Source of the DNA: Erythrobacter dokdonensis DSW-74
GTDB lineage: Bacteria; Pseudomonadota; Alphaproteobacteria; Sphingomonadales; Sphingomonadaceae
Assembly (NCBI RefSeq): GCF_001677335.1
Contig: NZ_LZYB01000002.1
Location: forward strand, 124,001 to 188,000
Length of the DNA: 64,000 nt
Direction: 5' to 3'
The notes below the pieces were generated by a model that saw only the letters and a list, made by a program, of their open reading frames with translations, was not told where the DNA came from and made no database searches. The first letter of the stretch is position 1; each line of letters begins with the position of its first letter. This document shows positions 1-64,000 of this stretch, in pieces. Both the position numbers and the translations under genes were made by a program.

Positions 1-767
1 CATAGCGCATGGTCGAGACTGGCCCCGACCAGTTCGTTCCGCATCCAGGAAAGGCCATGCGGCAGGGCACTGGTGCCAAGCAGGGTATAGTCGCTTGCAT
101 AGGTGATGATCGCACGGTGCAGTTCGGGTGTGTCGGCCTCGCCGGTGATCGGGGCCACCACCCGGAACCACGTATGCGCACGCGGCGGCTGCGGATCGCG
201 GCTCATCCAGTGAAGGCGGTCGATGGTGCGCATCTCTATCGGGCGCGGGCGCAGCATCAGGCCGCGCTGGGCCTCGCTTAGGCGGTCGCCCCATTGTTCG
301 GCCAGTTCGCGGCGCACCTCCATGTCGGGGCGCAGGTCGTCCGGCCCGACCACCTCCGGCATGGGCGAATCGCTGTGTTCCAGGCCCTGTTCGGGGAGCT
401 GGAAGCTGGCGGTCAGGTTGAGGATCGGTACCGGCGTACCATCATCGCCCTCCTGGCTGGCGACCACCCGGCGGTTGGCAAAGCTGCGCCCGTCGAAGTC
501 GCGCTCGATGCGATATTCGATTGGCGCCCCCTCGCGCCCGCCGCGCAGGAAATAGGCGTGGAGTGAGTGGGCGCGCTTGCCGTCGGTGATACTCGCCTGG
601 GCTGCCTGCAGCGCTTGCGCCAGCACCTGTCCGCCGAACACCCGCCCGATGCCGTCAGCCTGCGGCGGGCCTGCGAAGATGTCCGAGGCGCGCTTTTCGA
701 CCGTAAGCAAGCGTACGAGGTCAGCGACGAGATGTTCGTTGGTGGGTGTCCGGGGTGTCTGGGTCAT
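1..767 (-). CDS. tesB: acyl-CoA thioesterase II (TesB family), 3' end cut by window edge
   Basis: Reading the minus strand from the ATG at 767 gives 255 codons without a stop before the window edge, so the C-terminus is missing. The protein shows the TesB pattern of two hotdog domains: an N-terminal domain with FGGQVLAQAL and HSLHAYFLRGG (about residues 45-80), then a linker with NLTASFQ and a second domain with HRAIITYASDY near the cut. Family members hydrolyse medium and long acyl-CoAs to free fatty acid and CoA in the cytoplasm. It lies 23 bp downstream of the cupin gene on the same strand and may be the last gene of that operon. The second-domain catalytic residues cannot be checked because they are only partly in the window. 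Confidence 0.9.
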   Translation of the reverse strand, partial: MTQTPRTPTNEHLVADLVRLLTVEKRASDIFAGPPQADGIGRVFGGQVLAQALQAAQASITDGKRAHSLHAYFLRGGREGAPIEYRIERDFDGRSFANRRVVASQEGDDGTPVPILNLTASFQLPEQGLEHSDSPMPEVVGPDDLRPDMEVRRELAEQWGDRLSEAQRGLMLRPRPIEMRTIDRLHWMSRDPQPPRAHTWFRVVAPITGEADTPELHRAIITYASDYTLLGTSALPHGLSWMRNELVGASLDHAL

Positions 768-790
768 GGCGCGACGGCCATGCGGCGGGT

Positions 791-1672
791 TTACGAACCC
801 GTCAAGCCGAGCTTGCGCATCGCGCGATAGGCATAGGCCTTGGCATAGTTCTGCCGTGGCCAGCGCCCCGGTGATGCGGGCTTGAAGCCGCGCTCACGCA
901 GGATCGCGTTCATGATTCGCGCGTCGCTTTCGCGGTAGCTCCATTCGGAGCGCCAGGTGATCGACAGCGAGACGGAAGGGCTGGGACCATTTTTCACGAA
1001 ATGCGGGGCCATGACGGGCACGAACAGTGCCTCTCCCGGCGAAAGCGGAAATTCGGTGCCATGGGGGAGCATCGCATCGTCCCAGCGCAATTCGCGCGGG
1101 CCGCCTGAATGGTAGGTCTCGTGCGCTTCATCCGGCACGAAACGGGTATCGCCTGCCGGAAACTGGGTCATCACCTTGGTCCCGCGGATCTGGAGCAGGA
1201 TATTGTGCTCCGGATCGAAGTGGTAGGGTGTGACCGAGTTCGGCGAGGATACGAAAATGAACCCTTGCGGGGCCAGCATCGCCCCGGTCGCGGCTTCGAT
1301 TTCAGGGCGGATTTCCCCAAGCAGGTCCATCAGAAGTGCTTCATAGGCGGGGATCTGCTCGATGTTCTTCAGCACCGCCCAGCTTTGCGCCTCGGCCACC
1401 TTGCGGATGGTTTCGACGATGGTGAGGCCGTTGGAGCCGGGCTTGCCTTCCACCCCGATCGGAAGGTCGCCGCGATTGTACTCGACGCTCTTGACCGGCA
1501 GCATTCCGGCAAGTTGCGCCAGCGCCTCGATTTCGAGCAGCGGGTGGCTGGTGAGGCTGTGGGCAAGGATATGCGCCCGTTCGGGGTAATGCGCGCAAAA
1601 GCGAGCGCGGGCGGGAGCATCGAATACCGGCGGCGGGGCGGCAGTATCCGTGAAGCGGGCAGGGGCGTTCAT
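791..1672 (-). CDS. JmjC/cupin-8-like putative Fe(II)/2-oxoglutarate oxygenase
   Basis: This is a 293-aa protein. The start at 1672 was chosen because GAGGAGGA lies just before it and because longer reading frames would extend into the upstream gene. Residues 140-165 carry the cupin/JmjC metal motif (YHFDPEHN, with H151-x-D153), and a distal histidine lies in APHFVKNG near residue 224. GEALFVPV before that histidine is the usual JmjC strand. Such proteins hydroxylate proteins or small molecules; the substrate here is unknown. Its ATG overlaps the stop of the upstream acetyltransferase-like gene as ATGA, so the two are probably translated together and may act on the same target. Some homologues are annotated as transcription factors, which nothing in this sequence supports. 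Confidence 0.75.
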   Translation of the reverse strand: MNAPARFTDTAAPPPVFDAPARARFCAHYPERAHILAHSLTSHPLLEIEALAQLAGMLPVKSVEYNRGDLPIGVEGKPGSNGLTIVETIRKVAEAQSWAVLKNIEQIPAYEALLMDLLGEIRPEIEAATGAMLAPQGFIFVSSPNSVTPYHFDPEHNILLQIRGTKVMTQFPAGDTRFVPDEAHETYHSGGPRELRWDDAMLPHGTEFPLSPGEALFVPVMAPHFVKNGPSPSVSLSITWRSEWSYRESDARIMNAILRERGFKPASPGRWPRQNYAKAYAYRAMRKLGLTGS

Positions 1673-2835
1673 GCGTTCCTCCTCGGACGGGTTTCCCAGG
1701 CCATCAGCAGGCGGAAGCAGCCGCGCCGCAGCGGGCCTCCGATGGCGATATTGCGGCTGACCATGCGCCGCTTGTCCCGCCAAATGCGTTCGATCATGGG
1801 GTGGCCCTCGACCGCACAGCTGTCGGCCCACACCACATTCCGGCGCTCGAGCAAGGCAAGGTTTTCAAGCTGCAGCAGCATCCCCGGCGAAAAGCGAGCA
1901 TAGGCTTCATCGAAGGCGGTCTTGAAGCTGTAGGCACCTGGCGGCGTGATGAAATTGACGAGCATGGCGATGGCGCGGCCGTCCAGCCTGAGCGCAAGCC
2001 GTTCCAGCCTTCCGGTCGCAGCCGCGCCTGACAGCGCCGCCGCGAACAGCGCGCGCGTATTCGGCGCGCAGGCCAGAGCGGAGCCTGCCTTGCCCTTCCA
2101 ACCGTCGGCTTCCAGCGCGAGGAATTCGGCGATCCATTCAGCCAGACCGGCGTCGTCATCGAGGCGCTCGAAGACGAGTGCGCCTTCCTCGGCAAGGCGA
2201 TTGTGCTGGCGCCGCAGTTCTTTGCGCTTCTTGGGGCCGATTGCAGCCTCGAGATAGGCGGCGGATCCGGTCTTGCCGGTCAGCAGCGCTCGGCTCTCCT
2301 CGGCAACAACGTAATGCCCGCGCGGGTATCGTGCGAGCATCTGTTCGAGCGCGGCGTTGACTGGACCTTGGGCGGGCAGCAGCGGCAGGTGCCAGAACAG
2401 TGCACGGCCCGCACACCGATCGAAATGGGCGAGCATGTCGCGCCAGAATGCGTCCTCCTGTCCGGCGGCGACCAGCGGCACACCGCAAAAGGAATTTGGG
2501 TGCAGCCAGCCTTTCGCATGGGTCAGGAAGTGACCGTAATACCTGGCGCTGCGCACCACCGGCAGCAGGCCTGATAGCCGCCCCTCGTGATACCATGCCT
2601 TGATGATGACCCCATCCGCCTCGCCCCACTGTGTGACCGAGGGCAAAAGGAACCACGGTTCGCAGAAGGGATTCGGCTCCGACGCCGTCTGCACGAGCCG
2701 CTCCCATGCTGCGATGAAGGCGGGCCGGGCAAGCTGCTCTGCGGTCAGCAGGTGCAGTTCGCCATGCGGCAGCGGGGCGGCAAGGGAGCGACCCGCCGTG
2801 CCGGTGCGAAAACTGTCCGCACGTGCCATCTCCAT
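1669..2835 (-). CDS. GNAT-fold acyltransferase of the CelD/BcsL (FemAB-like) type
   Basis: This 388-aa protein has the layout of CelD/BcsL-type acetyltransferases. An N-terminal half around FCEPWFLLPS is followed by a basic linker (GPKKRKELRRQHNRL, about residues 205-220). The C-terminal GNAT core carries GRAIAMLVNF and YSFKTAFDEAYARFSPG, and the last is a hallmark of the family. These enzymes transfer acyl or aminoacyl groups in envelope or exopolysaccharide synthesis. The actual donor and acceptor cannot be told. The ATG at 2835 is preferred; one at 2829 is possible, and a TTG at 2844 is less likely. It is the first gene of the pair with the JmjC/cupin protein and has a 9-bp inverted repeat 14 bp upstream. 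Confidence 0.7.
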   Translation of the reverse strand: MEMARADSFRTGTAGRSLAAPLPHGELHLLTAEQLARPAFIAAWERLVQTASEPNPFCEPWFLLPSVTQWGEADGVIIKAWYHEGRLSGLLPVVRSARYYGHFLTHAKGWLHPNSFCGVPLVAAGQEDAFWRDMLAHFDRCAGRALFWHLPLLPAQGPVNAALEQMLARYPRGHYVVAEESRALLTGKTGSAAYLEAAIGPKKRKELRRQHNRLAEEGALVFERLDDDAGLAEWIAEFLALEADGWKGKAGSALACAPNTRALFAAALSGAAATGRLERLALRLDGRAIAMLVNFITPPGAYSFKTAFDEAYARFSPGMLLQLENLALLERRNVVWADSCAVEGHPMIERIWRDKRRMVSRNIAIGGPLRRGCFRLLMAWETRPRRNA

Positions 2836-2848
2836 CGCGGTCAACCCC

Positions 2849-2879
2849 GTTCAGGCGTAGCTTTCGATGCCGCCTGAAC
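2849..2879. repeat. 9-bp inverted repeat in the leader of the GNAT gene
   Basis: GTTCAGGCG at 2849-2857 and CGCCTGAAC at 2871-2879 are perfect complements separated by 13 bases. In the minus-strand transcript this hairpin would end 14 nt before the ATG at 2835. That could limit ribosome access or mark an operator. No T-tract follows it, so it is not a terminator. Confidence 0.5.
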
Positions 2880-2961
2880 CTGCAATAATGCATAGCTCTT
2901 GAGAAAGCTGCCGCATTTGGGCGAGGTGTCCGGTTTGGGGACGCGACTGCGGGCAAAGATA

Positions 2962-2991
2962 AACCCCGCCGGAACTGCGCCCGGCGGGGTT
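2962..2991 (-). terminator. Rho-independent terminator of hppA
   Basis: On the minus strand an 11-bp GC-rich stem (AACCCCGCCGG pairing with CCGGCGGGGTT, loop of 8) begins 25 bp after the hppA stop codon. It is followed by TTTATCTTTG. The stem, T-rich tail and position fit an intrinsic terminator that ends the thiL/hppA transcript. Confidence 0.85.
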
Positions 2992-3016
2992 GAGGATTGT
3001 CACCAGGCGTGAAGCG

Positions 3017-5164
3017 TTACGCCACGCCGTGCGCCAGTGCAGCCAGCAGCAACAGCGCGACGATGTTGGTGATCTTGATCATCGGGTTGACCGCAGGGCC
3101 GGCGGTGTCCTTGTAGGGATCGCCGACCGTATCGCCCGTCACCGCGGCCTTGTGGGCTTCAGAGCCCTTGCCGCCGTGATTGCCGTCCTCGATGTACTTC
3201 TTGGCATTGTCCCACGCCCCGCCGCCGGCGGTCATGGACAGCGCCACGAACAGCCCGCCGACGATCACGCCCAGCAGCAGCGCACCCAATGCCGCAAAGC
3301 CGTTGTCCTGTCCTGCGATCATGGTGATCGCGAAGTAGACCACGATCGGGGTCAGCACCGGCAGCAGCGAGGGGATGATCATCTCCTTGATCGCCGCCTT
3401 GGTGACGAGGTCCACGGTACGGGCATAGTCGGGCTTGGAGGTGCCCGCCATGATCCCCGGATTGTCGCGGAACTGGTTGCGAACGTCCACCACCACGTCT
3501 CCGGCAGCCCGGCCCACCGCCGTCATGCCCATCGCCCCGAACAGGTAGGGCAGCAGCGCGCCGAGGAACAGGCCGACGATGACGTAGGGGTTCTCCAGAC
3601 TGAAGGAGACCTCGCCGTTGGCCAGATCACCGTCGCGGAAGGCCGGGAAGAACACCGTGAGATCGGTGGTGTAGGCCGCAAACAGCACCAGCGCGCCAAG
3701 ACCCGCCGAACCGATCGCATAGCCCTTGGTCACCGCCTTGGTGGTGTTGCCCACCGCATCGAGCAGGTCGGTCTTCTCGCGCACGCTATCGTCCAGCCCC
3801 GACATCTCGGCGATCCCGCCGGCGTTGTCGGTCACCGGACCATAGGCGTCGAGCGCCACGACCATCCCCGCCAGTGCCAGCATCGCGGTCGCCGCATAGG
3901 CAATGCCCATCAGCCCTGCGAGCTGGTAGGCGATGATGATGCCGCCCGCGATGACGATGGTCGGCAACGCTGTCGCTTCGAGGCTGATGGCGAGACCCTG
4001 GATCACGTTGGTGCCATGACCGGTTTCCGAGGCCTTGGCGATCGAGCGAACCGGGCGGAACTTGGTGCCGGTATAGTACTCGGTGATCCAGATGATGAGG
4101 CCGGTGATGACGAGGCCGAGCAGCGCGCAGTAGAACAGCGAGCGCCCAGTGAACTCGACCATGCCCTGATCGGGGTTGATCACCGTGTTCATGCCCATGC
4201 CCACCGATCCGAGCGCGAATTGCGTCACGAACCAGATCAGCGGGACAGAGGTCACGGCGGTGACGATGAAGCCCTTGTACATCGCTCCCATCACATTCGC
4301 CCCGCTGCCCAGACGCACAAAGTAGGTGCCGAGGATCGAGGTGACGATGCACGCGCCGCCAATCAGCAGCGGCAGCGCCATCAGAGGCAGCAGCAGATCG
4401 CCCAGCTGGGTCAGCAGCAGTGCGGTCAGCACCATGGTCGCGCCGACGGTGACCACGTAAGTCTCGAACAGGTCAGCGGCCATGCCCGCGCAGTCGCCGA
4501 CATTGTCGCCCACGTTGTCGGCGATCACGGCGGGGTTGCGTGGGTCGTCTTCGGGGATGCCTGCCTCGACCTTGCCGACAAGGTCCGCGCCCACATCCGC
4601 CGCCTTGGTGAAGATGCCCCCACCCAGGCGCGCGAAGATCGATATCAGCGATGCACCGAAAGCAAGGCCGACGAGGCCGTCGATCACAGTACGCTCGGAC
4701 GGGCTCATGCCCATCAGGCCGACGAGCACGTAGAAGAACACCGCGATGGCGAGCAGCGCGAGGCCGGCGACCAGCATGCCGGTAATCGCACCCGCGCGGA
4801 AAGCGAGGGTAAGGCCTGCCTGCAGGCCCTTGCTGGCGGCTTCGGCGGTGCGGACATTGGCGCGCACCGAGATATTCATGCCGATATAGCCCGCCACGCC
4901 CGAAAGCACCGCGCCGACCACGAAGCCTGTGGCCGTGACCATGCCCAGCGGGGAGATCGCGATGATTGCGGTGGCGACCACGCCGACGATGGCGATGGTG
5001 GTGTACTGGCGGTTCAAATAGGCCTGCGCGCCTTCCTGAATGGCGGCAGCGATTTCCTGCATGCGCGCATTGCCGGGGCTGGCTCCCAGCACCTGCGAGC
5101 TGGTGATGACGCCATAGACAATGGCGAGCAGCCCCAGCCCGATCGAAATAAGCAATAGATTCAC
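3017..5164 (-). CDS. hppA: K+-insensitive H+-translocating membrane pyrophosphatase
   Basis: This 715-aa polytopic protein couples hydrolysis of cytoplasmic pyrophosphate to proton export. The catalytic loop [21 protein letters not shown] (about residues 190-210) is followed by [18 protein letters not shown] (217-234), the aspartate-rich Mg-PPi binding site. A third acidic cluster, [12 protein letters not shown], lies near 439-450. In the motif GNTTKA at 472-477 the lysine at 476 marks the K+-independent subclass; K+-dependent enzymes have alanine there. The start is GTG at 5164 behind a strong GGGAGGGG ribosome site. Length and composition match the family. A small GTTCCC/GGGAAC hairpin at 5189-5204 lies in the leader. 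thiL is upstream on the same strand, 155 bp away. Confidence 0.97.
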
Positions 5165-5319
5165 GAGTTATCCCCTCCCGTTATGTTCGTTCCCTTGCGG
5201 GAACCCTCGCGCCTTTATTGATCTCCCGTCAGCGCAAGGGACGACACTCTTAAGGTCTGGGAAAGGACTGGCAAGCCTGCGACGCAGCGGGCTGTGTTTT
5301 TCGGCAGGTTCGCGGCGGT

Positions 5320-6315
5320 TCAGCCGTGCTGGTATCCCAAAGTCCCGCCCGGCTTCATGCGCGGTGGCTTGCCATCGACGAGCAAGGGCGTGTCCACCTG
5401 TTCGATAACCTCCCCTATGCGCGATGCCGCGATGGGTAGGGCAACGTCGGTGCGCGCGGTGAAGAGCAGCGCGTAATCATCGCCCCATGCGCAGGCCGTA
5501 TGCCGCATCGGTCGACCCTTGCTCTGCGTGTCGACGAGGTTGCCCTGCGATGCACGCTCCCGAAATCGGTCCGAGTGGGGCACGGCGTCCTGAATGATGC
5601 TGATCGTGACGCCGCTAGTGTCAGCCATGCGTGATGCGTCGAGGAAAAGGCCGTCCGAGACATCCATCATCGCGGTGACGTGTGGCGCGAGGCGCTGCCC
5701 TTCGGATAGCAGCGGGCGGGGACGCAGGAAGGCTTCGACGAAGGCGGGATCGGGGGCAAAGGGCTTGGGAATGTCTCCGGCGAACTCCGGCTGAGGCTCG
5801 GTTTCCCTTTCCCGCTCAACGCGCAGTAACTGGTGAAACCCCGCCATCGCCTCGCCGATCAGGCCGCAGACGAAAACACCGTCTCCCACTTGTGCGCCAT
5901 GGCGCGATGGAACCGGCGTGTGCGTTGCCCTGCCTATCGCGGTCAGGCCAAGCGTGCGCGGGCCTTTGGCGGCAATGGTATCGCCACCGAGAAGGGGAAC
6001 GCCATATTCGGTCAGGATCGCCGATAGCCCTTCAAGAAAGCGCGCATCGCCCTTTCCCAGGGTATGGCTCAGCAGCACGCCCACCGGCTCCGCGCCCTTT
6101 GCTGCGAGATCGGAGAGGTTGGAGGCGACAAGTTTCCATGCAATGTCGAAGGGGTCGGCATTGGGTAGCCAATGCGTGCCTTCCGCCATGGCGTCATGCG
6201 TCAGGACCAGCGTCTCGCCGCCGATTGCCAGCACCGCGCAATCATCCTCCAGACCGCGCGCGCCCGGATGAAGCGGCAGCTTGCGCAGTGCGGCGATGAA
6301 TTCGGTCTCGTTCAT
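5320..6315 (-). CDS. thiL: thiamine-monophosphate kinase
   Basis: This 331-aa ThiL phosphorylates thiamine monophosphate to thiamine diphosphate with ATP. The N-terminal acidic motif GLEDDCAVL (about residues 21-29), THDAMAEGTHW (39-49), NLSDLAAKGA (66-75), GGDTIAAKG (109-117) and the later MMDVSDGLFLDA are the Mg- and nucleotide-binding segments of the AIR-synthase-like fold. Compared with common ThiL proteins there is a short charged insert after the HQLLR segment (about residues 165-190). The gene follows nusB at 173 bp; the gap between them holds the parS site and a G-rich tract. The hisG-hisD-nusB-thiL order may be one transcript, although the gap could separate them. Confidence 0.95.
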   Translation of the reverse strand: MNETEFIAALRKLPLHPGARGLEDDCAVLAIGGETLVLTHDAMAEGTHWLPNADPFDIAWKLVASNLSDLAAKGAEPVGVLLSHTLGKGDARFLEGLSAILTEYGVPLLGGDTIAAKGPRTLGLTAIGRATHTPVPSRHGAQVGDGVFVCGLIGEAMAGFHQLLRVERERETEPQPEFAGDIPKPFAPDPAFVEAFLRPRPLLSEGQRLAPHVTAMMDVSDGLFLDASRMADTSGVTISIIQDAVPHSDRFRERASQGNLVDTQSKGRPMRHTACAWGDDYALLFTARTDVALPIAASRIGEVIEQVDTPLLVDGKPPRMKPGGTLGYQHG

Positions 6316-6361
6316 GGCTCCGGTCTCTTAGCCATTTGCCGGGAGCCTGTCGAAGCCTTGG

Positions 6362-6377
6362 TGTTTCACGTGAAACC
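6362..6377. other. parS: parS-like ParB binding site
   Basis: TGTTTCACGTGAAACC contains a perfect 14-bp palindrome (GTTTCACGTGAAAC, 6363-6376). It matches the bacterial parS consensus TGTTTCACGTGAAACA at 15 of 16 positions. It lies in the non-coding gap between nusB and thiL. parS is the centromere-like loading site for the ParB CTPase and is usually found near the chromosome origin. I saw no second full copy in the window. Confidence 0.85.
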
Positions 6378-6420
6378 CCGCCTTGAAGCGGCCCCGACGG
6401 GCCTGTGAAGGCGGTCTGGC

Positions 6421-6456
6421 GGGGCGTGAAGGGGGGGTGAAGGGGGGTGACGCGGG
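6421..6456 (+). other. G-quadruplex-forming motif beside parS
   Basis: The plus strand carries four G runs (4, 7, 6 and 3 guanines) separated by loops of 6, 4 and 6 bases, which fits the usual G3+N1-7 quadruplex rule. It lies 43 bp from the parS site and 32 bp past the nusB stop codon. In the nusB-thiL transcript this stretch would be C-rich, so any quadruplex would form in DNA, not in that RNA. It may equally be a simple compositional tract. Confidence 0.45.
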
Positions 6457-6488
6457 TGTGAAGAGCCCCTGCCACCCCTTCGGCGCGA

Positions 6489-6968
6489 TCAGGCCCTTGC
6501 CGCCTTTGCCACCGCGTCCAGAATGCCGTTGACGAACTTCGACTGGCGGTCGTCGAAGAAGGCCTTGGCGACTTCGACATATTCGTTGATCGCGACCGCG
6601 GCGGGCACATCGGCGCGGGCGATCAGTTCATAGGTTCCGGCCCGCAGCACCTGGATCATCGCCTTGTCGAGCCGTGCCAGGCTCCAGCCCTCGGCAAGAT
6701 TGGCGGCGATCAGGGCGTCGATCTCCGCGCGGCGCGCATCCACGCCGCGCACCACGTCGTCGAAGAACGGCACTTCGGCATCGGCATATTCCGCCTCGTC
6801 GAAATCCTCGTCGTCGATTGTGCGGCCCAGCCGGTGCTGGTGGAACTCGTCGAGCAGCCGGGCAAGCGCGGTGCCTTCCATATGCTGCTGGTAGAGCGCC
6901 TGCACGGCGGCAAGGCGCGCAGCCGAACGGGCCTGAGAACGTTGGCTTGAGCGGGCGGGTTGGTTCAT
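6489..6968 (-). CDS. nusB: transcription antitermination factor NusB
   Basis: This 159-aa, mostly helical protein binds boxA RNA together with NusE/S10 and takes part in rRNA antitermination. The arginine-rich N-terminus (SARRSAARLAAVQALYQ-like segment, residues 12-28) is the RNA-binding helix. The C-terminal part has the family signature PAAVAINEYVEVAKAF followed by KFVNGILDAVA. An acidic insert (DDEDFDEAEYADAE, about residues 52-65) is common in alphaproteobacterial NusB. The start overlaps the hisD stop as ATGA, so the two are coupled. This places a general transcription factor downstream of histidine-biosynthesis genes. Confidence 0.95.
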   Translation of the reverse strand: MNQPARSSQRSQARSAARLAAVQALYQQHMEGTALARLLDEFHQHRLGRTIDDEDFDEAEYADAEVPFFDDVVRGVDARRAEIDALIAANLAEGWSLARLDKAMIQVLRAGTYELIARADVPAAVAINEYVEVAKAFFDDRQSKFVNGILDAVAKAARA

Positions 6969-8260
6969 TTGATCCTCAGTTCCACGGACTTGGCGTGGGC
7001 AGGCAGCCCCTCGGCATGGGCAAGGGTTGCAGCGGCAGGGCCGATGGCGGCAAAGGAGGCTTCATCGAGCCCCAGAAAGCTGGTGCGCTTCATGAAGTCG
7101 AGCACCGACAGGCCGCTGGAAAAACGCGCCCTGCGCCCGGTGGGCAGCACGTGGTTGGGCCCGGCGACATAATCCCCCACCGCTTCCGGCGTCATCCGGC
7201 CAAGGAACACGCTCCCGGCGTGGCGGATCTTGTGCAGCAGGCGTTCGGGCTCGTCGACGGCAAGCTCGACATGTTCGGCCGCCAGACGGTCGGCAAGGGC
7301 AGGGGCTTCGGCTTCGAGATCATTGACCACGATCATCACCCCGTGCGCATCCCAGCTCGTCCGCGCGGTCTTGCCGGTCGCAAGCTGGCTGATCTGGAGG
7401 TCGATGCAATCCTCGACCTGCCGCGCGAAACCGGCATCGTCGGTGATCAGGATCGATTGCGAGGTCGGGTCGTGCTCTGCCTGCGAGAGCAGATCGGCGG
7501 CGATCCAGTCCGGATCGTTCTTCCCGTCCGCGATGACGAGGATTTCCGAAGGCCCGGCGACCATGTCGATTCCGACCACGCCGTAAAGCTGGCGCTTGGC
7601 CTCGGCGACCCAGGCATTGCCGGGGCCGGTGATGACATCGACCGGCCTGATGCGCTGGGTGCCATAGGCGAGCGCACCCACCGCCTGCGCCCCGCCGACG
7701 CGCCAGATCTCGTCCACGCCCGCAATATGCGCAGCGGCCAGCACCATCGGATTGGTCTGGCCCTGCGGTGTCGGGGTGGTAATCGCCAGTCGCCGAACGC
7801 CTGCAACCTTGGCAGGGATCGCGTTCATCAGCAGGGAGGAGGGATAGGCCGCGCGCCCGCCCGGGACATACAGCCCGGCGGCATCCACCGGCCGCCAGAT
7901 GGCGCCCAACCGCACACCCGCCGCATCGGTGTAGTCGCGGTTCTCCGGCAGCTGCGCCTCGTGATAGGCGCGGATGCGCGCTGCGGCGAGTTCCAGCGCC
8001 TCGCGCAGGTCGGGTGCGAGCGCGTGGTAGGCTTCCTCGCACGCCTCGCGCGGGATCGACCAGTCGGCCTCGTCTGCCAGCGCATAGCCATCGAAGCGCT
8101 GGGTGTAATCGGCCAGCGCCGCGTCGCCGCGCAGCTTTACCGTCCGCAGGATGTCCGCGACCTGTCCGGCCACATCGCTGTCGGCCTCGCGCCGCGCCTC
8201 GACGATGCGGGCGAACTTGCGCGCGAAATCGGGATCGAGCGTCGAAAGGATGTTGATCAT
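6965..8260 (-). CDS. hisD: histidinol dehydrogenase
   Basis: This 431-aa HisD catalyses the last two NAD-dependent steps of histidine synthesis (L-histidinol to L-histidine). Visible signatures are [18 protein letters not shown] (about residues 120-137, nucleotide-binding region), [16 protein letters not shown] with the conserved proline-glycine turn, [13 protein letters not shown] with the catalytic Glu-His pair, and [23 protein letters not shown] near the C-terminus with the zinc-site histidine. The start at 8260 was chosen because it overlaps the hisG stop as ATGA and matches the family N-terminus. It is coupled to hisG upstream and nusB downstream. Confidence 0.97.
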
Positions 8261-8958
8261 GCCGCGTGCCCCTCGCTGCGCCGTTCCGCATCGCGGCGGA
8301 AGGCATCGACCAGCGCGGCGACGCGGGCGTCGGTCTTGAGCGCGGTGCGGTTGACGATCAGGCGGGCGGAAATCTCCAGGATCACCGAAGTCTCGACCAG
8401 TCCGTTGTCCTTCAGCGTCTTGCCGGTGGAAACCAGATCGACGATCTGCCGCGCTAGGCCCAGCGAAGGCGCCAGTTCCATCGCGCCGTTCAGCTTGACG
8501 CATTCGGCCTGCACGCCCGCAGCCTCGAAATGGCGGCGGGTGAGGCTGGGATATTTGGTGGCGACGCGCAGGTGGCTGGCCCCTGCCGCTTCGTTCTCGT
8601 CATCGGCAAGGCGGGCCACCGACAGGCGGCACAGCCCGATGCCCAGATCGACCGGCGCGTAGAGATCGGCGTAGTCGAATTCTTCGATCACGTCGGAACC
8701 CACGATGCCCACCTGCGCTGCGCCATGGGCAACGAAGGTGGCGACATCGAAGGCGCGCACCCGGATGATGCGCATGTCGGCGCGGCTGGTGCCGAAGGCG
8801 AGCGCGCGGCTTTTGGGATCGTGAAACTCAGCATCCGGTTCCACGCCTGCGCGCGCCATTACCGGCAGCGCCTCGTCAAGGATGCGCCCCTTGGGGACAG
8901 CGAAAGTCAGCTGACCGGGCCGGAAGAAGCTGTTGTCGTGGATGCCAGTGCTGGTCAT
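8257..8958 (-). CDS. hisG: ATP phosphoribosyltransferase, short form
   Basis: This 233-aa protein catalyses the first step of histidine synthesis, joining ATP and [16 protein letters not shown] near the N-terminus and [14 protein letters not shown] (the PRPP-loop region) are HisG signatures. The length fits the short HisG form, which lacks the C-terminal regulatory ACT-like domain and normally needs a separate HisZ subunit. No hisZ is present in this window. It is the first gene of hisG-hisD-nusB and overlaps hisD by ATGA. Its start lies only 39 bp from the divergent DUF2332 gene, so both promoters must share or overlap that short gap. Confidence 0.95.
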
Positions 8959-8997
8959 GATTGGCCGCGCACTTAAGGGCGGCGCGGCAAAAGGGCA

Positions 8998-10092
8998 ATG
9001 GGAATGGCGGCTGACGAGACGGGAATCATGGCTTTGGAAGACTTTGCCGCCGCGCTCGACTGGCAAGCCCGCCACGCCGAGGAAAACGGCGCGCCTGCCA
9101 CGGCGCGGGTGATCCGCGCGCTCGCCGGGGTGCGGGCCAGCGACACCGCGACCGGACGCCGGATCGCGAACTGGCCGGGACTGACGCTGAAGGACGCCAT
9201 GCCGCTGCGGATCGCGGGCGGCTTTCATCACCTGCTGCTGACCGGCGCGGATGACCGCCTCGCGCAGGTCTATGCCGGGGAGGTCACCGATCAGGCAGAG
9301 GTGGACGCGCTGGTGCTTGATCTGACGCACAGGTTCGACGCGCGGCTGCTGCCGTGGCTCGACGGTCCGCCGCAGACCAACGAGGCCGGGCGCGCGGCCA
9401 GCATCATGGCGGGCCTGCTGTGGCTGGCGCAGCGGGTCCGCGCGCCGCGGTTCGATCTGTTCGAACTGGGCGCAAGTGCCGGGGTCAACACGATGATCGA
9501 CCGCTATTTCTTCCGGCTTGGCGCGGTCGAGGTCGGCCCTGCAAGCTCGCCGATGCGGATCGTGCCGGACTGGCGCGGGGCCTCGCCGCCTGCACCGCCG
9601 CAAGGCTTCGCGATCACTGCGGTGAAGGGGTGCGACATCGCGCCGATCAACCTCGCCGACACTGACAGCGCCTTGCGCCTCAAGGCCTATGTCTGGGCTG
9701 ATGCGGGCGAGCGGCTGGGGCGGATCGACGCGGCGATTGCACTGGCGAGCGATCAGCCGCCCGATCTGGTCGCCGCCGATGCGGGTGATTTTGCCGCCAC
9801 GATGCTCGCCCGGCCGCAGCTGCCGGGCAGCGCGCGGGTGATGTTCCATTCGATCATGTGGCAATACATGCCCGCCGAAACCCAGCAGCGGATCACCGCG
9901 GCGTTCGAGGCGGCAGCAAAGCTTGCCACACCCGACACCCCGCTCGGCTGGATCGCGCTCGAAACCGACCCCGCGACCTTCCGGCACGAATTGCGGGTGC
10001 GCCTGTGGGACGGCGCTGCGCACCAAGGCGAGGAGCAGCTGCTCTCCCACGCCCACCCGCACGGGGCCTGGGTGGCGTGGCGGGAGCCCTAG
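8998..10092 (+). CDS. DUF2332 family protein
   Basis: This 364-aa soluble protein matches DUF2332: the ELGASAGVN segment (about residues 158-166) followed by a long conserved region. ELGASAGVN resembles a SAM-binding glycine motif, and the C-terminal part with [14 protein letters not shown] and [10 protein letters not shown] also fits a methyltransferase-like Rossmann fold. The reaction is not known for the family. ATG codons at 8998, 9004 and 9028 are all possible starts; the first two lie behind AAAGGG. It diverges from hisG and ends convergently with the alpha/beta hydrolase gene, sharing a CTAG that holds both stop codons. Confidence 0.7.
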
Positions 10093-10985
10093 CCCGCCAG
10101 AAACGCCTCCATCGCCGCATTGACCGCTTGCGGAGCTTCCCATGGCACGAAGTGGCCGCAGTCGGGCACGCGCACGATGGTCAGCGGGTCGATGATGTCC
10201 TCCAGACCTTCGAGATTTTCGGGCGGCAGGGCGAGATCGTCGAGCGCCCAGATCACCAGTGTCGGGATTGTCAGCTTGGGCAGGGCGGGGGGCGTGTAGC
10301 CTTGGGGCACCTCGAAGGGCGCGTCCATCGTCGGCACGTCTATGGGACTCGCGCGGTAATAGTTGAGCATCCCGAAGGCGGCATCGCGGTTCTGCCAGTC
10401 GCGCAGCAACTGGTCGCGCTCTTCAGGCTCCATCGCGGATGGCCGGTCCCACTTGACCTCTTTCAGCAGCAGGCCGGTTAGGCCGTGCTCCTTGACCAGC
10501 GCATCATTGGCCGGATCGCGGAAACCCCGGATATACTGGCTCGCCTCGCGCTGGACGGGGTGAGTGTAGAGCAGCTTCTGGAAGATCGCGGGGTGCGGGG
10601 CATTGGCGATAATGGCCTTGTTCACCCGCGCGTGCTGCCCGCCCAGCGCCACGCCCCAGGCAATCGCGCCGCCCCAGTCATGGCCGACAATGGTGAAGCC
10701 GGGGATGGCCAGCGCGTCTGCGAGCAGGAAGATATCGCCGATCAGCTTGTCGGGGGTGTAGGCTTCCACGGCCTGCGGCTTGGAGGAACCGCGATAACCG
10801 CGCTGGTCGGGCGCGATGCAGCGGTAGCGGTCCTTGAAATGGGCGATCTGGTGGCGCCAGGTGCGGTGGCTTTCGGGAAAGCCGTGGAGGAAGATCAGCA
10901 CCGGCGCGTCAACCGGGCCTTCGTCCACCACGTCGAGATGGATGCCGTTGGGCAGGTGGACCCGCTTCAAGTCGAACCCGCTCAT
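10089..10985 (-). CDS. alpha/beta hydrolase, epoxide-hydrolase-like
   Basis: This 298-aa enzyme has the order typical of epoxide hydrolases and haloalkane dehalogenases: HGFPES oxyanion loop (residues 34-39), DQRGYRGSS (60-68) and the nucleophile elbow GHDWGG with aspartate 103. The C-terminal [11 protein letters not shown] contains the catalytic histidine. An aspartate nucleophile with HGFPES argues for epoxide hydrolase rather than esterase. The substrate is unknown. Its start overlaps the SDR stop as ATGA, so it forms a two-gene unit with the SDR, perhaps for degradation of a small lipophilic compound. Confidence 0.85.
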
Positions 10986-11794
10986 TCGGCAGCCTCCAGC
11001 TTTTCCATATAGCCATTGGCGACCATGTTCGCGACCTGATCGAACAGCGCATCGGGGGTGCGCCGCAATTCGCCCATCGCCTTTTCGCCGCCTTCCGCCA
11101 CGATGATCTCGCGCGTGCCGGCGGCGATTTCATCCAGCATCTGGCGCGCGGCGACGTCTGCCGGGATGCCGTTGTCGATTGCCGGATCGGACTTGCCGCG
11201 CTTCTCGCCCGCTGCGGTGAGCGCATTGCGAGAGACATTGGTGGCGACCGAGCCGGGATAGATGGTGTGGACGCTGACGCCGGTCTGCGACAATTCGCCC
11301 CGCAGCGCGTCGGCATAGCCCGCCAGCCCGAACTTGGCCGCGCAATAGGCGGTGCGCATCGGCACCCCGACCTTGCCCGCGATCGAGGAAATGAACCCCA
11401 ATGCGCCGGACCCGCGCTGCACCATGTGGCCGATCAGTCCTTGTGTGAAGGCGATCTGGGCGATGAGGTCGACCTCGATGATATCGCGATAGACCTGCAT
11501 TGACGTGTTCAGCGCGCGGCTTCTCTGCGAAATCCCGGCATTGGCGAAGGCGATATCGACGCCGCCTTTCCACGCGATGGCTTTCGCCGTGGCTTCCGCC
11601 AGCGCCGCCTCGTCGCGCACGTCGAAGGGCAGGATCAGCGTCTCGCCGCATGCCGAGGCCACCTCGGCCAGCCGCGCCGCATCACGGCCCGACAGCACCA
11701 CATGGGCTCCCCGCGCCGCCAGTTCGCGCGCCAGCGCTGCGCCGATGCCTGAAGATGCCCCGGTGATCCATGCCACCTTGCCCGAATAATCCAT
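10982..11794 (-). CDS. short-chain dehydrogenase/reductase (classical SDR)
   Basis: This is a 270-aa NAD(P)-dependent oxidoreductase. TGASSGIG (residues 11-18) is the cofactor-binding glycine motif and NAG is at 85-87. The catalytic residues are Ser136/137 with Tyr150 and Lys154 in AYCAAK. The start at 11794 lies behind GGGAGAG; an in-frame extension further upstream lacks SDR similarity. The absence of an aspartate after the second beta strand (VVLSGRDAA) suggests NADP preference, which is inference. It is coupled by ATGA to the epoxide-hydrolase-like gene downstream and sits 51 bp after the Nudix gene. Confidence 0.9.
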   Translation of the reverse strand: MDYSGKVAWITGASSGIGAALARELAARGAHVVLSGRDAARLAEVASACGETLILPFDVRDEAALAEATAKAIAWKGGVDIAFANAGISQRSRALNTSMQVYRDIIEVDLIAQIAFTQGLIGHMVQRGSGALGFISSIAGKVGVPMRTAYCAAKFGLAGYADALRGELSQTGVSVHTIYPGSVATNVSRNALTAAGEKRGKSDPAIDNGIPADVAARQMLDEIAAGTREIIVAEGGEKAMGELRRTPDALFDQVANMVANGYMEKLEAAE

Positions 11795-11845
11795 GTCACT
11801 CTCCCGTTTCGCAGAAGGACTAGCGAGCGGGCAGGGCAAGGGCAA

Positions 11846-12313
11846 TCAGGTTGCTGTTTGCGACTGGATCATGTCGGCAAGGGTCACGGGGAACACCGCC
11901 TCGTGCCAGCTTTCCAGTTCCTCCAGCGTGAACCAGCGGTGCTGCGTCATCAGTTCCTGTTCCAGCGCGGTGTGGCGGCTGGTGTCGACCCGCGCCTCGG
12001 CTACCCGGACAAGGTAATAGCGTTCGTCGGCCTGCACCGGCTCGCCTTCGACCGTTACGAATTCGGGCGTGGTGCGCGCGATCTGGGGGCCGGGATCGGC
12101 GATGATGCCGGTTTCCTCCAGCAATTCGCGCCGCGCCGCCTCCTCGAAGCTTTCCTCCGGCTCGCACTCGCCGCCGGTGGTCACCCAGAACGGCGGGCGA
12201 CCGGGCACATCATAGCGGAACATCAGCGCGCGGCCTTCGGGATCGAGCACGATGATCCGCGCCGCGCGGCGCAGGCGCAATGCTGGATTGAGGGGCGCGG
12301 TGTTCAGCCTCAT
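11846..12313 (-). CDS. Nudix hydrolase
   Basis: This 155-aa protein carries a complete Nudix box, GX5EX7REUXEEXGU, from G48 to I70, with the metal-binding REXXEE core at 62-67. Nudix enzymes split nucleoside diphosphates linked to another moiety. The substrate cannot be predicted from the box alone. The start overlaps the bolA stop as ATGA, so bolA and this gene are co-translated. Confidence 0.9.
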   Translation of the reverse strand: MRLNTAPLNPALRLRRAARIIVLDPEGRALMFRYDVPGRPPFWVTTGGECEPEESFEEAARRELLEETGIIADPGPQIARTTPEFVTVEGEPVQADERYYLVRVAEARVDTSRHTALEQELMTQHRWFTLEELESWHEAVFPVTLADMIQSQTAT

Positions 12314-12582
12314 GCCTCGGGAACGCTGGCCTTGATCGCCACCGCATGCACCCGCTGGCCGACGATATCGCCCAGCGCCGCGATCACCGCGCGCTGGCGG
12401 GCAAGGCGGTTCATGCTGGCAAAGGCAGCAGCCTCGATCTCGACGGTGAAGTGCGATTCGCCCGATCCGTCGTCGCCCATGTGGCCGCGATGCTTCGCGC
12501 TGTCATTGATGATCGCGAGGCGCGCGGGCGCAAACGCCTCGGTCAACAGGGCGTGCATTTCCTCGGCAACGGTTCCGGTCAT
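12310..12582 (-). CDS. bolA: BolA family protein
   Basis: This 90-aa single-domain protein shows the BolA core: INDSAKHRGHMG (about residues 25-36) followed by ESHFTVEI and the RQRAVIAALGDIV helix-turn. BolA proteins bind [2Fe-2S] clusters with monothiol glutaredoxins and can bind DNA. The start at 12582 gives the canonical N-terminus MTGTVAEEM; a longer frame has no similarity. It heads the bolA-Nudix pair and diverges from the DUF6445 gene. A J-domain gene and cobS lie nearby, an arrangement I believe recurs in alphaproteobacteria. Confidence 0.92.
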   Translation of the reverse strand: MTGTVAEEMHALLTEAFAPARLAIINDSAKHRGHMGDDGSGESHFTVEIEAAAFASMNRLARQRAVIAALGDIVGQRVHAVAIKASVPEA

Positions 12583-12668
12583 TGTGAAAGCCTTTCCATC
12601 ATGCCTGCGATGTGGGGCGGGCCTATCGGTTTGCAATGGCCCTGCCTCGCAGCTATTCGGACCCGACT

Positions 12669-13286
12669 ATGCCCACATCCTATATTGTCGTCGACGATTT
12701 CCTCGAAAATCCCGAAGGGATCCGGCGAATGGCGCTGGGCCTCGATTATCCCGAGCAGACCGGCAATTATCCGGGCCGCAACAGCGTGCAGCGGCTCGAT
12801 CTTCCGGGACTGTCGGACTATGTCTCGCACCTTACCGGAGAGCCGTTGAAACCGGTCGAGCCATTGCAGTCGCATGGCAAATGCCGCCTGACGCTTGCCA
12901 GTGACCCGCGCAACGCCCGCGTCCATGTCGATGATTCGCAGTGGTCAGGGATCCTCTATCTTTCGCGTCCGCAGGATTGCCGTGGCGGCACGCGGTTCTT
13001 CCGGCACAAGGCGACCGGCACCGATCGCGCTCCCATCAATGACGCCGAAGCCCAGGCGATGGGCTATGCGACCGTGGCCAAGGCCTGCAACACCATTCTC
13101 GAGCGTGACAGCCTGCGCCCGTCGGCATGGGAAAAGACCTTCGAGATACCGATGCGGTTCAACCGGCTGGTCTTGTTGCGGCCTTGGTTCTGGCACACGG
13201 CCTGCCCGGGGTTCGGCAACTCGGTCGAGAACGGACGCCTGATCCAGGTGATGTTCTTCACGCTCGATCCCTCGCGTATGCGCTGA
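12669..13286 (+). CDS. DUF6445-like putative 2OG-Fe(II) oxygenase
   Basis: This 205-aa protein opens with a prolyl-hydroxylase-like DDFLENPEGIRRMAL. It carries an H-x-D pair (H86, D88 in RVHVDDSQWSG), a distal histidine H176 in WFWHTACPGFG, and R190 placed as the 2-oxoglutarate-binding residue. This is the full ligand set of a Fe(II)/2OG oxygenase. The family resembles DUF6445, and the natural substrate is unknown. The ATG at 12669 is chosen because the family similarity begins there; ATG 12636 is an in-frame alternative. The gene diverges from bolA and is followed by the J-domain gene on the same strand. Confidence 0.65.
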   Translation: MPTSYIVVDDFLENPEGIRRMALGLDYPEQTGNYPGRNSVQRLDLPGLSDYVSHLTGEPLKPVEPLQSHGKCRLTLASDPRNARVHVDDSQWSGILYLSRPQDCRGGTRFFRHKATGTDRAPINDAEAQAMGYATVAKACNTILERDSLRPSAWEKTFEIPMRFNRLVLLRPWFWHTACPGFGNSVENGRLIQVMFFTLDPSRMR

Positions 13287-13388
13287 CCGTCAGATTGCAC
13301 GAGCCTCAACCGCTGGTGAGCCATTTGCGCCATCTCCTGCGTGCGCGCGGTCTTGGAATCCCCCGGTTGCCCTGCCACCATCAAGCCC

Positions 13389-13982
13389 ATGCCTTCAGCA
13401 CGTTTTCACGGACGACATGAACCAGGCGGGCGCCAATGCGAAGCGCCCGGCTGCCGCGAGGCGGGTGAATTCCGCGCGCCGGGACGCCGTCCGCACGGGT
13501 TTGACGGGCCGGGCGAATGGCGCTGGTTCTGCCTTGATCATGTGCGCGAATTCAACGCGGGCTATGACTGGTTCGAAGGCATGAGCGCCGAAGAGATCAT
13601 CCGCGCCCAGTCACCGATTGCCGGCTGGCAGACCGAAAGCCGCGCCTTCCGGCCCGAAACCCACGTCGACGGGATGCCGCGCTGGGCCGATTATGCCGAT
13701 CCGCTCGATGCCATATCCGCCCGCGCGGCCGGCATTCGCAGCCGTGCCGAACGCGAGGCGAAGATGGCGATGTCAGGGCGTTTCTCGCGCGAGGAGGCGC
13801 AGGCGCTTGAGACAATGGGCCTCGGCTCGGATACTGACCGCACCCGCCTCAGGCGGCGCTATTCGGAACTGGTGCGGCGCTACCACCCAGACCGCAACGG
13901 CGGCGACCGCAAGCACGAGGCGCGGCTGAATCAGGTGGTCGAGGCCTATCAGCTGCTCAGGAAAAGCCGCGCCTTCGCCTAG
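13389..13982 (+). CDS. J-domain (DnaJ-like) protein with N-terminal Cys/His motif
   Basis: This 197-aa protein has a C-terminal J domain (about residues 138-195) with the HPD tripeptide at 166-168, needed to stimulate Hsp70 ATPase. The N-terminal half has C17-x4-C22 and C48-x2-H51, which could bind zinc. The domain order is the reverse of DnaJ. The ATG at 13389 is chosen; a GTG at 13341 is possible, and neither has a strong ribosome site. Its stop is shared with the convergent GST gene in CTAG. Proteins of this type recur near bolA and cobS in alphaproteobacteria, so a role as specialised co-chaperone is plausible. Confidence 0.85.
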   Translation: MPSARFHGRHEPGGRQCEAPGCREAGEFRAPGRRPHGFDGPGEWRWFCLDHVREFNAGYDWFEGMSAEEIIRAQSPIAGWQTESRAFRPETHVDGMPRWADYADPLDAISARAAGIRSRAEREAKMAMSGRFSREEAQALETMGLGSDTDRTRLRRRYSELVRRYHPDRNGGDRKHEARLNQVVEAYQLLRKSRAFA

Positions 13983-14605
13983 CCTTGCGCGCCCTTGATG
14001 ATTGCCGCGTCGATTGCATTGGCGGCCGCATAGGCCGGGCGCTGGGTGATGCGTTCGACATAGGCCTTGAAAGCGGGGCGCTCGGGGATCGAGCCGAAGC
14101 GCAGACCCCAGACGAACTGGCTGCCGACATAGGTATCGGCCATGGTGAAGCGGCTGCCCGCCGCAAAATCATGCGCCGATAGCCAGCCGTCCAGCGCATC
14201 GAGCGTGCGTTCGAGTGTGCCGAAGCCCGCCGTGCTGTCCTTCCCCTCGGCCAGCTCCCAGCCCATCATCCGCGCCATGATCGCCTGTTCCAGCGGCCCT
14301 GCGGCAAAGAACAGCCAGCGGAAATAGGCGGCGCGCTCGTGGGCATCAGGCAGCAGTCCTGCCTCGGGGTGGGTTTCGGCCAGATAGTGGTTTATCGCCG
14401 CGCATTCGGTAATGACATGGTCATGGTCGCCGTGATGGTGGACGAGCGCAGGCACCTTGTTCATCGGGTTGATCGCCCGGAAGCTTTCGGGCCGCGTGTC
14501 CCACTCCATCATCACGTGCTCGTAGTCCGCACCCGCCTCGTGCAAGGCCCAGCGCGAAATCTGCCCGCGGCTCATGGCGACGGTGTAGAAGGTGAATTCG
14601 GCCAT
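13979..14605 (-). CDS. glutathione S-transferase family protein
   Basis: This 208-aa protein has a thioredoxin-like N-terminal domain (residues 1-80) with NPMNKVPALVHH, containing the cis-proline, and ITECAAINHYLAE, the glutathione gamma-glutamyl-binding turn. An all-helical C-terminal domain follows, with the FTMADTYVGSQF N-capping box. GSTs conjugate glutathione to electrophiles or act as reductases or isomerases. The start at 14605 sits behind GGGAGAGAG. The MpaB-like gene lies 11 bp upstream on the same strand, so the two are probably co-transcribed. Confidence 0.9.
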   Translation of the reverse strand: MAEFTFYTVAMSRGQISRWALHEAGADYEHVMMEWDTRPESFRAINPMNKVPALVHHHGDHDHVITECAAINHYLAETHPEAGLLPDAHERAAYFRWLFFAAGPLEQAIMARMMGWELAEGKDSTAGFGTLERTLDALDGWLSAHDFAAGSRFTMADTYVGSQFVWGLRFGSIPERPAFKAYVERITQRPAYAAANAIDAAIIKGAQG

Positions 14606-14616
14606 TTCTCTCTCCC

Positions 14617-15468
14617 TCAGGGGCGTGCTGCCGGTTGGCGGAACGCCCAGCGCAAGGTGCGCCCCATGCCCCATGTGGCCGCGCGCGCCGGCAGCGCGGT
14701 CAGCACCGGGCGTTGCAGCCGCAGCATGGTGCGCGCCCAATCGGGCAGCATCGTGACGGCATCGGCGGTAATCATCGTCTGGACGGAACGCGGGGTGCCT
14801 TGCGGGCGCTGGCTCAGCACCAGCTGGGCGACCTCGCGCGCTTCAGGCGAAGTGACAAGATCGCGGCGCAACTCGCGGAAAATGCGTTCAGCCTCGGCGC
14901 GGGTCTCGGGCACGGGATCGGCGCCCAATGCGCGGGCGATGACAGCGAACTGGCGGTAATACTCGTCCTGCTCCGCTCCCGGCATGCCGGGCCGCACATG
15001 GCGCAGATAGCCTGCAAGAAAGCTCTGCGCCTCGGTTACATGCACCCAGGCGAGGGTGCGCGGATTGGTGGCATTATAGGGCGTGCCGTCGGGCAGGGTG
15101 CCGCCGACACGTGCGTGGATGCGGTTGACCCGATCGATCGCCTTCATTGCCTCGTCGCGGTGGCCGAAGGTCGTCACGGCGATAAATCGCGCGGTGCGCC
15201 GCAGCCGCCCGTGCATGTCCTCGCGGAAATTGGAATGGTCGAGCACGCCTTGCAGCGCATGGGGGTGAAGCATCTGGAGCAGCAAGGCGCGCACGCCGCC
15301 TGTCATCATCCCGACGATATCGGCGTGCACCAGCCGGATCGGCGTATCGCGTACAAACAGCGCATCGTCGGATGGGGGAGTGGGCTGCTGGCCCCTCGAG
15401 GCGTCATGAAACACGCCGCGGACCTGTCCGACCAGCTTCAAGCGCAGCGATTCGACGGGGTCGGCCAT
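14617..15468 (-). CDS. oxygenase MpaB family protein (DUF2236)
   Basis: This 283-aa protein matches the DUF2236/MpaB family. An N-terminal helix is followed by HADIVGMMTGGVRALLLQMLHPHALQGVLDHS-type residues (about 41-72), with histidines expected to contact heme. RTARFIAVTTFG and TLAWVHVTEAQSF (the family's W-V-H motif) follow. Characterised relatives are heme oxygenases that cleave rubber or act on fungal meroterpenoids; the bacterial short forms are uncharacterised. The start at 15468 gives MADPVESLRLKLV and avoids a long unsupported extension. It probably forms an operon with the GST gene. Confidence 0.75.
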   Translation of the reverse strand: MADPVESLRLKLVGQVRGVFHDASRGQQPTPPSDDALFVRDTPIRLVHADIVGMMTGGVRALLLQMLHPHALQGVLDHSNFREDMHGRLRRTARFIAVTTFGHRDEAMKAIDRVNRIHARVGGTLPDGTPYNATNPRTLAWVHVTEAQSFLAGYLRHVRPGMPGAEQDEYYRQFAVIARALGADPVPETRAEAERIFRELRRDLVTSPEAREVAQLVLSQRPQGTPRSVQTMITADAVTMLPDWARTMLRLQRPVLTALPARAATWGMGRTLRWAFRQPAARP

Positions 15469-15585
15469 GGTGTCCGATATAGGCCCGTATGGCCCTTCAG
15501 GGAAACGAACTCGCCAAAATTGCCAGCCTTTGCGGCCAAACCACCGCTTGCAGGGCGCGCCCATGCGTTCTAACCGGACCCGGCA

Positions 15586-16575
15586 ATGACTTCATCCTCC
15601 CGCAACAATGTCGCCGGCGACAACGCCATGCCCACCCAGCCCGATACCACCGTGGATGTCCGCGAGGTGTTCGGCATCGATGTCGACTGGCAGGTGCCCG
15701 CCTTCACCCAGAAGGACGAGCACGTGCCCGAGACGGACGAGGCCTATGTCTTCGATCCGGACACCACGCTGGCGATCCTCGCAGGCTTTGCGCATAACCG
15801 CCGCGTGATGGTGCAGGGCTATCACGGCACCGGCAAATCGACCCATATCGAACAGGTCGCAGCGCGGCTGAACTGGCCGAGCATCCGGGTGAACCTCGAT
15901 GCGCATATCAGCCGCATCGATCTGGTCGGGCGCGATGCGATCGTGCTGAAGGACGGGCTTCAGGTGACGGAATTCAAGGAAGGCATTCTTCCGTGGGCCT
16001 TGCAGCATCCGGTGGCGCTGACCTTCGACGAATATGACGCAGGGCGCCCGGACGTGATGTTCGTGATCCAGCGCATTCTCGAATTCGATGGCCGCCTGAC
16101 CCTGCTTGACCAGAACCGCGTGATCACGCCCAACCCGTGGTTCCGGCTGTTCGCCACCACCAACACCGTGGGCCTTGGCGACACATCCGGCCTCTATCAC
16201 GGCACGCAGGCGATCAATCAGGCGCAGATGGACCGCTGGAACATCGTCGTGGCGCTCAATTACCTGCAGCCCGAGGTCGAGGCGCAGATCGTCAAGTCCA
16301 AGACGCCGCAGGCCGATGACAAGCTGATCGCCGACATGGTCAAGGTCGCCGAACTGACCCGTCAGGGCTTCATCAACGGCGACATTTCCACGGTGATGAG
16401 TCCGCGCACGGTCATCACCTGGGCGCAGAACGCTGCGATCTTCGGCTCGGTCGGTTTCGCCTTCCGCCTCAGCTTCCTCAACAAGTGCGACGAGGCGGAG
16501 CGTACGCTGGTGGCGGAATACTATCAGCGCGTGTTCGGCGAGGACCTGCCGGAAGGCGCGGCAAAGAAGCGTTGA
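15586..16575 (+). CDS. cobS: CobS-type AAA+ ATPase (cobaltochelatase subunit)
   Basis: This 329-aa AAA+ protein of the MoxR-related CobS group carries Walker [10 protein letters not shown] (residues 78-86), Walker B FDEYDAG (about 149) and sensor-1 FRLFATTNT. In aerobic cobalamin synthesis CobS and CobT form the chaperone that loads cobalt with CobN. Here no cobT or cobN lies nearby; the next gene is a penicillin-binding protein. The protein could work with a cobT elsewhere or serve another metallo-chaperone role. Starts at 15586 and 15628 (MPTQPDTTV) are both possible; the second matches the conserved region better, and neither has a clear ribosome site. Confidence 0.9.
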
Positions 16576-16626
16576 ACCCAAGCCGCTTGCGCGCAGGTGT
16601 TCTAGGCTGGTAACACAGCCTTCGAC

Positions 16627-18816
16627 ATGGCGTTTTTCGACCGATTCTGGAAAGGCTCCCGCGGCAGCGCCGGCAACGGCGGACGGAGTGATTTGCCCGC
16701 GGGCTTCTACCCGCTCTACGAATCGATGCGTCCCATCGACGAGGACGAGGACGATCTCCCTCCGCGCCCTCGTCCTTCCGCCACGCCCGATTTCGAGGCG
16801 TGGGATGCCAAGCTTGCCGGGCTCGACGAGGCGCTCGAAGTCGAGGAGAAGCGCCGCCTCAGGTGGTGGCAGCGCGATTACTGGCGCGCGCGCTCGAAGC
16901 TGTGGTGGACGGGGCGCGGCATCATGGCCGCCTCCGCGCTGTTCGCATTGCTGATCGGCTGGCTTGCCGTCACCGCGCCGCTATCGAAGAGCCTCGAACC
17001 CATCGCCCCGCCGCAGGTCACGCTGCTTGCCCGCGACGGCACCCCGATTGCGCGGCAGGGAGCGATCGTCGAGGCGCCGGTCAGGCTCGCCGACCTGCCG
17101 CCGCATGTCCCCCAGGCCTTCATCGCGATCGAGGACCGGCGCTTCTATAGCCACTGGGGCATCGACCCGCGCGGCATCGCGCGCGCGGCGTGGACGGGCT
17201 ATGGCGGCGGTTCGACCATCACCCAGCAGCTTGCCAAGTTTACCTTCCTCACGCCCGAGCAATCGCTCAGCCGCAAGGCGCGCGAGGCGTTGATCGCCTT
17301 CTGGCTCGAAGGCTGGCTGACCAAGGACGAGATCCTCGAGCGCTACCTCTCCAACGCCTATTTCGGCGACAACCAGTATGGCCTTCGCGCCGCGTCGCTG
17401 CACTATTTCTACCGCCAGCCGGAAAACCTGAAGCCCGAACAGGCGGCGATGCTGGCGGGGTTGCTGCAGGCGCCCTCGCGCTATGCGCCGACCCGGCATT
17501 ACGACCGGGCGAAGAGGCGCATGGACCTCGTGATCGGGGCGATGGTGCAGGAGGGCTACCTGACCGAGGCCCAGGCCCGCGCGCTACCCGATCCGCGGCT
17601 CGATGTGCGCAGGCGCGACGACAATGTGCCGACCGGCACCTATTTCGCCGACTGGGCGCTGCCGCTGGCGCGCGAGGGGATCGAGGCGAGCTATTCGAAG
17701 CAGGTGATCTCCACCACGCTCGATTCGCGGCTTCAGGCGCTCGCCAGCCGGGTGGTGGCGCGCGCGCCTCTGAACGGAGCACAGGTCGCGCTGGTCGCCA
17801 TGCGCCCCAATGGCGAGGTGGTGGCGATGGTGGGAGGGCGCGACTATGCCAAATCCCCTTTCAACCGCGTGACCCAGGCCCGCCGCCAGCCGGGTTCGAC
17901 CTTCAAGACCTTCGTCTATCTCGCGGCGCTGGAGGCCGGGTGGGAGCCGGACGACACCATCCCCAACACCCCCATCACGCAAGGCAGCTATCGCCCCAAG
18001 AACGCGCGCGAACGCTATTCCGAGCAGATCACGCTGGAGGATGCCTTCGCGAGTTCGAGCAATGTCGCCGCCGTGCGCCTCTTTCAGGCGGTCGGCAGCC
18101 AAAAGGTAATCTCCACGGCGCGGCAGCTGGGCATCACTGCTGCCATGCCGGAAGGCGATCCCAGCCTCGCGCTCGGCACCTCGGCCATGACACTTATGGA
18201 GCTGACCGCCGCCTATGCCGGGATCGCTGCCAATGATTATCCCGTCGAGCCGCACCCCTTCGCGCGCGGCGAGCGCGGCTGGTGGGAATGGCTCACCAGC
18301 CGGCAGGAGAGTTTTGCGCGCTCCACCCACGAGGATATCGAGACGATGCTGCGCGCCGCGATCAATCGCGGGACCGGACGCAATGCCGTGCTGCCCGTCG
18401 CAAATTTCGGGAAGACCGGCACCACGCAGGATTACCGCGACGCGCTGTTCGTGGGCTATGCGGGCGATCTGGTGGTGGGCGTATGGGTCGGCAATGACGA
18501 CAATACCCCGATGAAGGGCATCACCGGCGGCAGCACGCCTGCGCGGATCTGGCGCGACTTCATGCGCGGCGCATTGAAGCTCGAAGCTGCCCCGCAGCCC
18601 AAGACCACCGCCTCGCCCGATCCGGAAGGCCCGGTCCAGCCGCTCGATATCGAGGAAGGGGCCGAGATTCCGGTCGGCGAGAACGGCGCCACCCTGCGCA
18701 TCGACGGCAACGGGGTAACCCTGTCGCAGGAGGGCGTTCCGGTGGAGCTCAGGCTGGGCGAGGAAGGGCTGGTGGTCCAGCCTGCGCCCTCTCCGGGCGC
18801 GTCGCCGCCACCCTAA
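16627..18816 (+). CDS. bifunctional class A penicillin-binding protein (PBP1A type)
   Basis: This 729-aa cell-wall synthase has an unusually long acidic and basic cytoplasmic tail (residues 1-95), one membrane span (about 98-119), and a GT51 glycosyltransferase domain with catalytic E169 in AIEDRRFYSHWG. The transpeptidase domain has SxxK S424-K427, SxN 477-479 and KTG 596-598. A proline- and acid-rich C-terminal tail follows. It polymerises lipid II and crosslinks peptidoglycan in the periplasm. It starts 51 bp after cobS and ends convergently with a thioesterase gene, sharing a CTAA that holds both stops. It is somewhat shorter than classical PBP1A and resembles the PBP1C/MtgA-like forms of alphaproteobacteria. 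Confidence 0.93.
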   Translation: MAFFDRFWKGSRGSAGNGGRSDLPAGFYPLYESMRPIDEDEDDLPPRPRPSATPDFEAWDAKLAGLDEALEVEEKRRLRWWQRDYWRARSKLWWTGRGIMAASALFALLIGWLAVTAPLSKSLEPIAPPQVTLLARDGTPIARQGAIVEAPVRLADLPPHVPQAFIAIEDRRFYSHWGIDPRGIARAAWTGYGGGSTITQQLAKFTFLTPEQSLSRKAREALIAFWLEGWLTKDEILERYLSNAYFGDNQYGLRAASLHYFYRQPENLKPEQAAMLAGLLQAPSRYAPTRHYDRAKRRMDLVIGAMVQEGYLTEAQARALPDPRLDVRRRDDNVPTGTYFADWALPLAREGIEASYSKQVISTTLDSRLQALASRVVARAPLNGAQVALVAMRPNGEVVAMVGGRDYAKSPFNRVTQARRQPGSTFKTFVYLAALEAGWEPDDTIPNTPITQGSYRPKNARERYSEQITLEDAFASSSNVAAVRLFQAVGSQKVISTARQLGITAAMPEGDPSLALGTSAMTLMELTAAYAGIAANDYPVEPHPFARGERGWWEWLTSRQESFARSTHEDIETMLRAAINRGTGRNAVLPVANFGKTGTTQDYRDALFVGYAGDLVVGVWVGNDDNTPMKGITGGSTPARIWRDFMRGALKLEAAPQPKTTASPDPEGPVQPLDIEEGAEIPVGENGATLRIDGNGVTLSQEGVPVELRLGEEGLVVQPAPSPGASPPP

Positions 18817-19205
18817 ACCATCAGGATGTTCATTACCGCGGTCGCAATCGGGCGGGCACGGTCATCCTGCCACGCCTCGACCGCGACATTGGCATTGCGC
18901 CGGCCAAGGCGGGTTATGCGCCCGATGGCAAAGCTCGGGCGCGATTTGCCTGCGGCGAGATATTGCACGGTGATATTGATCGGCTTCAATTGCGGATCGC
19001 GGCCCGATGCCTTCAGCGCCGCATGGAGCGCGGCGTAGCCCGCCGTCTCCAGCAGGCCGGCAGTGGCGCCGCCGTGGAAATGCTGCGGGCGGCCTTCCAC
19101 CGTCGGGCCGAATTCGACTGTCAGCAGCGGCATTCCAGCCTCCTCGCCGCAGACCGTGATCCCCAGCGAGCGGGCATAGGCGGGCAGTTCGAGCATCTCA
19201 GCCAT
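18813..19205 (-). CDS. PaaI-type hotdog thioesterase (second of a pair)
   Basis: This 130-aa single hotdog-fold protein has HFHGGATAGLLETAGY (about residues 44-59), the catalytic helix of PaaI-like acyl-CoA thioesterases, followed by PINITVQYLAAG. The start at 19205 overlaps the stop of the upstream thioesterase by 8 bp; ATG 19196 is an alternative. The two hotdog genes in tandem may form a heteromer or derive from duplication, although their sequences are quite different. The acyl-CoA substrate is unknown. Confidence 0.85.
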   Translation of the reverse strand: MAEMLELPAYARSLGITVCGEEAGMPLLTVEFGPTVEGRPQHFHGGATAGLLETAGYAALHAALKASGRDPQLKPINITVQYLAAGKSRPSFAIGRITRLGRRNANVAVEAWQDDRARPIATAVMNILMV

Positions 19206-19680
19206 CCGCACTGTCACCTTGCAATGCAGGATTGTCCTTCCGCGGATCGGCACCGATGGTCATGAACACCCCTGCGACATGGGCGACCGGATCCTGCGGA
19301 TCGCCATCATGCGCGATGCCCCGCACAAACGCGGCCGAGCGCGTGCGGCGATAGCATTCGACCCTTCCGCGCACGCTTGCCCGTTCGCGCGCCGGGCGCT
19401 GGTAATCGACCCTCAGATCGAGCGTGGCGACCGGATTGAAGGTTCCGCCGGCCTGCCAGATTGCCATGCCGCTCGCCATGTCCATCAGGCTGATGATCGG
19501 GCCTGAGGCAAGCACACCGCTCTTGCTGTCCCCCACCAGATCCTCGCGCCAGGGCAGTTCAAGTTCGACCCAGTTGTCGCCCTGCTCGGTGAATCGGAGG
19601 CCCAGCCATCCGGTGTGGCCGTGACGGAAGAACCATTTCGATGCTTCGCGGGCATCGAACCGGGCAGAGGGCGTGTTCAT
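19198..19680 (-). CDS. PaaI-type hotdog thioesterase (first of a pair)
   Basis: This 160-aa hotdog-fold protein contains GPIISLMDMASGMAIW (about residues 60-75), the family helix with its conserved aspartate, then NPVATLDLRVDYQRPA, the strand that lines the active site. An N-terminal extension (FFRHGHTGWLGLRF) precedes the fold. The start at 19680 is chosen; ATG 19692 is possible and neither has a good ribosome site. It is co-transcribed with the second thioesterase. Its promoter region (19681-19812) is shared with the divergent three-gene cassette. Confidence 0.82.
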   Translation of the reverse strand: MNTPSARFDAREASKWFFRHGHTGWLGLRFTEQGDNWVELELPWREDLVGDSKSGVLASGPIISLMDMASGMAIWQAGGTFNPVATLDLRVDYQRPARERASVRGRVECYRRTRSAAFVRGIAHDGDPQDPVAHVAGVFMTIGADPRKDNPALQGDSADG

Positions 19681-19790
19681 GGTGCGCTGCATAGGAGCGC
19701 CGGGACGCCGGTTACAATCATTTAATTTCGCGGGAAGGGCCCCGTCGGTCAGCCTGCCGGGCAGCGGTTCGGCAAGGGGGCCGGTACCGC

Positions 19791-19801
19791 TTGATCATCA
19801 A
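19791..19801. promoter_or_regulatory. 11-bp palindrome at the ribosome site of the 53-aa peptide gene
   Basis: TTGATCATCAA is a palindrome around a central base pair. It ends where the AAGGAGA ribosome site of the peptide gene begins (19801-19807). It could be a small operator. It is not an FNR box, because the spacer is one base instead of four. Confidence 0.3.
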
Positions 19802-19812
19802 AGGAGAACATC

Positions 19813-19974
19813 ATGGAATTTCCCAGGATCGATTTCGACCAGATCCCCGCGCTTGAAGGTGCCCAGGCGTTGTTCGGCTCGGCGCTGCAGGCGACCAGCG
19901 CCGCGCTCGATGACCGGATCGTGGATCTGATGGTCTACATCTACGAGGTCATGCCGCCCGAAACGGTGCTTTGA
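19813..19974 (+). CDS. 53-aa acidic peptide, first gene of an unrecognised cassette
   Basis: AAGGAGAACATC before the ATG is one of the best ribosome sites in the window and supports this short gene. The peptide begins MEFPRIDFDQIPALEG and is acidic. It has an amphipathic stretch (about residues 15-47, with QALFGSALQATSAALDD) and ends in VMPPETVL. It has no cysteine, signal peptide or double-glycine motif. It lies 21 bp before the 311-aa gene and is surely co-transcribed with it. I do not recognise it. It may be a substrate (RiPP-like precursor) for the cupin-like protein downstream, or a small structural partner of the other two. Confidence 0.8.
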   Translation: MEFPRIDFDQIPALEGAQALFGSALQATSAALDDRIVDLMVYIYEVMPPETVL

Positions 19975-19995
19975 GGCGGCCGGGGCGACAAGACG

Positions 19996-20931
19996 ATGCA
20001 CGTCCATCCGGACATCGCGGGGCTGCGGCGCAAGGGCGCGTCGCAGCCCAGCCTTGATGCGGCGCTGGCGCGGTGGCGGGCCTTGCCCGCAACGGCTGAA
20101 CTGCTCGAGGCGCTGGCAGCTTATGGTGCCGGGGCCGCGCTCGAAAGCCGGCCTGTGCTGGCGCGTCTGTTGCAGGAATGCGGCGCTGCCGCTTGTCTGG
20201 CAGCCGGTTTCATCGATGGCCTCGCCGAAGCGCTGCGCGCCGAGCCGCTGGCACAATTGCCGCTTGGCCATGCGACGACACCGGGCCTGGCGCGCATCGT
20301 GATCGCGCAAAGCGGCCGCGCGGCGCTGCGCCTGGCGGCATTTGCGCCGCGCGACGCCGCGCCCGCCGAAGCCGTGCTGTTCGAGGATGGCGAGGCGCAT
20401 GAGATCGTGCTTGCCGGAACCGGGCAGGCCGCGCTCTACCGGCTCGCCGCTGGCCTACTGACCGGGGAATCGCTCGTCTGTGGCCCCGGGACGCGAATGG
20501 CCCGGCAGGGCGCGCACGAGGCCCGCCAGATCGTCGCGGTATCCCGGCCGCTGCTGGTGCTTCAACTTACCCGCACCCCGGTAAGGCCGGTCTCCTCGCG
20601 CGAATATGCGCTGCCGGACGGTGCGCTCGTCAAGACGATCAGCGGCTCGAAGCACGAAAGCCAGCAGATGATGGCGCTAGGCGTGCTCGGCGCGCTGCGC
20701 CACGCGCCCGCGCTTGCCGAAATGGAGCGGCTGGCGCTTGATCGTCGCGCCCATCGCGACCTGCGCTGGGAGGCGCTGCGCCAGCTGCTCGGGCTCGACG
20801 CGCGCGCCGGAATGGCGGTGCTGGCACAGCTGGCGGGCGAGCCGCGGGACGAGCTTTGCCCGCCTGCCGCAAGCCTCAGGCGCGATCTGCTCGCCGCCCA
20901 TCCGCAACTTGCCTTGTCGGAGCCTGCCTGA
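19996..20931 (+). CDS. 311-aa protein with HEAT-like C-terminus, unrecognised cassette
   Basis: I do not recognise this family. The N-terminal third is alanine- and leucine-rich helical. The middle (about residues 125-200) alternates short beta strands and turns, with ALFEDGEAHEIVLAG and LLVLQLTR, and could be a small cupin-like barrel. The C-terminal 100 residues (KTISGSKHESQQMMALGVLG onward) contain helix pairs that read like HEAT repeats (LRWEALRQLLGLDARAGM). The start at 19996 has only a weak ribosome site, so it may be translated by reinitiation after the 53-aa peptide. Its stop overlaps the next ATG by one base (TGATG). Confidence 0.75.
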   Translation: MHVHPDIAGLRRKGASQPSLDAALARWRALPATAELLEALAAYGAGAALESRPVLARLLQECGAAACLAAGFIDGLAEALRAEPLAQLPLGHATTPGLARIVIAQSGRAALRLAAFAPRDAAPAEAVLFEDGEAHEIVLAGTGQAALYRLAAGLLTGESLVCGPGTRMARQGAHEARQIVAVSRPLLVLQLTRTPVRPVSSREYALPDGALVKTISGSKHESQQMMALGVLGALRHAPALAEMERLALDRRAHRDLRWEALRQLLGLDARAGMAVLAQLAGEPRDELCPPAASLRRDLLAAHPQLALSEPA

Positions 20932-21833
20932 TGCCGCTCGTGATCGACAATCCCTCGCCCGAAACCTGCAGCCTGCCCCAAGCTATCGAGGCGCTGGCCG
21001 AACAGGGCTTTGATCCCGACGATCCCGCCAGCCTCGCGGCGGCCGCATGCTGGCTGCGGCGGTTGGCGAATAATCGCGAATTTCTCGGTGATCTGCTGGT
21101 CGAGCGGCTGGCGGGCAATGGCGGGGAGGACATTGCCTCGGCATATGGTCCGCAGGCGATCATCCTCAGCCGCCCGCGCGCTGGGCGAGCCAACAGCGCC
21201 TTCCTGCGCGCCGCGATCTGGCCTTCGCCGCGCGACCACGTGTTTCGCACCAGCGGCGCGGCGAGCTTTGTCTATGGCGCGCCGCATGATCACAATTTCG
21301 ACTTTCTGACAGTGGGTTACTGCGGCCCGGGCTATGCCAGCGACTACTACGAATATGACTATGCGGCGGTCGCGGGCTATCCGGGCGAGGATGCGTCCTT
21401 GCGCTTTGTCGGCCGCTCGGTGCTCTCGCCCGGCAAGCTGATGCTTTATCGCCGTCATCTCGACGTGCACAACCAGCTGCCGCCGACAAGTCTGTCGGTC
21501 TCGCTCAACGTGATGCGGGTCGATCCGGCGCAGGGGTGGTTCGACCAGTACGGGTTCGACCTCGAACGCGGCACGGTGGCGCGCTGGCTCAACCCGCTGG
21601 CGGGCGAGGCCTTTCTGCGCGTCGCCGTGGCGAGCGGGGCGGCGAGCGCGAGGGACTATGCCGAATGGGTCGGTGCGCGCCATCCTAGCGAGCGGATGCG
21701 GTTGGCGAGTTTCGAGGCACGGGCCGACATGCTCGACGATCCGGCCGAAGCGGACGCGCTGTGGCGGGCAGCGGAGCTGTCGGGCAGCCGGATGGTCGCA
21801 GGCGCGGCGCGGGCGCGGCGCGCCGTGCTCTAG
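20931..21833 (+). CDS. 300-aa cupin-like putative metal-dependent oxygenase, unrecognised cassette
   Basis: Residues 110-205 read like a bicupin-type barrel. GAPHDHNFDFLTVGYCGPGY supplies an H-x-H pair, and SDYYEYDY a cluster of tyrosines and acids. LSPGKLMLYRRHLDVHNQLPP carries the P-G turn and two more histidines at the position of cupin motif 2. Helical segments flank it on both sides. This suggests a non-heme metal enzyme, but I know no named family. It is translationally coupled to the 311-aa gene by TGATG and ends in a CTAG shared with convergent ruvX. Together with the 53-aa peptide it forms a compact three-gene unit. Confidence 0.7.
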   Translation: MPLVIDNPSPETCSLPQAIEALAEQGFDPDDPASLAAAACWLRRLANNREFLGDLLVERLAGNGGEDIASAYGPQAIILSRPRAGRANSAFLRAAIWPSPRDHVFRTSGAASFVYGAPHDHNFDFLTVGYCGPGYASDYYEYDYAAVAGYPGEDASLRFVGRSVLSPGKLMLYRRHLDVHNQLPPTSLSVSLNVMRVDPAQGWFDQYGFDLERGTVARWLNPLAGEAFLRVAVASGAASARDYAEWVGARHPSERMRLASFEARADMLDDPAEADALWRAAELSGSRMVAGAARARRAVL

Positions 21834-22318
21834 AACACGCCTCCTGCAAGCCGGTCGATCGCGCCTTGCAGGATGACTGCGGCGGCGTGGGCATCGATCG
21901 CGGCGGCGCGCTTGGCACGGCTCATGTCCTGACCGATCATCGCCGCTTCGGCGGCCTGGGTCGACCAGCGTTCGTCCCACAGCAGGATCGGCAGGGCAAA
22001 GGCTTCGGCCAGATTGCGGGCATAGGCGCGCGACGCCTGCGCACGCGGGCCTTCGGACCCGTCCATGTTGCGCGGCAGGCCGAGCACCATGCCTTTCGCG
22101 CTGCGTGTCCTGATCAGCGCGGCCAGCGTCTCGCGGTCGCGCCCCCACTTGCCGCGCTGGATCGTGGCGTTGTTGGTGGCAAAGCGCCAGCCCGCATCGC
22201 AAGTCGCGGTGCCGATGGTCTTGGTCCCGAGATCGAGTCCCAGCAAAACGCCGCCTTCGGGCAGCGCCGCGGCAAAAGCGCGCGCGTCCTCGAAAATCAG
22301 TCCTGCTGGCTCGTCCAT
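21830..22318 (-). CDS. ruvX: RuvX/YqgF putative Holliday junction resolvase and pre-16S rRNA nuclease
   Basis: This 162-aa RNase H-like protein has the first catalytic aspartate in LLGLDLGTKTIG (about residues 25-36), the conserved GLPRNMDGSEGPRA (78-91), the WDERWST segment (113-119) and the terminal aspartate DAHAAAVILQ. YqgF proteins process the 5' end of 16S rRNA and resemble RuvC. The gene start overlaps the end of the DUF3089 gene by 22 bp, so it is the last gene of the pyrE-lepB operon. Confidence 0.93.
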   Translation of the reverse strand: MDEPAGLIFEDARAFAAALPEGGVLLGLDLGTKTIGTATCDAGWRFATNNATIQRGKWGRDRETLAALIRTRSAKGMVLGLPRNMDGSEGPRAQASRAYARNLAEAFALPILLWDERWSTQAAEAAMIGQDMSRAKRAAAIDAHAAAVILQGAIDRLAGGVF

Positions 22319-23448
22319 ATCTCGACCCGGCGGATCACGTCGGCCTTGGTGTTCGCCCAGAACAGCGGCAGGTCGTAGACGTGGTAGTTATTGCCCGGAA
22401 GCACATAGCTTCCCATCTCCGGCGGAGGGCCGATCAGCAGCAATCCGCGCTTGTCGCAACGTGCGGGAACGAGATCGGGGACAAGCTCGCCCTTTTCCAT
22501 CGTATCCTCTGGCACCAGCGTGCCGAGATTGGCGCTTGCCGGTGCCTCTCCGCCAAAGCGGCCGGTCAGCGGATTGGTGCACAGCATCGCGCTGGTTCCC
22601 GGCGGATCGCCGTCGAGCGCGGGGGTCGTCGCGTAATAGTTCAGGACGCTTGCCGGGTCGGCCGGCTCGGCAAAGCTCGACCACGACAGCACGCAGCCTG
22701 CCTGATCGGGTGCGGCGCAGGCGGGAAAGCCGATGGCCGGCAGATCATGCTCGAGCGAGACCGGCCAGCCGATGATATAGGCTGCGGCGATCCGCTTTGC
22801 CGTCGGCGTGGCGCGTATGTCCTCGGCCAGTAGCCGTTTCAGGTGCAGCGAGCCTTGCGAATGGCCCGCCAGCACGATCGGGGTTCCGGGATCGATGCTG
22901 GAGAGGAAATAGCGGAATGCCTCGCGCACGTCGGCATAGGCCGCATCGATCGCCTGCTTGCCTTCCTCGGCATCAGTCAGGAACGCACCCATGGTTGCCT
23001 GCCTGTAGCGCGGCGCCCAGATTTCGCTGGCAGCGTTAAAGGGGCTGGCCATGCCGCGCAGATAGACCCGCGCGATGCGTTCGGCTTCCGGATCGCCGCC
23101 GTTTTCCAGCGGGGCGTTCCAACTGGCGCGGTTGAGGTAGCTGGTGGGGTGGACGAAAAACACGGCAAAGCGCGGCGCGGGCGGGTCTGCCGGGGTGGGC
23201 AGCAGCCCGCGATCACTGGCATAGGCGGGCTGCCAGCGCGCCGGGTCCTTCACCCCGATGCCGGGGCGCGAATACCATAGGCCGGGGTCCTCATAGGCGT
23301 TGGCCTCGAGCGGTTTGACCGGCTTGAATTCGCCCGAGGGTACCAGCGCGATCTGGGCCAGTTCGTCCTGGAACAGCTCGTAGGCGATCCGCCCGGCGAT
23401 CACGATCGTGATGCAGAAAGCAACCAGATAGAGGAACTTGCGGGCCAT
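22297..23448 (-). CDS. membrane-anchored DUF3089 alpha/beta hydrolase
   Basis: This 383-aa protein begins with one N-terminal membrane segment (about residues 4-20: LYLVAFCITIVIAGRI), so the enzyme probably faces the periplasm. The catalytic domain has FFVHPTSYLN early and the serine nucleophile elbow AGHSQGS in the middle. This matches DUF3089, an esterase/lipase-like family whose substrate is not established. The start at 23448 is supported by AAGGG. It lies 19 bp after lepB, in the place where rnc and era follow lepB in many other proteobacteria. Confidence 0.88.
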   Translation of the reverse strand: MARKFLYLVAFCITIVIAGRIAYELFQDELAQIALVPSGEFKPVKPLEANAYEDPGLWYSRPGIGVKDPARWQPAYASDRGLLPTPADPPAPRFAVFFVHPTSYLNRASWNAPLENGGDPEAERIARVYLRGMASPFNAASEIWAPRYRQATMGAFLTDAEEGKQAIDAAYADVREAFRYFLSSIDPGTPIVLAGHSQGSLHLKRLLAEDIRATPTAKRIAAAYIIGWPVSLEHDLPAIGFPACAAPDQAGCVLSWSSFAEPADPASVLNYYATTPALDGDPPGTSAMLCTNPLTGRFGGEAPASANLGTLVPEDTMEKGELVPDLVPARCDKRGLLLIGPPPEMGSYVLPGNNYHVYDLPLFWANTKADVIRRVEIWTSQQD

Positions 23449-23467
23449 CCCTTGCACTGCCTCGCGG

Positions 23468-24367
23468 CTATTTCGCCGCCGTGCCCTCGGCCAGCGGCGG
23501 GCGCAGCGTCGTCCATGCGCGCTCCGGCCTGAAGCTGGTGAACCAGGTTGCGGGGTTCCAGGTGGTCGAACCGTCGAGGCTGAAGGTGATGAACTCCGCC
23601 CGCCCGCCGATATTGGCGAGCGGCACCGCGCCGCCAAGGCCGCTCTCGATCGCCTCGGCGCGGCTGTCGGCGCTCTCGTCGCGGTTGTCGCCCATCACGA
23701 AGACGGCGTTTTCGGGCAGGGTGTAGGGGCCGTAATTGTCGAGCCGCTGGTCGCGGTAGTCGATGGTGAGGTAGGTCGCGCCATTGGGCAGGGTCTCACG
23801 CCAGGTCGGCGGCTCGAAATAGTCGCGTCCGTCCGCGCCCTTGACCCGATACTGCTCGAAGGCAGCGAGGCACGGCATCCCGCGACAGATCAGGTCTGGC
23901 TCGAACGGCAGGCGTACCGGCGGCACCACCTCGCGCTTGATCGGTGTGCCGTTAAGGATGATCTGTCCGCCCCGCACTTCGATCGTGTCGCCGGGAAGGG
24001 CGACGACGCGCTTGATGTAATCCTCGTTGCGGGTCGGGTGGACGGGGATGACAATATCGCCATATTCGGGGGTCGAGCCCATCACCCGCCAGTCGCCGCG
24101 GGGCAGCAGGTGAAAGCTCGCCGAGGCCCATGACCAGCCATAGGGGTACTTGCTCACCACCAGCCGGTCACCCACCCACAGGCCCGGCATCATCGAGGTC
24201 GAAGGGATGTAGAAGGGCTTGGCCACCAGACTGTGGAACGCCAGCACCGCCAGCAGCATCAGCGCAAGGCCGCGGATTTCCGCGAGCCAATCGACCTTGT
24301 GCGGCTTTTCGGGGGCGCTGGTGTCGGTCACTTCAGGGCTTTCTGACGGGCTTTCGGTGGTTGCCAT
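23468..24367 (-). CDS. lepB: signal peptidase I
   Basis: This 299-aa inner-membrane serine protease removes Sec and Tat signal peptides. One membrane span lies at about residues 32-49. The catalytic serine is S58 in STSMMPGL and the general-base lysine is K119 in YIKRVVALPGD. Box E VMGDNRDESADSR confirms the family. A periplasmic insert with two cysteines (LICRGMPCLAAF) could form a disulfide. It lies 13 bp after acpS, a fusion of envelope and lipid genes typical of alphaproteobacteria. Confidence 0.96.
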   Translation of the reverse strand: MATTESPSESPEVTDTSAPEKPHKVDWLAEIRGLALMLLAVLAFHSLVAKPFYIPSTSMMPGLWVGDRLVVSKYPYGWSWASASFHLLPRGDWRVMGSTPEYGDIVIPVHPTRNEDYIKRVVALPGDTIEVRGGQIILNGTPIKREVVPPVRLPFEPDLICRGMPCLAAFEQYRVKGADGRDYFEPPTWRETLPNGATYLTIDYRDQRLDNYGPYTLPENAVFVMGDNRDESADSRAEAIESGLGGAVPLANIGGRAEFITFSLDGSTTWNPATWFTSFRPERAWTTLRPPLAEGTAAK

Positions 24368-24380
24368 GGGTTCGGGGCGC

Positions 24381-24788
24381 TCAGGTGGGGAGGGGGATGG
24401 CTTCGATGATCACGAAGGCCTGCGCCCATGGATGATCGTCGGTGAGGGTGAGATGAATGCGCGCCTCATGGCCTTTCGGCGTGATTTCTTCAAGCCGCAA
24501 AGCCGCGCCGCCGGTCAGCGCCAGCGTCGGCGCGCCCGAGGATCCGTTGACCACGCCGATGTCTTTCATGAACACGCCGCGCCTGAACCCGGTGCCGACC
24601 GCCTTGGAAAAGGCCTCCTTGGCGGCGAAGCGTTTCGCATAGGTGCCGGCAATCGTGTAGGGGCGGCGGCGGGCCTTTGCGATCTCGACATCGGTGAACA
24701 CGCGGTGCTCGAACCGCTCGCCATAGCGGGCAAGCGAATTGCCGATCCGCTCGATATTGCAGAGGTCGGAGCCCAGGCCGATGATCAT
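24381..24788 (-). CDS. acpS: holo-[acyl-carrier-protein] synthase
   Basis: This 135-aa AcpS transfers the phosphopantetheine arm of CoA to apo-ACP for fatty acid synthesis. [12 protein letters not shown] at the N-terminus holds the Mg-binding aspartate, and [16 protein letters not shown] (about residues 52-67) is the catalytic signature with Glu and Lys. The start overlaps the stop of the small membrane-protein gene as ATGA. Confidence 0.96.
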
Positions 24789-25069
24789 TTGAACGCTCTT
24801 ATCATCACCGCCACCAGCAGGCCGACGGCAACCACGTGGAGCATCACCTGCGCCTTGAAAAGCGGGTGGGCGAAATCGCCTTTCGCGACCTTCAATGCGC
24901 CGACGAAGCCGAAGATCTGCAAGGCGACCCAGCCGACCGCGAAGACCCGCATCACCCCGGTATTGAGCGCAAAGCCTAGAAAGCCGATCGCCAGCAGGAA
25001 CAGTGCAGCCGCCCCGAAGGCCCAGCGCTTCTGCTCGCGCGCAAGTGGCGGAAGGTCGGGCTGGCTCAA
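24785..25069 (-). CDS. small membrane protein between pdxJ and acpS
   Basis: This 94-aa protein has three predicted membrane segments (about residues 16-34, 39-60 and 72-90) and a short polar N-terminus [17 protein letters not shown] do not recognise a family. Both ends overlap neighbours by ATGA (pdxJ upstream, acpS downstream), so it is an integral part of the operon and not spurious. Confidence 0.82.
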
Positions 25070-25821
25070 CGCACTTCGTCCATCAGCTCCCGCATCCGGC
25101 GGATCGCGGGTTCAAGGCCGACAAACACCGCCTCGCCGATCAGATAGTGGCCGATGTTGAGTTCCGCGATCTGGGGAATGGCGACGATGGGTTGGACATT
25201 GTCGAAGGTAAGGCCGTGGCCGGCATGGGCCTCGATCCCGTTCTTGGCGGCAAGCGCGGCCATGTCCGAGATGCGCTTGAGCTCGCGCTCCACGCGCTCG
25301 CGGTCGCCGTCAAGGAAGGCATGGGCATATTCGCCGGTATGGAATTCCACCACCGGCGCGCCGAGGCGCAGCGCAGCGTCGAGCTGGCGCTCGTCGGCTT
25401 CGATGAACAACGAGACGCGGATGCCTGCCCCGCGCAACTCGTCGACGATCGGCACCAGCGTATTGTGCAGCCCGGCTGCATCCAGCCCGCCCTCGGTGGT
25501 TCGTTCCTCGCGCTTTTCGGGGACGATGCAGGCGGCGTGGGGCTTGTGGCGCAAGGCGATGGCGAGCATTTCGCGGGTCGCGGCCATTTCGAGGTTCAGC
25601 GGCAGGTCGGTCGCCTGCTGGATGCGTGCCAGATCCTCGTCGCGGATATGGCGGCGGTCTTCGCGCAGGTGCGCGGTGATGCCGTCGCCGCCGACCTTGG
25701 CGACGATCTGCGCCGCGCGCACCGGATCGGGATGATCCCCGCCGCGCGCGTTCCTGATGGTCGCGACGTGATCGATGTTGACGCCAAGGCGCAAGGGACG
25801 GGGGTGAAGGGTTTCGCTCAT
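25066..25821 (-). CDS. pdxJ: pyridoxine 5'-phosphate synthase
   Basis: This 251-aa TIM-barrel enzyme condenses 1-deoxyxylulose 5-phosphate with aminoacetone 3-phosphate to pyridoxine 5'-phosphate in the DXP-dependent vitamin B6 pathway. Signatures are [16 protein letters not shown] (about residues 12-27), [16 protein letters not shown] (46-61) with the active-site His and Arg, and [15 protein letters not shown] and [14 protein letters not shown] further on. It is coupled by ATGA to pyrE upstream and to the small membrane gene downstream. Confidence 0.97.
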
Positions 25822-26399
25822 TCTTTCCGGCTTCCGGGCTTGGTCACAGCTACGCGGGCCAAGTCTTCCGGGATGGAATCGGGATCATAGGTGGGAAAAT
25901 CAATGGCAAGCAGCGGGTAGAACGGCACACCGAGATCGACCGAACCGCAGGAACGATCGATAATTGCGCATTCGGCGATCACCTCGCCGCCTTCGCGCGC
26001 AACGGCAGCGATCGCCTCGCGGCTGGAAAGGCCGGTGGTTACCACATCCTCGACCATCAGCACCTTCGCGCCCCCATCCAGCGCAAAGCCGCGGCGCAGG
26101 TGGAATGTGCCCTCGGGCCGTTCGAGAAACAGCGCATCCTTGCCCAGCACCCGGCCGACTTCGTGGCCAATGATGATGCCGCCCATCGCAGGGGATACCA
26201 CGACATCAACCTTTTCAAGCACTTCGCCGGGGATGCCGGCCACCACTGCTTCGGCAAGACGGGCAGCGCGCGCCGGGTTCATCAAGACCCGGGCGCATTG
26301 CAGGTAATGGCCGCTATGCTTGCCCGAAGACAATTTGAAATGTCCTTCGAGCAAGGCACCCGAATTGCGGAACTCGGCAAGGACTTCCTCTTGGGTCAT
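25818..26399 (-). CDS. pyrE: orotate phosphoribosyltransferase
   Basis: This 193-aa enzyme makes OMP from orotate and PRPP in pyrimidine synthesis. The PRPP-binding motif is VLMVEDVVTTGLSS (about residues 112-125), and PAMGGIIIGHEVGR (70-83) also fits the family. GGAG lies 8 nt before the ATG. A 22-codon reading frame with its own ribosome site ends in ATGA over this start, which suggests coupled translation. pyrE is the first enzyme gene of a seven-gene operon reaching ruvX. Confidence 0.95.
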   Translation of the reverse strand: MTQEEVLAEFRNSGALLEGHFKLSSGKHSGHYLQCARVLMNPARAARLAEAVVAGIPGEVLEKVDVVVSPAMGGIIIGHEVGRVLGKDALFLERPEGTFHLRRGFALDGGAKVLMVEDVVTTGLSSREAIAAVAREGGEVIAECAIIDRSCGSVDLGVPFYPLLAIDFPTYDPDSIPEDLARVAVTKPGSRKE

Positions 26400-26464
26400 G
26401 GACGAACTCCGGGAAAAAACGAAACGGGCGCGGCGACTTGCGCGGCAATCATGGAGGCTTGCAT
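26396..26464 (-). CDS. 22-aa leader peptide coupled to pyrE
   Basis: AGGGAG lies six bases before an ATG at 26464. The frame runs 22 codons and stops at TGA, which overlaps the pyrE ATG as ATGA. The peptide begins MQASMIAAQ and contains two phenylalanines read from a six-T run (TTTTTT) in codons 16-17, a place where RNA polymerase slippage or pausing could occur. The strong ribosome site and exact overlap support translation. Control of pyrE by this leader is inference, by analogy with coupled attenuation at pyrE in enteric bacteria. Confidence 0.55.
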   Translation of the reverse strand: MQASMIAAQVAAPVSFFPGVRP

Positions 26465-26545
26465 AATTTTCTCCCTAGAAGCGCTTGAGGCACTCGGCAA
26501 GCGCGGCTAAGGGCGGGGCAAGGCTGGCGTGAATGTCGGCAATTT

Positions 26546-26573
26546 GCTGTCCGGAGGAGGAATGCCGGACAGC
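26546..26573. promoter_or_regulatory. 9-bp hairpin in the coxB leader
   Basis: GCTGTCCGG (26546-26554) pairs exactly with CCGGACAGC (26565-26573) around a loop of 10 bases containing GGAGGAGG-like sequence. It lies 48 bp before coxB in the gap between divergent pyrE and coxB. No T-tract follows. It could be an operator, an mRNA-stabilising hairpin, or a structure that hides a ribosome site. Confidence 0.5.
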
Positions 26574-26585
26574 GAGGGATCAGAA

Positions 26586-26607
26586 TTCGAAAAACAAAAA
26601 TTTCGAA
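26586..26607. promoter_or_regulatory. AT-rich inverted repeat before coxB
   Basis: TTCGAAA (26586-26592) and TTTCGAA (26601-26607) flank an A-rich spacer of eight bases. The centre-to-centre distance is 15 bp, about 1.5 helical turns. The 22-bp stretch is strikingly AT-rich for this genome and ends 13 bp before the first coxB ATG. It looks like a binding site for a dimeric regulator or an AT-rich ribosome-entry region. Confidence 0.4.
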
Positions 26608-26620
26608 GTAACTTGGACAC

Positions 26621-27655
26621 ATGAAGATGGGTCAGATGCACACCCGTATGAAAATTGCTACCCTTGCGGCGCTCGCTGCATTCGCGGCGCTGTTCGCGCA
26701 GGTTCCAGCTGTCGCACAGGATGCGGCGGCGCAGGCTACCGCCCCTGATGCCGGCATGATCGAAGCCGTGAGCGAAGCGGCCGCGACCGAGGGCAGCTAT
26801 ACCCCGATGGCGCCGACCAAGGGCAAGGGTATGCCGACCGATCCCCGCTCGGATGAGCCGGGCGCGATGGCCAAGTCGTTGACTTTTCAGGACCAGTACA
26901 CCGATAACGGCATTTATGCGCTGGGCATGCATGATTACATCCTGCTCCCGGTCATCACCGTTATCAGCCTGTTCGTGCTCGGCCTGTTGCTCTATGTGAT
27001 CGTTCGCTTCAACCGCCGCGCCAATCCGGTCGCTTCCAAGACCACGCACAATACCATGATCGAAGTGGTCTGGACGATCGTGCCGGTCATTATCCTGGTC
27101 GTGATCGCGGTTCCCTCGATCACGCTGCTCGCGCGCCAGTACGAAACCCCGCCCGCCGAGGCCGTCACCATCAAGGCGACGGGTTACCAGTGGTACTGGG
27201 GCTATACCTATCCCGATCACGGCGAGATCGAGGTCGTGTCGAACATGCTGCCCGAAGACGAGGCCGTGCGCCGCGGTGAGCCGGGCCAGTTGGCGGTCGA
27301 CAACCGCATGGTCGTGCCTGCCGGAGTTCCGCTGCGCATCCAGACCACTGCGTCCGACGTGATCCACGCTTTCGCTGTGCCGTCGCTGTGGTTTAAGATG
27401 GATGCGGTTCCGGGCCGGCTCAATGAAAAGCTGCTGACCATCAAGGAGCCGGGCGTCTATTACGGCCAGTGCTCCGAGCTGTGCGGTTCGCGCCACGCCT
27501 ATATGCCGATTGCGATCGAGGCGCTGCCGCCCGAGGAGTTCGCGGCATGGGTCAAGGCACAGGGCGGGTCGATGCCGGGCGAGGAAGCCGAGGCTGCGGC
27601 TCCGGCGTCCGAGGAAGCCGCGCCTGAACAGGTCGCGCTGCTGACCGCCCGCTGA
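26621..27655 (+). CDS. ctaC: cytochrome c oxidase subunit II
   Basis: This 344-aa subunit carries the dinuclear CuA centre that receives electrons from cytochrome c. A signal peptide (best from MKIATLAALAAFAALF, ending AVAQD) precedes a proline-rich periplasmic stretch. Two membrane spans (about residues 107-130 and 148-168, with VVWTIVPVIILVVIA) and the cupredoxin domain follow. The copper ligands are C284, C288, H292 and M295. Starts at 26621, 26630, 26636 and 26648 are in frame; none has a strong ribosome site, and 26648 gives the most typical signal peptide. It is the first gene of the cox operon. Confidence 0.95.
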   Translation: MKMGQMHTRMKIATLAALAAFAALFAQVPAVAQDAAAQATAPDAGMIEAVSEAAATEGSYTPMAPTKGKGMPTDPRSDEPGAMAKSLTFQDQYTDNGIYALGMHDYILLPVITVISLFVLGLLLYVIVRFNRRANPVASKTTHNTMIEVVWTIVPVIILVVIAVPSITLLARQYETPPAEAVTIKATGYQWYWGYTYPDHGEIEVVSNMLPEDEAVRRGEPGQLAVDNRMVVPAGVPLRIQTTASDVIHAFAVPSLWFKMDAVPGRLNEKLLTIKEPGVYYGQCSELCGSRHAYMPIAIEALPPEEFAAWVKAQGGSMPGEEAEAAAPASEEAAPEQVALLTAR

Positions 27656-27692
27656 GAACAAAGAACGAATAAAACCTGAGAGTATCTGAACG

Positions 27693-29399
27693 ATGGCTAC
27701 CACCGCAGAAGGCTTCGACATCCACCACGATGATCATGCCCATGATCACGCGGACCACAAGCCGGGCTTCTTCGCCCGCTGGTTCATGTCGACCAACCAC
27801 AAGGACATCGGCACGATGTACCTGATCTTCGCGATTATCGCGGGGATCGTAGGGGGTGCCATTTCGGGTATCATGCGCCTCGAGCTGGCCGAACCGGGCA
27901 TCCAGTACCTGCAATGGTGGGCGCAGTTCATGGGCGGCGGCAATGATCTGAACACCGCGCTGCACATGTGGAACGTGTTCATCACCGCCCACGGCCTTAT
28001 CATGGTGTTCTTCATGGTCATGCCGGCGATGATCGGGGGCTTCGGCAACTGGTTCGTGCCGCTGATGATCGGTGCGCCGGACATGGCCTTCCCGCGCATG
28101 AACAACGTGAGCTTCTGGCTGACGGTGGCGGGCTTCTTCAGCCTGCTGTTCTCGCTCTTCGTTCCCGGCGGTTCCGGCCCCGGCGCAGGCACCGGCTGGA
28201 CGGTCTATGCCCCGCTTTCGACCAGCGGTTCGGTCGGTCCGGCGGTCGATTTCGCGATCTTCTCGCTGCACCTTTCGGGCGCTGGCTCGATCCTGGGTGC
28301 GACCAACTTCATCACCACCATCTTCAACATGCGCGCGCCGGGCATGACCCTGCACAAGATGCCGCTGTTCGTGTGGTCGGTGCTGGTCACCGCCTTCCTG
28401 TTGCTGCTCGCGCTGCCCGTTCTGGCCGCTGCCATTACGATGCTGCTGACCGACCGCAATTTCGGCACGACCTTCTTCGATCCGGCCGGCGGCGGTGATC
28501 CGGTGCTCTACCAGCACCTTTTCTGGTTCTTCGGTCACCCGGAAGTCTACATCATGATCCTGCCGGGCTTCGGCATGATCAGCCAGATCGTGGCGACCTT
28601 CAGCCGCAAGCCGGTGTTCGGCTATCTCGGCATGGCCTACGCCATGGTCGCGATCGGCGTGGTCGGCTTCATCGTCTGGGCGCACCACATGTATACCGTG
28701 GGCCTCGATGTGAACACGAAGATGTACTTCACCGCGGCGACTATGGTGATCGCGGTGCCGACCGGCGTGAAGATCTTCAGCTGGATCGCGACGATGTGGG
28801 GCGGCAGCCTCGAATTCAAGTCGCCGATGGTCTGGTCGTTGGGCTTCATCTTCCTGTTCACCGTCGGCGGCGTGACCGGCGTGGTGCTGGCCAATGGCGG
28901 CATCGACGACAACCTGCATGACACCTACTACGTGGTGGCGCATTTCCACTATGTGCTGTCGATGGGTGCGGTGTTCTCGATGTTCGCCGGCTTCTACTAC
29001 TGGTTCCCGAAGATGAGCGGGCGGATGCACTCCGAGCTGCTTTCGCACATCCACTTCTGGACCTTCTTCATAGGCGTGAACGTGATCTTCTTCCCGCAGC
29101 ACTTCCTGGGCATGCAGGGGATGCCGCGCCGTTATCCCGATTATCCTGAAGCCTACACCTTCTGGCACGAGATCAGCACCTACGGCTATTACATCATGGC
29201 CGGATCGATGATCTTCTTCTTCGTCAACATCCTCTACGCGCTGGCTGCGGGCAAGAAGGCCGAAGCCAATCCGTGGGGCGAAGGCGCGACGACGCTCGAA
29301 TGGACCCTGCCGAGCCCGCCGCCCTACCACCAGTTCGAAACCCTGCCGGTGATCACCGACAGCATGGACTACCACGATCACCGTCCGGCGACGGCGTAA
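27693..29399 (+). CDS. ctaD: cytochrome c oxidase subunit I (aa3 type)
   Basis: This 568-aa, 12-span protein holds heme a, heme a3 and Cu[15 protein letters not shown] opens the core. [18 protein letters not shown] supplies the first heme a histidine. [14 protein letters not shown] carries the CuB histidine, the crosslinked tyrosine and the D-channel glutamate of A1-type oxidases. AHHMYTVG gives two more CuB histidines, and [11 protein letters not shown] the heme a3/a pair. [20 protein letters not shown] supplies the D-channel asparagine and aspartate. The N-terminus is histidine-rich ([12 protein letters not shown]). It lies 37 bp after coxB. Confidence 0.98.
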
Positions 29400-29413
29400 C
29401 GGGCACGTGATCG

Positions 29414-29471
29414 GCTCCTTCGCGGGAGCGTGAAACAAAGGGGGGAGCGCGGGCGAGAAGGCTCGCGCTCC
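29414..29471 (+). other. two intercistronic hairpins between ctaD and ctaB
   Basis: GCTCC/GGAGC (29414-29418 with 29425-29429) is followed by GGAGCGCG/CGCGCTCC (29444-29451 with 29464-29471), an 8-bp perfect stem. They lie just after the ctaD stop and before ctaB. There is no real T-tract, so they are more likely RNA-processing or stability elements that keep ctaD message above assembly-gene message than full terminators. Confidence 0.45.
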
Positions 29472-29485
29472 TTGCCCATGGAACG

Positions 29486-30424
29486 ATGAGAACGATGGCA
29501 AGCACCGCACCCCAAACCGGCACCGCGATGCCCGCGGAATGGCGTGATTTCTTCACGCTGACCAAGCCGCGCGTGATGACGCTGGTGATCTTCACCGCGA
29601 TCTGCGGCGTGCTGGCCGCGCCGGGCAGCATCCATCCGGTTCTCGGCTTCACCGCGATCCTCGCGATTGCGATGGGCGCGGGCGGCTCGGCGGTTCTCAA
29701 CATGTGGTGGGAAGCCGATATCGACGCAGGGATGAAGCGCACCATGAACCGCCCGCTTCCCGGCGGCCGGATGCAGCGAGAGGACGCGCGCGATTTCGGA
29801 ATATTCCTGTCGGGCGTATCGGTGCTGCTGATGGGCGTTGCCATCGGCTGGCTGGCGGCCGCGCTGCTGCTGCTTGCGATTATCTACTACGCGGTGATCT
29901 ACACCATGTGGCTCAAGCCGCGCACCCCGCAGAACATCGTCATCGGCGGCGGTGCCGGCGCGTTCCCGCCGCTGATCGGCTGGGTGGCCGTGACGGGCGA
30001 GGTCACCGCCATGCCGATCCTGCTGTTCGCGATCATCTTCTTCTGGACCCCGCCGCACTTCTGGGCGCTCGCGCTGTTCGTCGAGGCCGATTATGCCAAG
30101 GTCGGCATTCCGATGATGCCGGTGGTCGCGGGCGAGAAGCCGACCCGCCGCCAGATCTGGTGGTACACCGTACTGCTCGCGCCGATCGCTATCGCGCCGT
30201 GGGTTATCGGCGGGACAAGCTGGCTCTACGGCATGACCGCGGTCACGCTCTCGCTGCTGTTCGCCTGGCTGGCATGGCCCGTGGGCTCCCGCATGCGTGC
30301 CGCCGAGGGTGACAAGATGCTGCCTGAAAAGAAGCTCTTCAAGTTCTCGATCTACTATCTCTTCGCGCTGTTCGCGGCGCTGGTGGCGGATCGGGTCGCG
30401 GCCTACCAGGGGTGGATCGCGTGA
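29486..30424 (+). CDS. ctaB: protoheme IX farnesyltransferase (heme O synthase)
   Basis: This 312-aa UbiA-superfamily membrane enzyme attaches a farnesyl group to heme b to make heme O, the precursor of heme A. It begins with the typical [17 protein letters not shown]. The first prenyl-diphosphate motif is seen as [21 protein letters not shown] and the second loop carries [21 protein letters not shown]. Nine spans are expected. Starts at 29486 and 29495 are possible. Its stop overlaps the GTG start of the next small gene. Confidence 0.95.
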
Positions 30425-30549
30425 CGCCTGAAGAGCAGAAGGAATTCGAACGGCGGCGCAAGAGCCGCAATCTTGTGGTGGCGGGTACGCTGCTGTTCTT
30501 CGTGATGCTGTTCTATGCCATCACCATCGTGCGGATCGGGGACGGCTGA
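30421..30549 (+). CDS. 42-aa single-span protein, CoxF-like
   Basis: A GTG start inside the ctaB stop (GTGA, 30421-30424) opens a 42-residue frame. A charged N-terminus ([16 protein letters not shown]) is followed by one membrane span (about residues 19-37, [19 protein letters not shown]). The stop overlaps the Cox11 ATG as TGATG. The layout and size match small CoxF-type proteins found at this place in alphaproteobacterial cox operons. They may help oxidase assembly, but no activity is established. Confidence 0.85.
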
Positions 30550-31154
30550 TGGCTTCGCACGCGCCCCTGGCCCACGACGCCGAGACCGCCCGCCGTAACG
30601 CGCGGGTCGGGCTGATGGCGTTTGCCGGCGCGCTGTTCATGCTCGGGCTCGGCTATGCCGCAGTGCCGCTTTACGAGATGTTCTGCCGCGTCACCGGCTT
30701 TGGCGGTACCACGCAGGTTGCAAGCGCCAGCGATGCCGCGCGTGCCGAGGCGCTGGCTTCGGGCGAGCGGATCTCGATCCGCTTCGACGCCTCGACCGCT
30801 TCCGACATGCCCTGGACTTTCCGTCCTTCGCAAGCGACCGACACCATCACCATCGGCCAGCGCGACATTGCCACCTATGTCGCGCGCAACAACAGCCCCT
30901 TGCCGATCACCGGCACCGCCACCTTCAATGTCGAGCCGGAGCAGGCGGGCAAGTATTTCAACAAGATCCAGTGTTTCTGCTTTACCGAGCAAACCCTTGC
31001 CCCCGGGCAGGAGGTTACCATGCCGGTGCTCTACTATGTCGACCCGGCGATGCTGGAGGACGAGAACATGAAGGGCGTGGAGCAGATCACGCTGAGTTAC
31101 ACTTTCCATCGCACCAAGGACCCGGTTACACTGGCGTCCGCGGGCACCGACTGA
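30549..31154 (+). CDS. ctaG: cytochrome c oxidase assembly protein Cox11/CtaG
   Basis: This 201-aa protein inserts copper into the CuB site of subunit I. One N-terminal membrane span (about residues 20-41) with PLYEMFCRVTGFGG precedes a periplasmic immunoglobulin-like domain. The copper ligands lie in KIQCFCFTEQ (the C-x-C motif), followed by MPVLYYVDP, the Cox11 signature. It is coupled to the 42-aa gene by TGATG and lies 34 bp before subunit III. Confidence 0.96.
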   Translation: MASHAPLAHDAETARRNARVGLMAFAGALFMLGLGYAAVPLYEMFCRVTGFGGTTQVASASDAARAEALASGERISIRFDASTASDMPWTFRPSQATDTITIGQRDIATYVARNNSPLPITGTATFNVEPEQAGKYFNKIQCFCFTEQTLAPGQEVTMPVLYYVDPAMLEDENMKGVEQITLSYTFHRTKDPVTLASAGTD

Positions 31155-31188
31155 CCAACGCAAGCAACCCAGGGACGGGAACATCCAC

Positions 31189-32061
31189 ATGGCTGGCACG
31201 GCAAACCACGATTACCACATTCTCGAACCCGATATCTGGCCGCTGGTCGGCTCGATCTCGGCGCTGACCTTCACCAGCGGCATGGTGCTGAGCTGGCACC
31301 CCGACGTGCTTGGCCCGATTGCCGGCGCGACGGTGCTGTGGGCGGGCCTTGCGGGCCTGATCGCCACCTTCTTCATGTGGTTCAAGAACATCGTCATCGA
31401 AGCCCAGCGCGGCGATCACACCCCGGTGGTGCAGCTTCACATGCGCTACGGCATGATCCTGTTCATCGCTTCGGAAGTGATGTTCTTCGTCGGCTGGTTC
31501 TGGAGCTTCTTCGATTTCGCGCTGTTCCCGACCCCGCTGAGCTTTGATGCAGCATCGGGCAGCACCACCAGCCTGTTTGGCGAAGCGGGCGCCATCGCGC
31601 AGTTCATTCCCGAAGGAATGGAAGTGCTCGATCCCTTCGCGCTGCCGCTGCTCAACACGCTGATCCTGCTGTGTTCGGGCACCACGGTGACCTGGGCGCA
31701 CCACTCGCTTATCCATGGCGACCGCACCGGCCTCAAGCAGGGCCTGTGGGCGACCATCGCGCTGGGCGTGTTGTTCAGCTTCATCCAGGCCTATGAATAC
31801 TCGGTTGCCCCCTTCGGTTTCGGCGGCAACACCTATTCATCGGCCTTCTACATGGCGACGGGCTTCCACGGCTTCCACGTGCTGGTCGGCACGATCTTCC
31901 TCGCCGTGTGTCTCTATCGCGCCTATCTCGGCCACTTCACCCCGCGCCAGCACTTCGGCTTCGAAGCGGCGGCGTGGTACTGGCACTTCGTCGACGTCGT
32001 GTGGCTGTTCCTGTTCGTCGCCGTCTATGTCTGGGGCGGCTGGGGCGCCGAATACCACTGA
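31189..32061 (+). CDS. ctaE: cytochrome c oxidase subunit III
   Basis: This 290-aa subunit has seven membrane spans and no metal centre; it stabilises subunit I and supports proton uptake. The N-terminal HDYHILEPDIWPL is the lipid-facing opening of the family. LHMRYGMILFIASEVMFFVGWFW-type residues (about 83-105), GTTVTWAHHSL and the terminal FVDVVWLFLFVAVYVWG are diagnostic. Its stop overlaps the next start as TGATG. Confidence 0.97.
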   Translation: MAGTANHDYHILEPDIWPLVGSISALTFTSGMVLSWHPDVLGPIAGATVLWAGLAGLIATFFMWFKNIVIEAQRGDHTPVVQLHMRYGMILFIASEVMFFVGWFWSFFDFALFPTPLSFDAASGSTTSLFGEAGAIAQFIPEGMEVLDPFALPLLNTLILLCSGTTVTWAHHSLIHGDRTGLKQGLWATIALGVLFSFIQAYEYSVAPFGFGGNTYSSAFYMATGFHGFHVLVGTIFLAVCLYRAYLGHFTPRQHFGFEAAAWYWHFVDVVWLFLFVAVYVWGGWGAEYH

Positions 32062-32444
32062 TGCTTCCGGACGAAAGTCCGACGGAACAGAAGGGGCAGC
32101 CGGGGTTGGGAGTTTCTCTCGCCCGGGCTGCCCTTTCCGGTTTGTGCCCCCGCTGCGGGGCCAAAACGCTGTTCGCCGCGCCTGCTGGTCTGGCGGAGGA
32201 ATGCGCGAGCTGCGGGCTCGATTTCCTGACGCTGGAGCGGGGCGGGCGCTTTGTCGGCGTCCTGACAATGCTGCTGGCGCTGGTGCTGATCTTTGCCGCG
32301 CTGGGCGTGGATGAATGGCTGCGCCCGCCGCTGTGGGCGAGCCTCGCCTTCTGGGCGCCGGTGACGGTGGGCACGGTGATCGGCGCCCTCAGGCTCTACA
32401 AGACCATCTGGATCTATCATTCCTATCAGGGGAGCGAGGAATGA
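32061..32444 (+). CDS. DUF983 membrane protein with zinc-ribbon-like cysteines
   Basis: This 127-aa protein has two CxxC motifs (CPRCGAKTLF and CASCGLDF, about residues 29-50), which could bind a metal, followed by two membrane spans. It matches DUF983, often found inside alphaproteobacterial cox operons between subunit III and SURF1. A role in oxidase biogenesis is inferred only from position. It overlaps subunit III by one base and SURF1 by ATGA. Confidence 0.88.
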   Translation: MLPDESPTEQKGQPGLGVSLARAALSGLCPRCGAKTLFAAPAGLAEECASCGLDFLTLERGGRFVGVLTMLLALVLIFAALGVDEWLRPPLWASLAFWAPVTVGTVIGALRLYKTIWIYHSYQGSEE

Positions 32445-33016
32445 GCCGCCGCGTGCCGATCATCCCGACCATCATCGTGCTGGCCGCGGTCGCCACGATG
32501 ATCGCGCTGGGCGTGTGGCAGTTGGGGCGCAAGACCGAGAAGGAGGCACTGATCGCCCGCTATGAGGCGGCGCTGCAAGACAGCTCCGAGGTCACTTGGC
32601 CTGCGCCTGCCGACTATCGGAATGCCCTGTTTCGCCGGACGACCATCGATTGCCGCGAGGTGCGGGGCATTGATCCGATCTCCGGCAAATCCGCCGCCGG
32701 ACGATCCGGCTGGGTGCATGTGGCAAGATGCAGCCATGGTGGCTCGGGTGTAGCTGACGTGACTATCGGCTGGTCACGCTCACCCCAATCTCCGCAATGG
32801 TCAGGCGGGCCGGTCAGCGGGCGCATTGCCAGTTACGGCGATACCATCCGGCTCGTGGCCGAAACGCCGCAGGCAGGGCTTCAACCGCTCGCTCCGCCAG
32901 ATCCCGGCGACCTGCCCAACAACCACCTCGCCTATGCCGGGCAGTGGTTCTTCTTCGCGCTGACCGCACTGGTCATCTACGTGCTGGCATTGCGCCGCCG
33001 CCGCCGCGTTTCTTGA
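32441..33016 (+). CDS. SURF1 family oxidase biogenesis protein
   Basis: This 191-aa protein has the SURF1 layout: an N-terminal span (about residues 6-24), ALGVWQLGRKTEKEALI just after it, a periplasmic domain, then a C-terminal span ending in RRRRR. SURF1 delivers or stabilises heme A during subunit I assembly. It is shorter than the usual 230-250 residues, and the domain between the spans is reduced, but NNHLAYAGQWFFFALTALV at the end is diagnostic. It is the last oxidase gene; thrC follows after 65 bp. Confidence 0.9.
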   Translation: MSRRVPIIPTIIVLAAVATMIALGVWQLGRKTEKEALIARYEAALQDSSEVTWPAPADYRNALFRRTTIDCREVRGIDPISGKSAAGRSGWVHVARCSHGGSGVADVTIGWSRSPQSPQWSGGPVSGRIASYGDTIRLVAETPQAGLQPLAPPDPGDLPNNHLAYAGQWFFFALTALVIYVLALRRRRRVS

Positions 33017-33021
33017 TTGCC

Positions 33022-33064
33022 GCGATTTCCGAGTCGGGAAATGTTCCATTTCCCTCGAAATCGC
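33022..33064. repeat. nested palindrome just upstream of thrC
   Basis: Two stems are nested. The outer is GCGATTTC/GAAATCGC (33022-33029 with 33057-33064). The inner is GGGAAATG/CATTTCCC (33036-33043 with 33047-33054) with a three-base loop. Only 6 and 2 bases are unpaired between them. It ends 17 bp before the thrC ATG and lacks a T-tract, so it is not an ordinary terminator. It may cap the cox transcript or control thrC translation. Confidence 0.6.
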
Positions 33065-33081
33065 TCTAGGCGCCTTCGCAT

Positions 33082-34491
33082 ATGCAATATGTCTCGACAC
33101 GCGGGAGCGCACCGGCGCTCGATTTCGAAGGGGTGACGCTGGCAGGCCTCGCCAGCGACGGGGGGCTGTATCTGCCCGCCGAATGGCCGCGGTTCAGCGC
33201 CGACGAGATCCGCGGGCTTCGCGGCCTTGCCTATCCCGATCTCGCCGCACGGATCATGGCGCCCTTCGTTGCGGGCAGCCTGACGGAAGACGAACTGCTC
33301 TGCCTGTGCCACGCTGTCTATGGCGATTTCGGCCATGCCGCTGTCACGCCGCTGGTGCAGCTCGACGCCCAGCACTGGCTGCTCGAACTGTTCCACGGCC
33401 CGACGCTCGCCTTCAAGGACGTCGCGCTGCAACTGCTCGGCCGCCTGTTCGAAACCTTCCTCGAACGTCGGGGCGAAAAGCTGACTATCGTCGGGGCGAC
33501 CAGCGGCGATACGGGGTCGGCCGCGATTCAGGCCGTCGCGGGGCTGGAACGGGTCGAGATCTTCATGCTCCATCCCAAGGGCCGGGTCAGCGACGTGCAG
33601 CGCCGCCAGATGACCACGGTGCGCGCGCCCAATGTCCACAACCTCGCCATTGATGGCAGCTTCGATGACGCGCAGGCCCATGTGAAGCGCATGTTCACCG
33701 ATGCCGAGGTGACGAATGTCCTCAACCTGGGGGCGGTCAATTCGATCAACTGGGCGCGCCTGATGGCGCAGGTGGTCTATTACTTCGCCTCCGCGCTCGG
33801 GCTGGGGGCGCCCGACCGGACCGTGGCCTATTCCGTCCCCACCGGCAATTTCGGGGATGTCTTCGCGGGCTATGTCGCAGCGAAAATGGGCCTGCCGATC
33901 GAACGCCTGATCGTCGCCACCAACATCAACGACATCCTTTACCGTGCCCTGTCCTCGGGCGACTATTCGGCGGGCGGGGTCACACCGACCATTACCCCAT
34001 CGATGGACATTCAGGTTTCCTCGAATTTCGAGCGCCTGCTGTTCGATGCCGGAGAGCGGGACGGGGCGGCGATGGCCGAACAGATGCGCGCTTTCGAGGC
34101 CTCCAAGGCGATGCAGCTGACCAATGCGCAAGCGCAAGGTGCTGCGGCCCTGTTCGCCTCGGCGCGGGCCGACCAGGTCGAAACCGCGCGGGCGCTGCAA
34201 TGGGCCTGGCGCAAGACGGGGCAGGTGATCGATCCGCACACCGGCGTCGGCCTCCATTGCGCGCTGTCGGTTGCGGCGGCGGGAACTGTTGCGCCGGGCA
34301 TTCCTCTGGTTACCCTCGCGACCGCGCACCCCGCCAAGTTCCCCGATGCGGTCGAGCGGGCCATTGGCGTGCGCCCGGCGTTGCCGTCACGGGTGGGTGA
34401 TCTGTTCGGGCGCGAGGAGAGTTTTGTCGAACTGGCGGGCGATTACGCCGCCACCCGCGACTACGTGCTCGGTCACGCCGGGAACGCCTGA
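33082..34491 (+). CDS. thrC: threonine synthase
   Basis: This 469-aa PLP enzyme converts O-phosphohomoserine to threonine. The N-terminal MQYVSTRG and the PLP-lysine motif HGPTLAFKD with K112 are diagnostic. GATSGDTGSAAIQAV (about residues 137-151) binds the cofactor phosphate, and SINWARLMAQVVYYF follows. Its length matches the long bacterial form. It is followed at once by a methyltransferase gene whose ATG shares the last base of the stop (TGATG). Confidence 0.96.
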   Translation: MQYVSTRGSAPALDFEGVTLAGLASDGGLYLPAEWPRFSADEIRGLRGLAYPDLAARIMAPFVAGSLTEDELLCLCHAVYGDFGHAAVTPLVQLDAQHWLLELFHGPTLAFKDVALQLLGRLFETFLERRGEKLTIVGATSGDTGSAAIQAVAGLERVEIFMLHPKGRVSDVQRRQMTTVRAPNVHNLAIDGSFDDAQAHVKRMFTDAEVTNVLNLGAVNSINWARLMAQVVYYFASALGLGAPDRTVAYSVPTGNFGDVFAGYVAAKMGLPIERLIVATNINDILYRALSSGDYSAGGVTPTITPSMDIQVSSNFERLLFDAGERDGAAMAEQMRAFEASKAMQLTNAQAQGAAALFASARADQVETARALQWAWRKTGQVIDPHTGVGLHCALSVAAAGTVAPGIPLVTLATAHPAKFPDAVERAIGVRPALPSRVGDLFGREESFVELAGDYAATRDYVLGHAGNA

Positions 34492-35381
34492 TGGCGCGCC
34501 TTGTCCAGCAACCGCTGGTGATGGAATGCACCGGATGGGATTCCTACCGCCTGCTCGACAGCGGGGCGGGGCGCAAGTGGGAGGCCTTCGGCCCGCACAG
34601 CTTTATCCGGCCAGAGCCCCAGGCCATGTGGCAGCCGCGCCTTTCGGAGTGGCCCGCAGCGGGCGAGTTCATCCCCGGATCGGACGAGGACGGCGGCGGA
34701 CGTTGGCACTTCGTGCAAGCCCTGCCTGAGGATGGCTGGCCGCTGGCGTGGAACGAGGTCCGCTTCACCGCCAGGCCCACCCCGTTCCGCCACCTGCAAT
34801 TCTTCCCCGACATGGCGCCGGTATGGGCGTGGATGCGCGGCCAGCTTGACGGCATGGATGATGCCGAGACCATGAACCTGTTCGGCTATACCGGCCTCGG
34901 CACGCTGGCCCTGTCGCGCCATGGCAAGGTCACCCATGTCGATGCCTCGAAGAAATCCGTGGCGCAGGCGCGCGAGAACGCTGTCCTTTCGGACATGACG
35001 GATCGCCCGATCCGCTGGCTGACCGACGATGCCGCGAAATTTACCGCGCGCGAGGTGCGGCGCGGGCGGCGCTATGACGGGATCATCCTCGATCCGCCGA
35101 AGTTCGGGCGCGGGCCGGATGGCGAGGTGTGGCGGCTGGAGGAGCACCTGCCGGGCCTGATCGCCGACTGTGCGAAGCTGCTCGACAAGGACAGCCGCTT
35201 CGTGTTCCTCACCGTCTATGCCGTGCGCATGAGCAGCCTTGCGATTGCCGGCCTGCTGGAAGAGGCGCTCCGCCACCTGCCCGGGCAGATCGAGCACGGC
35301 GACCTTGCCGTGCGCGAGGAAGCAGAGGGCGGTCGCCTGCTCCCCACCGCAATCTTCGCGCGCTGGTCAAATCCGCTCTAG
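34491..35381 (+). CDS. class I SAM-dependent methyltransferase (RlmI-like core)
   Basis: This 296-aa protein has an N-terminal beta-rich region (residues 1-95) and a Rossmann core. NLFGYTGLGTLAL (about 124-136) is the SAM loop, THVDASKKSVAQARENA the next acidic strand, and ILDPPKFGRG (about 200-209) the DPPK active-site motif found in rRNA methyltransferases such as RlmI. It lacks the PUA domain. A 23S rRNA or other RNA target is plausible but not shown. It is coupled to thrC; the palindromic repeat at 35390 follows its stop. Confidence 0.82.
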   Translation: MARLVQQPLVMECTGWDSYRLLDSGAGRKWEAFGPHSFIRPEPQAMWQPRLSEWPAAGEFIPGSDEDGGGRWHFVQALPEDGWPLAWNEVRFTARPTPFRHLQFFPDMAPVWAWMRGQLDGMDDAETMNLFGYTGLGTLALSRHGKVTHVDASKKSVAQARENAVLSDMTDRPIRWLTDDAAKFTAREVRRGRRYDGIILDPPKFGRGPDGEVWRLEEHLPGLIADCAKLLDKDSRFVFLTVYAVRMSSLAIAGLLEEALRHLPGQIEHGDLAVREEAEGGRLLPTAIFARWSNPL

Positions 35382-35389
35382 TTGTGGTC

Positions 35390-35435
35390 GCATCGCTGAA
35401 AGCCGAAAACCGGTGCCCACTTTTCGGCGCGATGC
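35390..35435. repeat. 46-bp palindromic repeat, copy 1, before folB
   Basis: The element begins GCATCGC and ends GCGATGC, with an inner GCCGAAAA/TTTTCGGC pair around CCGGTGCCCAC. A second copy at 42832-42877 has the same length and matches at 40 of 46 positions. It ends 16 bp before the folB ATG. The core resembles short palindromes scattered through rhizobial and other alphaproteobacterial genomes. Confidence 0.8.
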
Positions 35436-35451
35436 TCTAAAGCCCGCGCCC

Positions 35452-35838
35452 ATGACCGATTCGCTTACCCTCGAAGTCAACGATCTCGTCGTCGATGTCC
35501 TGACCGGCATCTATTCCGAGGAGACCGGCAAACCCCAGCCGCTGCGCATCAGCATCGCGGCGCGCTATGCCGTGGCCGACCGCTATGATCCCGACACGCC
35601 GCTCGATGCGTCGAAGAACTACATGGACCTCAAGTTCGCCGCGACAGGTGGATTGCCCGCAGGCGTGCATTTCAAGCTGATCGAGGCAGTGGCCGACCAC
35701 ATCTGCGAGACGCTGTTCGTGCAGGACGCAAAGGTTCAGGCGGTGACGGTGAAGATCGTGAAGCTGGCGATTGCGGAAGGCAGCGAGCAGATCGGCATCA
35801 CGCTCCACCGCGAGCGTCCGGCCGATCACGGAGCGTAA
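35452..35838 (+). CDS. folB: dihydroneopterin aldolase
   Basis: This 128-aa protein fits FolB, which cleaves dihydroneopterin to 6-hydroxymethyl-dihydropterin in folate synthesis. Signs are VLTGIYSEETGKPQPLRISI near the start, LDASKNYMDLK in the middle (where FolB proteins have their conserved Y-x-x-L/V segment) and FKLIEAVADHICETLF with the helix before the catalytic region. The start at 35452 follows the palindromic repeat. It reads on to a small gene and moaA, so pterin genes for folate and molybdopterin lie together. Confidence 0.85.
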   Translation: MTDSLTLEVNDLVVDVLTGIYSEETGKPQPLRISIAARYAVADRYDPDTPLDASKNYMDLKFAATGGLPAGVHFKLIEAVADHICETLFVQDAKVQAVTVKIVKLAIAEGSEQIGITLHRERPADHGA

Positions 35839-35842
35839 GGCG

Positions 35843-36160
35843 ATGATGCGGCAGATCGAGGTCGGCAAGCTGCCCGATGGCGCTCTCGATGCCGCGGGCA
35901 CTGTCATGGCCTTTCACCTCGAGGCCGCCCGCGCAGCGCTGGCCGATGCTGATTGCTCCGCACTTGCCATCATCCTGCCGCCCGCAAACCATGATCACCG
36001 CGAATGGCGGCTGGCACTGGCGCGCGACCTTGCGCGCGAGGCGGCGCCCAAACGTGTCAATCTGGTTGCGGGACTGCCCGGTGATGCGCGTGCAGAGGTG
36101 CTGCGCTTTTTGGCAGATGCGCCGGGCGTGACAGGGCACTATCTCGTGTGTCATGAATGA
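35843..36160 (+). CDS. 105-aa protein between folB and moaA, function unknown
   Basis: TAAGG lies just before the double ATG at 35843. The protein has alternating strand-helix segments (ALAIILPPANHD, RVNLVAGLPG, HYLVCHE), suggesting a small Rossmann-like alpha/beta fold, but no cofactor motif is complete. I do not recognise the family. Its end overlaps moaA by 8 bp, and it follows folB at 4 bp, so it belongs to the pterin operon and may be a folate- or SDR-related remnant. Confidence 0.7.
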   Translation: MMRQIEVGKLPDGALDAAGTVMAFHLEAARAALADADCSALAIILPPANHDHREWRLALARDLAREAAPKRVNLVAGLPGDARAEVLRFLADAPGVTGHYLVCHE

Positions 36161-37220
36161 CAACGTGCCCACAGCCTCTCCTCGCAAGCCTGACCTGATC
36201 CTGCTGCGCGATCCGGCGGAAAGCGCGCCGCCTCTGGTGGACAGCTTCCAGCGCCGCATCACCTATCTGCGCCTGTCGGTCACCGACCGCTGCGACCTCA
36301 GATGTTCGTACTGCATGCCCGAGCGCATGACCTTCCTGCCCAAGAAGGAGGTTCTCAGCCTCGAGGAGCTGTATGATCTCGCCACCGGCTTCATAGCGCG
36401 CGGTGTTACCAAGATCCGCATTACCGGGGGCGAGCCGCTGGTGCGGCGCGACATCATCGACCTGTTCACGGCGCTGGGCCGCAGGCTGGGCCATGATCTG
36501 GCCGAACTGACGCTGACCACCAACGGCACCCAACTGGCGACCCATGCCGAGGCGCTGGCGCGGGCGGGGGTGAAGCGGGTCAACGTCTCGCTCGACACGC
36601 TGGACCGCGCGAAGTTCGCCGAGCTGACCCGGCGCGATAGCCTGCCGCAGGTGCTCGAAGGGATTGCGACGGCCAAGGCGGCCGGGCTCAAGGTCAAGCT
36701 GAACGCCGTGGCGCTGAAGGGCGTGAACGAGCACGAATTGCCCGATCTTATCGCCTGGGGCCATGCGCAAGGCCACGATGTTACCCTGATCGAGGTCATG
36801 CCGCTCGGCGATGTCGAAGAGGAACGGCTCGACCAGTATCTGCCGCTCGATGATGTGCGCGCCCGGTTGGAGCAGCGCTGGACGCTGCGCGAGAGCAATC
36901 ACCGCACCGGCGGCCCGTCGCGCTATGTCGATATTGCCGAAACCGGCGGGCGCCTGGGCTTTATTACCCCGCACACCAACAATTTCTGCGCCGGCTGCAA
37001 CCGGCTGCGCGTGACGGCGACGGGACAGCTTTATCCCTGCCTCGGCGGGGGCGAGCGGGTCGATCTGCGCGCGGCACTGCGCTCCGATGCGCCGGAGGCC
37101 AATCTTGCCGCCGCGCTCGACGAGGCGCTCAGGATCAAGCCCGAAAAGCACCACTTCCGCATGGATGCGCGCGGGGCCGCTCCTGCGGTGCCGCGGCACA
37201 TGTCGATGACGGGCGGGTGA
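36153..37220 (+). CDS. moaA: GTP 3',8-cyclase (molybdopterin synthesis)
   Basis: This 355-aa radical SAM enzyme makes the cyclic intermediate of the molybdenum cofactor from GTP. The N-terminal [4Fe-4S] cluster binds C47, C51 and C54 in TDRCDLRCSYC. The C-terminal cluster is FCAGCNRLRVTATGQLYPCL with three cysteines. KIRITGGEPLVRRD binds SAM, and the protein ends in the required Gly-Gly. It is followed by moaD after one base. Confidence 0.97.
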   Translation: MNDNVPTASPRKPDLILLRDPAESAPPLVDSFQRRITYLRLSVTDRCDLRCSYCMPERMTFLPKKEVLSLEELYDLATGFIARGVTKIRITGGEPLVRRDIIDLFTALGRRLGHDLAELTLTTNGTQLATHAEALARAGVKRVNVSLDTLDRAKFAELTRRDSLPQVLEGIATAKAAGLKVKLNAVALKGVNEHELPDLIAWGHAQGHDVTLIEVMPLGDVEEERLDQYLPLDDVRARLEQRWTLRESNHRTGGPSRYVDIAETGGRLGFITPHTNNFCAGCNRLRVTATGQLYPCLGGGERVDLRAALRSDAPEANLAAALDEALRIKPEKHHFRMDARGAAPAVPRHMSMTGG

Positions 37221-37221
37221 G

Positions 37222-37461
37222 GTGATCACCGTCGTCTTCCTCGGGAAGCTCGCCGATCTTGCGGGTGCGCCGACGCTCCGGCTTTCTGCTCCGCTCGACT
37301 GGGCCGGGCTCAAGGCCGCGCTTCCCGAAGCGCTCGGCGAAGCGGTGGATGATCCGAGGAACCGCGTGGCGGTGAACGGCGCGCTGCTGGCCGACAAGGC
37401 GGCATTGCAGGCGGGTGCGGGCGACGAGATCGCGCTGCTGCCGCCGGTGTCGGGGGGATGA
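37222..37461 (+). CDS. moaD: molybdopterin synthase small subunit
   Basis: This 79-aa ubiquitin-like protein carries the sulfur as a C-terminal thiocarboxylate; it ends in SGG as required. The N-terminus ITVVFLGKLADLAG and the VNGALL / DEIALLPPVSGG end match MoaD. The start is GTG at 37222 behind GGTGAGG. The stop overlaps the moaE ATG as ATGA. Confidence 0.93.
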   Translation: MITVVFLGKLADLAGAPTLRLSAPLDWAGLKAALPEALGEAVDDPRNRVAVNGALLADKAALQAGAGDEIALLPPVSGG

Positions 37462-37916
37462 TGCGCGATATTCGTCTGCTTGACCGGATGTTCATTCCCG
37501 GCACGCTGATCGGCCCCTTCACGCAGGCGAATCCCGGGCTGGGCGGCGTTTGCACTTTCGTGGGCGAAGTGCGGTTCGATGCCGCAGAGCAGGGGGGTGT
37601 CGAGGCGCTGGAGCTTACTCATTACGAGCCTTTGACCCTGCCGGGGATGCACGAACTGGCCGACCGCGCGTTCGAACGCTTCGATTTGATGGGGCTCCTG
37701 ATGGTTCACCGCGTCGGCATGATGCGCCCGGGCGAGCCGATCGTCTGCGTCTCCGCCGCCGCGCTCCACCGCCGCGACGCGATCGATGCGGTCGATTTCT
37801 GCATGGACCACCTCAAAAGCGCCGCGTGGTTCTGGAAGCGCGAAAAGCGCGCGGGCGAATGGCACTGGATCGAGCCGCGCCAACAGGATCACGAAGACCT
37901 GGCGCGCTGGCAGTGA
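37458..37916 (+). CDS. moaE: molybdopterin synthase catalytic subunit
   Basis: This 152-aa large subunit transfers sulfur from MoaD to precursor Z. It has GGVCTFVGEVR near residue 30, LELTHYEP with the substrate-binding residues, HRVGMMRPGEPIVCVSAAALHR, and the C-terminal KSAAWFWKREKR with the catalytic lysine. It overlaps moaD by ATGA. A perfect FNR box begins two bases after its stop codon. Confidence 0.95.
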   Translation: MMRDIRLLDRMFIPGTLIGPFTQANPGLGGVCTFVGEVRFDAAEQGGVEALELTHYEPLTLPGMHELADRAFERFDLMGLLMVHRVGMMRPGEPIVCVSAAALHRRDAIDAVDFCMDHLKSAAWFWKREKRAGEWHWIEPRQQDHEDLARWQ

Positions 37917-37917
37917 T

Positions 37918-37931
37918 TTGATCCCGATCAA
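37918..37931. promoter_or_regulatory. perfect FNR box of a class II promoter
   Basis: TTGAT-CCCG-ATCAA is an exact match to the FNR/FixK consensus TTGAT-N4-ATCAA. Its centre lies 41.5 bp before position 37966. A TAATTC hexamer at 37954-37959 sits where the -10 element would be for that start site, which is the geometry of FNR-activated class II promoters. The gene controlled would be 37985. An FNR-type regulator is encoded about 0.6 kb further on. Confidence 0.85.
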
Positions 37932-37984
37932 GGCAGGGACGTTCGGACAGGGGTAATTCTTCTCCAACACAAGGAGGATCACCC

Positions 37985-38422
37985 ATGAGCCACATCGTCC
38001 ACGATCTCATCGCCCGCGGCGAAGCGCGCGTTGTCGACCAACCGGCATCGGCGCCGGTGCGCCATCAGGTCGAGGTTGACCGCAATTTCGGCCTGCCCAC
38101 CGTTTTCTATGCGGTCATGGCCGCTTGTTACGTCGGTTTTCTGGTGATTACCGTCACTGCCTTCGCCAGCCCGCTGCTGATCGTGCCCATGGCGGTGATT
38201 GGCCTGTTTCTGGTGATGTTCTTCGGCATCCCGACGGTATGGACCCGGTTCCGCGGCAACGTGAGCAGCCCCGAAACGCTCGGCGAGTTCGAGGTCAAGG
38301 GCATCATGACCAATACCGGCCCGCTGCGCCCGCGTGATGCCGCGATACAGATGCTGATCCTGCCGGTGCTGCTGGTGCTCTGGGGTCTGGCCGTGGTCAT
38401 TATCGCCGCGATCGTGGCCTGA
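37985..38422 (+). CDS. FNR-box-controlled membrane protein, function unknown
   Basis: This 145-aa protein has a soluble N-terminus (residues 1-40), two membrane spans (about 42-62 and 66-86, with FYAVMAACYVGFLVITV) and one near the C-terminus (about 123-143). AAGGAGG lies 8 nt before the ATG. I do not recognise a family. It stands between moaE and the regulator gene, has its own promoter with a perfect FNR box and its own terminator, so it is likely a stand-alone gene induced when oxygen is low. Confidence 0.82.
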   Translation: MSHIVHDLIARGEARVVDQPASAPVRHQVEVDRNFGLPTVFYAVMAACYVGFLVITVTAFASPLLIVPMAVIGLFLVMFFGIPTVWTRFRGNVSSPETLGEFEVKGIMTNTGPLRPRDAAIQMLILPVLLVLWGLAVVIIAAIVA

Positions 38423-38449
38423 CCTGCTGCAAACAAGCTCCCCCACTGC

Positions 38450-38489
38450 GGGGCGGTGGTCAGCCGGACTGCCGCCCCGTTTCTTGTTT
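38450..38489 (+). terminator. terminator after the FNR-box gene
   Basis: GGGGCGG (38450-38456) pairs with CCGCCCC (38472-38478), followed by GTTTCTTGTTTC. The stem and T-rich tail begin 27 bp after the stop codon at 38422. A second perfect hairpin (TGCGCCGG/CCGGCGCA, 38501-38523) lies just beyond it without a T-tract. Confidence 0.75.
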
Positions 38490-38533
38490 CGGATCCTGCG
38501 TGCGCCGGCGCATGTCCGGCGCAAGAGGATGCC

Positions 38534-39223
38534 CTAGCGCCCCGATATATCCTGCAGCAGCTCCGCATCCCTGATCACGATCCCGCGCTTGCCTTCGCGC
38601 TGGATCGCGCCGGTGTCCTCCAGTTCGCCGAGCTTGCGGCTCACTGTCTCGATCGTGAGGCCTAGCATATTGGCGATTTCCCCGCGGGTCAGCGGCAGGT
38701 CGAAACGGCCCGCGAGGTGACACGAGCTGTCGCTGGCGGCAGCGGCGAAATCGTGGAGCAAGGCGGCAAGGCGCGCTTCGGCGCTGGCATGGCCGGTCAG
38801 TTCGAGCAGTGTGCGGGTCGCCAGCAGATCGGCCTGGCTGCGACGCAGCAGCGCGCGGGCAAGCGCAGGATAATCCTCGATCGCCCGCTCGATATCGCGC
38901 TTGGCAAAGGTGCACAGGCGGCTTTCGGTCAGCGCCACCACATCGTGATGGGCAAAAGGCGCGAACAGTTCGCCGATGAAGCCGGAAGGATGGACCAGTG
39001 CCAGGATTTGCTCGTTGCCGTCCGCATCGACCGCCGAAACCTTGAGCGCTCCTGTCAGCAGCGTCGCGCAGGCGGCATCCTCGTCGCCGGCAGCAAACAG
39101 CATCTCGCCCCGCTTGAGCGTGCGCGTGCGTCCGGCCGCGGCCATGGCATCGCGTTCTTCCGGGGTCAGCACGGCGCAGGCTGCGGTCTCCTTGACCGGG
39201 CAGGTGCTGCACGCAAGGTTCAT
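38534..39223 (-). CDS. FNR/FnrL-type oxygen-sensing regulator with four cysteines
   Basis: This 229-aa Crp/Fnr-family protein has C5-x2-C8-x7-C16 at the N-terminus and C104 in ESRLCTF, the four-cysteine set that holds a [4Fe-4S] cluster in FNR. The cNMP-like beta barrel spans about 25-130. The helix-turn-helix near residues 178-200 contains LGLTIETVSRKLG, in which E-x-x-S-R is the FNR recognition sequence for TTGAT. Start 39223 lies behind GGGAGGAA. It probably activates or represses FNR-box promoters when oxygen falls, including the one at 37918. It is coupled by ATGA to an upstream lipoprotein gene. Confidence 0.9.
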   Translation of the reverse strand: MNLACSTCPVKETAACAVLTPEERDAMAAAGRTRTLKRGEMLFAAGDEDAACATLLTGALKVSAVDADGNEQILALVHPSGFIGELFAPFAHHDVVALTESRLCTFAKRDIERAIEDYPALARALLRRSQADLLATRTLLELTGHASAEARLAALLHDFAAAASDSSCHLAGRFDLPLTRGEIANMLGLTIETVSRKLGELEDTGAIQREGKRGIVIRDAELLQDISGR

Positions 39224-39717
39224 TGTCCCAATTCCTCCCATAAACGCGCCATCGTCGCATTCTGACCGCTCACCAGCGCTTCAACCGTTCCGCGGGCGGT
39301 CTCGATGTCCTCGGCCGGGGCGAAGGTGGTGGCGCTTTCTGCGACAAGCCGATCCAGTTCCGCCAGCACCGCCGAAGCTGCGCCGCGCCGGGCGGCCAGA
39401 TCGGCCATCGCTACCAGTGCGGCGGCGCGTGTATCGCTTTCTACCGGCTGGCCTGAGGCGCGGCGGACCAGTGGTTCGGCCAGCGCCGCCTCGCGGGTGA
39501 AGCCGTTATCAGCCTCGGCAGCTCTGGCGACCAGCGCGCGCAGCGCCGCCGCATCGGCGAGCGGACGAATCGGTTCAGCCGGAGCCGAGGCGACAGGCGC
39601 CGCCGCGCTCTCGAACGCACGCGTTGCCAACGAGGGATAAGGCCCGTCGCTTCCCGCGCAGGCGCACAGACCCGCACTCAGCGGAAGCAGCAGATGAAAT
39701 TTCCGTCGCGCAAGCAT
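39220..39717 (-). CDS. putative lipoprotein coupled to the FNR-type gene
   Basis: This 165-aa protein begins MLARRKFHLLLPLSAGLCACAG, with a basic start, hydrophobic core and cysteine residues 18 and 20; LSAGLC or LCAC could be the lipobox. The rest is alanine-rich and helical (ATRAFESAAAPVASAP, then AALAEPLVRRASGQP). I do not recognise a family. Its stop overlaps the regulator start as ATGA, so the regulator is translated from this message. The link between an exported protein and the oxygen sensor is unexplained. Confidence 0.65.
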   Translation of the reverse strand: MLARRKFHLLLPLSAGLCACAGSDGPYPSLATRAFESAAAPVASAPAEPIRPLADAAALRALVARAAEADNGFTREAALAEPLVRRASGQPVESDTRAAALVAMADLAARRGAASAVLAELDRLVAESATTFAPAEDIETARGTVEALVSGQNATMARLWEELGQ

Positions 39718-39952
39718 ATAGACCCCGTTCCCCGTTACCATGCCAGCAGCCGATGGCAAAGCCACCTGTCAGATTGGCGTGTGATTGCTCGGGGCGCGAA
39801 TTTTGGCTGCCCAGCCCGTTGACTTGCTCGCGCCTTTCACCTAACGGCACCCATCTTTCCGGGGCTGCACCATCGCAAGCCTCGCACTGCCGTTCGGTCG
39901 ATGTGGGAAGTTCACCCGGCCGGACACAGCTCAAGATCGAGAGTATAGAGAC

Positions 39953-40327
39953 ATGTTCGCTGTAGTGCGCACGGGCGGCAAGCAATATCGGGTTGCCGCC
40001 GGAGACAAGATTGCCGTTGAAAAGCTCGCGGGCGAAGCCGGCGACACGATTACGCTGGGCGATGTCCTGCTGGCGGGTGAGGGCGATACCCTTGCCGACG
40101 CCGCGAAGGTGACCGTTTCGGCGGAAATCATCGCCCAGGCCAAGAGCGAGAAGGTGATCGTCTTCAAGAAGCGTCGCCGTCACAATTATCGCCGCAAGAA
40201 CGGCCACCGCCAGCAGATGACCCTGCTGCGCATTACCGCCGTGGGCGAAGGCAAGCCGGCTGCCAAGAAGGCTGCCGCCAAGAAGACCAAGACCGAAGCC
40301 GCCGAAGCGGCTGCCTCGGCCGAGTAA
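39953..40327 (+). CDS. rplU: 50S ribosomal protein L21
   Basis: This 124-aa L21 begins with [17 protein letters not shown] and has [21 protein letters not shown] in the middle, the 23S rRNA-binding region. A C-terminal tail rich in lysine and alanine ([11 protein letters not shown]) is an extension common in alphaproteobacteria. The 235-bp gap before it must hold its promoter; TTGACT at 39819-39824 followed by TAACGG after 17 bp is a weak candidate. rpmA follows after 14 bp. Confidence 0.97.
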
Positions 40328-40341
40328 GGAGCTAACGGACC

Positions 40342-40611
40342 ATGGCACACAAGAAAGCAGGCGGTTCGTCGCGCAACGGTCGTGATTCGGCCGGTCGTCG
40401 CTTGGGCGTGAAGAAGTTCGGCGGTCAGGAAGTGATCGGCGGCAACATCATCATCCGCCAGCGCGGCACCAAGGTGTACCCGGGCGTCAATGTCGGCATC
40501 GGCAAGGATCACACCCTTTACGCGCTCGAAGCGGGCGTGGTGCGATTCCACTCGGGCAAGCTGGGTCGCAAATACGTCAGCGTAGACGCGATGGCCGAAG
40601 CCGCAGAGTAA
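40342..40611 (+). CDS. rpmA: 50S ribosomal protein L27
   Basis: This 89-aa L27 starts [21 protein letters not shown], the N-terminal arm that reaches the peptidyl-transferase centre, and continues with [34 protein letters not shown] before the ATG supplies the ribosome site. It is co-transcribed with rplU and followed by a run of three hairpins ending in a terminator. The usual next gene, obg, is not here; a GNAT gene stands in its place. Confidence 0.98.
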
Positions 40612-40722
40612 GCGGACGACTCGATAAAGGGGCCGTCCGCAAGGATGGTCCCGGCGGGTGCAAGACCCGACCATTGAGGGAGACAGGACCATCCTCGCCA
40701 GAGGGGGTCCGTCTCCCTTTTT
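40612..40722 (+). terminator. structured rpmA 3' region ending in a Rho-independent terminator
   Basis: Three hairpins follow the rpmA stop. The first is GCGGACG/CGTCCGC (40612-40618 with 40634-40640). The second joins ATGGT/ACCAT with an inner CGGGT/ACCCG (40645-40674). The third, AGGGAGAC/GTCTCCCT (40677-40684 with 40711-40718), has an inner GGACC/GGTCC and is followed by TTTTT. The last is a clear intrinsic terminator; the first two may protect the ribosomal-protein mRNA. Confidence 0.85.
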
Positions 40723-40825
40723 GCATTCTCCCTCGAAGCGGTGCGCGAATCACAAAGTTTCGCGGCCATGAAATTGTCATGCGTCGACACTAGGGGCGGC
40801 GCGGGACGAGAAAGGGAGAAGTCTC

Positions 40826-41365
40826 GTGTTCCATCGTACGCACAGATTGCTGCTGCGGCCGATCTGGCCCGAAGATTGGCAGGCGCTGTTCGCCGGTATT
40901 GCCGATGAAGGCGTCGTGCGTAACCTCGCGCGCGCGCCCTGGCCCTATCGTGAAAGCGATGCGCGCGCCTTCGCCGCCCTGCCTGCAGGGCCCCGCCATC
41001 CGCGTTTCCTGATCACCCGCGCGCGCGATGCACAGGTCGTCGGCTGCATCGGGATCGAACCCGTGGCCGAAGGCGATGCGGTTGAGCTGGGCTACTGGAT
41101 CGCGCGGGCGTTCTGGGGTCAGGGCTTTGCCACCGAAGCGGGTGAGGCCGCGCTCGCCATCGCCGCGATGCTCGGTCATCGTCAGGCAGTCGCATCGCAT
41201 TTCCTCGACAATCCCGCCTCGGGCCGGGTGCTGCGCAAGCTCGGCTTCGACCCGACCGGGCGCAGTTCCGAACGGTTTTCGTGCGGTCGCGGGGGCGCGG
41301 CGCAGGTGGCAGAGTATCGCCGGATACTGGACGCTTCGGCCAGCGAGCAACAGCGCGCGGCCTGA
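40826..41365 (+). CDS. GNAT acetyltransferase, RimJ/RimL-like
   Basis: This 179-aa N-acetyltransferase starts with TERLLLRPI-like THRLLLRPIWPEDW and has ELGYWIARAFWGQGFATEAG (about residues 90-109), the acetyl-CoA-binding R/Q-x-x-G-x-G/A loop, then DNPASGRVLRKLGFDPTG. The target could be a ribosomal protein N-terminus or a small molecule. The start is GTG at 40826 behind AAAGGGAG. It follows the rplU-rpmA terminator, so it has its own promoter. Confidence 0.88.
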   Translation: MFHRTHRLLLRPIWPEDWQALFAGIADEGVVRNLARAPWPYRESDARAFAALPAGPRHPRFLITRARDAQVVGCIGIEPVAEGDAVELGYWIARAFWGQGFATEAGEAALAIAAMLGHRQAVASHFLDNPASGRVLRKLGFDPTGRSSERFSCGRGGAAQVAEYRRILDASASEQQRAA

Positions 41366-41419
41366 GCCAGGCGGTTCGGCGGCTTGTCGATCCGGCTGAA
41401 AGCCGTTAGGCGCCTCGCC

Positions 41420-42019
41420 ATGGCTGCCCGCAAGAGACTGACACCCGAGGAATCGCGCAGTTCCGCCCTTGCTGCCGCACGCGCTCTGTTGATCGAGACG
41501 GGGCCGCAATCGGTGACGCTTAAGGCGGTGGCGGCGCGGATCGGACGCACTCATGCCAATCTGCTGCACCATTTCGGATCGGCCTCGGGTCTGCAAAAGG
41601 CGCTGGCCGAACACCTTGCGCGCTCGGTGTGCGAGACGATCATCGCCGCAGTGCGCGCCAGCCGCGCCGGGCTCGGCTCGGCGCGCGAGGTGGTCGATCT
41701 CGCCTTCGATGCCTTCGACCGCGAGGGGGCGGGTGCGCTGACCAGCTGGATGCTGCTGACCGGCAACGAGGATGCGCTCGATCCGATCATCTCCACGATC
41801 CACGACCTGGTCGACGAGCTCGCCCCGGACGAGGCCGATCACGGCCACGGGGCACAGAGCATCCACCACGACACGCTGACGCTGGTGCTGATGGCGCTGG
41901 GCGATGCGCTGATCGGCGGGGCGCTGGCGAAATCGCTCGGCCTGTCGAGGGATTCTGCGCGTGAACGGGCCGCCGCGATGCTCGAAGCGAGCCTCGCCCG
42001 GCATCAACAGGTCGCCTAG
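41420..42019 (+). CDS. TetR family transcriptional regulator
   Basis: This 199-aa protein has an N-terminal TetR helix-turn-helix (about residues 10-56) with VTLKAVAARIGRTHANLLHHFGSASGLQ, and an all-helical ligand-binding domain. The start at 41420 (MAARKRLTPEE) is chosen over an in-frame TTG at 41384. It stands 54 bp after the GNAT gene and may be in its operon. Its ligand and target are not evident. Its stop shares CTAG with convergent ygfZ. Confidence 0.88.
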   Translation: MAARKRLTPEESRSSALAAARALLIETGPQSVTLKAVAARIGRTHANLLHHFGSASGLQKALAEHLARSVCETIIAAVRASRAGLGSAREVVDLAFDAFDREGAGALTSWMLLTGNEDALDPIISTIHDLVDELAPDEADHGHGAQSIHHDTLTLVLMALGDALIGGALAKSLGLSRDSARERAAAMLEASLARHQQVA

Positions 42020-42750
42020 CTTTCGGGCGGTGCCAGCCCCGCACGCTGCCATGCGGGCAGCTGCTCGGCTTCGAGGTTTTCCACGCGCAGGTGATCGACC
42101 GCGAGATCGAAATCGGGATATTCCGCCACCCGCCGCACTGCGTCCGAATCGCCCAGCGGCACCACCACCAACCGGCGATTGACCTTCTGGCGCCAGTTCA
42201 TCCGCGCGGTGTTTTCCTGCCCGACATAGCAGCCCTTGGTGAAACTGACGCCGTTCAGCTCGACCGCATTGGTCTCCAGCCACAGGATATCGCCCAGTTC
42301 CGCGCGGCCCTCCGGCACCCCTAGCGACAGGCGGTGGGCCAGCCATGCCCCATCCGCCGCTTCGCCCTCCGGCGCGGCGAGCCAGCGATGGCCGAGTGCG
42401 GCAAGACGCGGATCGGGAACGCTGCCATCCCGCGGCGCACGGCTCCAGTGCACGCCGATGCCGCTCTCGCGGGTGATCCCGATTTTCCGGCGCAGGCGAT
42501 ACATCGACAGGCGTTTGAGCAGCTCATCGGCTTGTTCGGCCTCGCAATCGAGCAGAAGATCGCTGCCCGCACCCCACACCAGAAAATCGAACAGATGCTT
42601 GCCCTGCGCCGTCAGCAGCGCGGCGTAGCAGGGCAGCGGTCCCGTTACGTCATTGGTGACAAGGCCCTGGAGGAAAGCGCCGACATCCTCGCTCTCGTCG
42701 AGGGCCGAGAGGCGGATCAGCGCGCGGCTGGCAAGATGGGTAGCAGTCAT
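42016..42750 (-). CDS. ygfZ: YgfZ/GcvT-like folate-binding protein
   Basis: This 244-aa protein carries the YgfZ signature SFTKGCYVGQENTARM (about residues 168-183) with its conserved cysteine in K-G-C-Y-x-G-Q. YgfZ uses tetrahydrofolate and supports iron-sulfur cluster enzymes, including the MiaB tRNA methylthiotransferase. The N-terminal FLQGLVTNDVTG (27-38) is the usual folate-domain opening. It diverges from pyrC with a 141-bp gap full of palindromes. Confidence 0.92.
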   Translation of the reverse strand: MTATHLASRALIRLSALDESEDVGAFLQGLVTNDVTGPLPCYAALLTAQGKHLFDFLVWGAGSDLLLDCEAEQADELLKRLSMYRLRRKIGITRESGIGVHWSRAPRDGSVPDPRLAALGHRWLAAPEGEAADGAWLAHRLSLGVPEGRAELGDILWLETNAVELNGVSFTKGCYVGQENTARMNWRQKVNRRLVVVPLGDSDAVRRVAEYPDFDLAVDHLRVENLEAEQLPAWQRAGLAPPES

Positions 42751-42777
42751 GCCTGACAGATAGGCACCGGCAAGGCT

Positions 42778-42817
42778 GGAGCAAAGTGCGTGATCGATGA
42801 ATCACCCACTTTGCTCC
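42778..42817. repeat. 40-bp palindrome between ygfZ and pyrC
   Basis: GGAGCAAAGTG (42778-42788) pairs with CACTTTGCTCC (42807-42817), and inside it GTGAT/ATCAC (42790-42794 with 42801-42805). This makes an almost perfect 16-bp stem. It lies 28 bp upstream of the ygfZ start and 15 bp before the 46-bp repeat. Because both neighbours diverge and no T-tract follows, it cannot be their terminator. Confidence 0.7.
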
Positions 42818-42831
42818 ATCCCTTTGCCGTC

Positions 42832-42877
42832 GCATCGCCTGATGCGGAAAACCGGTTCCCACTTTTCGGCGCGATGC
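42832..42877. repeat. 46-bp palindromic repeat, copy 2, before pyrC
   Basis: This is the second copy of the element at 35390-35435. The same GCATCGC/GCGATGC ends and core AAAACCGGTTCCCACTTTTC are seen, with six differences in 46 positions. It ends 14 bp before the pyrC ATG. Here the central ACCGGT is intact as a palindrome. Confidence 0.8.
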
Positions 42878-42891
42878 TTTAAGGGGAAGCC

Positions 42892-43929
42892 ATGACCGAC
42901 ACCCTCACTATCCGCCGACCCGATGACTGGCACCTGCATTTCCGTGATGGCGATATCATGCACGAAGTGGTCCCTTACACCGCACGCCAGTTCGCCCGCG
43001 CGATCGTGATGCCCAACCTCACACCGCCGGTGACGACGACGGCGCTGGGCGCGGCCTATCGGGAACGGATCATGGCCGCGGTGCCGGAGGGTGCCAGCTT
43101 CACCCCGCTGATGACCTGCTATCTCACCGACAACACCGACGCTGACGATCTGGCGCGCGGGGCGGCCGAGGGCGTGTTCACCGCCGCCAAGATGTATCCC
43201 GCCAACGCTACGACCAATTCGGCGGCGGGCGTCACGAATGTCGAGAATCTCTATCCCGTGCTCGCCCGGATGGAGGCCGAGGATATCGTGCTGTGCATCC
43301 ACGGCGAGGTGACCGATCATTCGGTCGACGTGTTCGATCGGGAGAAAGAGTTCATCGACAGGCATTTGCGTGCCATTGTTGCAAACTTTCCGAAGCTGCG
43401 GGTGGTGTTTGAGCACATCACCACGTCCGACGCGGTCGACTTCGTGATGGAGGCAGGGGCTAATGTCGCTGCGACCATCACCCCGCAGCACCTGCACATC
43501 AACCGCAACGCGATGCTGGTCGGCGGGATCCAGCCGCATAATTACTGCCTGCCCGTCGCCAAGCGCGAGACGCACCGGCTGGCGCTGCGCAAGGCGGCCA
43601 CCAGCGGGAACCCCAAGTTCTTCCTCGGCACCGATAGTGCACCGCATCTCAGGAAGGACAAGGAAAGCGCCTGTGGTTGCGCCGGCATCTTCGGTGCGCC
43701 CTACGCCCTGGAAAGCTATGTCACGGTGTTCGACGAGGAAGGTGCGCTCGACCGCTTCGAGGGCTTCGCCTCGCTTCACGGCCCGGCGTTTTACAAGCTG
43801 CCGGTCAACGAGGAGAGCGTGACACTGGAACGCGCCGACATCGCGGTGCCGCCGATGCTGCATGTAACGGGGCAGGAAATCGTGCCATGGCACGGCGGTC
43901 AGACGCTGGGGTGGCGCTTCGTCGGCTAG
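42892..43929 (+). CDS. pyrC: dihydroorotase, class II
   Basis: This 345-aa zinc enzyme closes the dihydroorotate ring in pyrimidine synthesis. The metal-binding H-x-H is H14-L-H16 in DDWHLHFRDG, and the carboxylated lysine lies in AAKMYPANATTNS (about residue 100). CIHGEVTD, FEHITT and GTDSAPH give the remaining ligands. Length and motifs fit the E. coli-like PyrC. It has AAGGGGAAGCC before the ATG. pyrE lies elsewhere in the window, so the pathway genes are dispersed. The stop shares CTAG with convergent rarD. Confidence 0.97.
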   Translation: MTDTLTIRRPDDWHLHFRDGDIMHEVVPYTARQFARAIVMPNLTPPVTTTALGAAYRERIMAAVPEGASFTPLMTCYLTDNTDADDLARGAAEGVFTAAKMYPANATTNSAAGVTNVENLYPVLARMEAEDIVLCIHGEVTDHSVDVFDREKEFIDRHLRAIVANFPKLRVVFEHITTSDAVDFVMEAGANVAATITPQHLHINRNAMLVGGIQPHNYCLPVAKRETHRLALRKAATSGNPKFFLGTDSAPHLRKDKESACGCAGIFGAPYALESYVTVFDEEGALDRFEGFASLHGPAFYKLPVNEESVTLERADIAVPPMLHVTGQEIVPWHGGQTLGWRFVG

Positions 43930-44828
43930 GCGGCGCGACGCGCGGCGCGGCGCTTGGAAAGAAGGTCGGTCACGAAGATCGCGACTGCGATCCAGATCAG
44001 CATGAAGCTTACAAGTTTCACCGGTTCAAGCGGTTGGCGGAATACCGTAAGACCGAGAATGAAGACGATAGTGGGCGCAAGATACTGGATGAAACCCAGC
44101 GACGAATAGTCCATCCGCCGCGCTGCGATGGCAAACAGCAGCAGCGGCACAGCCGTCACCACGCCCGAGAAGATGATGATCAGGCTGAGCCAGGCATCCT
44201 GTCCGAACGAGGATCCCTGAGGTCCGCTGGCATACCAGGCGGCGATGACGCTGGCAGGCAGCAGCAGGATTGCGCTCTCGATTGTCAGGCCGGGTAATGA
44301 TCCGACTGAAACCTGTTTGCGGACAAGGCCGTAAAGTCCGAAGCTAAAGCCCAGTGTGAGGCTGATCCACAGGCTCGTGATCGCGCCTGCCGCCAGCAAT
44401 GCGACCGCCGCGCCGGCCACGCCCACCGCCAGCCATTGACGCCGCGAGAGGCGCTCGCCCAGCAACAGCGTGCCGAGCAGGACATTGATCAGCGGGTTGA
44501 GGTAATAACCGATGCTGGCCGCGTAAACCTGCCCCTCCATGATCGCCCAGACATAGACCAGCCAGTTGACCGCAATCAGTATCGCACTGGCAAGCAACGC
44601 GACGAGCGCACGCGGGCTGCGCAGTGCGACCAGCAGTTCGGGAAGCTGGCGCCTGACCAGAACGATCAGGAGGCACAGCGGCAGCGTCCAGATGATGCGC
44701 CAGCCCACGAATTCGAACGGCGGAACGGTTTTCACCAGCAGCAGATAGAGCGGCAGGAAGCCCCAGATGACATAGGCTCCGATCGCCGGGACAAGGCCCG
44801 AAGGGGCGGGTGGTGCGGAGCTGGTCAT
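43926..44828 (-). CDS. rarD: EamA-family transporter RarD
   Basis: This 300-aa protein has ten predicted spans in two EamA repeats. IGAYVIWGFLPLYLLLVKTVPP at the N-terminus is diagnostic for RarD, and GYYLNPLINVLLGTLLLGERLSRRQW (about residues 120-145) is the repeat end. FIQYLAPTIVFILGL lies in the second half. It was named for chloramphenicol sensitivity in Pseudomonas; the transported substrate is unknown. It ends in a basic tail, SKRRAARRAA. The 318-bp gap upstream holds a candidate small RNA and no other gene. Confidence 0.92.
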   Translation of the reverse strand: MTSSAPPAPSGLVPAIGAYVIWGFLPLYLLLVKTVPPFEFVGWRIIWTLPLCLLIVLVRRQLPELLVALRSPRALVALLASAILIAVNWLVYVWAIMEGQVYAASIGYYLNPLINVLLGTLLLGERLSRRQWLAVGVAGAAVALLAAGAITSLWISLTLGFSFGLYGLVRKQVSVGSLPGLTIESAILLLPASVIAAWYASGPQGSSFGQDAWLSLIIIFSGVVTAVPLLLFAIAARRMDYSSLGFIQYLAPTIVFILGLTVFRQPLEPVKLVSFMLIWIAVAIFVTDLLSKRRAARRAA

Positions 44829-44946
44829 GGAGTGCTGCCGTTAGGCCGGGGCGCCGGAGCGCGCAAGCCGGCAAGCCACGGGCTGCGCGATGAACGGGAG
44901 CTTTCATCCTTGCAGCCGATTCGTTCAGCTTGAGCATCCTATAGAT

Positions 44947-45095
44947 GAACAACTTCGAGCGGGCGCACGCAACCCTCTCCCTCTGAGCGTGGTCCCGATC
45001 AACTTGCGGCCGTTCCCACCAAGCGGTCGCCTGCGCGGGCTGTCCGGTCCGCGGAAAGCGCCTCTCCCGGCCTTCGGGCCGGAGAGGCGCTTTCT
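44947..45095 (+). ncRNA. candidate small RNA in the rarD-lipoprotein gap
   Basis: The 318-bp gap 44829-45146 holds no plausible coding frame. It contains a TATAGAT box (44940-44946) and, 109 bp on, a near-perfect hairpin (45055-45093: AAAGCGCCTCTCC + GGCC, UUCG tetraloop, one bulged C) followed by TTTCT. Both flanking genes diverge, so a terminator here has no host gene. This suggests a transcript of about 150 nt on the plus strand. No good -35 is visible and I recognise no RNA family. Confidence 0.35.
45055..45093. terminator. strong UUCG hairpin, terminator-like
   Basis: The stem AAAGCGCCTCTCC...GGAGAGGCGCTTT continues into GGCC-TTCG-GGCC, about 17 pairs with a single bulge. A UUCG tetraloop closes it. 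The plus-strand end reads CTTTCTACC, the minus-strand end CTTTCCGC. Its strength and loop are typical of terminators, but no known gene ends before it. Confidence 0.6.
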
Positions 45096-45146
45096 ACCAG
45101 AGGGTGGCAGAGCCAATCTTAACCATCTTGTGGCAGGACGTGCACG

Positions 45147-45857
45147 ATGCGTCGCACCCTCGTCATTGTCCTGTCCCTGTGGCTTGCGGCCTGTTCCGGC
45201 GTACGCGAGGAGGATGGCACAAGCGATCCTCTCGCCACCGATCCGCTGGTCGCGCGTGCGCTTCACGATCCGCTCATGAGCGATCCCGATCTTTCGGCCC
45301 GCAACGAGGCCAATGCGCTGCTCGGCTTTGTGGCCGATTCGGGCCTGCCGCTGATCCCCGCCACACCCGAGGCCGCACAGGCGGCGCGCGAGGAAGGGCG
45401 GCTCGAATTGCTCGAGCAAGGCGAAATTCCGCCCCTTCCGGCGCCGGTCGCGGCCAGCGGCTCGATCCCCGGCGCCGAAGCGAACGCGGCTGATTTGCTC
45501 GCCGCGCTCGATGCGCCCGAAGCCTGTCTTCCGGACCTGAGCGATGATTTTGCCTGGGCCGCCGATCTGCCCGAAGTCGCGGCCATCATGCCGCACGGCA
45601 TGGTGATGCGCGCTGCCGGAGCGCGCAGAGGTGGCTGCAATCTGCGGCTCATAAGTTACCGCACGCCGGCCGCCGCGCAGGATGTGTTGCAATATCACTT
45701 CACCCGGGCGGTCCGCGCCGGGCTCAGGCCCGAATACCATAGCGGGCCGGACAGTGCGATTGTCGCCCGGGGCAGGCAGGGCGCAGTTCTTGTCGTGGTG
45801 GCCCGTCCGTCAGCGACCGGCCATAACGCGGTCGATCTGCTTGTTCGCTTGCCTTAG
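45147..45857 (+). CDS. putative lipoprotein, function unknown
   Basis: This 236-aa protein has a lipoprotein signal, MRRTLVIVLSLWLAACSG, with the lipobox LAAC and lipidation at C16. An acidic, low-complexity stretch with repeated DP pairs (DPLATDPLVARALHDPLMSDP) follows. The C-terminal domain (about residues 125-236) has paired cysteines (EACLPDL and RRGGCNLRLISY) that could form a disulfide. I do not recognise the family. GGCAGGACG is the likely ribosome site. Confidence 0.8.
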   Translation: MRRTLVIVLSLWLAACSGVREEDGTSDPLATDPLVARALHDPLMSDPDLSARNEANALLGFVADSGLPLIPATPEAAQAAREEGRLELLEQGEIPPLPAPVAASGSIPGAEANAADLLAALDAPEACLPDLSDDFAWAADLPEVAAIMPHGMVMRAAGARRGGCNLRLISYRTPAAAQDVLQYHFTRAVRAGLRPEYHSGPDSAIVARGRQGAVLVVVARPSATGHNAVDLLVRLP

Positions 45858-47266
45858 GGTCTGAGACCAACCCCGATCGTCGCGCGCGGCTGGTCGACTT
45901 CGGTGCTGGCCACCGGGTAGGCGCAGTAGTCGGCGGCGTAATAGGCTGCCGGTCGGTGATTGCCCGACAGCCCGATCCCGCCGAACGGCGCTTTCGACGA
46001 TGCCCCGTTGGTGGGGCTGTTCCAGTTGACGATACCAGCGCGGATATTGGCCCAGAACCGGCCGTATTCATCAGGCGTCCCGCCGATGAGCGAGGCAGAC
46101 AGGCCGAAGCGGGTATTGTTGGCCTCGGTAATGCCGGCATCGAGATCGGGGACGCGGATGACCTGCAGGAGCGGGCCGAAAAGCTCGAGGTCCGGACGGT
46201 CGATCACGTCGGTGACGTCGATGATGCCGGGCGAGAGGAACGGCAGGTCGGGCACGTTGCGGCGCATGTGCAGCAGTGGCCGCCCGCCTGCGGTCATCAG
46301 CGTCACGAAGCTTTCCATCAGCCGGTCGGCGGTCTCGTTGTCGATCACCGGACCCATGAAGGGCTGGGGCTCGCCGACCGGATTGCCGACCATCAGCTTG
46401 CGTGTCAGCGGGACAAGCTCGGCCATCAGATCATCATAGACGCTGTCCTTGACGATCAGGCGGCGCGCGGCGGTGCAGCGCTGGCCGGCGCTGGTGAAAG
46501 CGCTCTGGACGATTAGCGTCGCGGCATCGGCAAGCTTGGGGGTGTCGATCACCACGATCGGATTGTTGCCGCCCATTTCCAGCGCGACGATCTTTCCAGG
46601 ATTGCCGGCCAGCTTGCGGTTGATCGCAATGCCTGCATCGGCAGAGCCGGTGAACAGCACGCCATCGATACCCGGATGGGCGACCAGCGCCTTGCCTTCC
46701 TTCGGTCCGCCGATGACCAGCTGGATGACATCTTCCGGCACGCCCGCACGGTGGAAGCAGCCAACCAGCGCCTCGCCCACCGCCGGGGTCTTTTCCGAAG
46801 GCTTGAAGATCACCGCATTGCCCGCGATCAGCGCCGGGACGATGTGACCGTTCGGCAGGTGGGCGGGAAAATTGTAGGGGCCCAGCACCGCCATCACCCC
46901 GTGCGGCTTGTGTCGCACCGCAGCGCTGCCGTTGATCCCGCTGTCGAATTTCTTCTTGCCGGTGCGCTCGGCATAGGCCTGCACCGAAATATCGACCTTG
47001 TTCACGACCGCATCGACTTCGGTGCGGGCCTCCCACAAGGGCTTGCCCGCCTCGCGCGCGATAAGATCGGCAAGCCCTTCGCCTTCGCGCCGGACTTCGT
47101 TTGCGAAGGCGCGCAGGCTCTCGATCCGGTTGGTCAGGGGAAGTGCGGCCCAGGCCCCCCAGGCGCGCCGCGCGGTGCTGACCGCAGCATCGACATCGCC
47201 ATGATTTCCCCGCCATATTTCCTCGCCGCTGGCGGGTTCGTAGGAAACGAGGATATTCTCGGTCAC
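45854..47266 (-). CDS. astD: succinylglutamate-semialdehyde dehydrogenase
   Basis: This 470-aa NAD-dependent aldehyde dehydrogenase resembles AstD, step four of the arginine succinyltransferase pathway. The catalytic glutamate lies in ALEMGGNNP and the catalytic cysteine in SAGQRCTAARR. GPYNFPAHLPNGHIVPALIAGN-like residues and FGLSASLIGG are typical of AstD. A GTG at 47266 behind AGAGAGG is the best start. No astA, astB, astC or astE is in the window, so it may act alone here or with genes elsewhere. Its stop overlaps the lipoprotein stop in TTAG. Confidence 0.9.
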   Translation of the reverse strand: MTENILVSYEPASGEEIWRGNHGDVDAAVSTARRAWGAWAALPLTNRIESLRAFANEVRREGEGLADLIAREAGKPLWEARTEVDAVVNKVDISVQAYAERTGKKKFDSGINGSAAVRHKPHGVMAVLGPYNFPAHLPNGHIVPALIAGNAVIFKPSEKTPAVGEALVGCFHRAGVPEDVIQLVIGGPKEGKALVAHPGIDGVLFTGSADAGIAINRKLAGNPGKIVALEMGGNNPIVVIDTPKLADAATLIVQSAFTSAGQRCTAARRLIVKDSVYDDLMAELVPLTRKLMVGNPVGEPQPFMGPVIDNETADRLMESFVTLMTAGGRPLLHMRRNVPDLPFLSPGIIDVTDVIDRPDLELFGPLLQVIRVPDLDAGITEANNTRFGLSASLIGGTPDEYGRFWANIRAGIVNWNSPTNGASSKAPFGGIGLSGNHRPAAYYAADYCAYPVASTEVDQPRATIGVGLRP

Positions 47267-47382
47267 AGTGCCTCTCTTGCCCCCCTGCAAAGCATGTTCC
47301 GGTTCAATGAGCGGGCGTTAATGCGCCTGAAGGTGAAAAGATAGGGTGAACGCCGTCCCGGGTAATTGCTAGGCAACAACCC

Positions 47383-48795
47383 CTAGGCATGACCGGCAGG
47401 GACAGGCGCCGGCCCGTGAGCCTCTCCCATGCGCCGGAGCGCGGTGACCTTGGCATGGAGCGGTGCCCAGTCATCGCGCTCGTCGATCGCGGCCCAGATT
47501 GCCTCGACCTCCTCGATCAGCATCGACTGGGGCGCCGCGTCCGACCAGTATGCGTGGGCGACGGGCAGGGCGGTATAGTCCGCCAGTGCCTCACCCAGCG
47601 CGCCGTCAGCCTGTCCGCGCCCGCCGCGGTTGGCGAAGAAGAAGGCATCCGGCCCTGCGCCGCTTTCGCGCATGGCGTTCTCGCACAGGCTGACGAGCCG
47701 CGTGTCCTCCTCGGTCCCTCGCGTCTCAACACCAAGCCGCCAGCACCATCGCCGCGCAACGGCCTCCATGTAAAGCGGTCCGAAGCGTTCGAGCGCTGCG
47801 ATCAAGGGCGGGCTGTCGGCAAGCAGCCGCAGTGCAACGGCGAACTGGCCGCAGTTCCAGTGCAGCGCCTCGGGCTGGCGACCGAAGGCGTAAAGCCCTG
47901 CGTGGTCGAAATAGGCGGCGGTAAAGCCGGGATCCCATTGCGGCAGCCAGCGCCATGGCCCGTAATCGAAACTCTCGCCGGTGATGTTCATGTTGTCGGT
48001 ATTGAGCACCCCATGGACGAAGCCGGCGACCATGTAGCTGGCGGCAAGATCGGCCATCCGTTCGACCACCTGATGCATCAGGCGGATGGCCGGTTCCTCC
48101 CGCGCTGGCGCATCATCGGGCGGGGGCGGGCCGGGAAATTGCGTCAGGCAATAATCGACGAGGTCCGCCATCTCGTCTGCCTGCTCCAGCGCCAGCAGCC
48201 GCTGGAAGGTGCCGATGCGGATGTGCGAATGCGAGAGGCGCACCAGCACCGCCGAGCGGGTCGGCGAAGGCTCGTCATTGCGCCACAACCGCTCGCCCGT
48301 CTCGACCACGCTGAAGGTCTTCGAGGTGTTGACCCCCAATGCCTCCAGCATTTCGGTGGCGAGGATTTCGCGCACTGCGCCTTTCAGCGTCAGCCGCCCG
48401 TCGCCCGCGCGGCTGTAGGGGGTTTGGCCCGATCCCTTGGTCCCGAGGTCCATGAGCCGGCCGCGATCATCGCGCATCTGCGCGAACAGGAACCCGCGTC
48501 CGTCGCCGATTTCCGGATTGTACACGCGGAACTGGTGACCATGATACTTGAGCGCCAGCGGTTCGGGCAGATTGTCCGGCAGCGGTGCGAATCGCCCGAA
48601 ATGTGCTGCCCATGCCGCATCGTCGAGACTTGCCAGCCCGACGCTTGCCGCAGCGCGATCATTGCGGAACCTTATCCGTGTCTCGGGAAAGGGCGCAGGT
48701 GCCACGCCATGTCCCAGCCACGGGGCCAGTGCGAGGATGGCAGGATCGCCGCGATAGCTTTGGGAAGATGTCGGGTGTTGCACAGCATCGCTCAT
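47383..48795 (-). CDS. selO: SelO/YdiU family pseudokinase (protein AMPylase)
   Basis: This 470-aa protein has the SelO pseudokinase core. KYHGHQFRVYNPEIGDGRG (about residues 83-101), LGTKGSGQTPYSRAGDGR (nucleotide-binding region), and FVHGVLNTDNMNITGESFDYGP (catalytic loop) are all present. SelO transfers AMP to serine, threonine or tyrosine of proteins under redox stress. There is no selenocysteine-type C-terminus. The start at 48795 was chosen for the MSDAVQHP N-terminus; the ribosome site is weak. It diverges from the hydrolase gene at 48886. Confidence 0.93.
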   Translation of the reverse strand: MSDAVQHPTSSQSYRGDPAILALAPWLGHGVAPAPFPETRIRFRNDRAAASVGLASLDDAAWAAHFGRFAPLPDNLPEPLALKYHGHQFRVYNPEIGDGRGFLFAQMRDDRGRLMDLGTKGSGQTPYSRAGDGRLTLKGAVREILATEMLEALGVNTSKTFSVVETGERLWRNDEPSPTRSAVLVRLSHSHIRIGTFQRLLALEQADEMADLVDYCLTQFPGPPPPDDAPAREEPAIRLMHQVVERMADLAASYMVAGFVHGVLNTDNMNITGESFDYGPWRWLPQWDPGFTAAYFDHAGLYAFGRQPEALHWNCGQFAVALRLLADSPPLIAALERFGPLYMEAVARRWCWRLGVETRGTEEDTRLVSLCENAMRESGAGPDAFFFANRGGRGQADGALGEALADYTALPVAHAYWSDAAPQSMLIEEVEAIWAAIDERDDWAPLHAKVTALRRMGEAHGPAPVPAGHA

Positions 48796-48885
48796 GCCGC
48801 GATAGTGGGGACAAGCGCGCCGCCGCGCAAGCCGCTGTCGCGGCCGTGTGCCGTGCCGCACCGGATTGAGGGAATATCGCCGTTC

Positions 48886-49752
48886 ATGGCCGCACATTAC
48901 GAAGATCGCTCCTGGACCAGCAGCGACGGATTGAATCTGCACTATCGCAACTATCCCGGCCCGGAGGGCGGCACCGCGCTGCCGGTGCTGTGCCTGCACG
49001 GCCTCACCCGCAACGCCCGCGACTTTGCCGGGCTGGCCGAGGAACTGAGCCAGGGGCGGCGGGTGATCGTGCCCGAGATGCGCGGTAGGGGCCTGTCCGA
49101 CTATGCGCCGGTCTCCGATACCTATTCGCCTGCGACCTATGTCGAGGATGTCGAAAAGCTGCTGGCTGAACAGGGCATCACCCGCTTCATTGCGATCGGC
49201 ACCTCGATGGGCGGGCTGATGACCATGCTGCTCGCGCAAGCCCGGCCGGGGCGGATCGCGGCGGTCGTGATGAACGACATCGGCCCCGTGATCGATGCCG
49301 AGGGACTATCGCGTATCTCCGGCTATGTCGGGCAGGGACGCAGTTATCCGACGTGGGTCCATGCCGCGCGCGGGCTGGAGGCCGTGCATGCGCCCGCCTT
49401 TCCCGATTACGATCTCGACCAGTGGCTCGAGATGGCCAAGCGCACCATGGTGGTAAGCCAGAACGGGCGGATCACGTTCGATTACGACATGGCAATTGCA
49501 GAGCCCTTCGCAAAGCCCGGCAATGCCGCGCCGCCCAACCTGTGGCTCGCCTTCGAGGCGCTGGCGGGCGTGCCGATGCTGCTGGTGCGCGGAGAGCTGT
49601 CCGACCTGCTCAGCCCCGAGACGGTCAAGCAGATGGGGGTGCGCAATCCGGCGATGCGGTCGATCACCGTGCCGCGCGTGGGCCATGCGCCGACCCTCGA
49701 CGAGCCCGAGGTGCGCGCTGCCATCAGCGCGCTGCTGGACGGGATCGAATGA
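48886..49752 (+). CDS. alpha/beta hydrolase with GTSMGG nucleophile
   Basis: This 288-aa hydrolase has LHGLTRNARDF (about residues 37-47) as oxyanion region, PEMRGRGLSD (65-74), the serine nucleophile elbow IGTSMGGLM (about 105-113) and the terminal histidine in RVGHAPTLDEP. A serine rather than aspartate nucleophile argues for esterase, lactonase or amidase activity. Its stop overlaps the glycosyltransferase start as ATGA, so the two are co-translated, perhaps in modifying a surface glycan or lipid. Confidence 0.87.
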   Translation: MAAHYEDRSWTSSDGLNLHYRNYPGPEGGTALPVLCLHGLTRNARDFAGLAEELSQGRRVIVPEMRGRGLSDYAPVSDTYSPATYVEDVEKLLAEQGITRFIAIGTSMGGLMTMLLAQARPGRIAAVVMNDIGPVIDAEGLSRISGYVGQGRSYPTWVHAARGLEAVHAPAFPDYDLDQWLEMAKRTMVVSQNGRITFDYDMAIAEPFAKPGNAAPPNLWLAFEALAGVPMLLVRGELSDLLSPETVKQMGVRNPAMRSITVPRVGHAPTLDEPEVRAAISALLDGIE

Positions 49753-50891
49753 GCCAGCCCGCCCGCGCGCCGTTGCGGGTGCTGCATTGCCACTCCACCT
49801 TCTCCGCCGGCGGCAAGGAAGTGCGCAGCGTCGGGCTGATGAATGCATTCGGAGCGGCACTGGAACATAGCATCGTATCGGCCGAGCCCGAGGCGATGGG
49901 CGCCCGCGCGCTGATCGATCGCGGGGTGAAAGTGCGATTTCCCGAGAATTTCCCCTCGCTCAAGGGGTTGCCTACTCCGGGCCGGCTGGTGAAGCTGGCC
50001 GGGGCGCTCAAGGGTTATGACCTGATCTGCACCTACAACTGGGGCGCGATCGACGTGGCGATGGCACACACGGTTTTTGGTCGCAGCTTCGGCCTGCCGC
50101 CACTGGTACACCACGAAGACGGCTTTAACGAGGACGAGGCCGCCGGCCTGTTGACCCGCCGCAACCTCTACCGGCAGGCGGCGCTGAGGGGTGCGGCGCG
50201 GGTCATCGTGCCTTCGGCAGGGCTGGAGAACATCGCGCGCGGCGCCTGGGCGCAGCCGGCCGACAAGGTTCTGCGCATCGCCAACGGGATCGATACCGCC
50301 GCCTTCGCCGCGCCGCCCGATCCGGGCGCGCTGCGGCTGATCAAGCGCGAGGGCGAGCGCTGGATCGGCACGCTCGCAGGGCTGCGGCCGGTCAAGCAGC
50401 TGCCGATGCTGGTCGAGGCCATGGCCGGCCTGCCGGAGGAATGGCATCTTGTCATTTGCGGGGACGGTCCCGAGCGCGAGGCGATAGCCGCTGCCGCCGA
50501 GGCGCTGGATGTGAGCCACCGCGTGCATCTGCCCGGCGCGATCAGCAACCCGGCGCAGGTGACGGGCCTGTTCGATATCTTCGCGCTGTCCTCGGCCTCC
50601 GAGCAGTTTCCGCTCTCGGTGGTCGAGGCGATGGCGGCCGGCCTGCCGGTTGCCGCGCCCGATGTGGGCGATGTGCGGGAAATGGTCGCCGAACCCAACC
50701 GGGCCTATATCGCGGTGCCGGGGGATCCGCAGGCGCTCGGCGTGATGCTGGCCGATCTTGCCGGTGATGCGGCCCTGCGCCAACGGCTGGGAGAGGCCAA
50801 TCGCGCGCGTGCGCGGGCGCTTTACGATGCAGCCGACATGATCGCGCGTTACCGTGCTGCTTATGGGCAGGCCATGGGATGCGACTTCTGA
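49749..50891 (+). CDS. glycosyltransferase family 4 protein
   Basis: This 380-aa GT-B enzyme opens with RVLHCHSTFSAGGKEVRSVGLM (acceptor-binding domain) and has HHEDGFNEDEAAG in the linker. The donor domain carries IGTLAGLRPVKQLPMLVEA, ICGDGPEREAI and the family 4 signature SSASEQFPLSVVEAMAAGLPV with its E-x7-E pair. It probably adds a nucleotide-activated sugar to a lipid or polysaccharide at the inner membrane. It is coupled by ATGA to the upstream hydrolase. Confidence 0.9.
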   Translation: MSQPARAPLRVLHCHSTFSAGGKEVRSVGLMNAFGAALEHSIVSAEPEAMGARALIDRGVKVRFPENFPSLKGLPTPGRLVKLAGALKGYDLICTYNWGAIDVAMAHTVFGRSFGLPPLVHHEDGFNEDEAAGLLTRRNLYRQAALRGAARVIVPSAGLENIARGAWAQPADKVLRIANGIDTAAFAAPPDPGALRLIKREGERWIGTLAGLRPVKQLPMLVEAMAGLPEEWHLVICGDGPEREAIAAAAEALDVSHRVHLPGAISNPAQVTGLFDIFALSSASEQFPLSVVEAMAAGLPVAAPDVGDVREMVAEPNRAYIAVPGDPQALGVMLADLAGDAALRQRLGEANRARARALYDAADMIARYRAAYGQAMGCDF

Positions 50892-51060
50892 GCGCGGCTG
50901 CTTCATCAGGGGTTCAAACGCGCTGGCGCACAAGTCTTCGCAGATCGGAAGGCTCGGACCTGCCCGGCATTGCGGAAGCGGGCACACCCGCCTAAAGAGC
51001 GCGGCGCGCATGCTTGCCGCTGCGCAATGCAGAATCTGGTTACAAGGATAACAGGGCCGA

Positions 51061-51840
51061 ATGGCGCGCACTCCTACCCCTTCTTCCACGACCCCGGCGG
51101 TGCCTGCCGAGGACGATATCCTGATCCGCGAGATCGACGAGGCGGTGCGTCAGGACGATGCGCTCGAATTCCTGCGCAATCACGGGGTCAAGCTGCTGTC
51201 GGCGATCCTCGTGCTGATTGCGGGGCTGGGCGGCTATCTGCTGTGGGACAATTTCCGCGAACAGCAGCTGGAGGAACAGTCGGAAACGCTGATTGCCGCG
51301 CTTGATTACACCGATCAGAACGATTTCAAGACCGCGGCCGAAAAGGTCGCGCCGCTGCTGGACGAGGCTTCGCCCGGCGCGCGGACCGCTGCGCGGCTGT
51401 TGCAGGCCGGAGCAGCGATCGAAGCAGGCGACACCGACAAGGCGGCGGGGCTCTACCAGCAGGTTGCCGACGATCCGGAGGCTCCCCCGGCGATGCGCGA
51501 CCTTGCCCGCATCCGCGACGTGGCGGTGCGCTTCGACAACATGAAGCCGGCCGATGTCATCGCCCGCCTGGGCAGTCTCGCCAAGCCCGGCACGCCCTAT
51601 TTCGGCAGCGCCGGCGAACTGGTGGCGATGGCCCATCTTGAGGCAGGCAACAAGGCCGAGGCCGGACGCCTGTTCGGAGAGATTGCCAAGGACGAGGATC
51701 AGCCCGAAACCCTGCGCTCGCGCGCGCGTCAGATGGCGGGGCTGCTGGGCGTCGATGCGATTGTCGATGTTGACAAGCTGCTGGAAGCCCAGGGGGTGGG
51801 CACGTCCGGCAACAATGGCGATGCTGCCGTCGCTGATTGA
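51061..51840 (+). CDS. YfgM-like membrane-anchored TPR protein
   Basis: This 259-aa protein has a short cytoplasmic head (residues 1-42), one membrane span (about 44-65, LLSAILVLIAGLGGYLLW) and a helical periplasmic TPR-like domain with SETLIAALDYTDQNDF and paired helices. YfgM stands beside BamB in many proteobacteria and associates with the SecYEG translocon and periplasmic chaperones. bamB follows at once, which supports this name. It is preceded by a 169-bp gap without another gene. Confidence 0.85.
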   Translation: MARTPTPSSTTPAVPAEDDILIREIDEAVRQDDALEFLRNHGVKLLSAILVLIAGLGGYLLWDNFREQQLEEQSETLIAALDYTDQNDFKTAAEKVAPLLDEASPGARTAARLLQAGAAIEAGDTDKAAGLYQQVADDPEAPPAMRDLARIRDVAVRFDNMKPADVIARLGSLAKPGTPYFGSAGELVAMAHLEAGNKAEAGRLFGEIAKDEDQPETLRSRARQMAGLLGVDAIVDVDKLLEAQGVGTSGNNGDAAVAD

Positions 51841-51865
51841 GGAAGCTGGTTTGAAACGGACGGGT

Positions 51866-53212
51866 ATGACGAATTTCGGAAAGACACGCGCGGCCTTGCT
51901 GGCCGGCATGATGGCAATGGCCCTGACCGGCTGCAAGGGCGGCCTGTTCGGCGGCGGCGACGACAAGACGACGCCGACGGTCGGCAACCGCACGCCGATC
52001 CTCTCGCGCATCGAAAGCGGGGCGGAAGTCGATCCCGCGCTTGCCGCCATCACCGTTGTGCTCCCGCCCCAGCGCAATAATACCGAGTGGTCGCAGGTCG
52101 GCGGCTCGGCCAGCAAGTCCTACGGCCATCTCGCATTGGCCGAGAATCCGGCCAAGGTCTGGACCGCGAGGATCGCCGGATCGACCAACCGCGTGCGGCT
52201 GGCGGCAGCGCCCGTCATCGGCGACAACAAGCTGTTCGCCGAAGGCACGGACGGCACAATCCACGCCTTCGACAAGAAGACCGGGGCCGAGCTGTGGCGC
52301 CGCGCCGAAAGCGAGATGGACAAGGACATGCGCGCTTCGGCCTTCGGCGGCGGGGTGAGCTATGACAACGGCATCATCTACGCCACGAACGGAGCCGGCT
52401 ATGTGAAGGCCAAGCGTGCCGACACCGGCGAATTGCTCTGGCGCGTCAAGCCGGCTGGCCCGCTGCGCGGCTCGCCGACCATCGCTTTCGGCGAATTGTT
52501 CGTGATGACCCAGGACAACCAGATCATCGCGCTCAAGACCGAAGACGGGTCGCTGATGTGGGACGAATCGGGTTCCACCACACAGTCCGGCGTGTTCGGG
52601 GTTGCGGCTCCGGCTGCAGGACAGGGGACGATCGTCGCCGGATATTCGAGCGGCGAGCTGTCCGCCTATCGTTACGAGAACGGCCGCGTGCTGTGGTCGG
52701 ACGCGCTCGCGCGCACCAATATCTCGACCACAGTCGGCACGATTACCGATATCGACGCCGATCCGATCATCGATTCCGGCCGCGTCTATGCGCTCGGGCA
52801 GGGTGGCCGCATGGCCGCTTATGAACTGGTGACCGGGCAGCGCATCTGGGAACTCAACCTTGCGGGTATCTCTACCCCGGCGATTGCGGGCGAGTGGATT
52901 TTCACGCTCACCGATGACGCGCGGCTGCTGGCAATCGCCCGGTCGAGCGGCCGGGTGCGCTGGATTTCCCAGCTTCAGCGCTACCGTGACGAGAAGGACA
53001 GGGAAGGTCCGATCTTCTGGACCGGTCCGGTGCTGGCGGGCGGAAATCTGTGGGTGGCAAGTTCGCGCGGGGAAGTGTGGAAGGTGAGCGCGGGCGAAGG
53101 CTCCGCGCAGCTCTTTGCCGAGCTGGACCAACCGGTGAGCCTGCCGCCCGTGGTTGCGGATGGTTACCTCTACATTCTCGATGACGGCGGCACGGTTCAC
53201 GCCTGGCGGTAA
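51866..53212 (+). CDS. bamB: outer-membrane assembly lipoprotein BamB
   Basis: This 448-aa lipoprotein has a signal ending in ALTGC, with lipidation at the cysteine, then an eight-bladed PQQ-like beta-propeller (WTARIAGSTNRV, IHAFDKKTGAELWRR, VKAKRADTGELLWRV and so on, with repeated G-x-L-W). BamB is a partner of BamA in the BAM complex that folds outer-membrane proteins. A TTG at 51851 behind GAGGAAGC would add five residues and is a real alternative start. After the stop, AAGGG/CCCTT with TTTT at 53256-53275 may be a weak terminator. Confidence 0.95.
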   Translation: MTNFGKTRAALLAGMMAMALTGCKGGLFGGGDDKTTPTVGNRTPILSRIESGAEVDPALAAITVVLPPQRNNTEWSQVGGSASKSYGHLALAENPAKVWTARIAGSTNRVRLAAAPVIGDNKLFAEGTDGTIHAFDKKTGAELWRRAESEMDKDMRASAFGGGVSYDNGIIYATNGAGYVKAKRADTGELLWRVKPAGPLRGSPTIAFGELFVMTQDNQIIALKTEDGSLMWDESGSTTQSGVFGVAAPAAGQGTIVAGYSSGELSAYRYENGRVLWSDALARTNISTTVGTITDIDADPIIDSGRVYALGQGGRMAAYELVTGQRIWELNLAGISTPAIAGEWIFTLTDDARLLAIARSSGRVRWISQLQRYRDEKDREGPIFWTGPVLAGGNLWVASSRGEVWKVSAGEGSAQLFAELDQPVSLPPVVADGYLYILDDGGTVHAWR

Positions 53213-53293
53213 AGCGCCGGGGCCGCGCCTCGCGCTGAGGGCGGCGGCGGTTCGCAAGGGCTGTTAACCCTTTTGCGCTATCACGGGCGCGTG

Positions 53294-54706
53294 ATGAGCG
53301 CGCCACCTTCATCAAGGGCCACCACCCGGTCCGCCCCGCCCCCCAGCGACGTGTCGGCGGGCGTCGGTCTGGCCGGTCTGGCCGGATTGCTCGGCTGGAT
53401 CGCCTTCTGCCGCGCCTTTCCCGATATTGCCGATGCTTTGGGCTTCCGGGGCTCCTTGGCAGCGGCACGCGGTGTCCTGTCCGGCCCTTATGCCGCGCTT
53501 GCCGCAATGGTTTTCACCGCCCTGCCGATGGCGCTGTGGTCGGTGCTGGTCGACAAGGTTCACCTGCGCCCTTCAACCGGGATCGACTGGAGCCGCAAAC
53601 GCCCGCTGGCCGAAAGCCTGCCGGTCTCGGTGGTCAAGCTGTCGGGCCTGTGGGCGACCTGGGCTCTGCTCGCGGCTTTCTATGGGCTGGCGCGCTGGTA
53701 CTGGGAGGGCTCCTATCTGTTCGCCATGGAGGTGCTCGCATTTGCGGCGGCTCCGCTGGTTGCTGCGTCGATCCCCTACGTCATCTGGCTCGACCGGCAC
53801 ATGGTGGAGCCGCGTGACGGGACATGGCATTTCGGTGCGTGCGTGCTTGGATTCGGGCTGGTCGGGCGCGAGACGTGGGACGGGTCGCAGATCGCCAAGC
53901 ACTGGCGAGCCTGGGCGATCAAGGGCTTTTTCGGGGCTTTCATGATCTCGATCCTGCCACCCGGCTTTGCCCTGGTGGTGGAGGCTGATCCGGCCCGTTT
54001 GATCGAGAATCCTGTCAACCTGGCGATGAGCCTGGTGACCTTGATGTTCGTGATCGATGTGCAGATTGGCACCGTCGGCTATCTGCTCACCCTGCGACCG
54101 CTCGACGCGCATATCCGTTCGGGCAACCCCCTGCTTGCCGGGTGGCTGGCGGCATTGCTGTGCTATCCGCCCTTTGCCTGGGCCGTCCTGGGCGGCAATG
54201 GCCAGATCCTGAACTACGAGGTGGGCGGAGCAAAGTGGGACTACTGGCTTGCTGGCCATCAAGCCGCATTGTGGCTATGGGGCAGCTGGCTCGTCGTCCT
54301 GACGGCGCTCTATTGCTGGGCCACGGTGATTTTCGGCATCCGCTTTTCCAACCTTACCTATCGCGGGGTCATTACCAACGGTCCTTACCGCTTCACCCGC
54401 CACCCGGCCTATCTGTCAAAGAACCTCTACTGGTGGTTCCTGCACATCCCCTTCCTCGTCACCACGGGATCACCGCTGGAGGCGGTGCGCAACACGCTGT
54501 TCCTGCTGGCGGTCAATGCCATCTATTACTGGCGCGCGCGCACCGAAGAGGCGCATCTGCTGGCCGAGGATCCGAAGTATCGCGAATATCACGCATGGAT
54601 GGAGAGCCACGGCCTTGTCACCGCTCCGCTGGCGCGGCTGAAGCGCGTGGTGACGGGGCGCGCGGCAGGCGCCGTGCCGGAGGCTCAGACCTTTCCGGCC
54701 GAATAG
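53294..54706 (+). CDS. ICMT/PEMT-like membrane methyltransferase
   Basis: This 470-aa membrane protein has about ten spans. The C-terminal 120 residues carry NGPYRFTRHPAYLSKNLYWW, the isoprenylcysteine carboxyl-methyltransferase (ICMT/PEMT) SAM-binding motif, and ARTEEAHLLAEDPKYREYHAW, the family end motif. The N-terminal two thirds are not typical of ICMT and may be a separate transport or lipid-binding part. The substrate, perhaps a lipid or quinone, is unknown. The ATG at 53294 is chosen. It is convergent with gshA across nine bases. Confidence 0.8.
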   Translation: MSAPPSSRATTRSAPPPSDVSAGVGLAGLAGLLGWIAFCRAFPDIADALGFRGSLAAARGVLSGPYAALAAMVFTALPMALWSVLVDKVHLRPSTGIDWSRKRPLAESLPVSVVKLSGLWATWALLAAFYGLARWYWEGSYLFAMEVLAFAAAPLVAASIPYVIWLDRHMVEPRDGTWHFGACVLGFGLVGRETWDGSQIAKHWRAWAIKGFFGAFMISILPPGFALVVEADPARLIENPVNLAMSLVTLMFVIDVQIGTVGYLLTLRPLDAHIRSGNPLLAGWLAALLCYPPFAWAVLGGNGQILNYEVGGAKWDYWLAGHQAALWLWGSWLVVLTALYCWATVIFGIRFSNLTYRGVITNGPYRFTRHPAYLSKNLYWWFLHIPFLVTTGSPLEAVRNTLFLLAVNAIYYWRARTEEAHLLAEDPKYREYHAWMESHGLVTAPLARLKRVVTGRAAGAVPEAQTFPAE

Positions 54707-54715
54707 CGCGGCGGC

Positions 54716-56086
54716 TCAGAACGACTGTTCGTAGACCCGGCTGATGTCGCCGTTCCACTCGCCATGATAGGCATCCAGCAGCCGCTGGGCCGGAACCTTC
54801 CCGCTCGCCACGATCTCGTCGAGCGTATCGAGGAAGCCGGTTTCATTGTCCCCCGACGAATTCAGCCGCGCCCGCGCCGCCAGCCCCTTGTGCGCAATCG
54901 CCAGCGCCTCGCGGGCGATGTCGCGCAGATTGTGGCCGCCCGGGACGGGCGCATCAAGTGCCAGCCGGGGCGCGGCCGAGCGCAGGGCCTCGCGTTCCTC
55001 CATCGTCCAGCCCTTGACCAGATCCCATGCGGCATCGAGCGCCGACTGGTCATACAGCAGCCCGACCCAGAAGGCGGGCAGGGCGCAGATGCGGCTCCAC
55101 GGGCCGCCGTCCGCACCGCGCATTTCGAGGAAGCTCTTGAGGCGCACTTCGGGAAAGGCGGTGGAAAGGTGATCCCACCAGTCGCTGGCGCGCGGACGCT
55201 CGCCTGGAAGGACTGACAGCTTGCCATCGAGGAAATCGCGGAAACTGAGGCCTGCCGCGTCGATATACTTCCCGTCGCGGAAGACGAAATACATCGGCAC
55301 GTCGAGCATGTATTCGGCCCAGCGCCCGTAGCCGAAGCCGTCCTCGAACACGAAGGGCAGCATGCCCGTGCGCGCGGGATCGGTGTCCGACCAGATGTGC
55401 GAGCGATAGGAGAGGTAGCCGTTGGGCTTGCCTTCGGTGAAGGGCGAATTGGCGAACAGCGCGGTCGCCAGCGGTTGCAGCGCGAGGCTGGTGCGGAACT
55501 TCTGCACCATGTCCGCTTCCGACGAATAGTCGAGATTGACCTGGATTGTGCAGGTGCGCAGCATCATGTCGAGGCCGAGATTACCGACGCGCGGCATGTG
55601 CCGCAGCATGATGTCGTAGCGGCCCTTGGGCATGACCGGCAGCTCTTCGCGGGTCTTGTCGGGCCACATGCCGAGGCCGAGATAGCCCACGCCGCATTTC
55701 TCGCCGACCGCCTTCACCTGTTCCAGATGCCGCCCGGTTTCGGCGCAGGTCTGGTGCAGGTTTTCCAGCGGCGCGCCCGACAGTTCGAGCTGGCCGGCCG
55801 GTTCGAGGCTGATCGCTCCGTCCGCGCCCTTCAGCGCGATGACGTTCCCGCCTTCCTCGACCGGGCTCCAGCCGAATTGTTCAAGACCTTTCAGAAGGTC
55901 GCGGATGCCGCAGGGCTCGTCATAGGACGGCGCGCGGTGATCATCGCGCTTGTAGACCAGCTTTTCGTGCTCGGTGCCGATGCGCCAGTCGGCGGCGGGC
56001 TTTTCGCCCCTGATCATCGGCGCGACCAGCTGATCGAAACTTTCGATGATCGGATCGTCGGCAGTGGAAGCTTCGCGTGTGCTCAT
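54716..56086 (-). CDS. gshA: glutamate-cysteine ligase, plant type
   Basis: This 456-aa enzyme makes gamma-glutamylcysteine, the first step of glutathione synthesis. WRIGTEHEKLVYKRD near residue 35-49, SLEPAGQLELSGAPLENLHQT (about 94-114) and MLRTCTIQVNLDYSSEADM are signatures of the GCS2 plant-type family found in alphaproteobacteria. GYGRWAEYMLDVPMYFVFRDG and FPEVRLKSFLEMRGAD confirm it. GST at 13979 would use the product. rsmE lies upstream on the same strand. Confidence 0.96.
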   Translation of the reverse strand: MSTREASTADDPIIESFDQLVAPMIRGEKPAADWRIGTEHEKLVYKRDDHRAPSYDEPCGIRDLLKGLEQFGWSPVEEGGNVIALKGADGAISLEPAGQLELSGAPLENLHQTCAETGRHLEQVKAVGEKCGVGYLGLGMWPDKTREELPVMPKGRYDIMLRHMPRVGNLGLDMMLRTCTIQVNLDYSSEADMVQKFRTSLALQPLATALFANSPFTEGKPNGYLSYRSHIWSDTDPARTGMLPFVFEDGFGYGRWAEYMLDVPMYFVFRDGKYIDAAGLSFRDFLDGKLSVLPGERPRASDWWDHLSTAFPEVRLKSFLEMRGADGGPWSRICALPAFWVGLLYDQSALDAAWDLVKGWTMEEREALRSAAPRLALDAPVPGGHNLRDIAREALAIAHKGLAARARLNSSGDNETGFLDTLDEIVASGKVPAQRLLDAYHGEWNGDISRVYEQSF

Positions 56087-56155
56087 CGCAAGGGGGCCCT
56101 TCTCTGGCCGGTTGCCTTAGAAAACCCACTTGCCGGTGGGAAGCGGGAAAACGCG

Positions 56156-56902
56156 CTACCAGTCGCCCGCGCCTGCCATCCACACCGCGAGCGCGGCGAT
56201 GGCGGCGGTTTCTCCCCGCAGGATGCGCGGGCCGAGGCTGACCGGGCGCGCCAGCGGGTGGGCGCGAATGGCCGCGCGCTCGGCATCGTCGAAGCCGCCT
56301 TCGGGGCCGGTGAGGATCGCGGCGGGTGAGCCCATGCCGGCTGTGAAGGCGGCTGCGGCAGGTTCGCCGCCGTTTTCATCGGCAAAGAACAGGATGCGGT
56401 CTTCGGGCCAGCCGGCGAGCAGCGCGTCGAGCTTCACCGGCTCGGCCAGCGCTGGCAGGGCGGTGCGCGCGCATTGCTCGGCGGCCTCGATCGTGATCGC
56501 GCGGGCGCGCTCGGCGTTGAGCTTGTCCGCAACACAGCGGCGGGTGAGCATCGGCTGGATGCGCGCAGCGCCCAGCTCGGTCGCCTTTTCGAGCACGAGG
56601 TCGAACCGGTCTTTCTTGAGCAGCGCAGGGCAGAGCCACAGATCGGGCACCGCCTCGCGGGGGCGGAGCCGTTCCGCAACCTCCAGCACCACATCGCGCT
56701 TGCCCGCCTGTGTGACCCGCGCGGCCCATTCTCCGGTCACGTCATCGCACAGGATCACGACATCGCCCTCGCGCACCCGCATGACCTTGCCGAGGTAATG
56801 CGCCTGCGGGCCGTCGAGCGCGACCGAGCGCCCTTCGCCGAGCGCTTCGGCGACGAACAGGCGCGGCGCGCTCTTCGGAGGCCAGGCAGGGGTAGCGGGC
56901 AT
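56156..56902 (-). CDS. rsmE: 16S rRNA m3U1498 methyltransferase
   Basis: This 248-aa SPOUT enzyme methylates N3 of U1498 in 16S rRNA. The N-terminal PUA-like domain has GPQAHYLGKVMRVREGD; the C-terminal trefoil knot has ILTGPEGGFDDAERAAI (about residues 195-211) and SLGPRILRGETAAIAAL, the SAM-binding knot. Alternative starts are not needed. It diverges from ubiA across 39 bp. Confidence 0.96.
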   Translation of the reverse strand: MPATPAWPPKSAPRLFVAEALGEGRSVALDGPQAHYLGKVMRVREGDVVILCDDVTGEWAARVTQAGKRDVVLEVAERLRPREAVPDLWLCPALLKKDRFDLVLEKATELGAARIQPMLTRRCVADKLNAERARAITIEAAEQCARTALPALAEPVKLDALLAGWPEDRILFFADENGGEPAAAAFTAGMGSPAAILTGPEGGFDDAERAAIRAHPLARPVSLGPRILRGETAAIAALAVWMAGAGDW

Positions 56903-56941
56903 GGCTTTGCACTAGGCGCGCGGGACGCTAGAGCGCAAGCG

Positions 56942-57850
56942 ATGAACGATCAGGTCGTCCCCGACAGCGAACACCGTGGTCTGGTGGCCCGTCTGCCGCA
57001 GCTTCCGCGCGATCTGGCGCTGCTCGCCCGCTTTGACCGGCCGATCGGCTGGTGGCTGCTGTTCTGGCCCTGTGTCTTTGGCGTCTGGCTGGCCGGGGCG
57101 GGGCCGCAATTCGCGCTGCTCGGCTGGCTGCTGATCGGGAGCATCGCGATGCGCGGGGCGGGCTGCGTCTATAACGACATTGTCGATGCCGATCTCGACG
57201 CCAACGTAGCGCGCACGGCCCTGCGTCCGGTGGCGAGCGGACGGGTGTCGAAAAAGCTCGCCTGGGGCTGGCTTGTCGCGTTGTGTCTCGTGGGGCTGGT
57301 GGTGCTGCTGCAACTCAGGCTTGAGGCCCAGCTGGTCGCGCTTGCCAGCCTCGCGCTGGTTGCCGCCTATCCCTTCATGAAGCGCATCACCTGGTGGCCG
57401 CAGGCATGGCTCGGCATGGTGTTCAACTGGGGGTTGCTGGTCGGCTGGAGTGAAATCCGGCTCGACAACTGGGATGGGCTGGCGGCGGTCTATGCGGGGT
57501 GCATCTGCTGGGTCATCGGCTACGACACGATCTATGCCCTGCAGGACCGCGAGGATGATGCAATGGTCGGCATCCGGAGCTCGGCGCTGGCGATGGGCGC
57601 ACGGGTCAGGGCGGGAATCGCGGGCTTCTATGCGGGTGCCGTCGGCCTGTGGGCGCTGGGCTTCTGGCTCTATCGTCCCGATCCGCTCGCGCTTCTCGCG
57701 CTCCTGCCGGTGGGGGGGCATCTGGTCTGGCAGGTGGCGACGCTTGCTGCAGATGATCCCGCAAACCCGCTCGAACGCTTCCGTTCGAACCGCTGGGCCG
57801 GGGCGCTGATGGCGGCGGCGTGCTTCGTCGTGGGCAATGCAGGAGCGTAA
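56942..57850 (+). CDS. ubiA: 4-hydroxybenzoate polyprenyltransferase
   Basis: This 302-aa membrane enzyme prenylates 4-hydroxybenzoate in ubiquinone synthesis. FDRPIGWWLLFWPCVFGVW near residues 30-48 opens the family. The first aspartate motif is NDIVDADLD with ARTALRPVASG after it, and the second is YALQDREDD. About nine spans are expected. It would supply the ubiquinone used by respiratory complexes upstream of the aa3 oxidase. The SRAP gene follows after 6 bp. Confidence 0.95.
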   Translation: MNDQVVPDSEHRGLVARLPQLPRDLALLARFDRPIGWWLLFWPCVFGVWLAGAGPQFALLGWLLIGSIAMRGAGCVYNDIVDADLDANVARTALRPVASGRVSKKLAWGWLVALCLVGLVVLLQLRLEAQLVALASLALVAAYPFMKRITWWPQAWLGMVFNWGLLVGWSEIRLDNWDGLAAVYAGCICWVIGYDTIYALQDREDDAMVGIRSSALAMGARVRAGIAGFYAGAVGLWALGFWLYRPDPLALLALLPVGGHLVWQVATLAADDPANPLERFRSNRWAGALMAAACFVVGNAGA

Positions 57851-57856
57851 GGGACG

Positions 57857-58474
57857 ATGTGCAACCTCTATCGCATGACGAAAAATGCGAGCGAGGTCGC
57901 CGATTGGTTCGAGGCGCTGGACGCGGCGGGCGGGGCCAATTTCGGGCAAGAGGTCTATCCCGGCTATCCCGGCCTCGTGGTTGCCGCTGGCGAAGTGCGG
58001 ACGATGGTCTGGGGCTTTCCGCTGGTGCTGAAAGGCAAGCAGGGCCAGAAACTGAAGCCCAAGCCGGTGAATAATGCCCGCACCGACAAGCTGGGCACCT
58101 TCTTCTGGCGTCATGCCTTCGAAGAGCGCCGCTGCCTGATCCCGCTGACCGGATGGGCCGAGGCCGAGGGGCCGAAGGGACGGATGACCCGCACGTGGTT
58201 GTCCTTAGCGGGGCTGAGCCTGCCCGATAGCCCGCTGTTCGCGGCAGCGGGCGTGTGGCGGCACAGCGAGGAATGGGGTGCGTGCTATTCCATGGTGATG
58301 ACCGACAGCGCCGGATCGCAGGCCGCGAGCGTGCATGGCCGGATGCCGGTGCTGCTCGCGCCGCAGGATTACCGGCGCTGGACGGGCGGCACCCCCGACG
58401 AGGCGCTGGCGCTGTGCCGTCCATGGCAGGGCGGGATTGCGATTGACCGCACCGCCGAAAGCTGGCGGCGCTGA
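57857..58474 (+). CDS. SRAP (YedK/HMCES-like) protein
   Basis: This 205-aa protein has the catalytic Cys2 after Met removal (MCNLYR), which forms a covalent DNA-protein bond with abasic sites in single-stranded DNA. NNARTDKL (about residue 73), RCLIPLTGWAE (residue ~93-103) and the HGRMPVLL histidine motif are present. The usual GFYEW box appears as GWAEAEG, so the conserved glutamate is kept but tryptophan is lost. It is co-transcribed with ubiA and likely protects replication forks. Confidence 0.9.
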   Translation: MCNLYRMTKNASEVADWFEALDAAGGANFGQEVYPGYPGLVVAAGEVRTMVWGFPLVLKGKQGQKLKPKPVNNARTDKLGTFFWRHAFEERRCLIPLTGWAEAEGPKGRMTRTWLSLAGLSLPDSPLFAAAGVWRHSEEWGACYSMVMTDSAGSQAASVHGRMPVLLAPQDYRRWTGGTPDEALALCRPWQGGIAIDRTAESWRR

Positions 58475-58589
58475 GCAAGCGGTCTTGCAATCCCCGCTCA
58501 TTGCCTGTTCAAGAACGCCCATCCATGAGACCGGCGAAACGTTGCAGCTATGCAGCGATGCGCAAATGACCCGAGAGAGACCTTTCCTT

Positions 58590-60806
58590 ATGACCACCCG
58601 CAATTTCGTTACTGCCCTGTCGACCGTTTCGGCCGCCGCGCTGGTGATCGGCCTTGGCGCTGTGTCGCAGGCGGCGCTGGCCCAGACCGCGCCCGCCGCG
58701 ACCCCGGCAATCCCCGAAGGCACGGGCTATTTCGCTTCCGACAGCACGCTGCCTTTCCTCGCGCCGGATTTCACCAGGATCACCGAGGATGATTACATCC
58801 CCGCCTTCGAGCAGGGCATGGCAATCCAGAAGGCCGAAGTCGCCGCGATTATCGCCAATCCGCAAGCGCCGACCTTCGAGAACACCATCGTCGCGCTGGA
58901 AAAGTCGGGCCGGATGCTGGGCCGCGTTTCGCGGGTCTTCTTCGCGCTGACCGGTGCCAACACCACTGACCAGCTTGATGCGATCGACACCGAAATCAGC
59001 CCCCGGCTTTCGGCCCATTCGGATTCGATCACGCTCAACCCCGAACTCTTTGCCCGGGTGAAGGCAGTCTATGACGCGCGCGAGGGGCTTGGCCTTTCGC
59101 TGGAGGAAGGACGCTTGCTGGAGGAGACCTACAAGAACATGGTCCACGCCGGCGCGCTCCTGACCGAGACCGAGCGCGAGGAGGTCAAGGCGATCAATGG
59201 CGAGCTCTCCACGCTCACGACCGAATTCAGCCAGAAGGTGCGCGCCGCAACCAACGGCCAGCCGCTGATTGTCGACACCGCCGAGCAGCTGGCGGGTCTT
59301 TCGGAGGCCGATATCAAGGCGGCTGCCGATCTTGCGACCGAAAAGGGCTTCCCCGGCAAATATGCCATCGCGCTGCAGAACACGACCCAGCAGCCGCTGC
59401 TGCCTGCCCTTGAAAACCGTGCGACCCGCGAGGCGTTGTTCCGTCTGAGCTACAACCGTGCCGACGGGGCCGAAGAAGAGCATGATACCCGCGTGCTGCT
59501 GGCGAAGATCGCGACCTTGCGCGCGCGCAAGGCTGCCCTGTTCGGCGAGGCCGACTGGGCGAGCTACACCATGTATGACCGCATGGCGAAGAAGCCTGCC
59601 ACCGCGCTCGGCTTCATGGAGCAGATGGTGCCCGCGCTCGCCGCGACCCAGCGCCGCGAGGCCGCGCTGCTGACGCAGGCGATTGCCGCGGACGGCGGGG
59701 ATTACACGGTCAAGCCGTGGGACTGGTACCGCTATGCGGGCCGCATCAAGGCCGAACGCTACGACCTCGATGAAGACGCGGTGATGCAGTATTTCCAGCT
59801 CGACAAGGTGCTGGAAGACGGCGTGTTCTATGCCGCGAACAAGCTCTATGGCCTCACCTTCGAGCGCCGCACCGATATTCCCGTCTATCACCCCGATGTC
59901 TGGGTCTACACCGTGTTCGATGCCGACGGGTCGGAGCTGGGCCTGTTCTACTTCGATCCCTTCCAGCGCCCCTCGAAGCGCGGCGGTGCGTGGATGAGCA
60001 ACTTCGTCGAACAGAGCTATCTGTGGGGCACCAAGCCGGTGATCTACAACGTGCTCAACATCCCCAAGGCTGCACCGGGCGAAGTGCAGCTCGTCAGCTT
60101 CGACGATGTCAGCACCACCTTCCACGAATTCGGCCATGCGCTGCACGGGTTGTTCGCCGACCAGAAGTTCGAAAGCCTGTCGGGCACGGCAACGGCGCGC
60201 GACTTCGTCGAATATCCCAGCCAGGTCAACGAGATGTGGGCGACCTGGCCGGAAGTGCTGCAAAACTATGCCAAGCACTACAAGACCGGCGAGACGATCC
60301 CGATGGAAATGGTCGAGAAGATCGAGGCCGCCTCCAAGTTCAACCAGGGCTATGATTTCGGCGAGGTGGTGGCCGCGGCCCTGCTCGACATGAAGTGGGC
60401 CGCGCTCACCCCCGAGCAGGCTGCCGCGATCGACACGCCGCAAGAAGTCGACGCCTTCGAAAGGAAGGCGCTCGAGGAACTCGGGCTGGAGATCGACCTT
60501 GTGCCGCCGCGCTACCGTTCGACCTATTTCAACCACATCTTCAGCGATCCGGCGGGCTATTCGGCAGGCTATTACAGCTACCTGTGGACCGAAATGCTCG
60601 ACCGCGACAGCCGCAAGTGGTTCCGCGAGAACGGCGGGCTGACCCGGGCCAATGGCGATCACTACCGCCAGACGGTGCTGAGCCGCGGCGGGACGATGGA
60701 CTATTTCGACATGTTCGAAAAATTCGCCGGTCGCCAGCCCGATGTGCAGCCGATGCTGGAAGCGCGCGGTCTGGCCGGAGGCGAAGGCGAGAACGGGGGC
60801 GAGTAA
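58590..60806 (+). CDS. M3 family metallopeptidase (Dcp/oligopeptidase A-like), secreted
   Basis: This 738-aa protein has a signal peptide (residues 1-31, ending SQAALAQ) and the M3 zinc motif HEFGH at 512-516, with the third ligand glutamate about 25 residues on (FVEYPSQVNE). Family members release dipeptides (Dcp) or degrade oligopeptides. The signal peptide places it in the periplasm, which argues against cytosolic OpdA. Start 58590 lies behind GAGAGAG; ATG 58566 is also in frame. It is convergent with the SixA-like gene. Confidence 0.92.
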   Translation: MTTRNFVTALSTVSAAALVIGLGAVSQAALAQTAPAATPAIPEGTGYFASDSTLPFLAPDFTRITEDDYIPAFEQGMAIQKAEVAAIIANPQAPTFENTIVALEKSGRMLGRVSRVFFALTGANTTDQLDAIDTEISPRLSAHSDSITLNPELFARVKAVYDAREGLGLSLEEGRLLEETYKNMVHAGALLTETEREEVKAINGELSTLTTEFSQKVRAATNGQPLIVDTAEQLAGLSEADIKAAADLATEKGFPGKYAIALQNTTQQPLLPALENRATREALFRLSYNRADGAEEEHDTRVLLAKIATLRARKAALFGEADWASYTMYDRMAKKPATALGFMEQMVPALAATQRREAALLTQAIAADGGDYTVKPWDWYRYAGRIKAERYDLDEDAVMQYFQLDKVLEDGVFYAANKLYGLTFERRTDIPVYHPDVWVYTVFDADGSELGLFYFDPFQRPSKRGGAWMSNFVEQSYLWGTKPVIYNVLNIPKAAPGEVQLVSFDDVSTTFHEFGHALHGLFADQKFESLSGTATARDFVEYPSQVNEMWATWPEVLQNYAKHYKTGETIPMEMVEKIEAASKFNQGYDFGEVVAAALLDMKWAALTPEQAAAIDTPQEVDAFERKALEELGLEIDLVPPRYRSTYFNHIFSDPAGYSAGYYSYLWTEMLDRDSRKWFRENGGLTRANGDHYRQTVLSRGGTMDYFDMFEKFAGRQPDVQPMLEARGLAGGEGENGGE

Positions 60807-60831
60807 GGCCCGCAAGCGCGGGGCCGGGGGA

Positions 60832-61371
60832 CTAGTTCTCCGGCCCCAGCGCCGGGTCCAGATCGCGCGGCCGCGCGAAATGCACCAGCCCTGCGCAGTA
60901 ACGCTTCAATTGCGACCAGTGCTCGATATCGCATTCGAGCACGGCATAGGCTGCGGTCGGAAACTTCACCACCGCCTCGCGGAACAGGTCGTTCTCCCTG
61001 CCCGGTGCGACCAGTTCCAGCAGCACGTCCTGCAATCCCGGATTGTGGCCTGAAATCAGGATCATATCGGCTTCTTCATCGCCGGTTCCGGCGTGGGCCT
61101 CGATCGTCTCCATGATGGTGTCGGCGCTGGCGAGATAGAGCTTGTCGTCATATTCGGGGACCATTTCGGGCAGTGCGCCTTCCAGCGTCATCTTTACCCG
61201 CACCGCAGGGCTCGCGATCAGCTTGTCCCACTTGATGCCATGGTCACGGATATGCTGGCCGATCAACTCGGCACCCTTGCGTCCGCGCGCGTTCAATCCG
61301 CGGTCGAAATCGCGCTGGCTCATGTCGTCCCAGTCGGACTTGGCATGGCGCAGGAGACCGAGGATCTTCAT
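60832..61371 (-). CDS. SixA-like histidine phosphatase
   Basis: This 179-aa protein carries the phosphohistidine motif LLRHAKSDWDD (residues 5-15), with RHAKS typical of SixA, and a later catalytic histidine in ISGHNPGLQDVLLEL. SixA removes phosphate from histidine phosphotransfer domains; other RHG-family enzymes act on small phosphates. The start at 61371 gives MKILGLLRHA; longer frames lack similarity. It lies ten bases after the DinG-like gene and may share its transcript. Confidence 0.87.
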   Translation of the reverse strand: MKILGLLRHAKSDWDDMSQRDFDRGLNARGRKGAELIGQHIRDHGIKWDKLIASPAVRVKMTLEGALPEMVPEYDDKLYLASADTIMETIEAHAGTGDEEADMILISGHNPGLQDVLLELVAPGRENDLFREAVVKFPTAAYAVLECDIEHWSQLKRYCAGLVHFARPRDLDPALGPEN

Positions 61372-61381
61372 GCCAGAATCG

Positions 61382-64000
61382 TCATGGCTGCAGGGCTCCT
61401 TGCGCCGGATGGGACCGGGTGCCTCCAACACCAGCCGCGATGCGTTGTAAAGCCTCATCGAGCGTCACCCGCGCAACCGGCGTTCCGTCGGGGAAGGCGG
61501 ACAGCAGACGGCTGGGGAAGGCAGGCGATAGGACGACGAAATGGCCTGCATCCTGCTTGCTGCGGATCAGCCGCCCGAAAGCCTGCGCCAGCCGCGCGCG
61601 GATGATGCGGTCATCATAGGCGCTGCCTCCGCCTGCGGCGCGGCGGGCCTTGTGCAGGATGTCGGGCCGCGGCCAGGGCACCTGTTCCATCACCACGCAG
61701 CGCAGGGAGTGGCCGGGAACGTCCACCCCGTCCCGCAGCGCATCGGTCCCGATCAGGCTTGCGCGCGGATCGTCGCGGAAGATGTCGACCAGCGTGCCGG
61801 TGTCGATCGGATCGACGTGCTGAGCATAGACCGGCAGGCCCGCCCGCGCGAGCCGGTCGGCAATCCGGCCATAGACCGCGCGCAAGCGCCGGATCGCGGT
61901 GAACAGGCCAAGCACGCCGCCGCCGCTTGCCTCGATAATCCGGGCATAGGCACCGGCGAGCGCCGGCAGATCGCCTTTCGCGATATCGGTGACGATCAGC
62001 ACTTCGGCCCGTGATGCGTAATCGAAGGGACTCTCCGCCGCCGAAAGCAGCGGCGCGCTTTCGACATGGGCGGCGCCGGAACGGGCGATGGCGGAGGCCC
62101 ACCTGTCATCATCCTGAACTCGGTCGGTGAGAGTCGCGCTTGTCAGCAGCACGCCGTGGGCAGGTTCCAGCACCACGCGGGCAAAGGGCTTCATCGGATC
62201 GAGCCAGCGGCGGTGGATCGCAACATCGAACTCGCGTGCCTCGGAACGGTCGACCGCCAGCCAGTCGACGAATTCGGGATCGGCCGGGCCGCCCAGCCGG
62301 TCGAGCAGAGCCTCCCATGCCGCAATCAGGTCGATTCTCCATGCCAGGGCGAAGCGCGCGCCTTCGATCCGCGCGCGGCCTTGGGCGTCGAGCCAGTCGG
62401 GCGGTTCGGCCAGAATCGCCTCCAGCCGCCCGCCCAGCCGGATCAGCGGCACGCGGATTTGCCCAAGCGCCTCGGCAGCATTGCTGGCGGCCTCGATCAC
62501 TTCGCCTGGCAAGCCTGCGGCCTCGGTCTCGATACCATAGCCCGCATCCACCCCGCCGCTCTCGTCGCGGGCATAGGTCGCGGTGCGCACGGCGGCGAGC
62601 AGGGCTTCGAGAGGGCCGAACGGGCTGTTTTCCGCGAGGCGTTGCAGCCAGCCGTCCGAGGGGAGCAATTGCCCTGCCTTGCAGGCATCGGCGATAGCTT
62701 CGGCACCGGCTTCATCGTAACTGGCCACGTCCGCCAGCCGTGCGGCAAGGCCGCGACGGCGACCGCGCGCCTCGCGCTCGGGGCCGATGATCCAGCGCCT
62801 GAGTTCGATGGTCTCCTGTCCGCTCAGCGTTGCGGCAAAGGTGGAGTCGGCGGCGTCAAAGACGTGGTGGCCTTCGTCGAAGATCAACCGGGTCGGGCGC
62901 TGGTTTGGATCGCGGGCGCGCGCGGCGTTGACCATCACCAGCGCGTGGTTGGCGATCACCAGATCGGCCTGCGCGCTGTCCCGCGCGGCACGCTCGATGA
63001 AGCATTTGCGGTAATGCGGGCACCCGGCATAGATGCACTCGCCGCGCTGGTCGGTCAGCGCCGCGATCCCGCGCTTTCTGAACAGCGTGCCGAGCCAGCC
63101 CGGCAGATCGCCGCCGATCATGTCGCCGTCGCGGGTATAGGCTCCCCAGCGCGCCACCAGTTGTGCCAGCACTGCCGGACGGCCCGCGAATCCGCCTTGT
63201 AGCGCGTCTTCGAGATTGAGCAGGCACAGGTAATTCTCGCGACCCTTGCGCACCACCACCGGCGGGGTGCCATCGGCGCGCCTTACCGGCCAGGCGCGTC
63301 GGCTTTCGGCGCGCAACTGGCGTTGCAGGTTCTTGGTGAAAGTGGACACCCACACCGTGCCGCCGGCCTGCTCCGCCCAGAGCGAGGCGGGGGCGAGATA
63401 GCCCAGCGTCTTGCCGATCCCGGTTCCTGCCTGCGCCAGCGCCAGATGCGGGCGGCCGGGTGCGGAACGCGGGGCGAAGATGCGCGCGACATCGGCAGCA
63501 TAGGCACGCTGGCCCTCGCGGCTTTCGGCGCCTTCCCCGGTGAGGCGCGCAAGCTGGGCCTGCACGGCCTCGGGCGTGAGTTCGATCTGGCGCGGGGCAG
63601 GGCGCTCGCCCGCTTCTTCCCATTCGGGCAGGCGCGCGAACAGCCAGCGTTCGGCGCGTTCCGGCTTGGCGATGTGCGGCTTGAGCACTTGGGCCCAGGG
63701 CCAGCGCAGACGCTCGAGCGATTGCAAGCTGGCCCACGCGCCCTCGCGCTCGGGCCAGTCGGGGCTCTGCACCGCCGCGATCAGCGCACCTGCCGCCAGC
63801 TGGAGCAGTTCCGGCACCGCCTCGTCGCCCTGCGGCAGCGGCAGGTCCAGCGCCTCGGCCAGCCCGCGGGGGGTCGGCACGCAGAAGCGCGCGGGGTGGA
63901 CGAAGGCGAAGGCTTCCAGAATATCGAGCCCCGAAAGGTCGGGATAGCCCAGCCGGCTTGCCACCAGCGGAGCGTTGATCAGCAGCACCGGCGTATCGGC
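61382..64000 (-). CDS. DinG/XPD-like ATP-dependent DNA helicase, 5' end cut by window edge
   Basis: At least 868 residues lie in the window. In-frame similarity continues past 63988 to the edge (reading DTPVLLINAP), so the true start is outside. Walker A is QAGTGIGKTLGYLAP. The iron-sulfur-binding cysteines are C...CIYAGCPHYRKCF, and the DEAH-like box is FDEGHHVF. The helicase end motif LAQAFGRLIRSKQD follows. The long N-terminal region (about 170 residues, with PTPRGLAEALDLPLP) resembles that of alphaproteobacterial DinG-like proteins. It unwinds 5'-3' and may act at R-loops or damaged forks. Confidence 0.93.
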   Translation of the reverse strand, partial: ADTPVLLINAPLVASRLGYPDLSGLDILEAFAFVHPARFCVPTPRGLAEALDLPLPQGDEAVPELLQLAAGALIAAVQSPDWPEREGAWASLQSLERLRWPWAQVLKPHIAKPERAERWLFARLPEWEEAGERPAPRQIELTPEAVQAQLARLTGEGAESREGQRAYAADVARIFAPRSAPGRPHLALAQAGTGIGKTLGYLAPASLWAEQAGGTVWVSTFTKNLQRQLRAESRRAWPVRRADGTPPVVVRKGRENYLCLLNLEDALQGGFAGRPAVLAQLVARWGAYTRDGDMIGGDLPGWLGTLFRKRGIAALTDQRGECIYAGCPHYRKCFIERAARDSAQADLVIANHALVMVNAARARDPNQRPTRLIFDEGHHVFDAADSTFAATLSGQETIELRRWIIGPEREARGRRRGLAARLADVASYDEAGAEAIADACKAGQLLPSDGWLQRLAENSPFGPLEALLAAVRTATYARDESGGVDAGYGIETEAAGLPGEVIEAASNAAEALGQIRVPLIRLGGRLEAILAEPPDWLDAQGRARIEGARFALAWRIDLIAAWEALLDRLGGPADPEFVDWLAVDRSEAREFDVAIHRRWLDPMKPFARVVLEPAHGVLLTSATLTDRVQDDDRWASAIARSGAAHVESAPLLSAAESPFDYASRAEVLIVTDIAKGDLPALAGAYARIIEASGGGVLGLFTAIRRLRAVYGRIADRLARAGLPVYAQHVDPIDTGTLVDIFRDDPRASLIGTDALRDGVDVPGHSLRCVVMEQVPWPRPDILHKARRAAGGGSAYDDRIIRARLAQAFGRLIRSKQDAGHFVVLSPAFPSRLLSAFPDGTPVARVTLDEALQRIAAGVGGTRSHPAQGALQP

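Follow-up and report, generated by a model that had tools for sequence, protein, structure and literature searches.

The DNA analysed here, referred to as the window, is a stretch of 64,000 nucleotides from Erythrobacter dokdonensis DSW-74 which harbors a compact three-gene cassette; all features described below lie on its forward (+) strand. The first gene (19813..19974) is an open reading frame for a peptide of 53 amino acids, the putative precursor or substrate, and is preceded by the ribosome-binding site AAAGGAG (19800..19806); similar G/A-rich stretches are seen by eye before most peptide starts in relatives. After a gap of 21 bp follows gene 2 (19996..20931), coding for a 311-residue protein with a helical N-terminus and a HEAT-like C-terminus, which is predicted to be a metal-free cupin nearest to the thiol dioxygenase fold (model pLDDT 95.7). 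A TGATG stop/start overlap (20929..20933) joins it to gene 3 (20931..21833), which encodes a 300-residue predicted 3-His metal oxygenase of the thiol (cysteine) dioxygenase fold with a helical tail (model pLDDT 92.7). In relatives the distance between genes 2 and 3 is mostly -1 or -13. Coordinates, ribosome-binding site, 21-bp spacing and TGATG fusion given by the original prediction for this locus all agree with the sequence. The cassette is surrounded by genes for thioesterases, PBP1A, ruvX, an esterase and lepB (names mostly assigned by eye), of which lepB and ruvX are taken as ordinary housekeeping neighbours; no exporter gene is found among the neighbours in the window. In line with the earlier impression that none of the three products belongs to a named family, no Pfam or NCBIfam model matches any of the window proteins (gene 3 has no Pfam match even at E 10), and tools depending on such models would therefore probably miss clusters of this kind.

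All three genes are genuine and conserved together. Of 110 loci, 108 have the peptide gene upstream (the window being counted and some species being represented twice), and the contigs of the other two end inside the operon; thus, where enough upstream DNA is available within the order, the peptide accompanies genes 2 and 3 in 108 out of 108 loci, again including the window. The case named beforehand as contrary to a peptide-modifying system, a peptide that is not conserved while the other two proteins are, was not encountered, as the peptide is conserved alongside both. Gene order is identical across the loci and the spacing is mostly similar. From the 110 loci, 46 sequences entered the alignments A1, A2 and A3 and 62 the alignments A4 and A5, truncated and near-identical sequences being among those left out. 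Median dN/dS values of close pairs, which are not independent of each other, are 0.26 for the peptide (73 pairs), 0.29 for gene 2 (75 pairs) and 0.15 for gene 3 (75 pairs), indicating that the peptide gene is under purifying selection. The cassette is widespread in one order and rare elsewhere: it is present in 55 of the 196 genomes sampled from the order of the window, and in 2 of 369 genomes drawn from another class, one of the two being the genome at the centre of that draw. A search of phage records with gene 3 gave no match.

The structure model of gene 3 yields mercaptosuccinate dioxygenase (8vni) as the top Foldseek match (E 4.1e-8, TM 0.42 by query), with JmjC and DMSP-lyase cupins in lower rows. 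In the VIA comparison the best match is 4tlf (Z 13.3, rmsd 3.3 for 162 residues, 22% identity), and the best 50 rows all belong to the thiol dioxygenase fold, namely CDO, MDO, mercaptosuccinate, plant cysteine oxidase, ADO and ergothioneine dioxygenase. A second line for this fold, independent of the structure model, is provided by the HMM-HMM check, in which the gene-3 profile A7 aligns significantly with a set of six CDO_I proteins (hhalign probability 79%, pairwise E 1.6e-5), and HDH, DxH and SxS fall on corresponding columns; the CDO_I alignment (A8) comprises six of seven PF05995 matches, a 367-residue protein being left out. The histidines lie in the motifs GAPHDHNFDF (H119, H121) and RRHLDVHNQ (H176, H180). 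The putative metal-ligand motif H119-D-H121 (21285..21293) aligns with HDH of the CDO_I proteins and the putative third ligand H180 (21468..21470) of D-V-H with their D-x-H, and all three histidines are invariant in the alignments of 62, 22 and 23 sequences. R93, likewise an invariant arginine in the alignments of 62 and 22 sequences, is a candidate counterpart of the substrate-binding Arg60 of CDO. Gene 3 is thus predicted to encode a 3-His non-heme metal oxygenase of the thiol dioxygenase fold, which upholds its initial description as a cupin-like putative oxygenase; an enzyme fold with three invariant histidines, and not a known non-enzymatic family, is what was found.

The protein is nevertheless not placed among the known thiol dioxygenases but called CDO-fold, because the S-H-Y triad, described for MDO as Ser155, His157 and Tyr159 (PMC10966181), is replaced by S191-N193-M195 in the A7-CDO_I profile alignment. 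The middle position is Asn in all 62 sequences of A4 and all 23 of A7, with a single Lys among the 22 of A6 (L136), and Tyr is found at the third position in none of the gene-3 rows listed from A6 and A7. PF05995 is absent from the 11 Pfam families matched by the 46 A1 members at E<=1. A PDB sequence search with gene 3 returned only two matches (E about 2) and one with the gene-3 profile returned none. The modelled helical, HEAT-like tail (residues 225-299, 21603..21827) is missing in the short relatives L130, L163 and L164.

Gene 2 had been described as a HEAT-like protein, and this holds for the C-terminal third (residues 219-308, 20650..20919), which is helical in the model; the middle of the protein is instead a predicted ten-strand cupin domain (residues 90-216, 20263..20643, strands at 92-215). 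The structure predictions of the single proteins favour a cupin-type gene 3 and speak against gene 2 as a plain HEAT protein. Pfam HEAT_2 matches 23 of the 46 A2 members at E<=1 (best 6.9e-5), the window protein not being among them, and a HEAT profile matches the gene-2 protein of locus L145 beyond the cut-off (E 5.2e-9). The best VIA match is 8vni (Z 10.5), and 47 of the best 50 rows are of the thiol dioxygenase fold; generic cupins reach Z 8.9-9.3, among them the CENP-C cupin (Z 9.3, rmsd 1.6 for 91 residues). Foldseek lists auxin-binding protein first and 8vni second, together with many plain cupins. Judged by the models, the fold of gene 2 is therefore less specific than that of gene 3. 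No His column reaches 85% in the alignment, and conserved metal-ligand histidines are absent. Profile comparisons of gene 2 with gene 3 and with CDO_I are both not significant, so that its kinship to either is read from the predicted fold only; a PDB sequence search with the gene-2 profile gave no match. We predict that gene 2 is a cupin without metal site, nearest to the thiol dioxygenase fold and a twin of gene 3, and infer a common origin of the two.

The peptide of the window is acidic and cysteine-free as originally stated (9 Asp/Glu versus 2 Lys/Arg, no Cys). Its residues 1-24 (19813..19884) form a conserved, leader-like part with the consensus MxLPKIDLxSLPxLDxxTGxFGSL (alignment A3, 46 sequences), and the acidic-hydrophobic residues 33-47 (DDRIVDLMVYIYEVM, 19909..19953) are, from alignment and composition, a putative core. 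Hydrophobicity of the alphaproteobacterial peptides is clustered little beyond chance in a shuffling test, the C-terminal segment averaging 1.92 versus 1.80 in shuffled peptides, a slight excess. Cysteine is present in 5 of 103 alphaproteobacterial peptides and absent in the other 98. For want of cysteine in most of the peptides, a thiol-oxidising reaction on them was weighed but not adopted. Some distant peptides (L145b, L141, L158b) contain a Cys in a G-x-x-C setting, and for these thiol oxidation may apply.

The cysteine content also bears on a sensor role, in which gene 3 would oxidise the peptide, or some other protein, at an N-terminal residue in the N-degron style of PCO and ADO. Both enzymes rank close to gene 3 in fold (Z about 10 to 11) and are described as acting on the N-termini of peptides or proteins (PMC11406360, PMC12630348), and the vertical inheritance outlined below fits signalling. 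Among the peptides listed from relatives, however, not one starts with Met-Cys, nearly all alphaproteobacterial peptides are free of Cys as given above, and the exporter context of some distant copies would be left unexplained; we regard oxygen or redox sensing as very unlikely.

In Erythrobacteraceae and their kin a bare three-gene core is found at a conserved genomic site. In this family and related Sphingomonadales the core is mostly vertically inherited and may have a signalling or membrane-associated role. Among nine neighbour families traced, none is an exporter beside the alphaproteobacterial copies. The alphaproteobacterial peptide occurs mostly in one copy, is passed on vertically and remains conserved as far as into its C-terminal segment, a pattern that suits a subunit or regulator no less than a secreted product. 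In the former case it would be a third, non-substrate component of a heteromeric dioxygenase acting on a small molecule, a thiol or another metabolite, and the housekeeping neighbours, the missing exporter and the small-molecule thiol dioxygenases among the best structure matches of gene 3 all agree with this. We nonetheless consider it unlikely on account of the distant copies described in the following. In a mirror-tree analysis of 47 loci the three genes are correlated with each other at partial coefficients of 0.48 to 0.59, a level reached in 0 of 2000 permutations. The analysis does not discriminate, because the control RuvX attains 0.40 to 0.52 with the same genes.

In distant copies, an open reading frame abuts gene 3 at the position of gene 2 in 27 of 27 cases; 20 of these match A2, the profile of gene 2, at E below 1e-4 and seven are assigned by position only. 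Short candidate reading frames lie near all 27 gene-3 copies and are convincing by eye in 24. The enzyme is similar across these copies and the peptides are hardly alike: the peptide profile recognises 6 of 16 (E below 0.001), and NCBIfam gave only one weak match (E 0.12) for ten distant peptides. At four of 12 loci outside the class of the window (L145, L158, L159 and L162) short hydrophobic peptides and genes of ABC transporters lie directly beside the gene pair; these counts rest on the reading frames profiled, and one of the eight loci lacking ABC genes spans only 4.5 kb. On the Alteromonas stellipolaris plasmid CP013927 (L145) the order is HlyD, ABC, MacB/FtsX, two small peptides, gene 2, gene 3, ABC and ABC-2 permease. 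L158 and L159 contain two peptides, genes 2 and 3, ABC and ABC-2, and L162 harbors two full sets of peptide, gene 2 and gene 3 around HlyD-ABC-MacB. No radical SAM enzyme is found among the genes profiled, and no protease gene was identified with the cassette.

The ABC-flanked loci are arranged like a bacteriocin cluster or one for a modified peptide (RiPP), and outside the class of the window the module appears to be part of exported, possibly two-peptide, bacteriocin-like clusters in some bacteria. For a non-substrate subunit it would be odd that tandem peptides with dissimilar C-termini share one enzyme pair in L145, L158 and L159, that some copies stand in an exporter context and that peptides hardly alike go with an enzyme that is alike. 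Several distant peptides (L134, L131, L158a, L162a) have very hydrophobic C-termini with a mean KD above 3 over 12 residues. Together with the ABC-2 transporters beside some copies, which could confer immunity, they would suit a membrane-active toxin that is neutralised or held by the two cupin proteins in a toxin-antitoxin-like manner, devoid of oxidation chemistry. A mere holder would, however, have no need of the metal site of gene 3, which is invariant over a very wide range, and the alphaproteobacterial peptides are weakly hydrophobic, rendering this arrangement highly improbable.

Our preferred reading, held with somewhat better than even confidence, is that the cassette constitutes a minimal peptide-maturation module in which the pair of genes 2 and 3 oxidises the peptide; this confidence derives mainly from co-conservation, from gene 3 and from the cluster context. 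Gene 3 would supply the non-heme metal oxygenase, with the 3-His thiol dioxygenase fold, and gene 2, its metal-free cupin twin, would probably be an obligate partner within a heteromer, perhaps also holding the peptide. The 53-residue peptide would be the substrate, recognised by its conserved N-terminus and oxidised by O2 at its acidic-hydrophobic C-terminus, and the product may be processed and exported. The earlier idea of a peptide-modifying layout gains from the tandem peptides and transporter genes of some distant relatives, with the reservation that gene 2 is not merely a HEAT protein. The predicted fold of gene 3 speaks for the 3-His thiol dioxygenase type; as this fold is confronted with peptides that are almost all Cys-free, the reaction is not obvious.

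More tentatively, and at slightly less than an even chance, the cassette may represent a new class of modified peptides of ribosomal origin. Its heteromeric maturase, an active thiol-dioxygenase-fold cupin with a metal-free twin, would oxidise non-thiol residues of short hydrophobic peptides by means of O2 and a 3-His metal. In certain bacteria, presumably of the gammaproteobacteria, these would leave the cell as bacteriocins of one or two peptides encoded on partly mobile clusters, and in Erythrobacteraceae and kin the module would serve a conserved chromosomal function. The cassette may be an undescribed route to oxidised peptides.

Among known systems, two-peptide bacteriocins such as enterocin DD14 likewise possess two short hydrophobic tandem peptides, as in L145, L158 and L159. 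Enterocin DD14 is described as leaderless, and leaderless bacteriocins as unmodified (PMC7332713, PMC9865063). In contrast, the peptides described here are followed by two cupin-fold genes, and the window copy has a single one. Loci with two peptides are candidate sources of undescribed antibacterial peptides. Darobactin-type clusters export their product by HlyD/ABC/MacB, and the HlyD-ABC-MacB trio beside short precursor genes is common to them and to L145 and L162, whereas the window copy has no exporter and no radical SAM enzyme is present among the genes profiled.

In RiPP systems of the MNIO/DUF692 type a non-heme iron enzyme works with a partner protein; the cassette resembles them in that a small putative precursor is accompanied by a predicted oxidative metal enzyme and a putative partner. 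MNIOs adopt a fold other than CDO, and gene 2 is a predicted cupin and not a known RiPP recognition domain. Cupins as such are not new in RiPP clusters: PbsQ is described as a cupin-like hydroxylase of a RiPP precursor related to a JmjC-domain protein (PMC12257519), and cupin-4 enzymes are reported from NHLP-type sponge clusters (PMC9426513). Neither the JmjC-related PbsQ nor cupin-4, another cupin family, has the CDO fold predicted for gene 3, and no RiPP enzyme of this fold is among the listed matches of a full-text search covering one open-access library. PCO and ADO share the predicted fold of gene 3, but their substrates carry an N-terminal Cys, which the cassette peptides lack, and we know of no twin subunit for either.

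The closest relationship is to the thiol dioxygenases (CDO_I, PF05995), enzymes acting on thiols, with which gene 3 shares the predicted fold, the HDH...DxH pattern and the significant pairwise profile match. It differs from them by S-N-M in place of S-H-Y, by its long helical tail and by the missing PF05995 match, and the cassette adds a metal-free twin and a peptide gene. To our knowledge, enzymes of the thiol dioxygenase fold have so far been known for small thiols and N-terminal cysteines; if the proposed maturation is true, they would join the tailoring enzymes of ribosomal peptides, equipped with a built-in metal-free partner.

Re-reading of the sequence reproduced the coordinates and open reading frames of the originally predicted three-gene cassette exactly. 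The 53-residue peptide is encoded at 19813-19974 on the forward strand, with AAAGGAG six bases 5' of its ATG; after 21 bp follows gene 2 (19996-20931, forward strand, 311 residues), which is joined through a TGATG junction to gene 3 (20931-21833, forward strand, 300 residues), the three forming an operon. Two overlapping genes for PaaI-like thioesterases, a family named by eye, lie at 18813-19692 on the opposite strand. Pfam and NCBIfam scans of the three proteins gave no model match even at E 10, a PDB sequence search with the gene 3 protein gave two matches, both with E about 2, and PDB profile searches with the gene 3 and gene 2 profiles gave none. Judged by gene 3, the closest named relatives are Erythrobacter and Porphyrobacter.

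AlphaFold2 models of gene 3 and gene 2 were built from 62-row alignments. The predicted fold makes gene 3 a thiol-dioxygenase-like cupin: the model (pLDDT 92.7) finds mercaptosuccinate dioxygenase as top Foldseek match (E 4.1e-8, TM 0.42 by query and 0.60 by target), and a VIA comparison with known structures returns the thiol dioxygenase fold in all 50 rows shown (best Z 13.3, 162 residues, rmsd 3.3). Independently of the model, the 23-row gene 3 profile was compared with six of the seven proteins retrieved with the thiol dioxygenase family CDO_I (PF05995), giving an hhalign probability of 79% and a pairwise E of 1.6e-5, with HDH in register with HDH, D-x-H with D-x-H and SVSLN with the S-I-H stretch. 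His119, His121 and His180 are invariant in each of the gene 3 sets of 62, 22 and 23 sequences. The S-H-Y motif, a feature of thiol dioxygenases according to a passage in PMC10966181, is not kept, the aligned residues being Ser191, Asn193 and Met195; the position of the triad histidine is occupied by Asn in 62/62 and 23/23 rows and by Lys in a single row of the 22-row set. Since the motif is absent and PF05995 itself gives no match, gene 3 was not assigned as a known thiol dioxygenase. Judging from these residues, a changed reaction is plausible, with Asn at the histidine position and no tyrosine.

Gene 2 had originally been described as a HEAT-like protein, which holds for its last third; the core is instead predicted as a ten-strand cupin (pLDDT 95.7). 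Thiol dioxygenases fill 47 of the 50 VIA rows shown (best Z 10.5, 161 residues, rmsd 4.0), an assignment less specific than for gene 3, as generic cupins score between Z 8.9 and 9.3 and the top Foldseek match is an auxin-binding protein, with mercaptosuccinate dioxygenase in second place. The gene 2 profile matches neither gene 3 nor CDO_I, and its kinship therefore rests on predicted structure. Across 62 sequences histidine conservation stays below 85% in every column, peaking at 74%, and the columns that 26 diverse members share at 90% include no histidine. In our picture of the models, gene 3 would be the active enzyme and gene 2 its metal-free twin, with helical tails on both.

Within the order, scanning named genome contigs yielded 125 stretches coding for gene 3 relatives, of which 80 were kept, and gene 3 matched in 55 of 196 genomes drawn from the order, among them 8 of the 11 genomes listed for the own genus (own genome counted). 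Both sources together give 110 loci, window copy included and some species present twice, and the three genes are conserved together: tblastn places the peptide upstream in 103, and of the seven misses five have a peptide that is plain to the eye, the other two being contigs that end inside the operon. Peptide and gene 2 mostly lie close together, 4 to 47 nt apart, and genes 2 and 3 most often overlap by 1 or 13 nt, the few larger values resulting from truncated matches or broken genes. Median dN/dS over close pairs, which are not independent, is 0.15 for gene 3 (n=75), 0.29 for gene 2 (n=75) and 0.26 for the peptide (n=73). By its upstream conservation, spacing and dN/dS the peptide behaves like a translated gene under selection. 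Relatives of ruvX, an esterase gene, lepB and acpS lie near the cassette in 57 of 64 long-flank loci and those of both PaaI-type thioesterases in 45, with gene order conserved, an arrangement that suggests the group inherited the cassette vertically. The module can also decay, as an in-frame stop breaks gene 3 in Qipengyuania marisflavi (L028) and a matching genome (L088). In two genomes, G074 and G145, an additional divergent cassette (L132/L133, L135/L169), complete with a peptide of its own, follows yidC-like or engB-like genes identified by eye.

Outside this group profile searches found few copies, the centre genome being counted wherever it was searched: at least 5 of 385 genomes of the class (one outside the family) and at least 15 of 398 in a phylum draw (two outside the family). 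Among relatives of three further carrier genomes, copies occur in 6/81 (G839), 3/79 (G683) and 1/61 (G512, itself only), and in at least 2/369 of the class of G839 (itself included); few candidates per genome were scored in the class and phylum searches. Two copies are on gammaproteobacterial plasmids, of Alteromonas stellipolaris (CP013927) and Vibrio sp. ED002 (NZ_CP080241), and the remaining loci outside the window's class are probably gammaproteobacterial as well. A search of phage records for relatives found none. Each of the 27 distant copies examined has an ORF directly against the gene 3 start (gaps -32 to +15), which matches the gene 2 profile at E <1e-4 in 20 and is assigned by position only in L129, L130, L131, L134, L163, L164 and L165. 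A small ORF lies near each copy, convincing by eye in 24 (including L161, where it is downstream of the pair) and doubtful in L129, L165 and L168; only 6 of 16 peptides compared match the peptide profile at E <0.001. In many of these peptides the N-terminus is acidic or LPxLD-like and the sequence ends in a V/I-rich stretch. The helical tail of gene 3 is missing in L130, L163 and L164; in L130 and L163 both cupin proteins are short and tailless. The Vibrio plasmid locus (L165, 5267-6823) holds a divergent cupin pair with a short ORF after it, neighboured by Tn3 transposase, recombinase and restriction-modification genes, and is likely a mobile copy. At L168 (7073-8302) a Cupin_8/JmjC-type gene lies 5' of the pair, with a divergently oriented 50-residue ORF with an AGGAGG site in between.

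Adjacent ABC genes are found at 4 of 12 loci outside the window's class. The Alteromonas plasmid locus (L145, CP013927.1 62122-74910) encodes in order HlyD, an ABC ATPase, a MacB/FtsX permease, two peptides, gene 2, gene 3, an ABC ATPase and an ABC-2 permease; its incomplete PLSDB gene table lists 11 of 12 features as hypothetical proteins and lacks both peptides. L158 and L159 repeat the part from the two peptides to the ABC-2 permease, the L159 ATPase being assigned by position and eye only. L162 (3500-14000) has two full sets of peptide, gene 2 and gene 3 around HlyD-ABC-MacB, followed by a further ABC ATPase and a 254-residue protein without Pfam match; just past the end, the other strand carries a 2OG-Fe(II) oxygenase gene. 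Tandem short peptides with enzymes, exporters and an ABC-2 pair are a usual layout of modified bacteriocins. The other eight loci, one only 4.5 kb long, show no adjacent ABC pair among the ORFs profiled; in L160 an ABC ATPase recognised by eye lies some 5 kb away, and the pairs of L130 and L163 lie downstream of RND-efflux-like genes (by eye), with HlyD identified by Pfam in L163. Beside alphaproteobacterial copies no exporter or protease was seen, a point against the substrate reading given below.

Taken as a mechanism, genes 2 and 3 would share a common origin and form a heteromer on which the peptide N-terminus may dock, the three-histidine metal and O2 would oxidise something in the C-terminal segment, and transporter-bearing clusters would export the product. 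We lean towards the peptide as the substrate. Cysteine, the usual target of the thiol dioxygenase fold, is found in just 5 of 103 alphaproteobacterial peptides; several distant peptides have it in a G-x-x-C setting. The alphaproteobacterial peptide is present mostly in a single copy, and its conservation extends into the C-terminal segment; this fits a subunit too, a role we consider rather improbable, and sensing, toxin holding or other functions share the small remainder. Nor do two further tests strengthen the substrate reading: a mirror-tree test was uninformative, and the hydrophobic segment of the peptides stands barely above shuffled sequences.

With the peptide as putative substrate, the layout resembles by analogy that of a RiPP (ribosomally made, modified peptide) system; an oxidative metal enzyme plus partner is shared with the MNIO system described in PMC12257519. 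There the JmjC-related cupin-like PbsQ hydroxylates a precursor, and cupin-4 enzymes are noted in NHLP-type clusters of sponge symbionts (PMC9426513), so RiPP clusters with a cupin are already known. Among the matches listed from one open-access full-text library, no report ties either the thiol dioxygenase fold to RiPPs or HEAT repeats to such clusters. A CDO-fold cupin with a metal-free twin in a RiPP cluster would be new.
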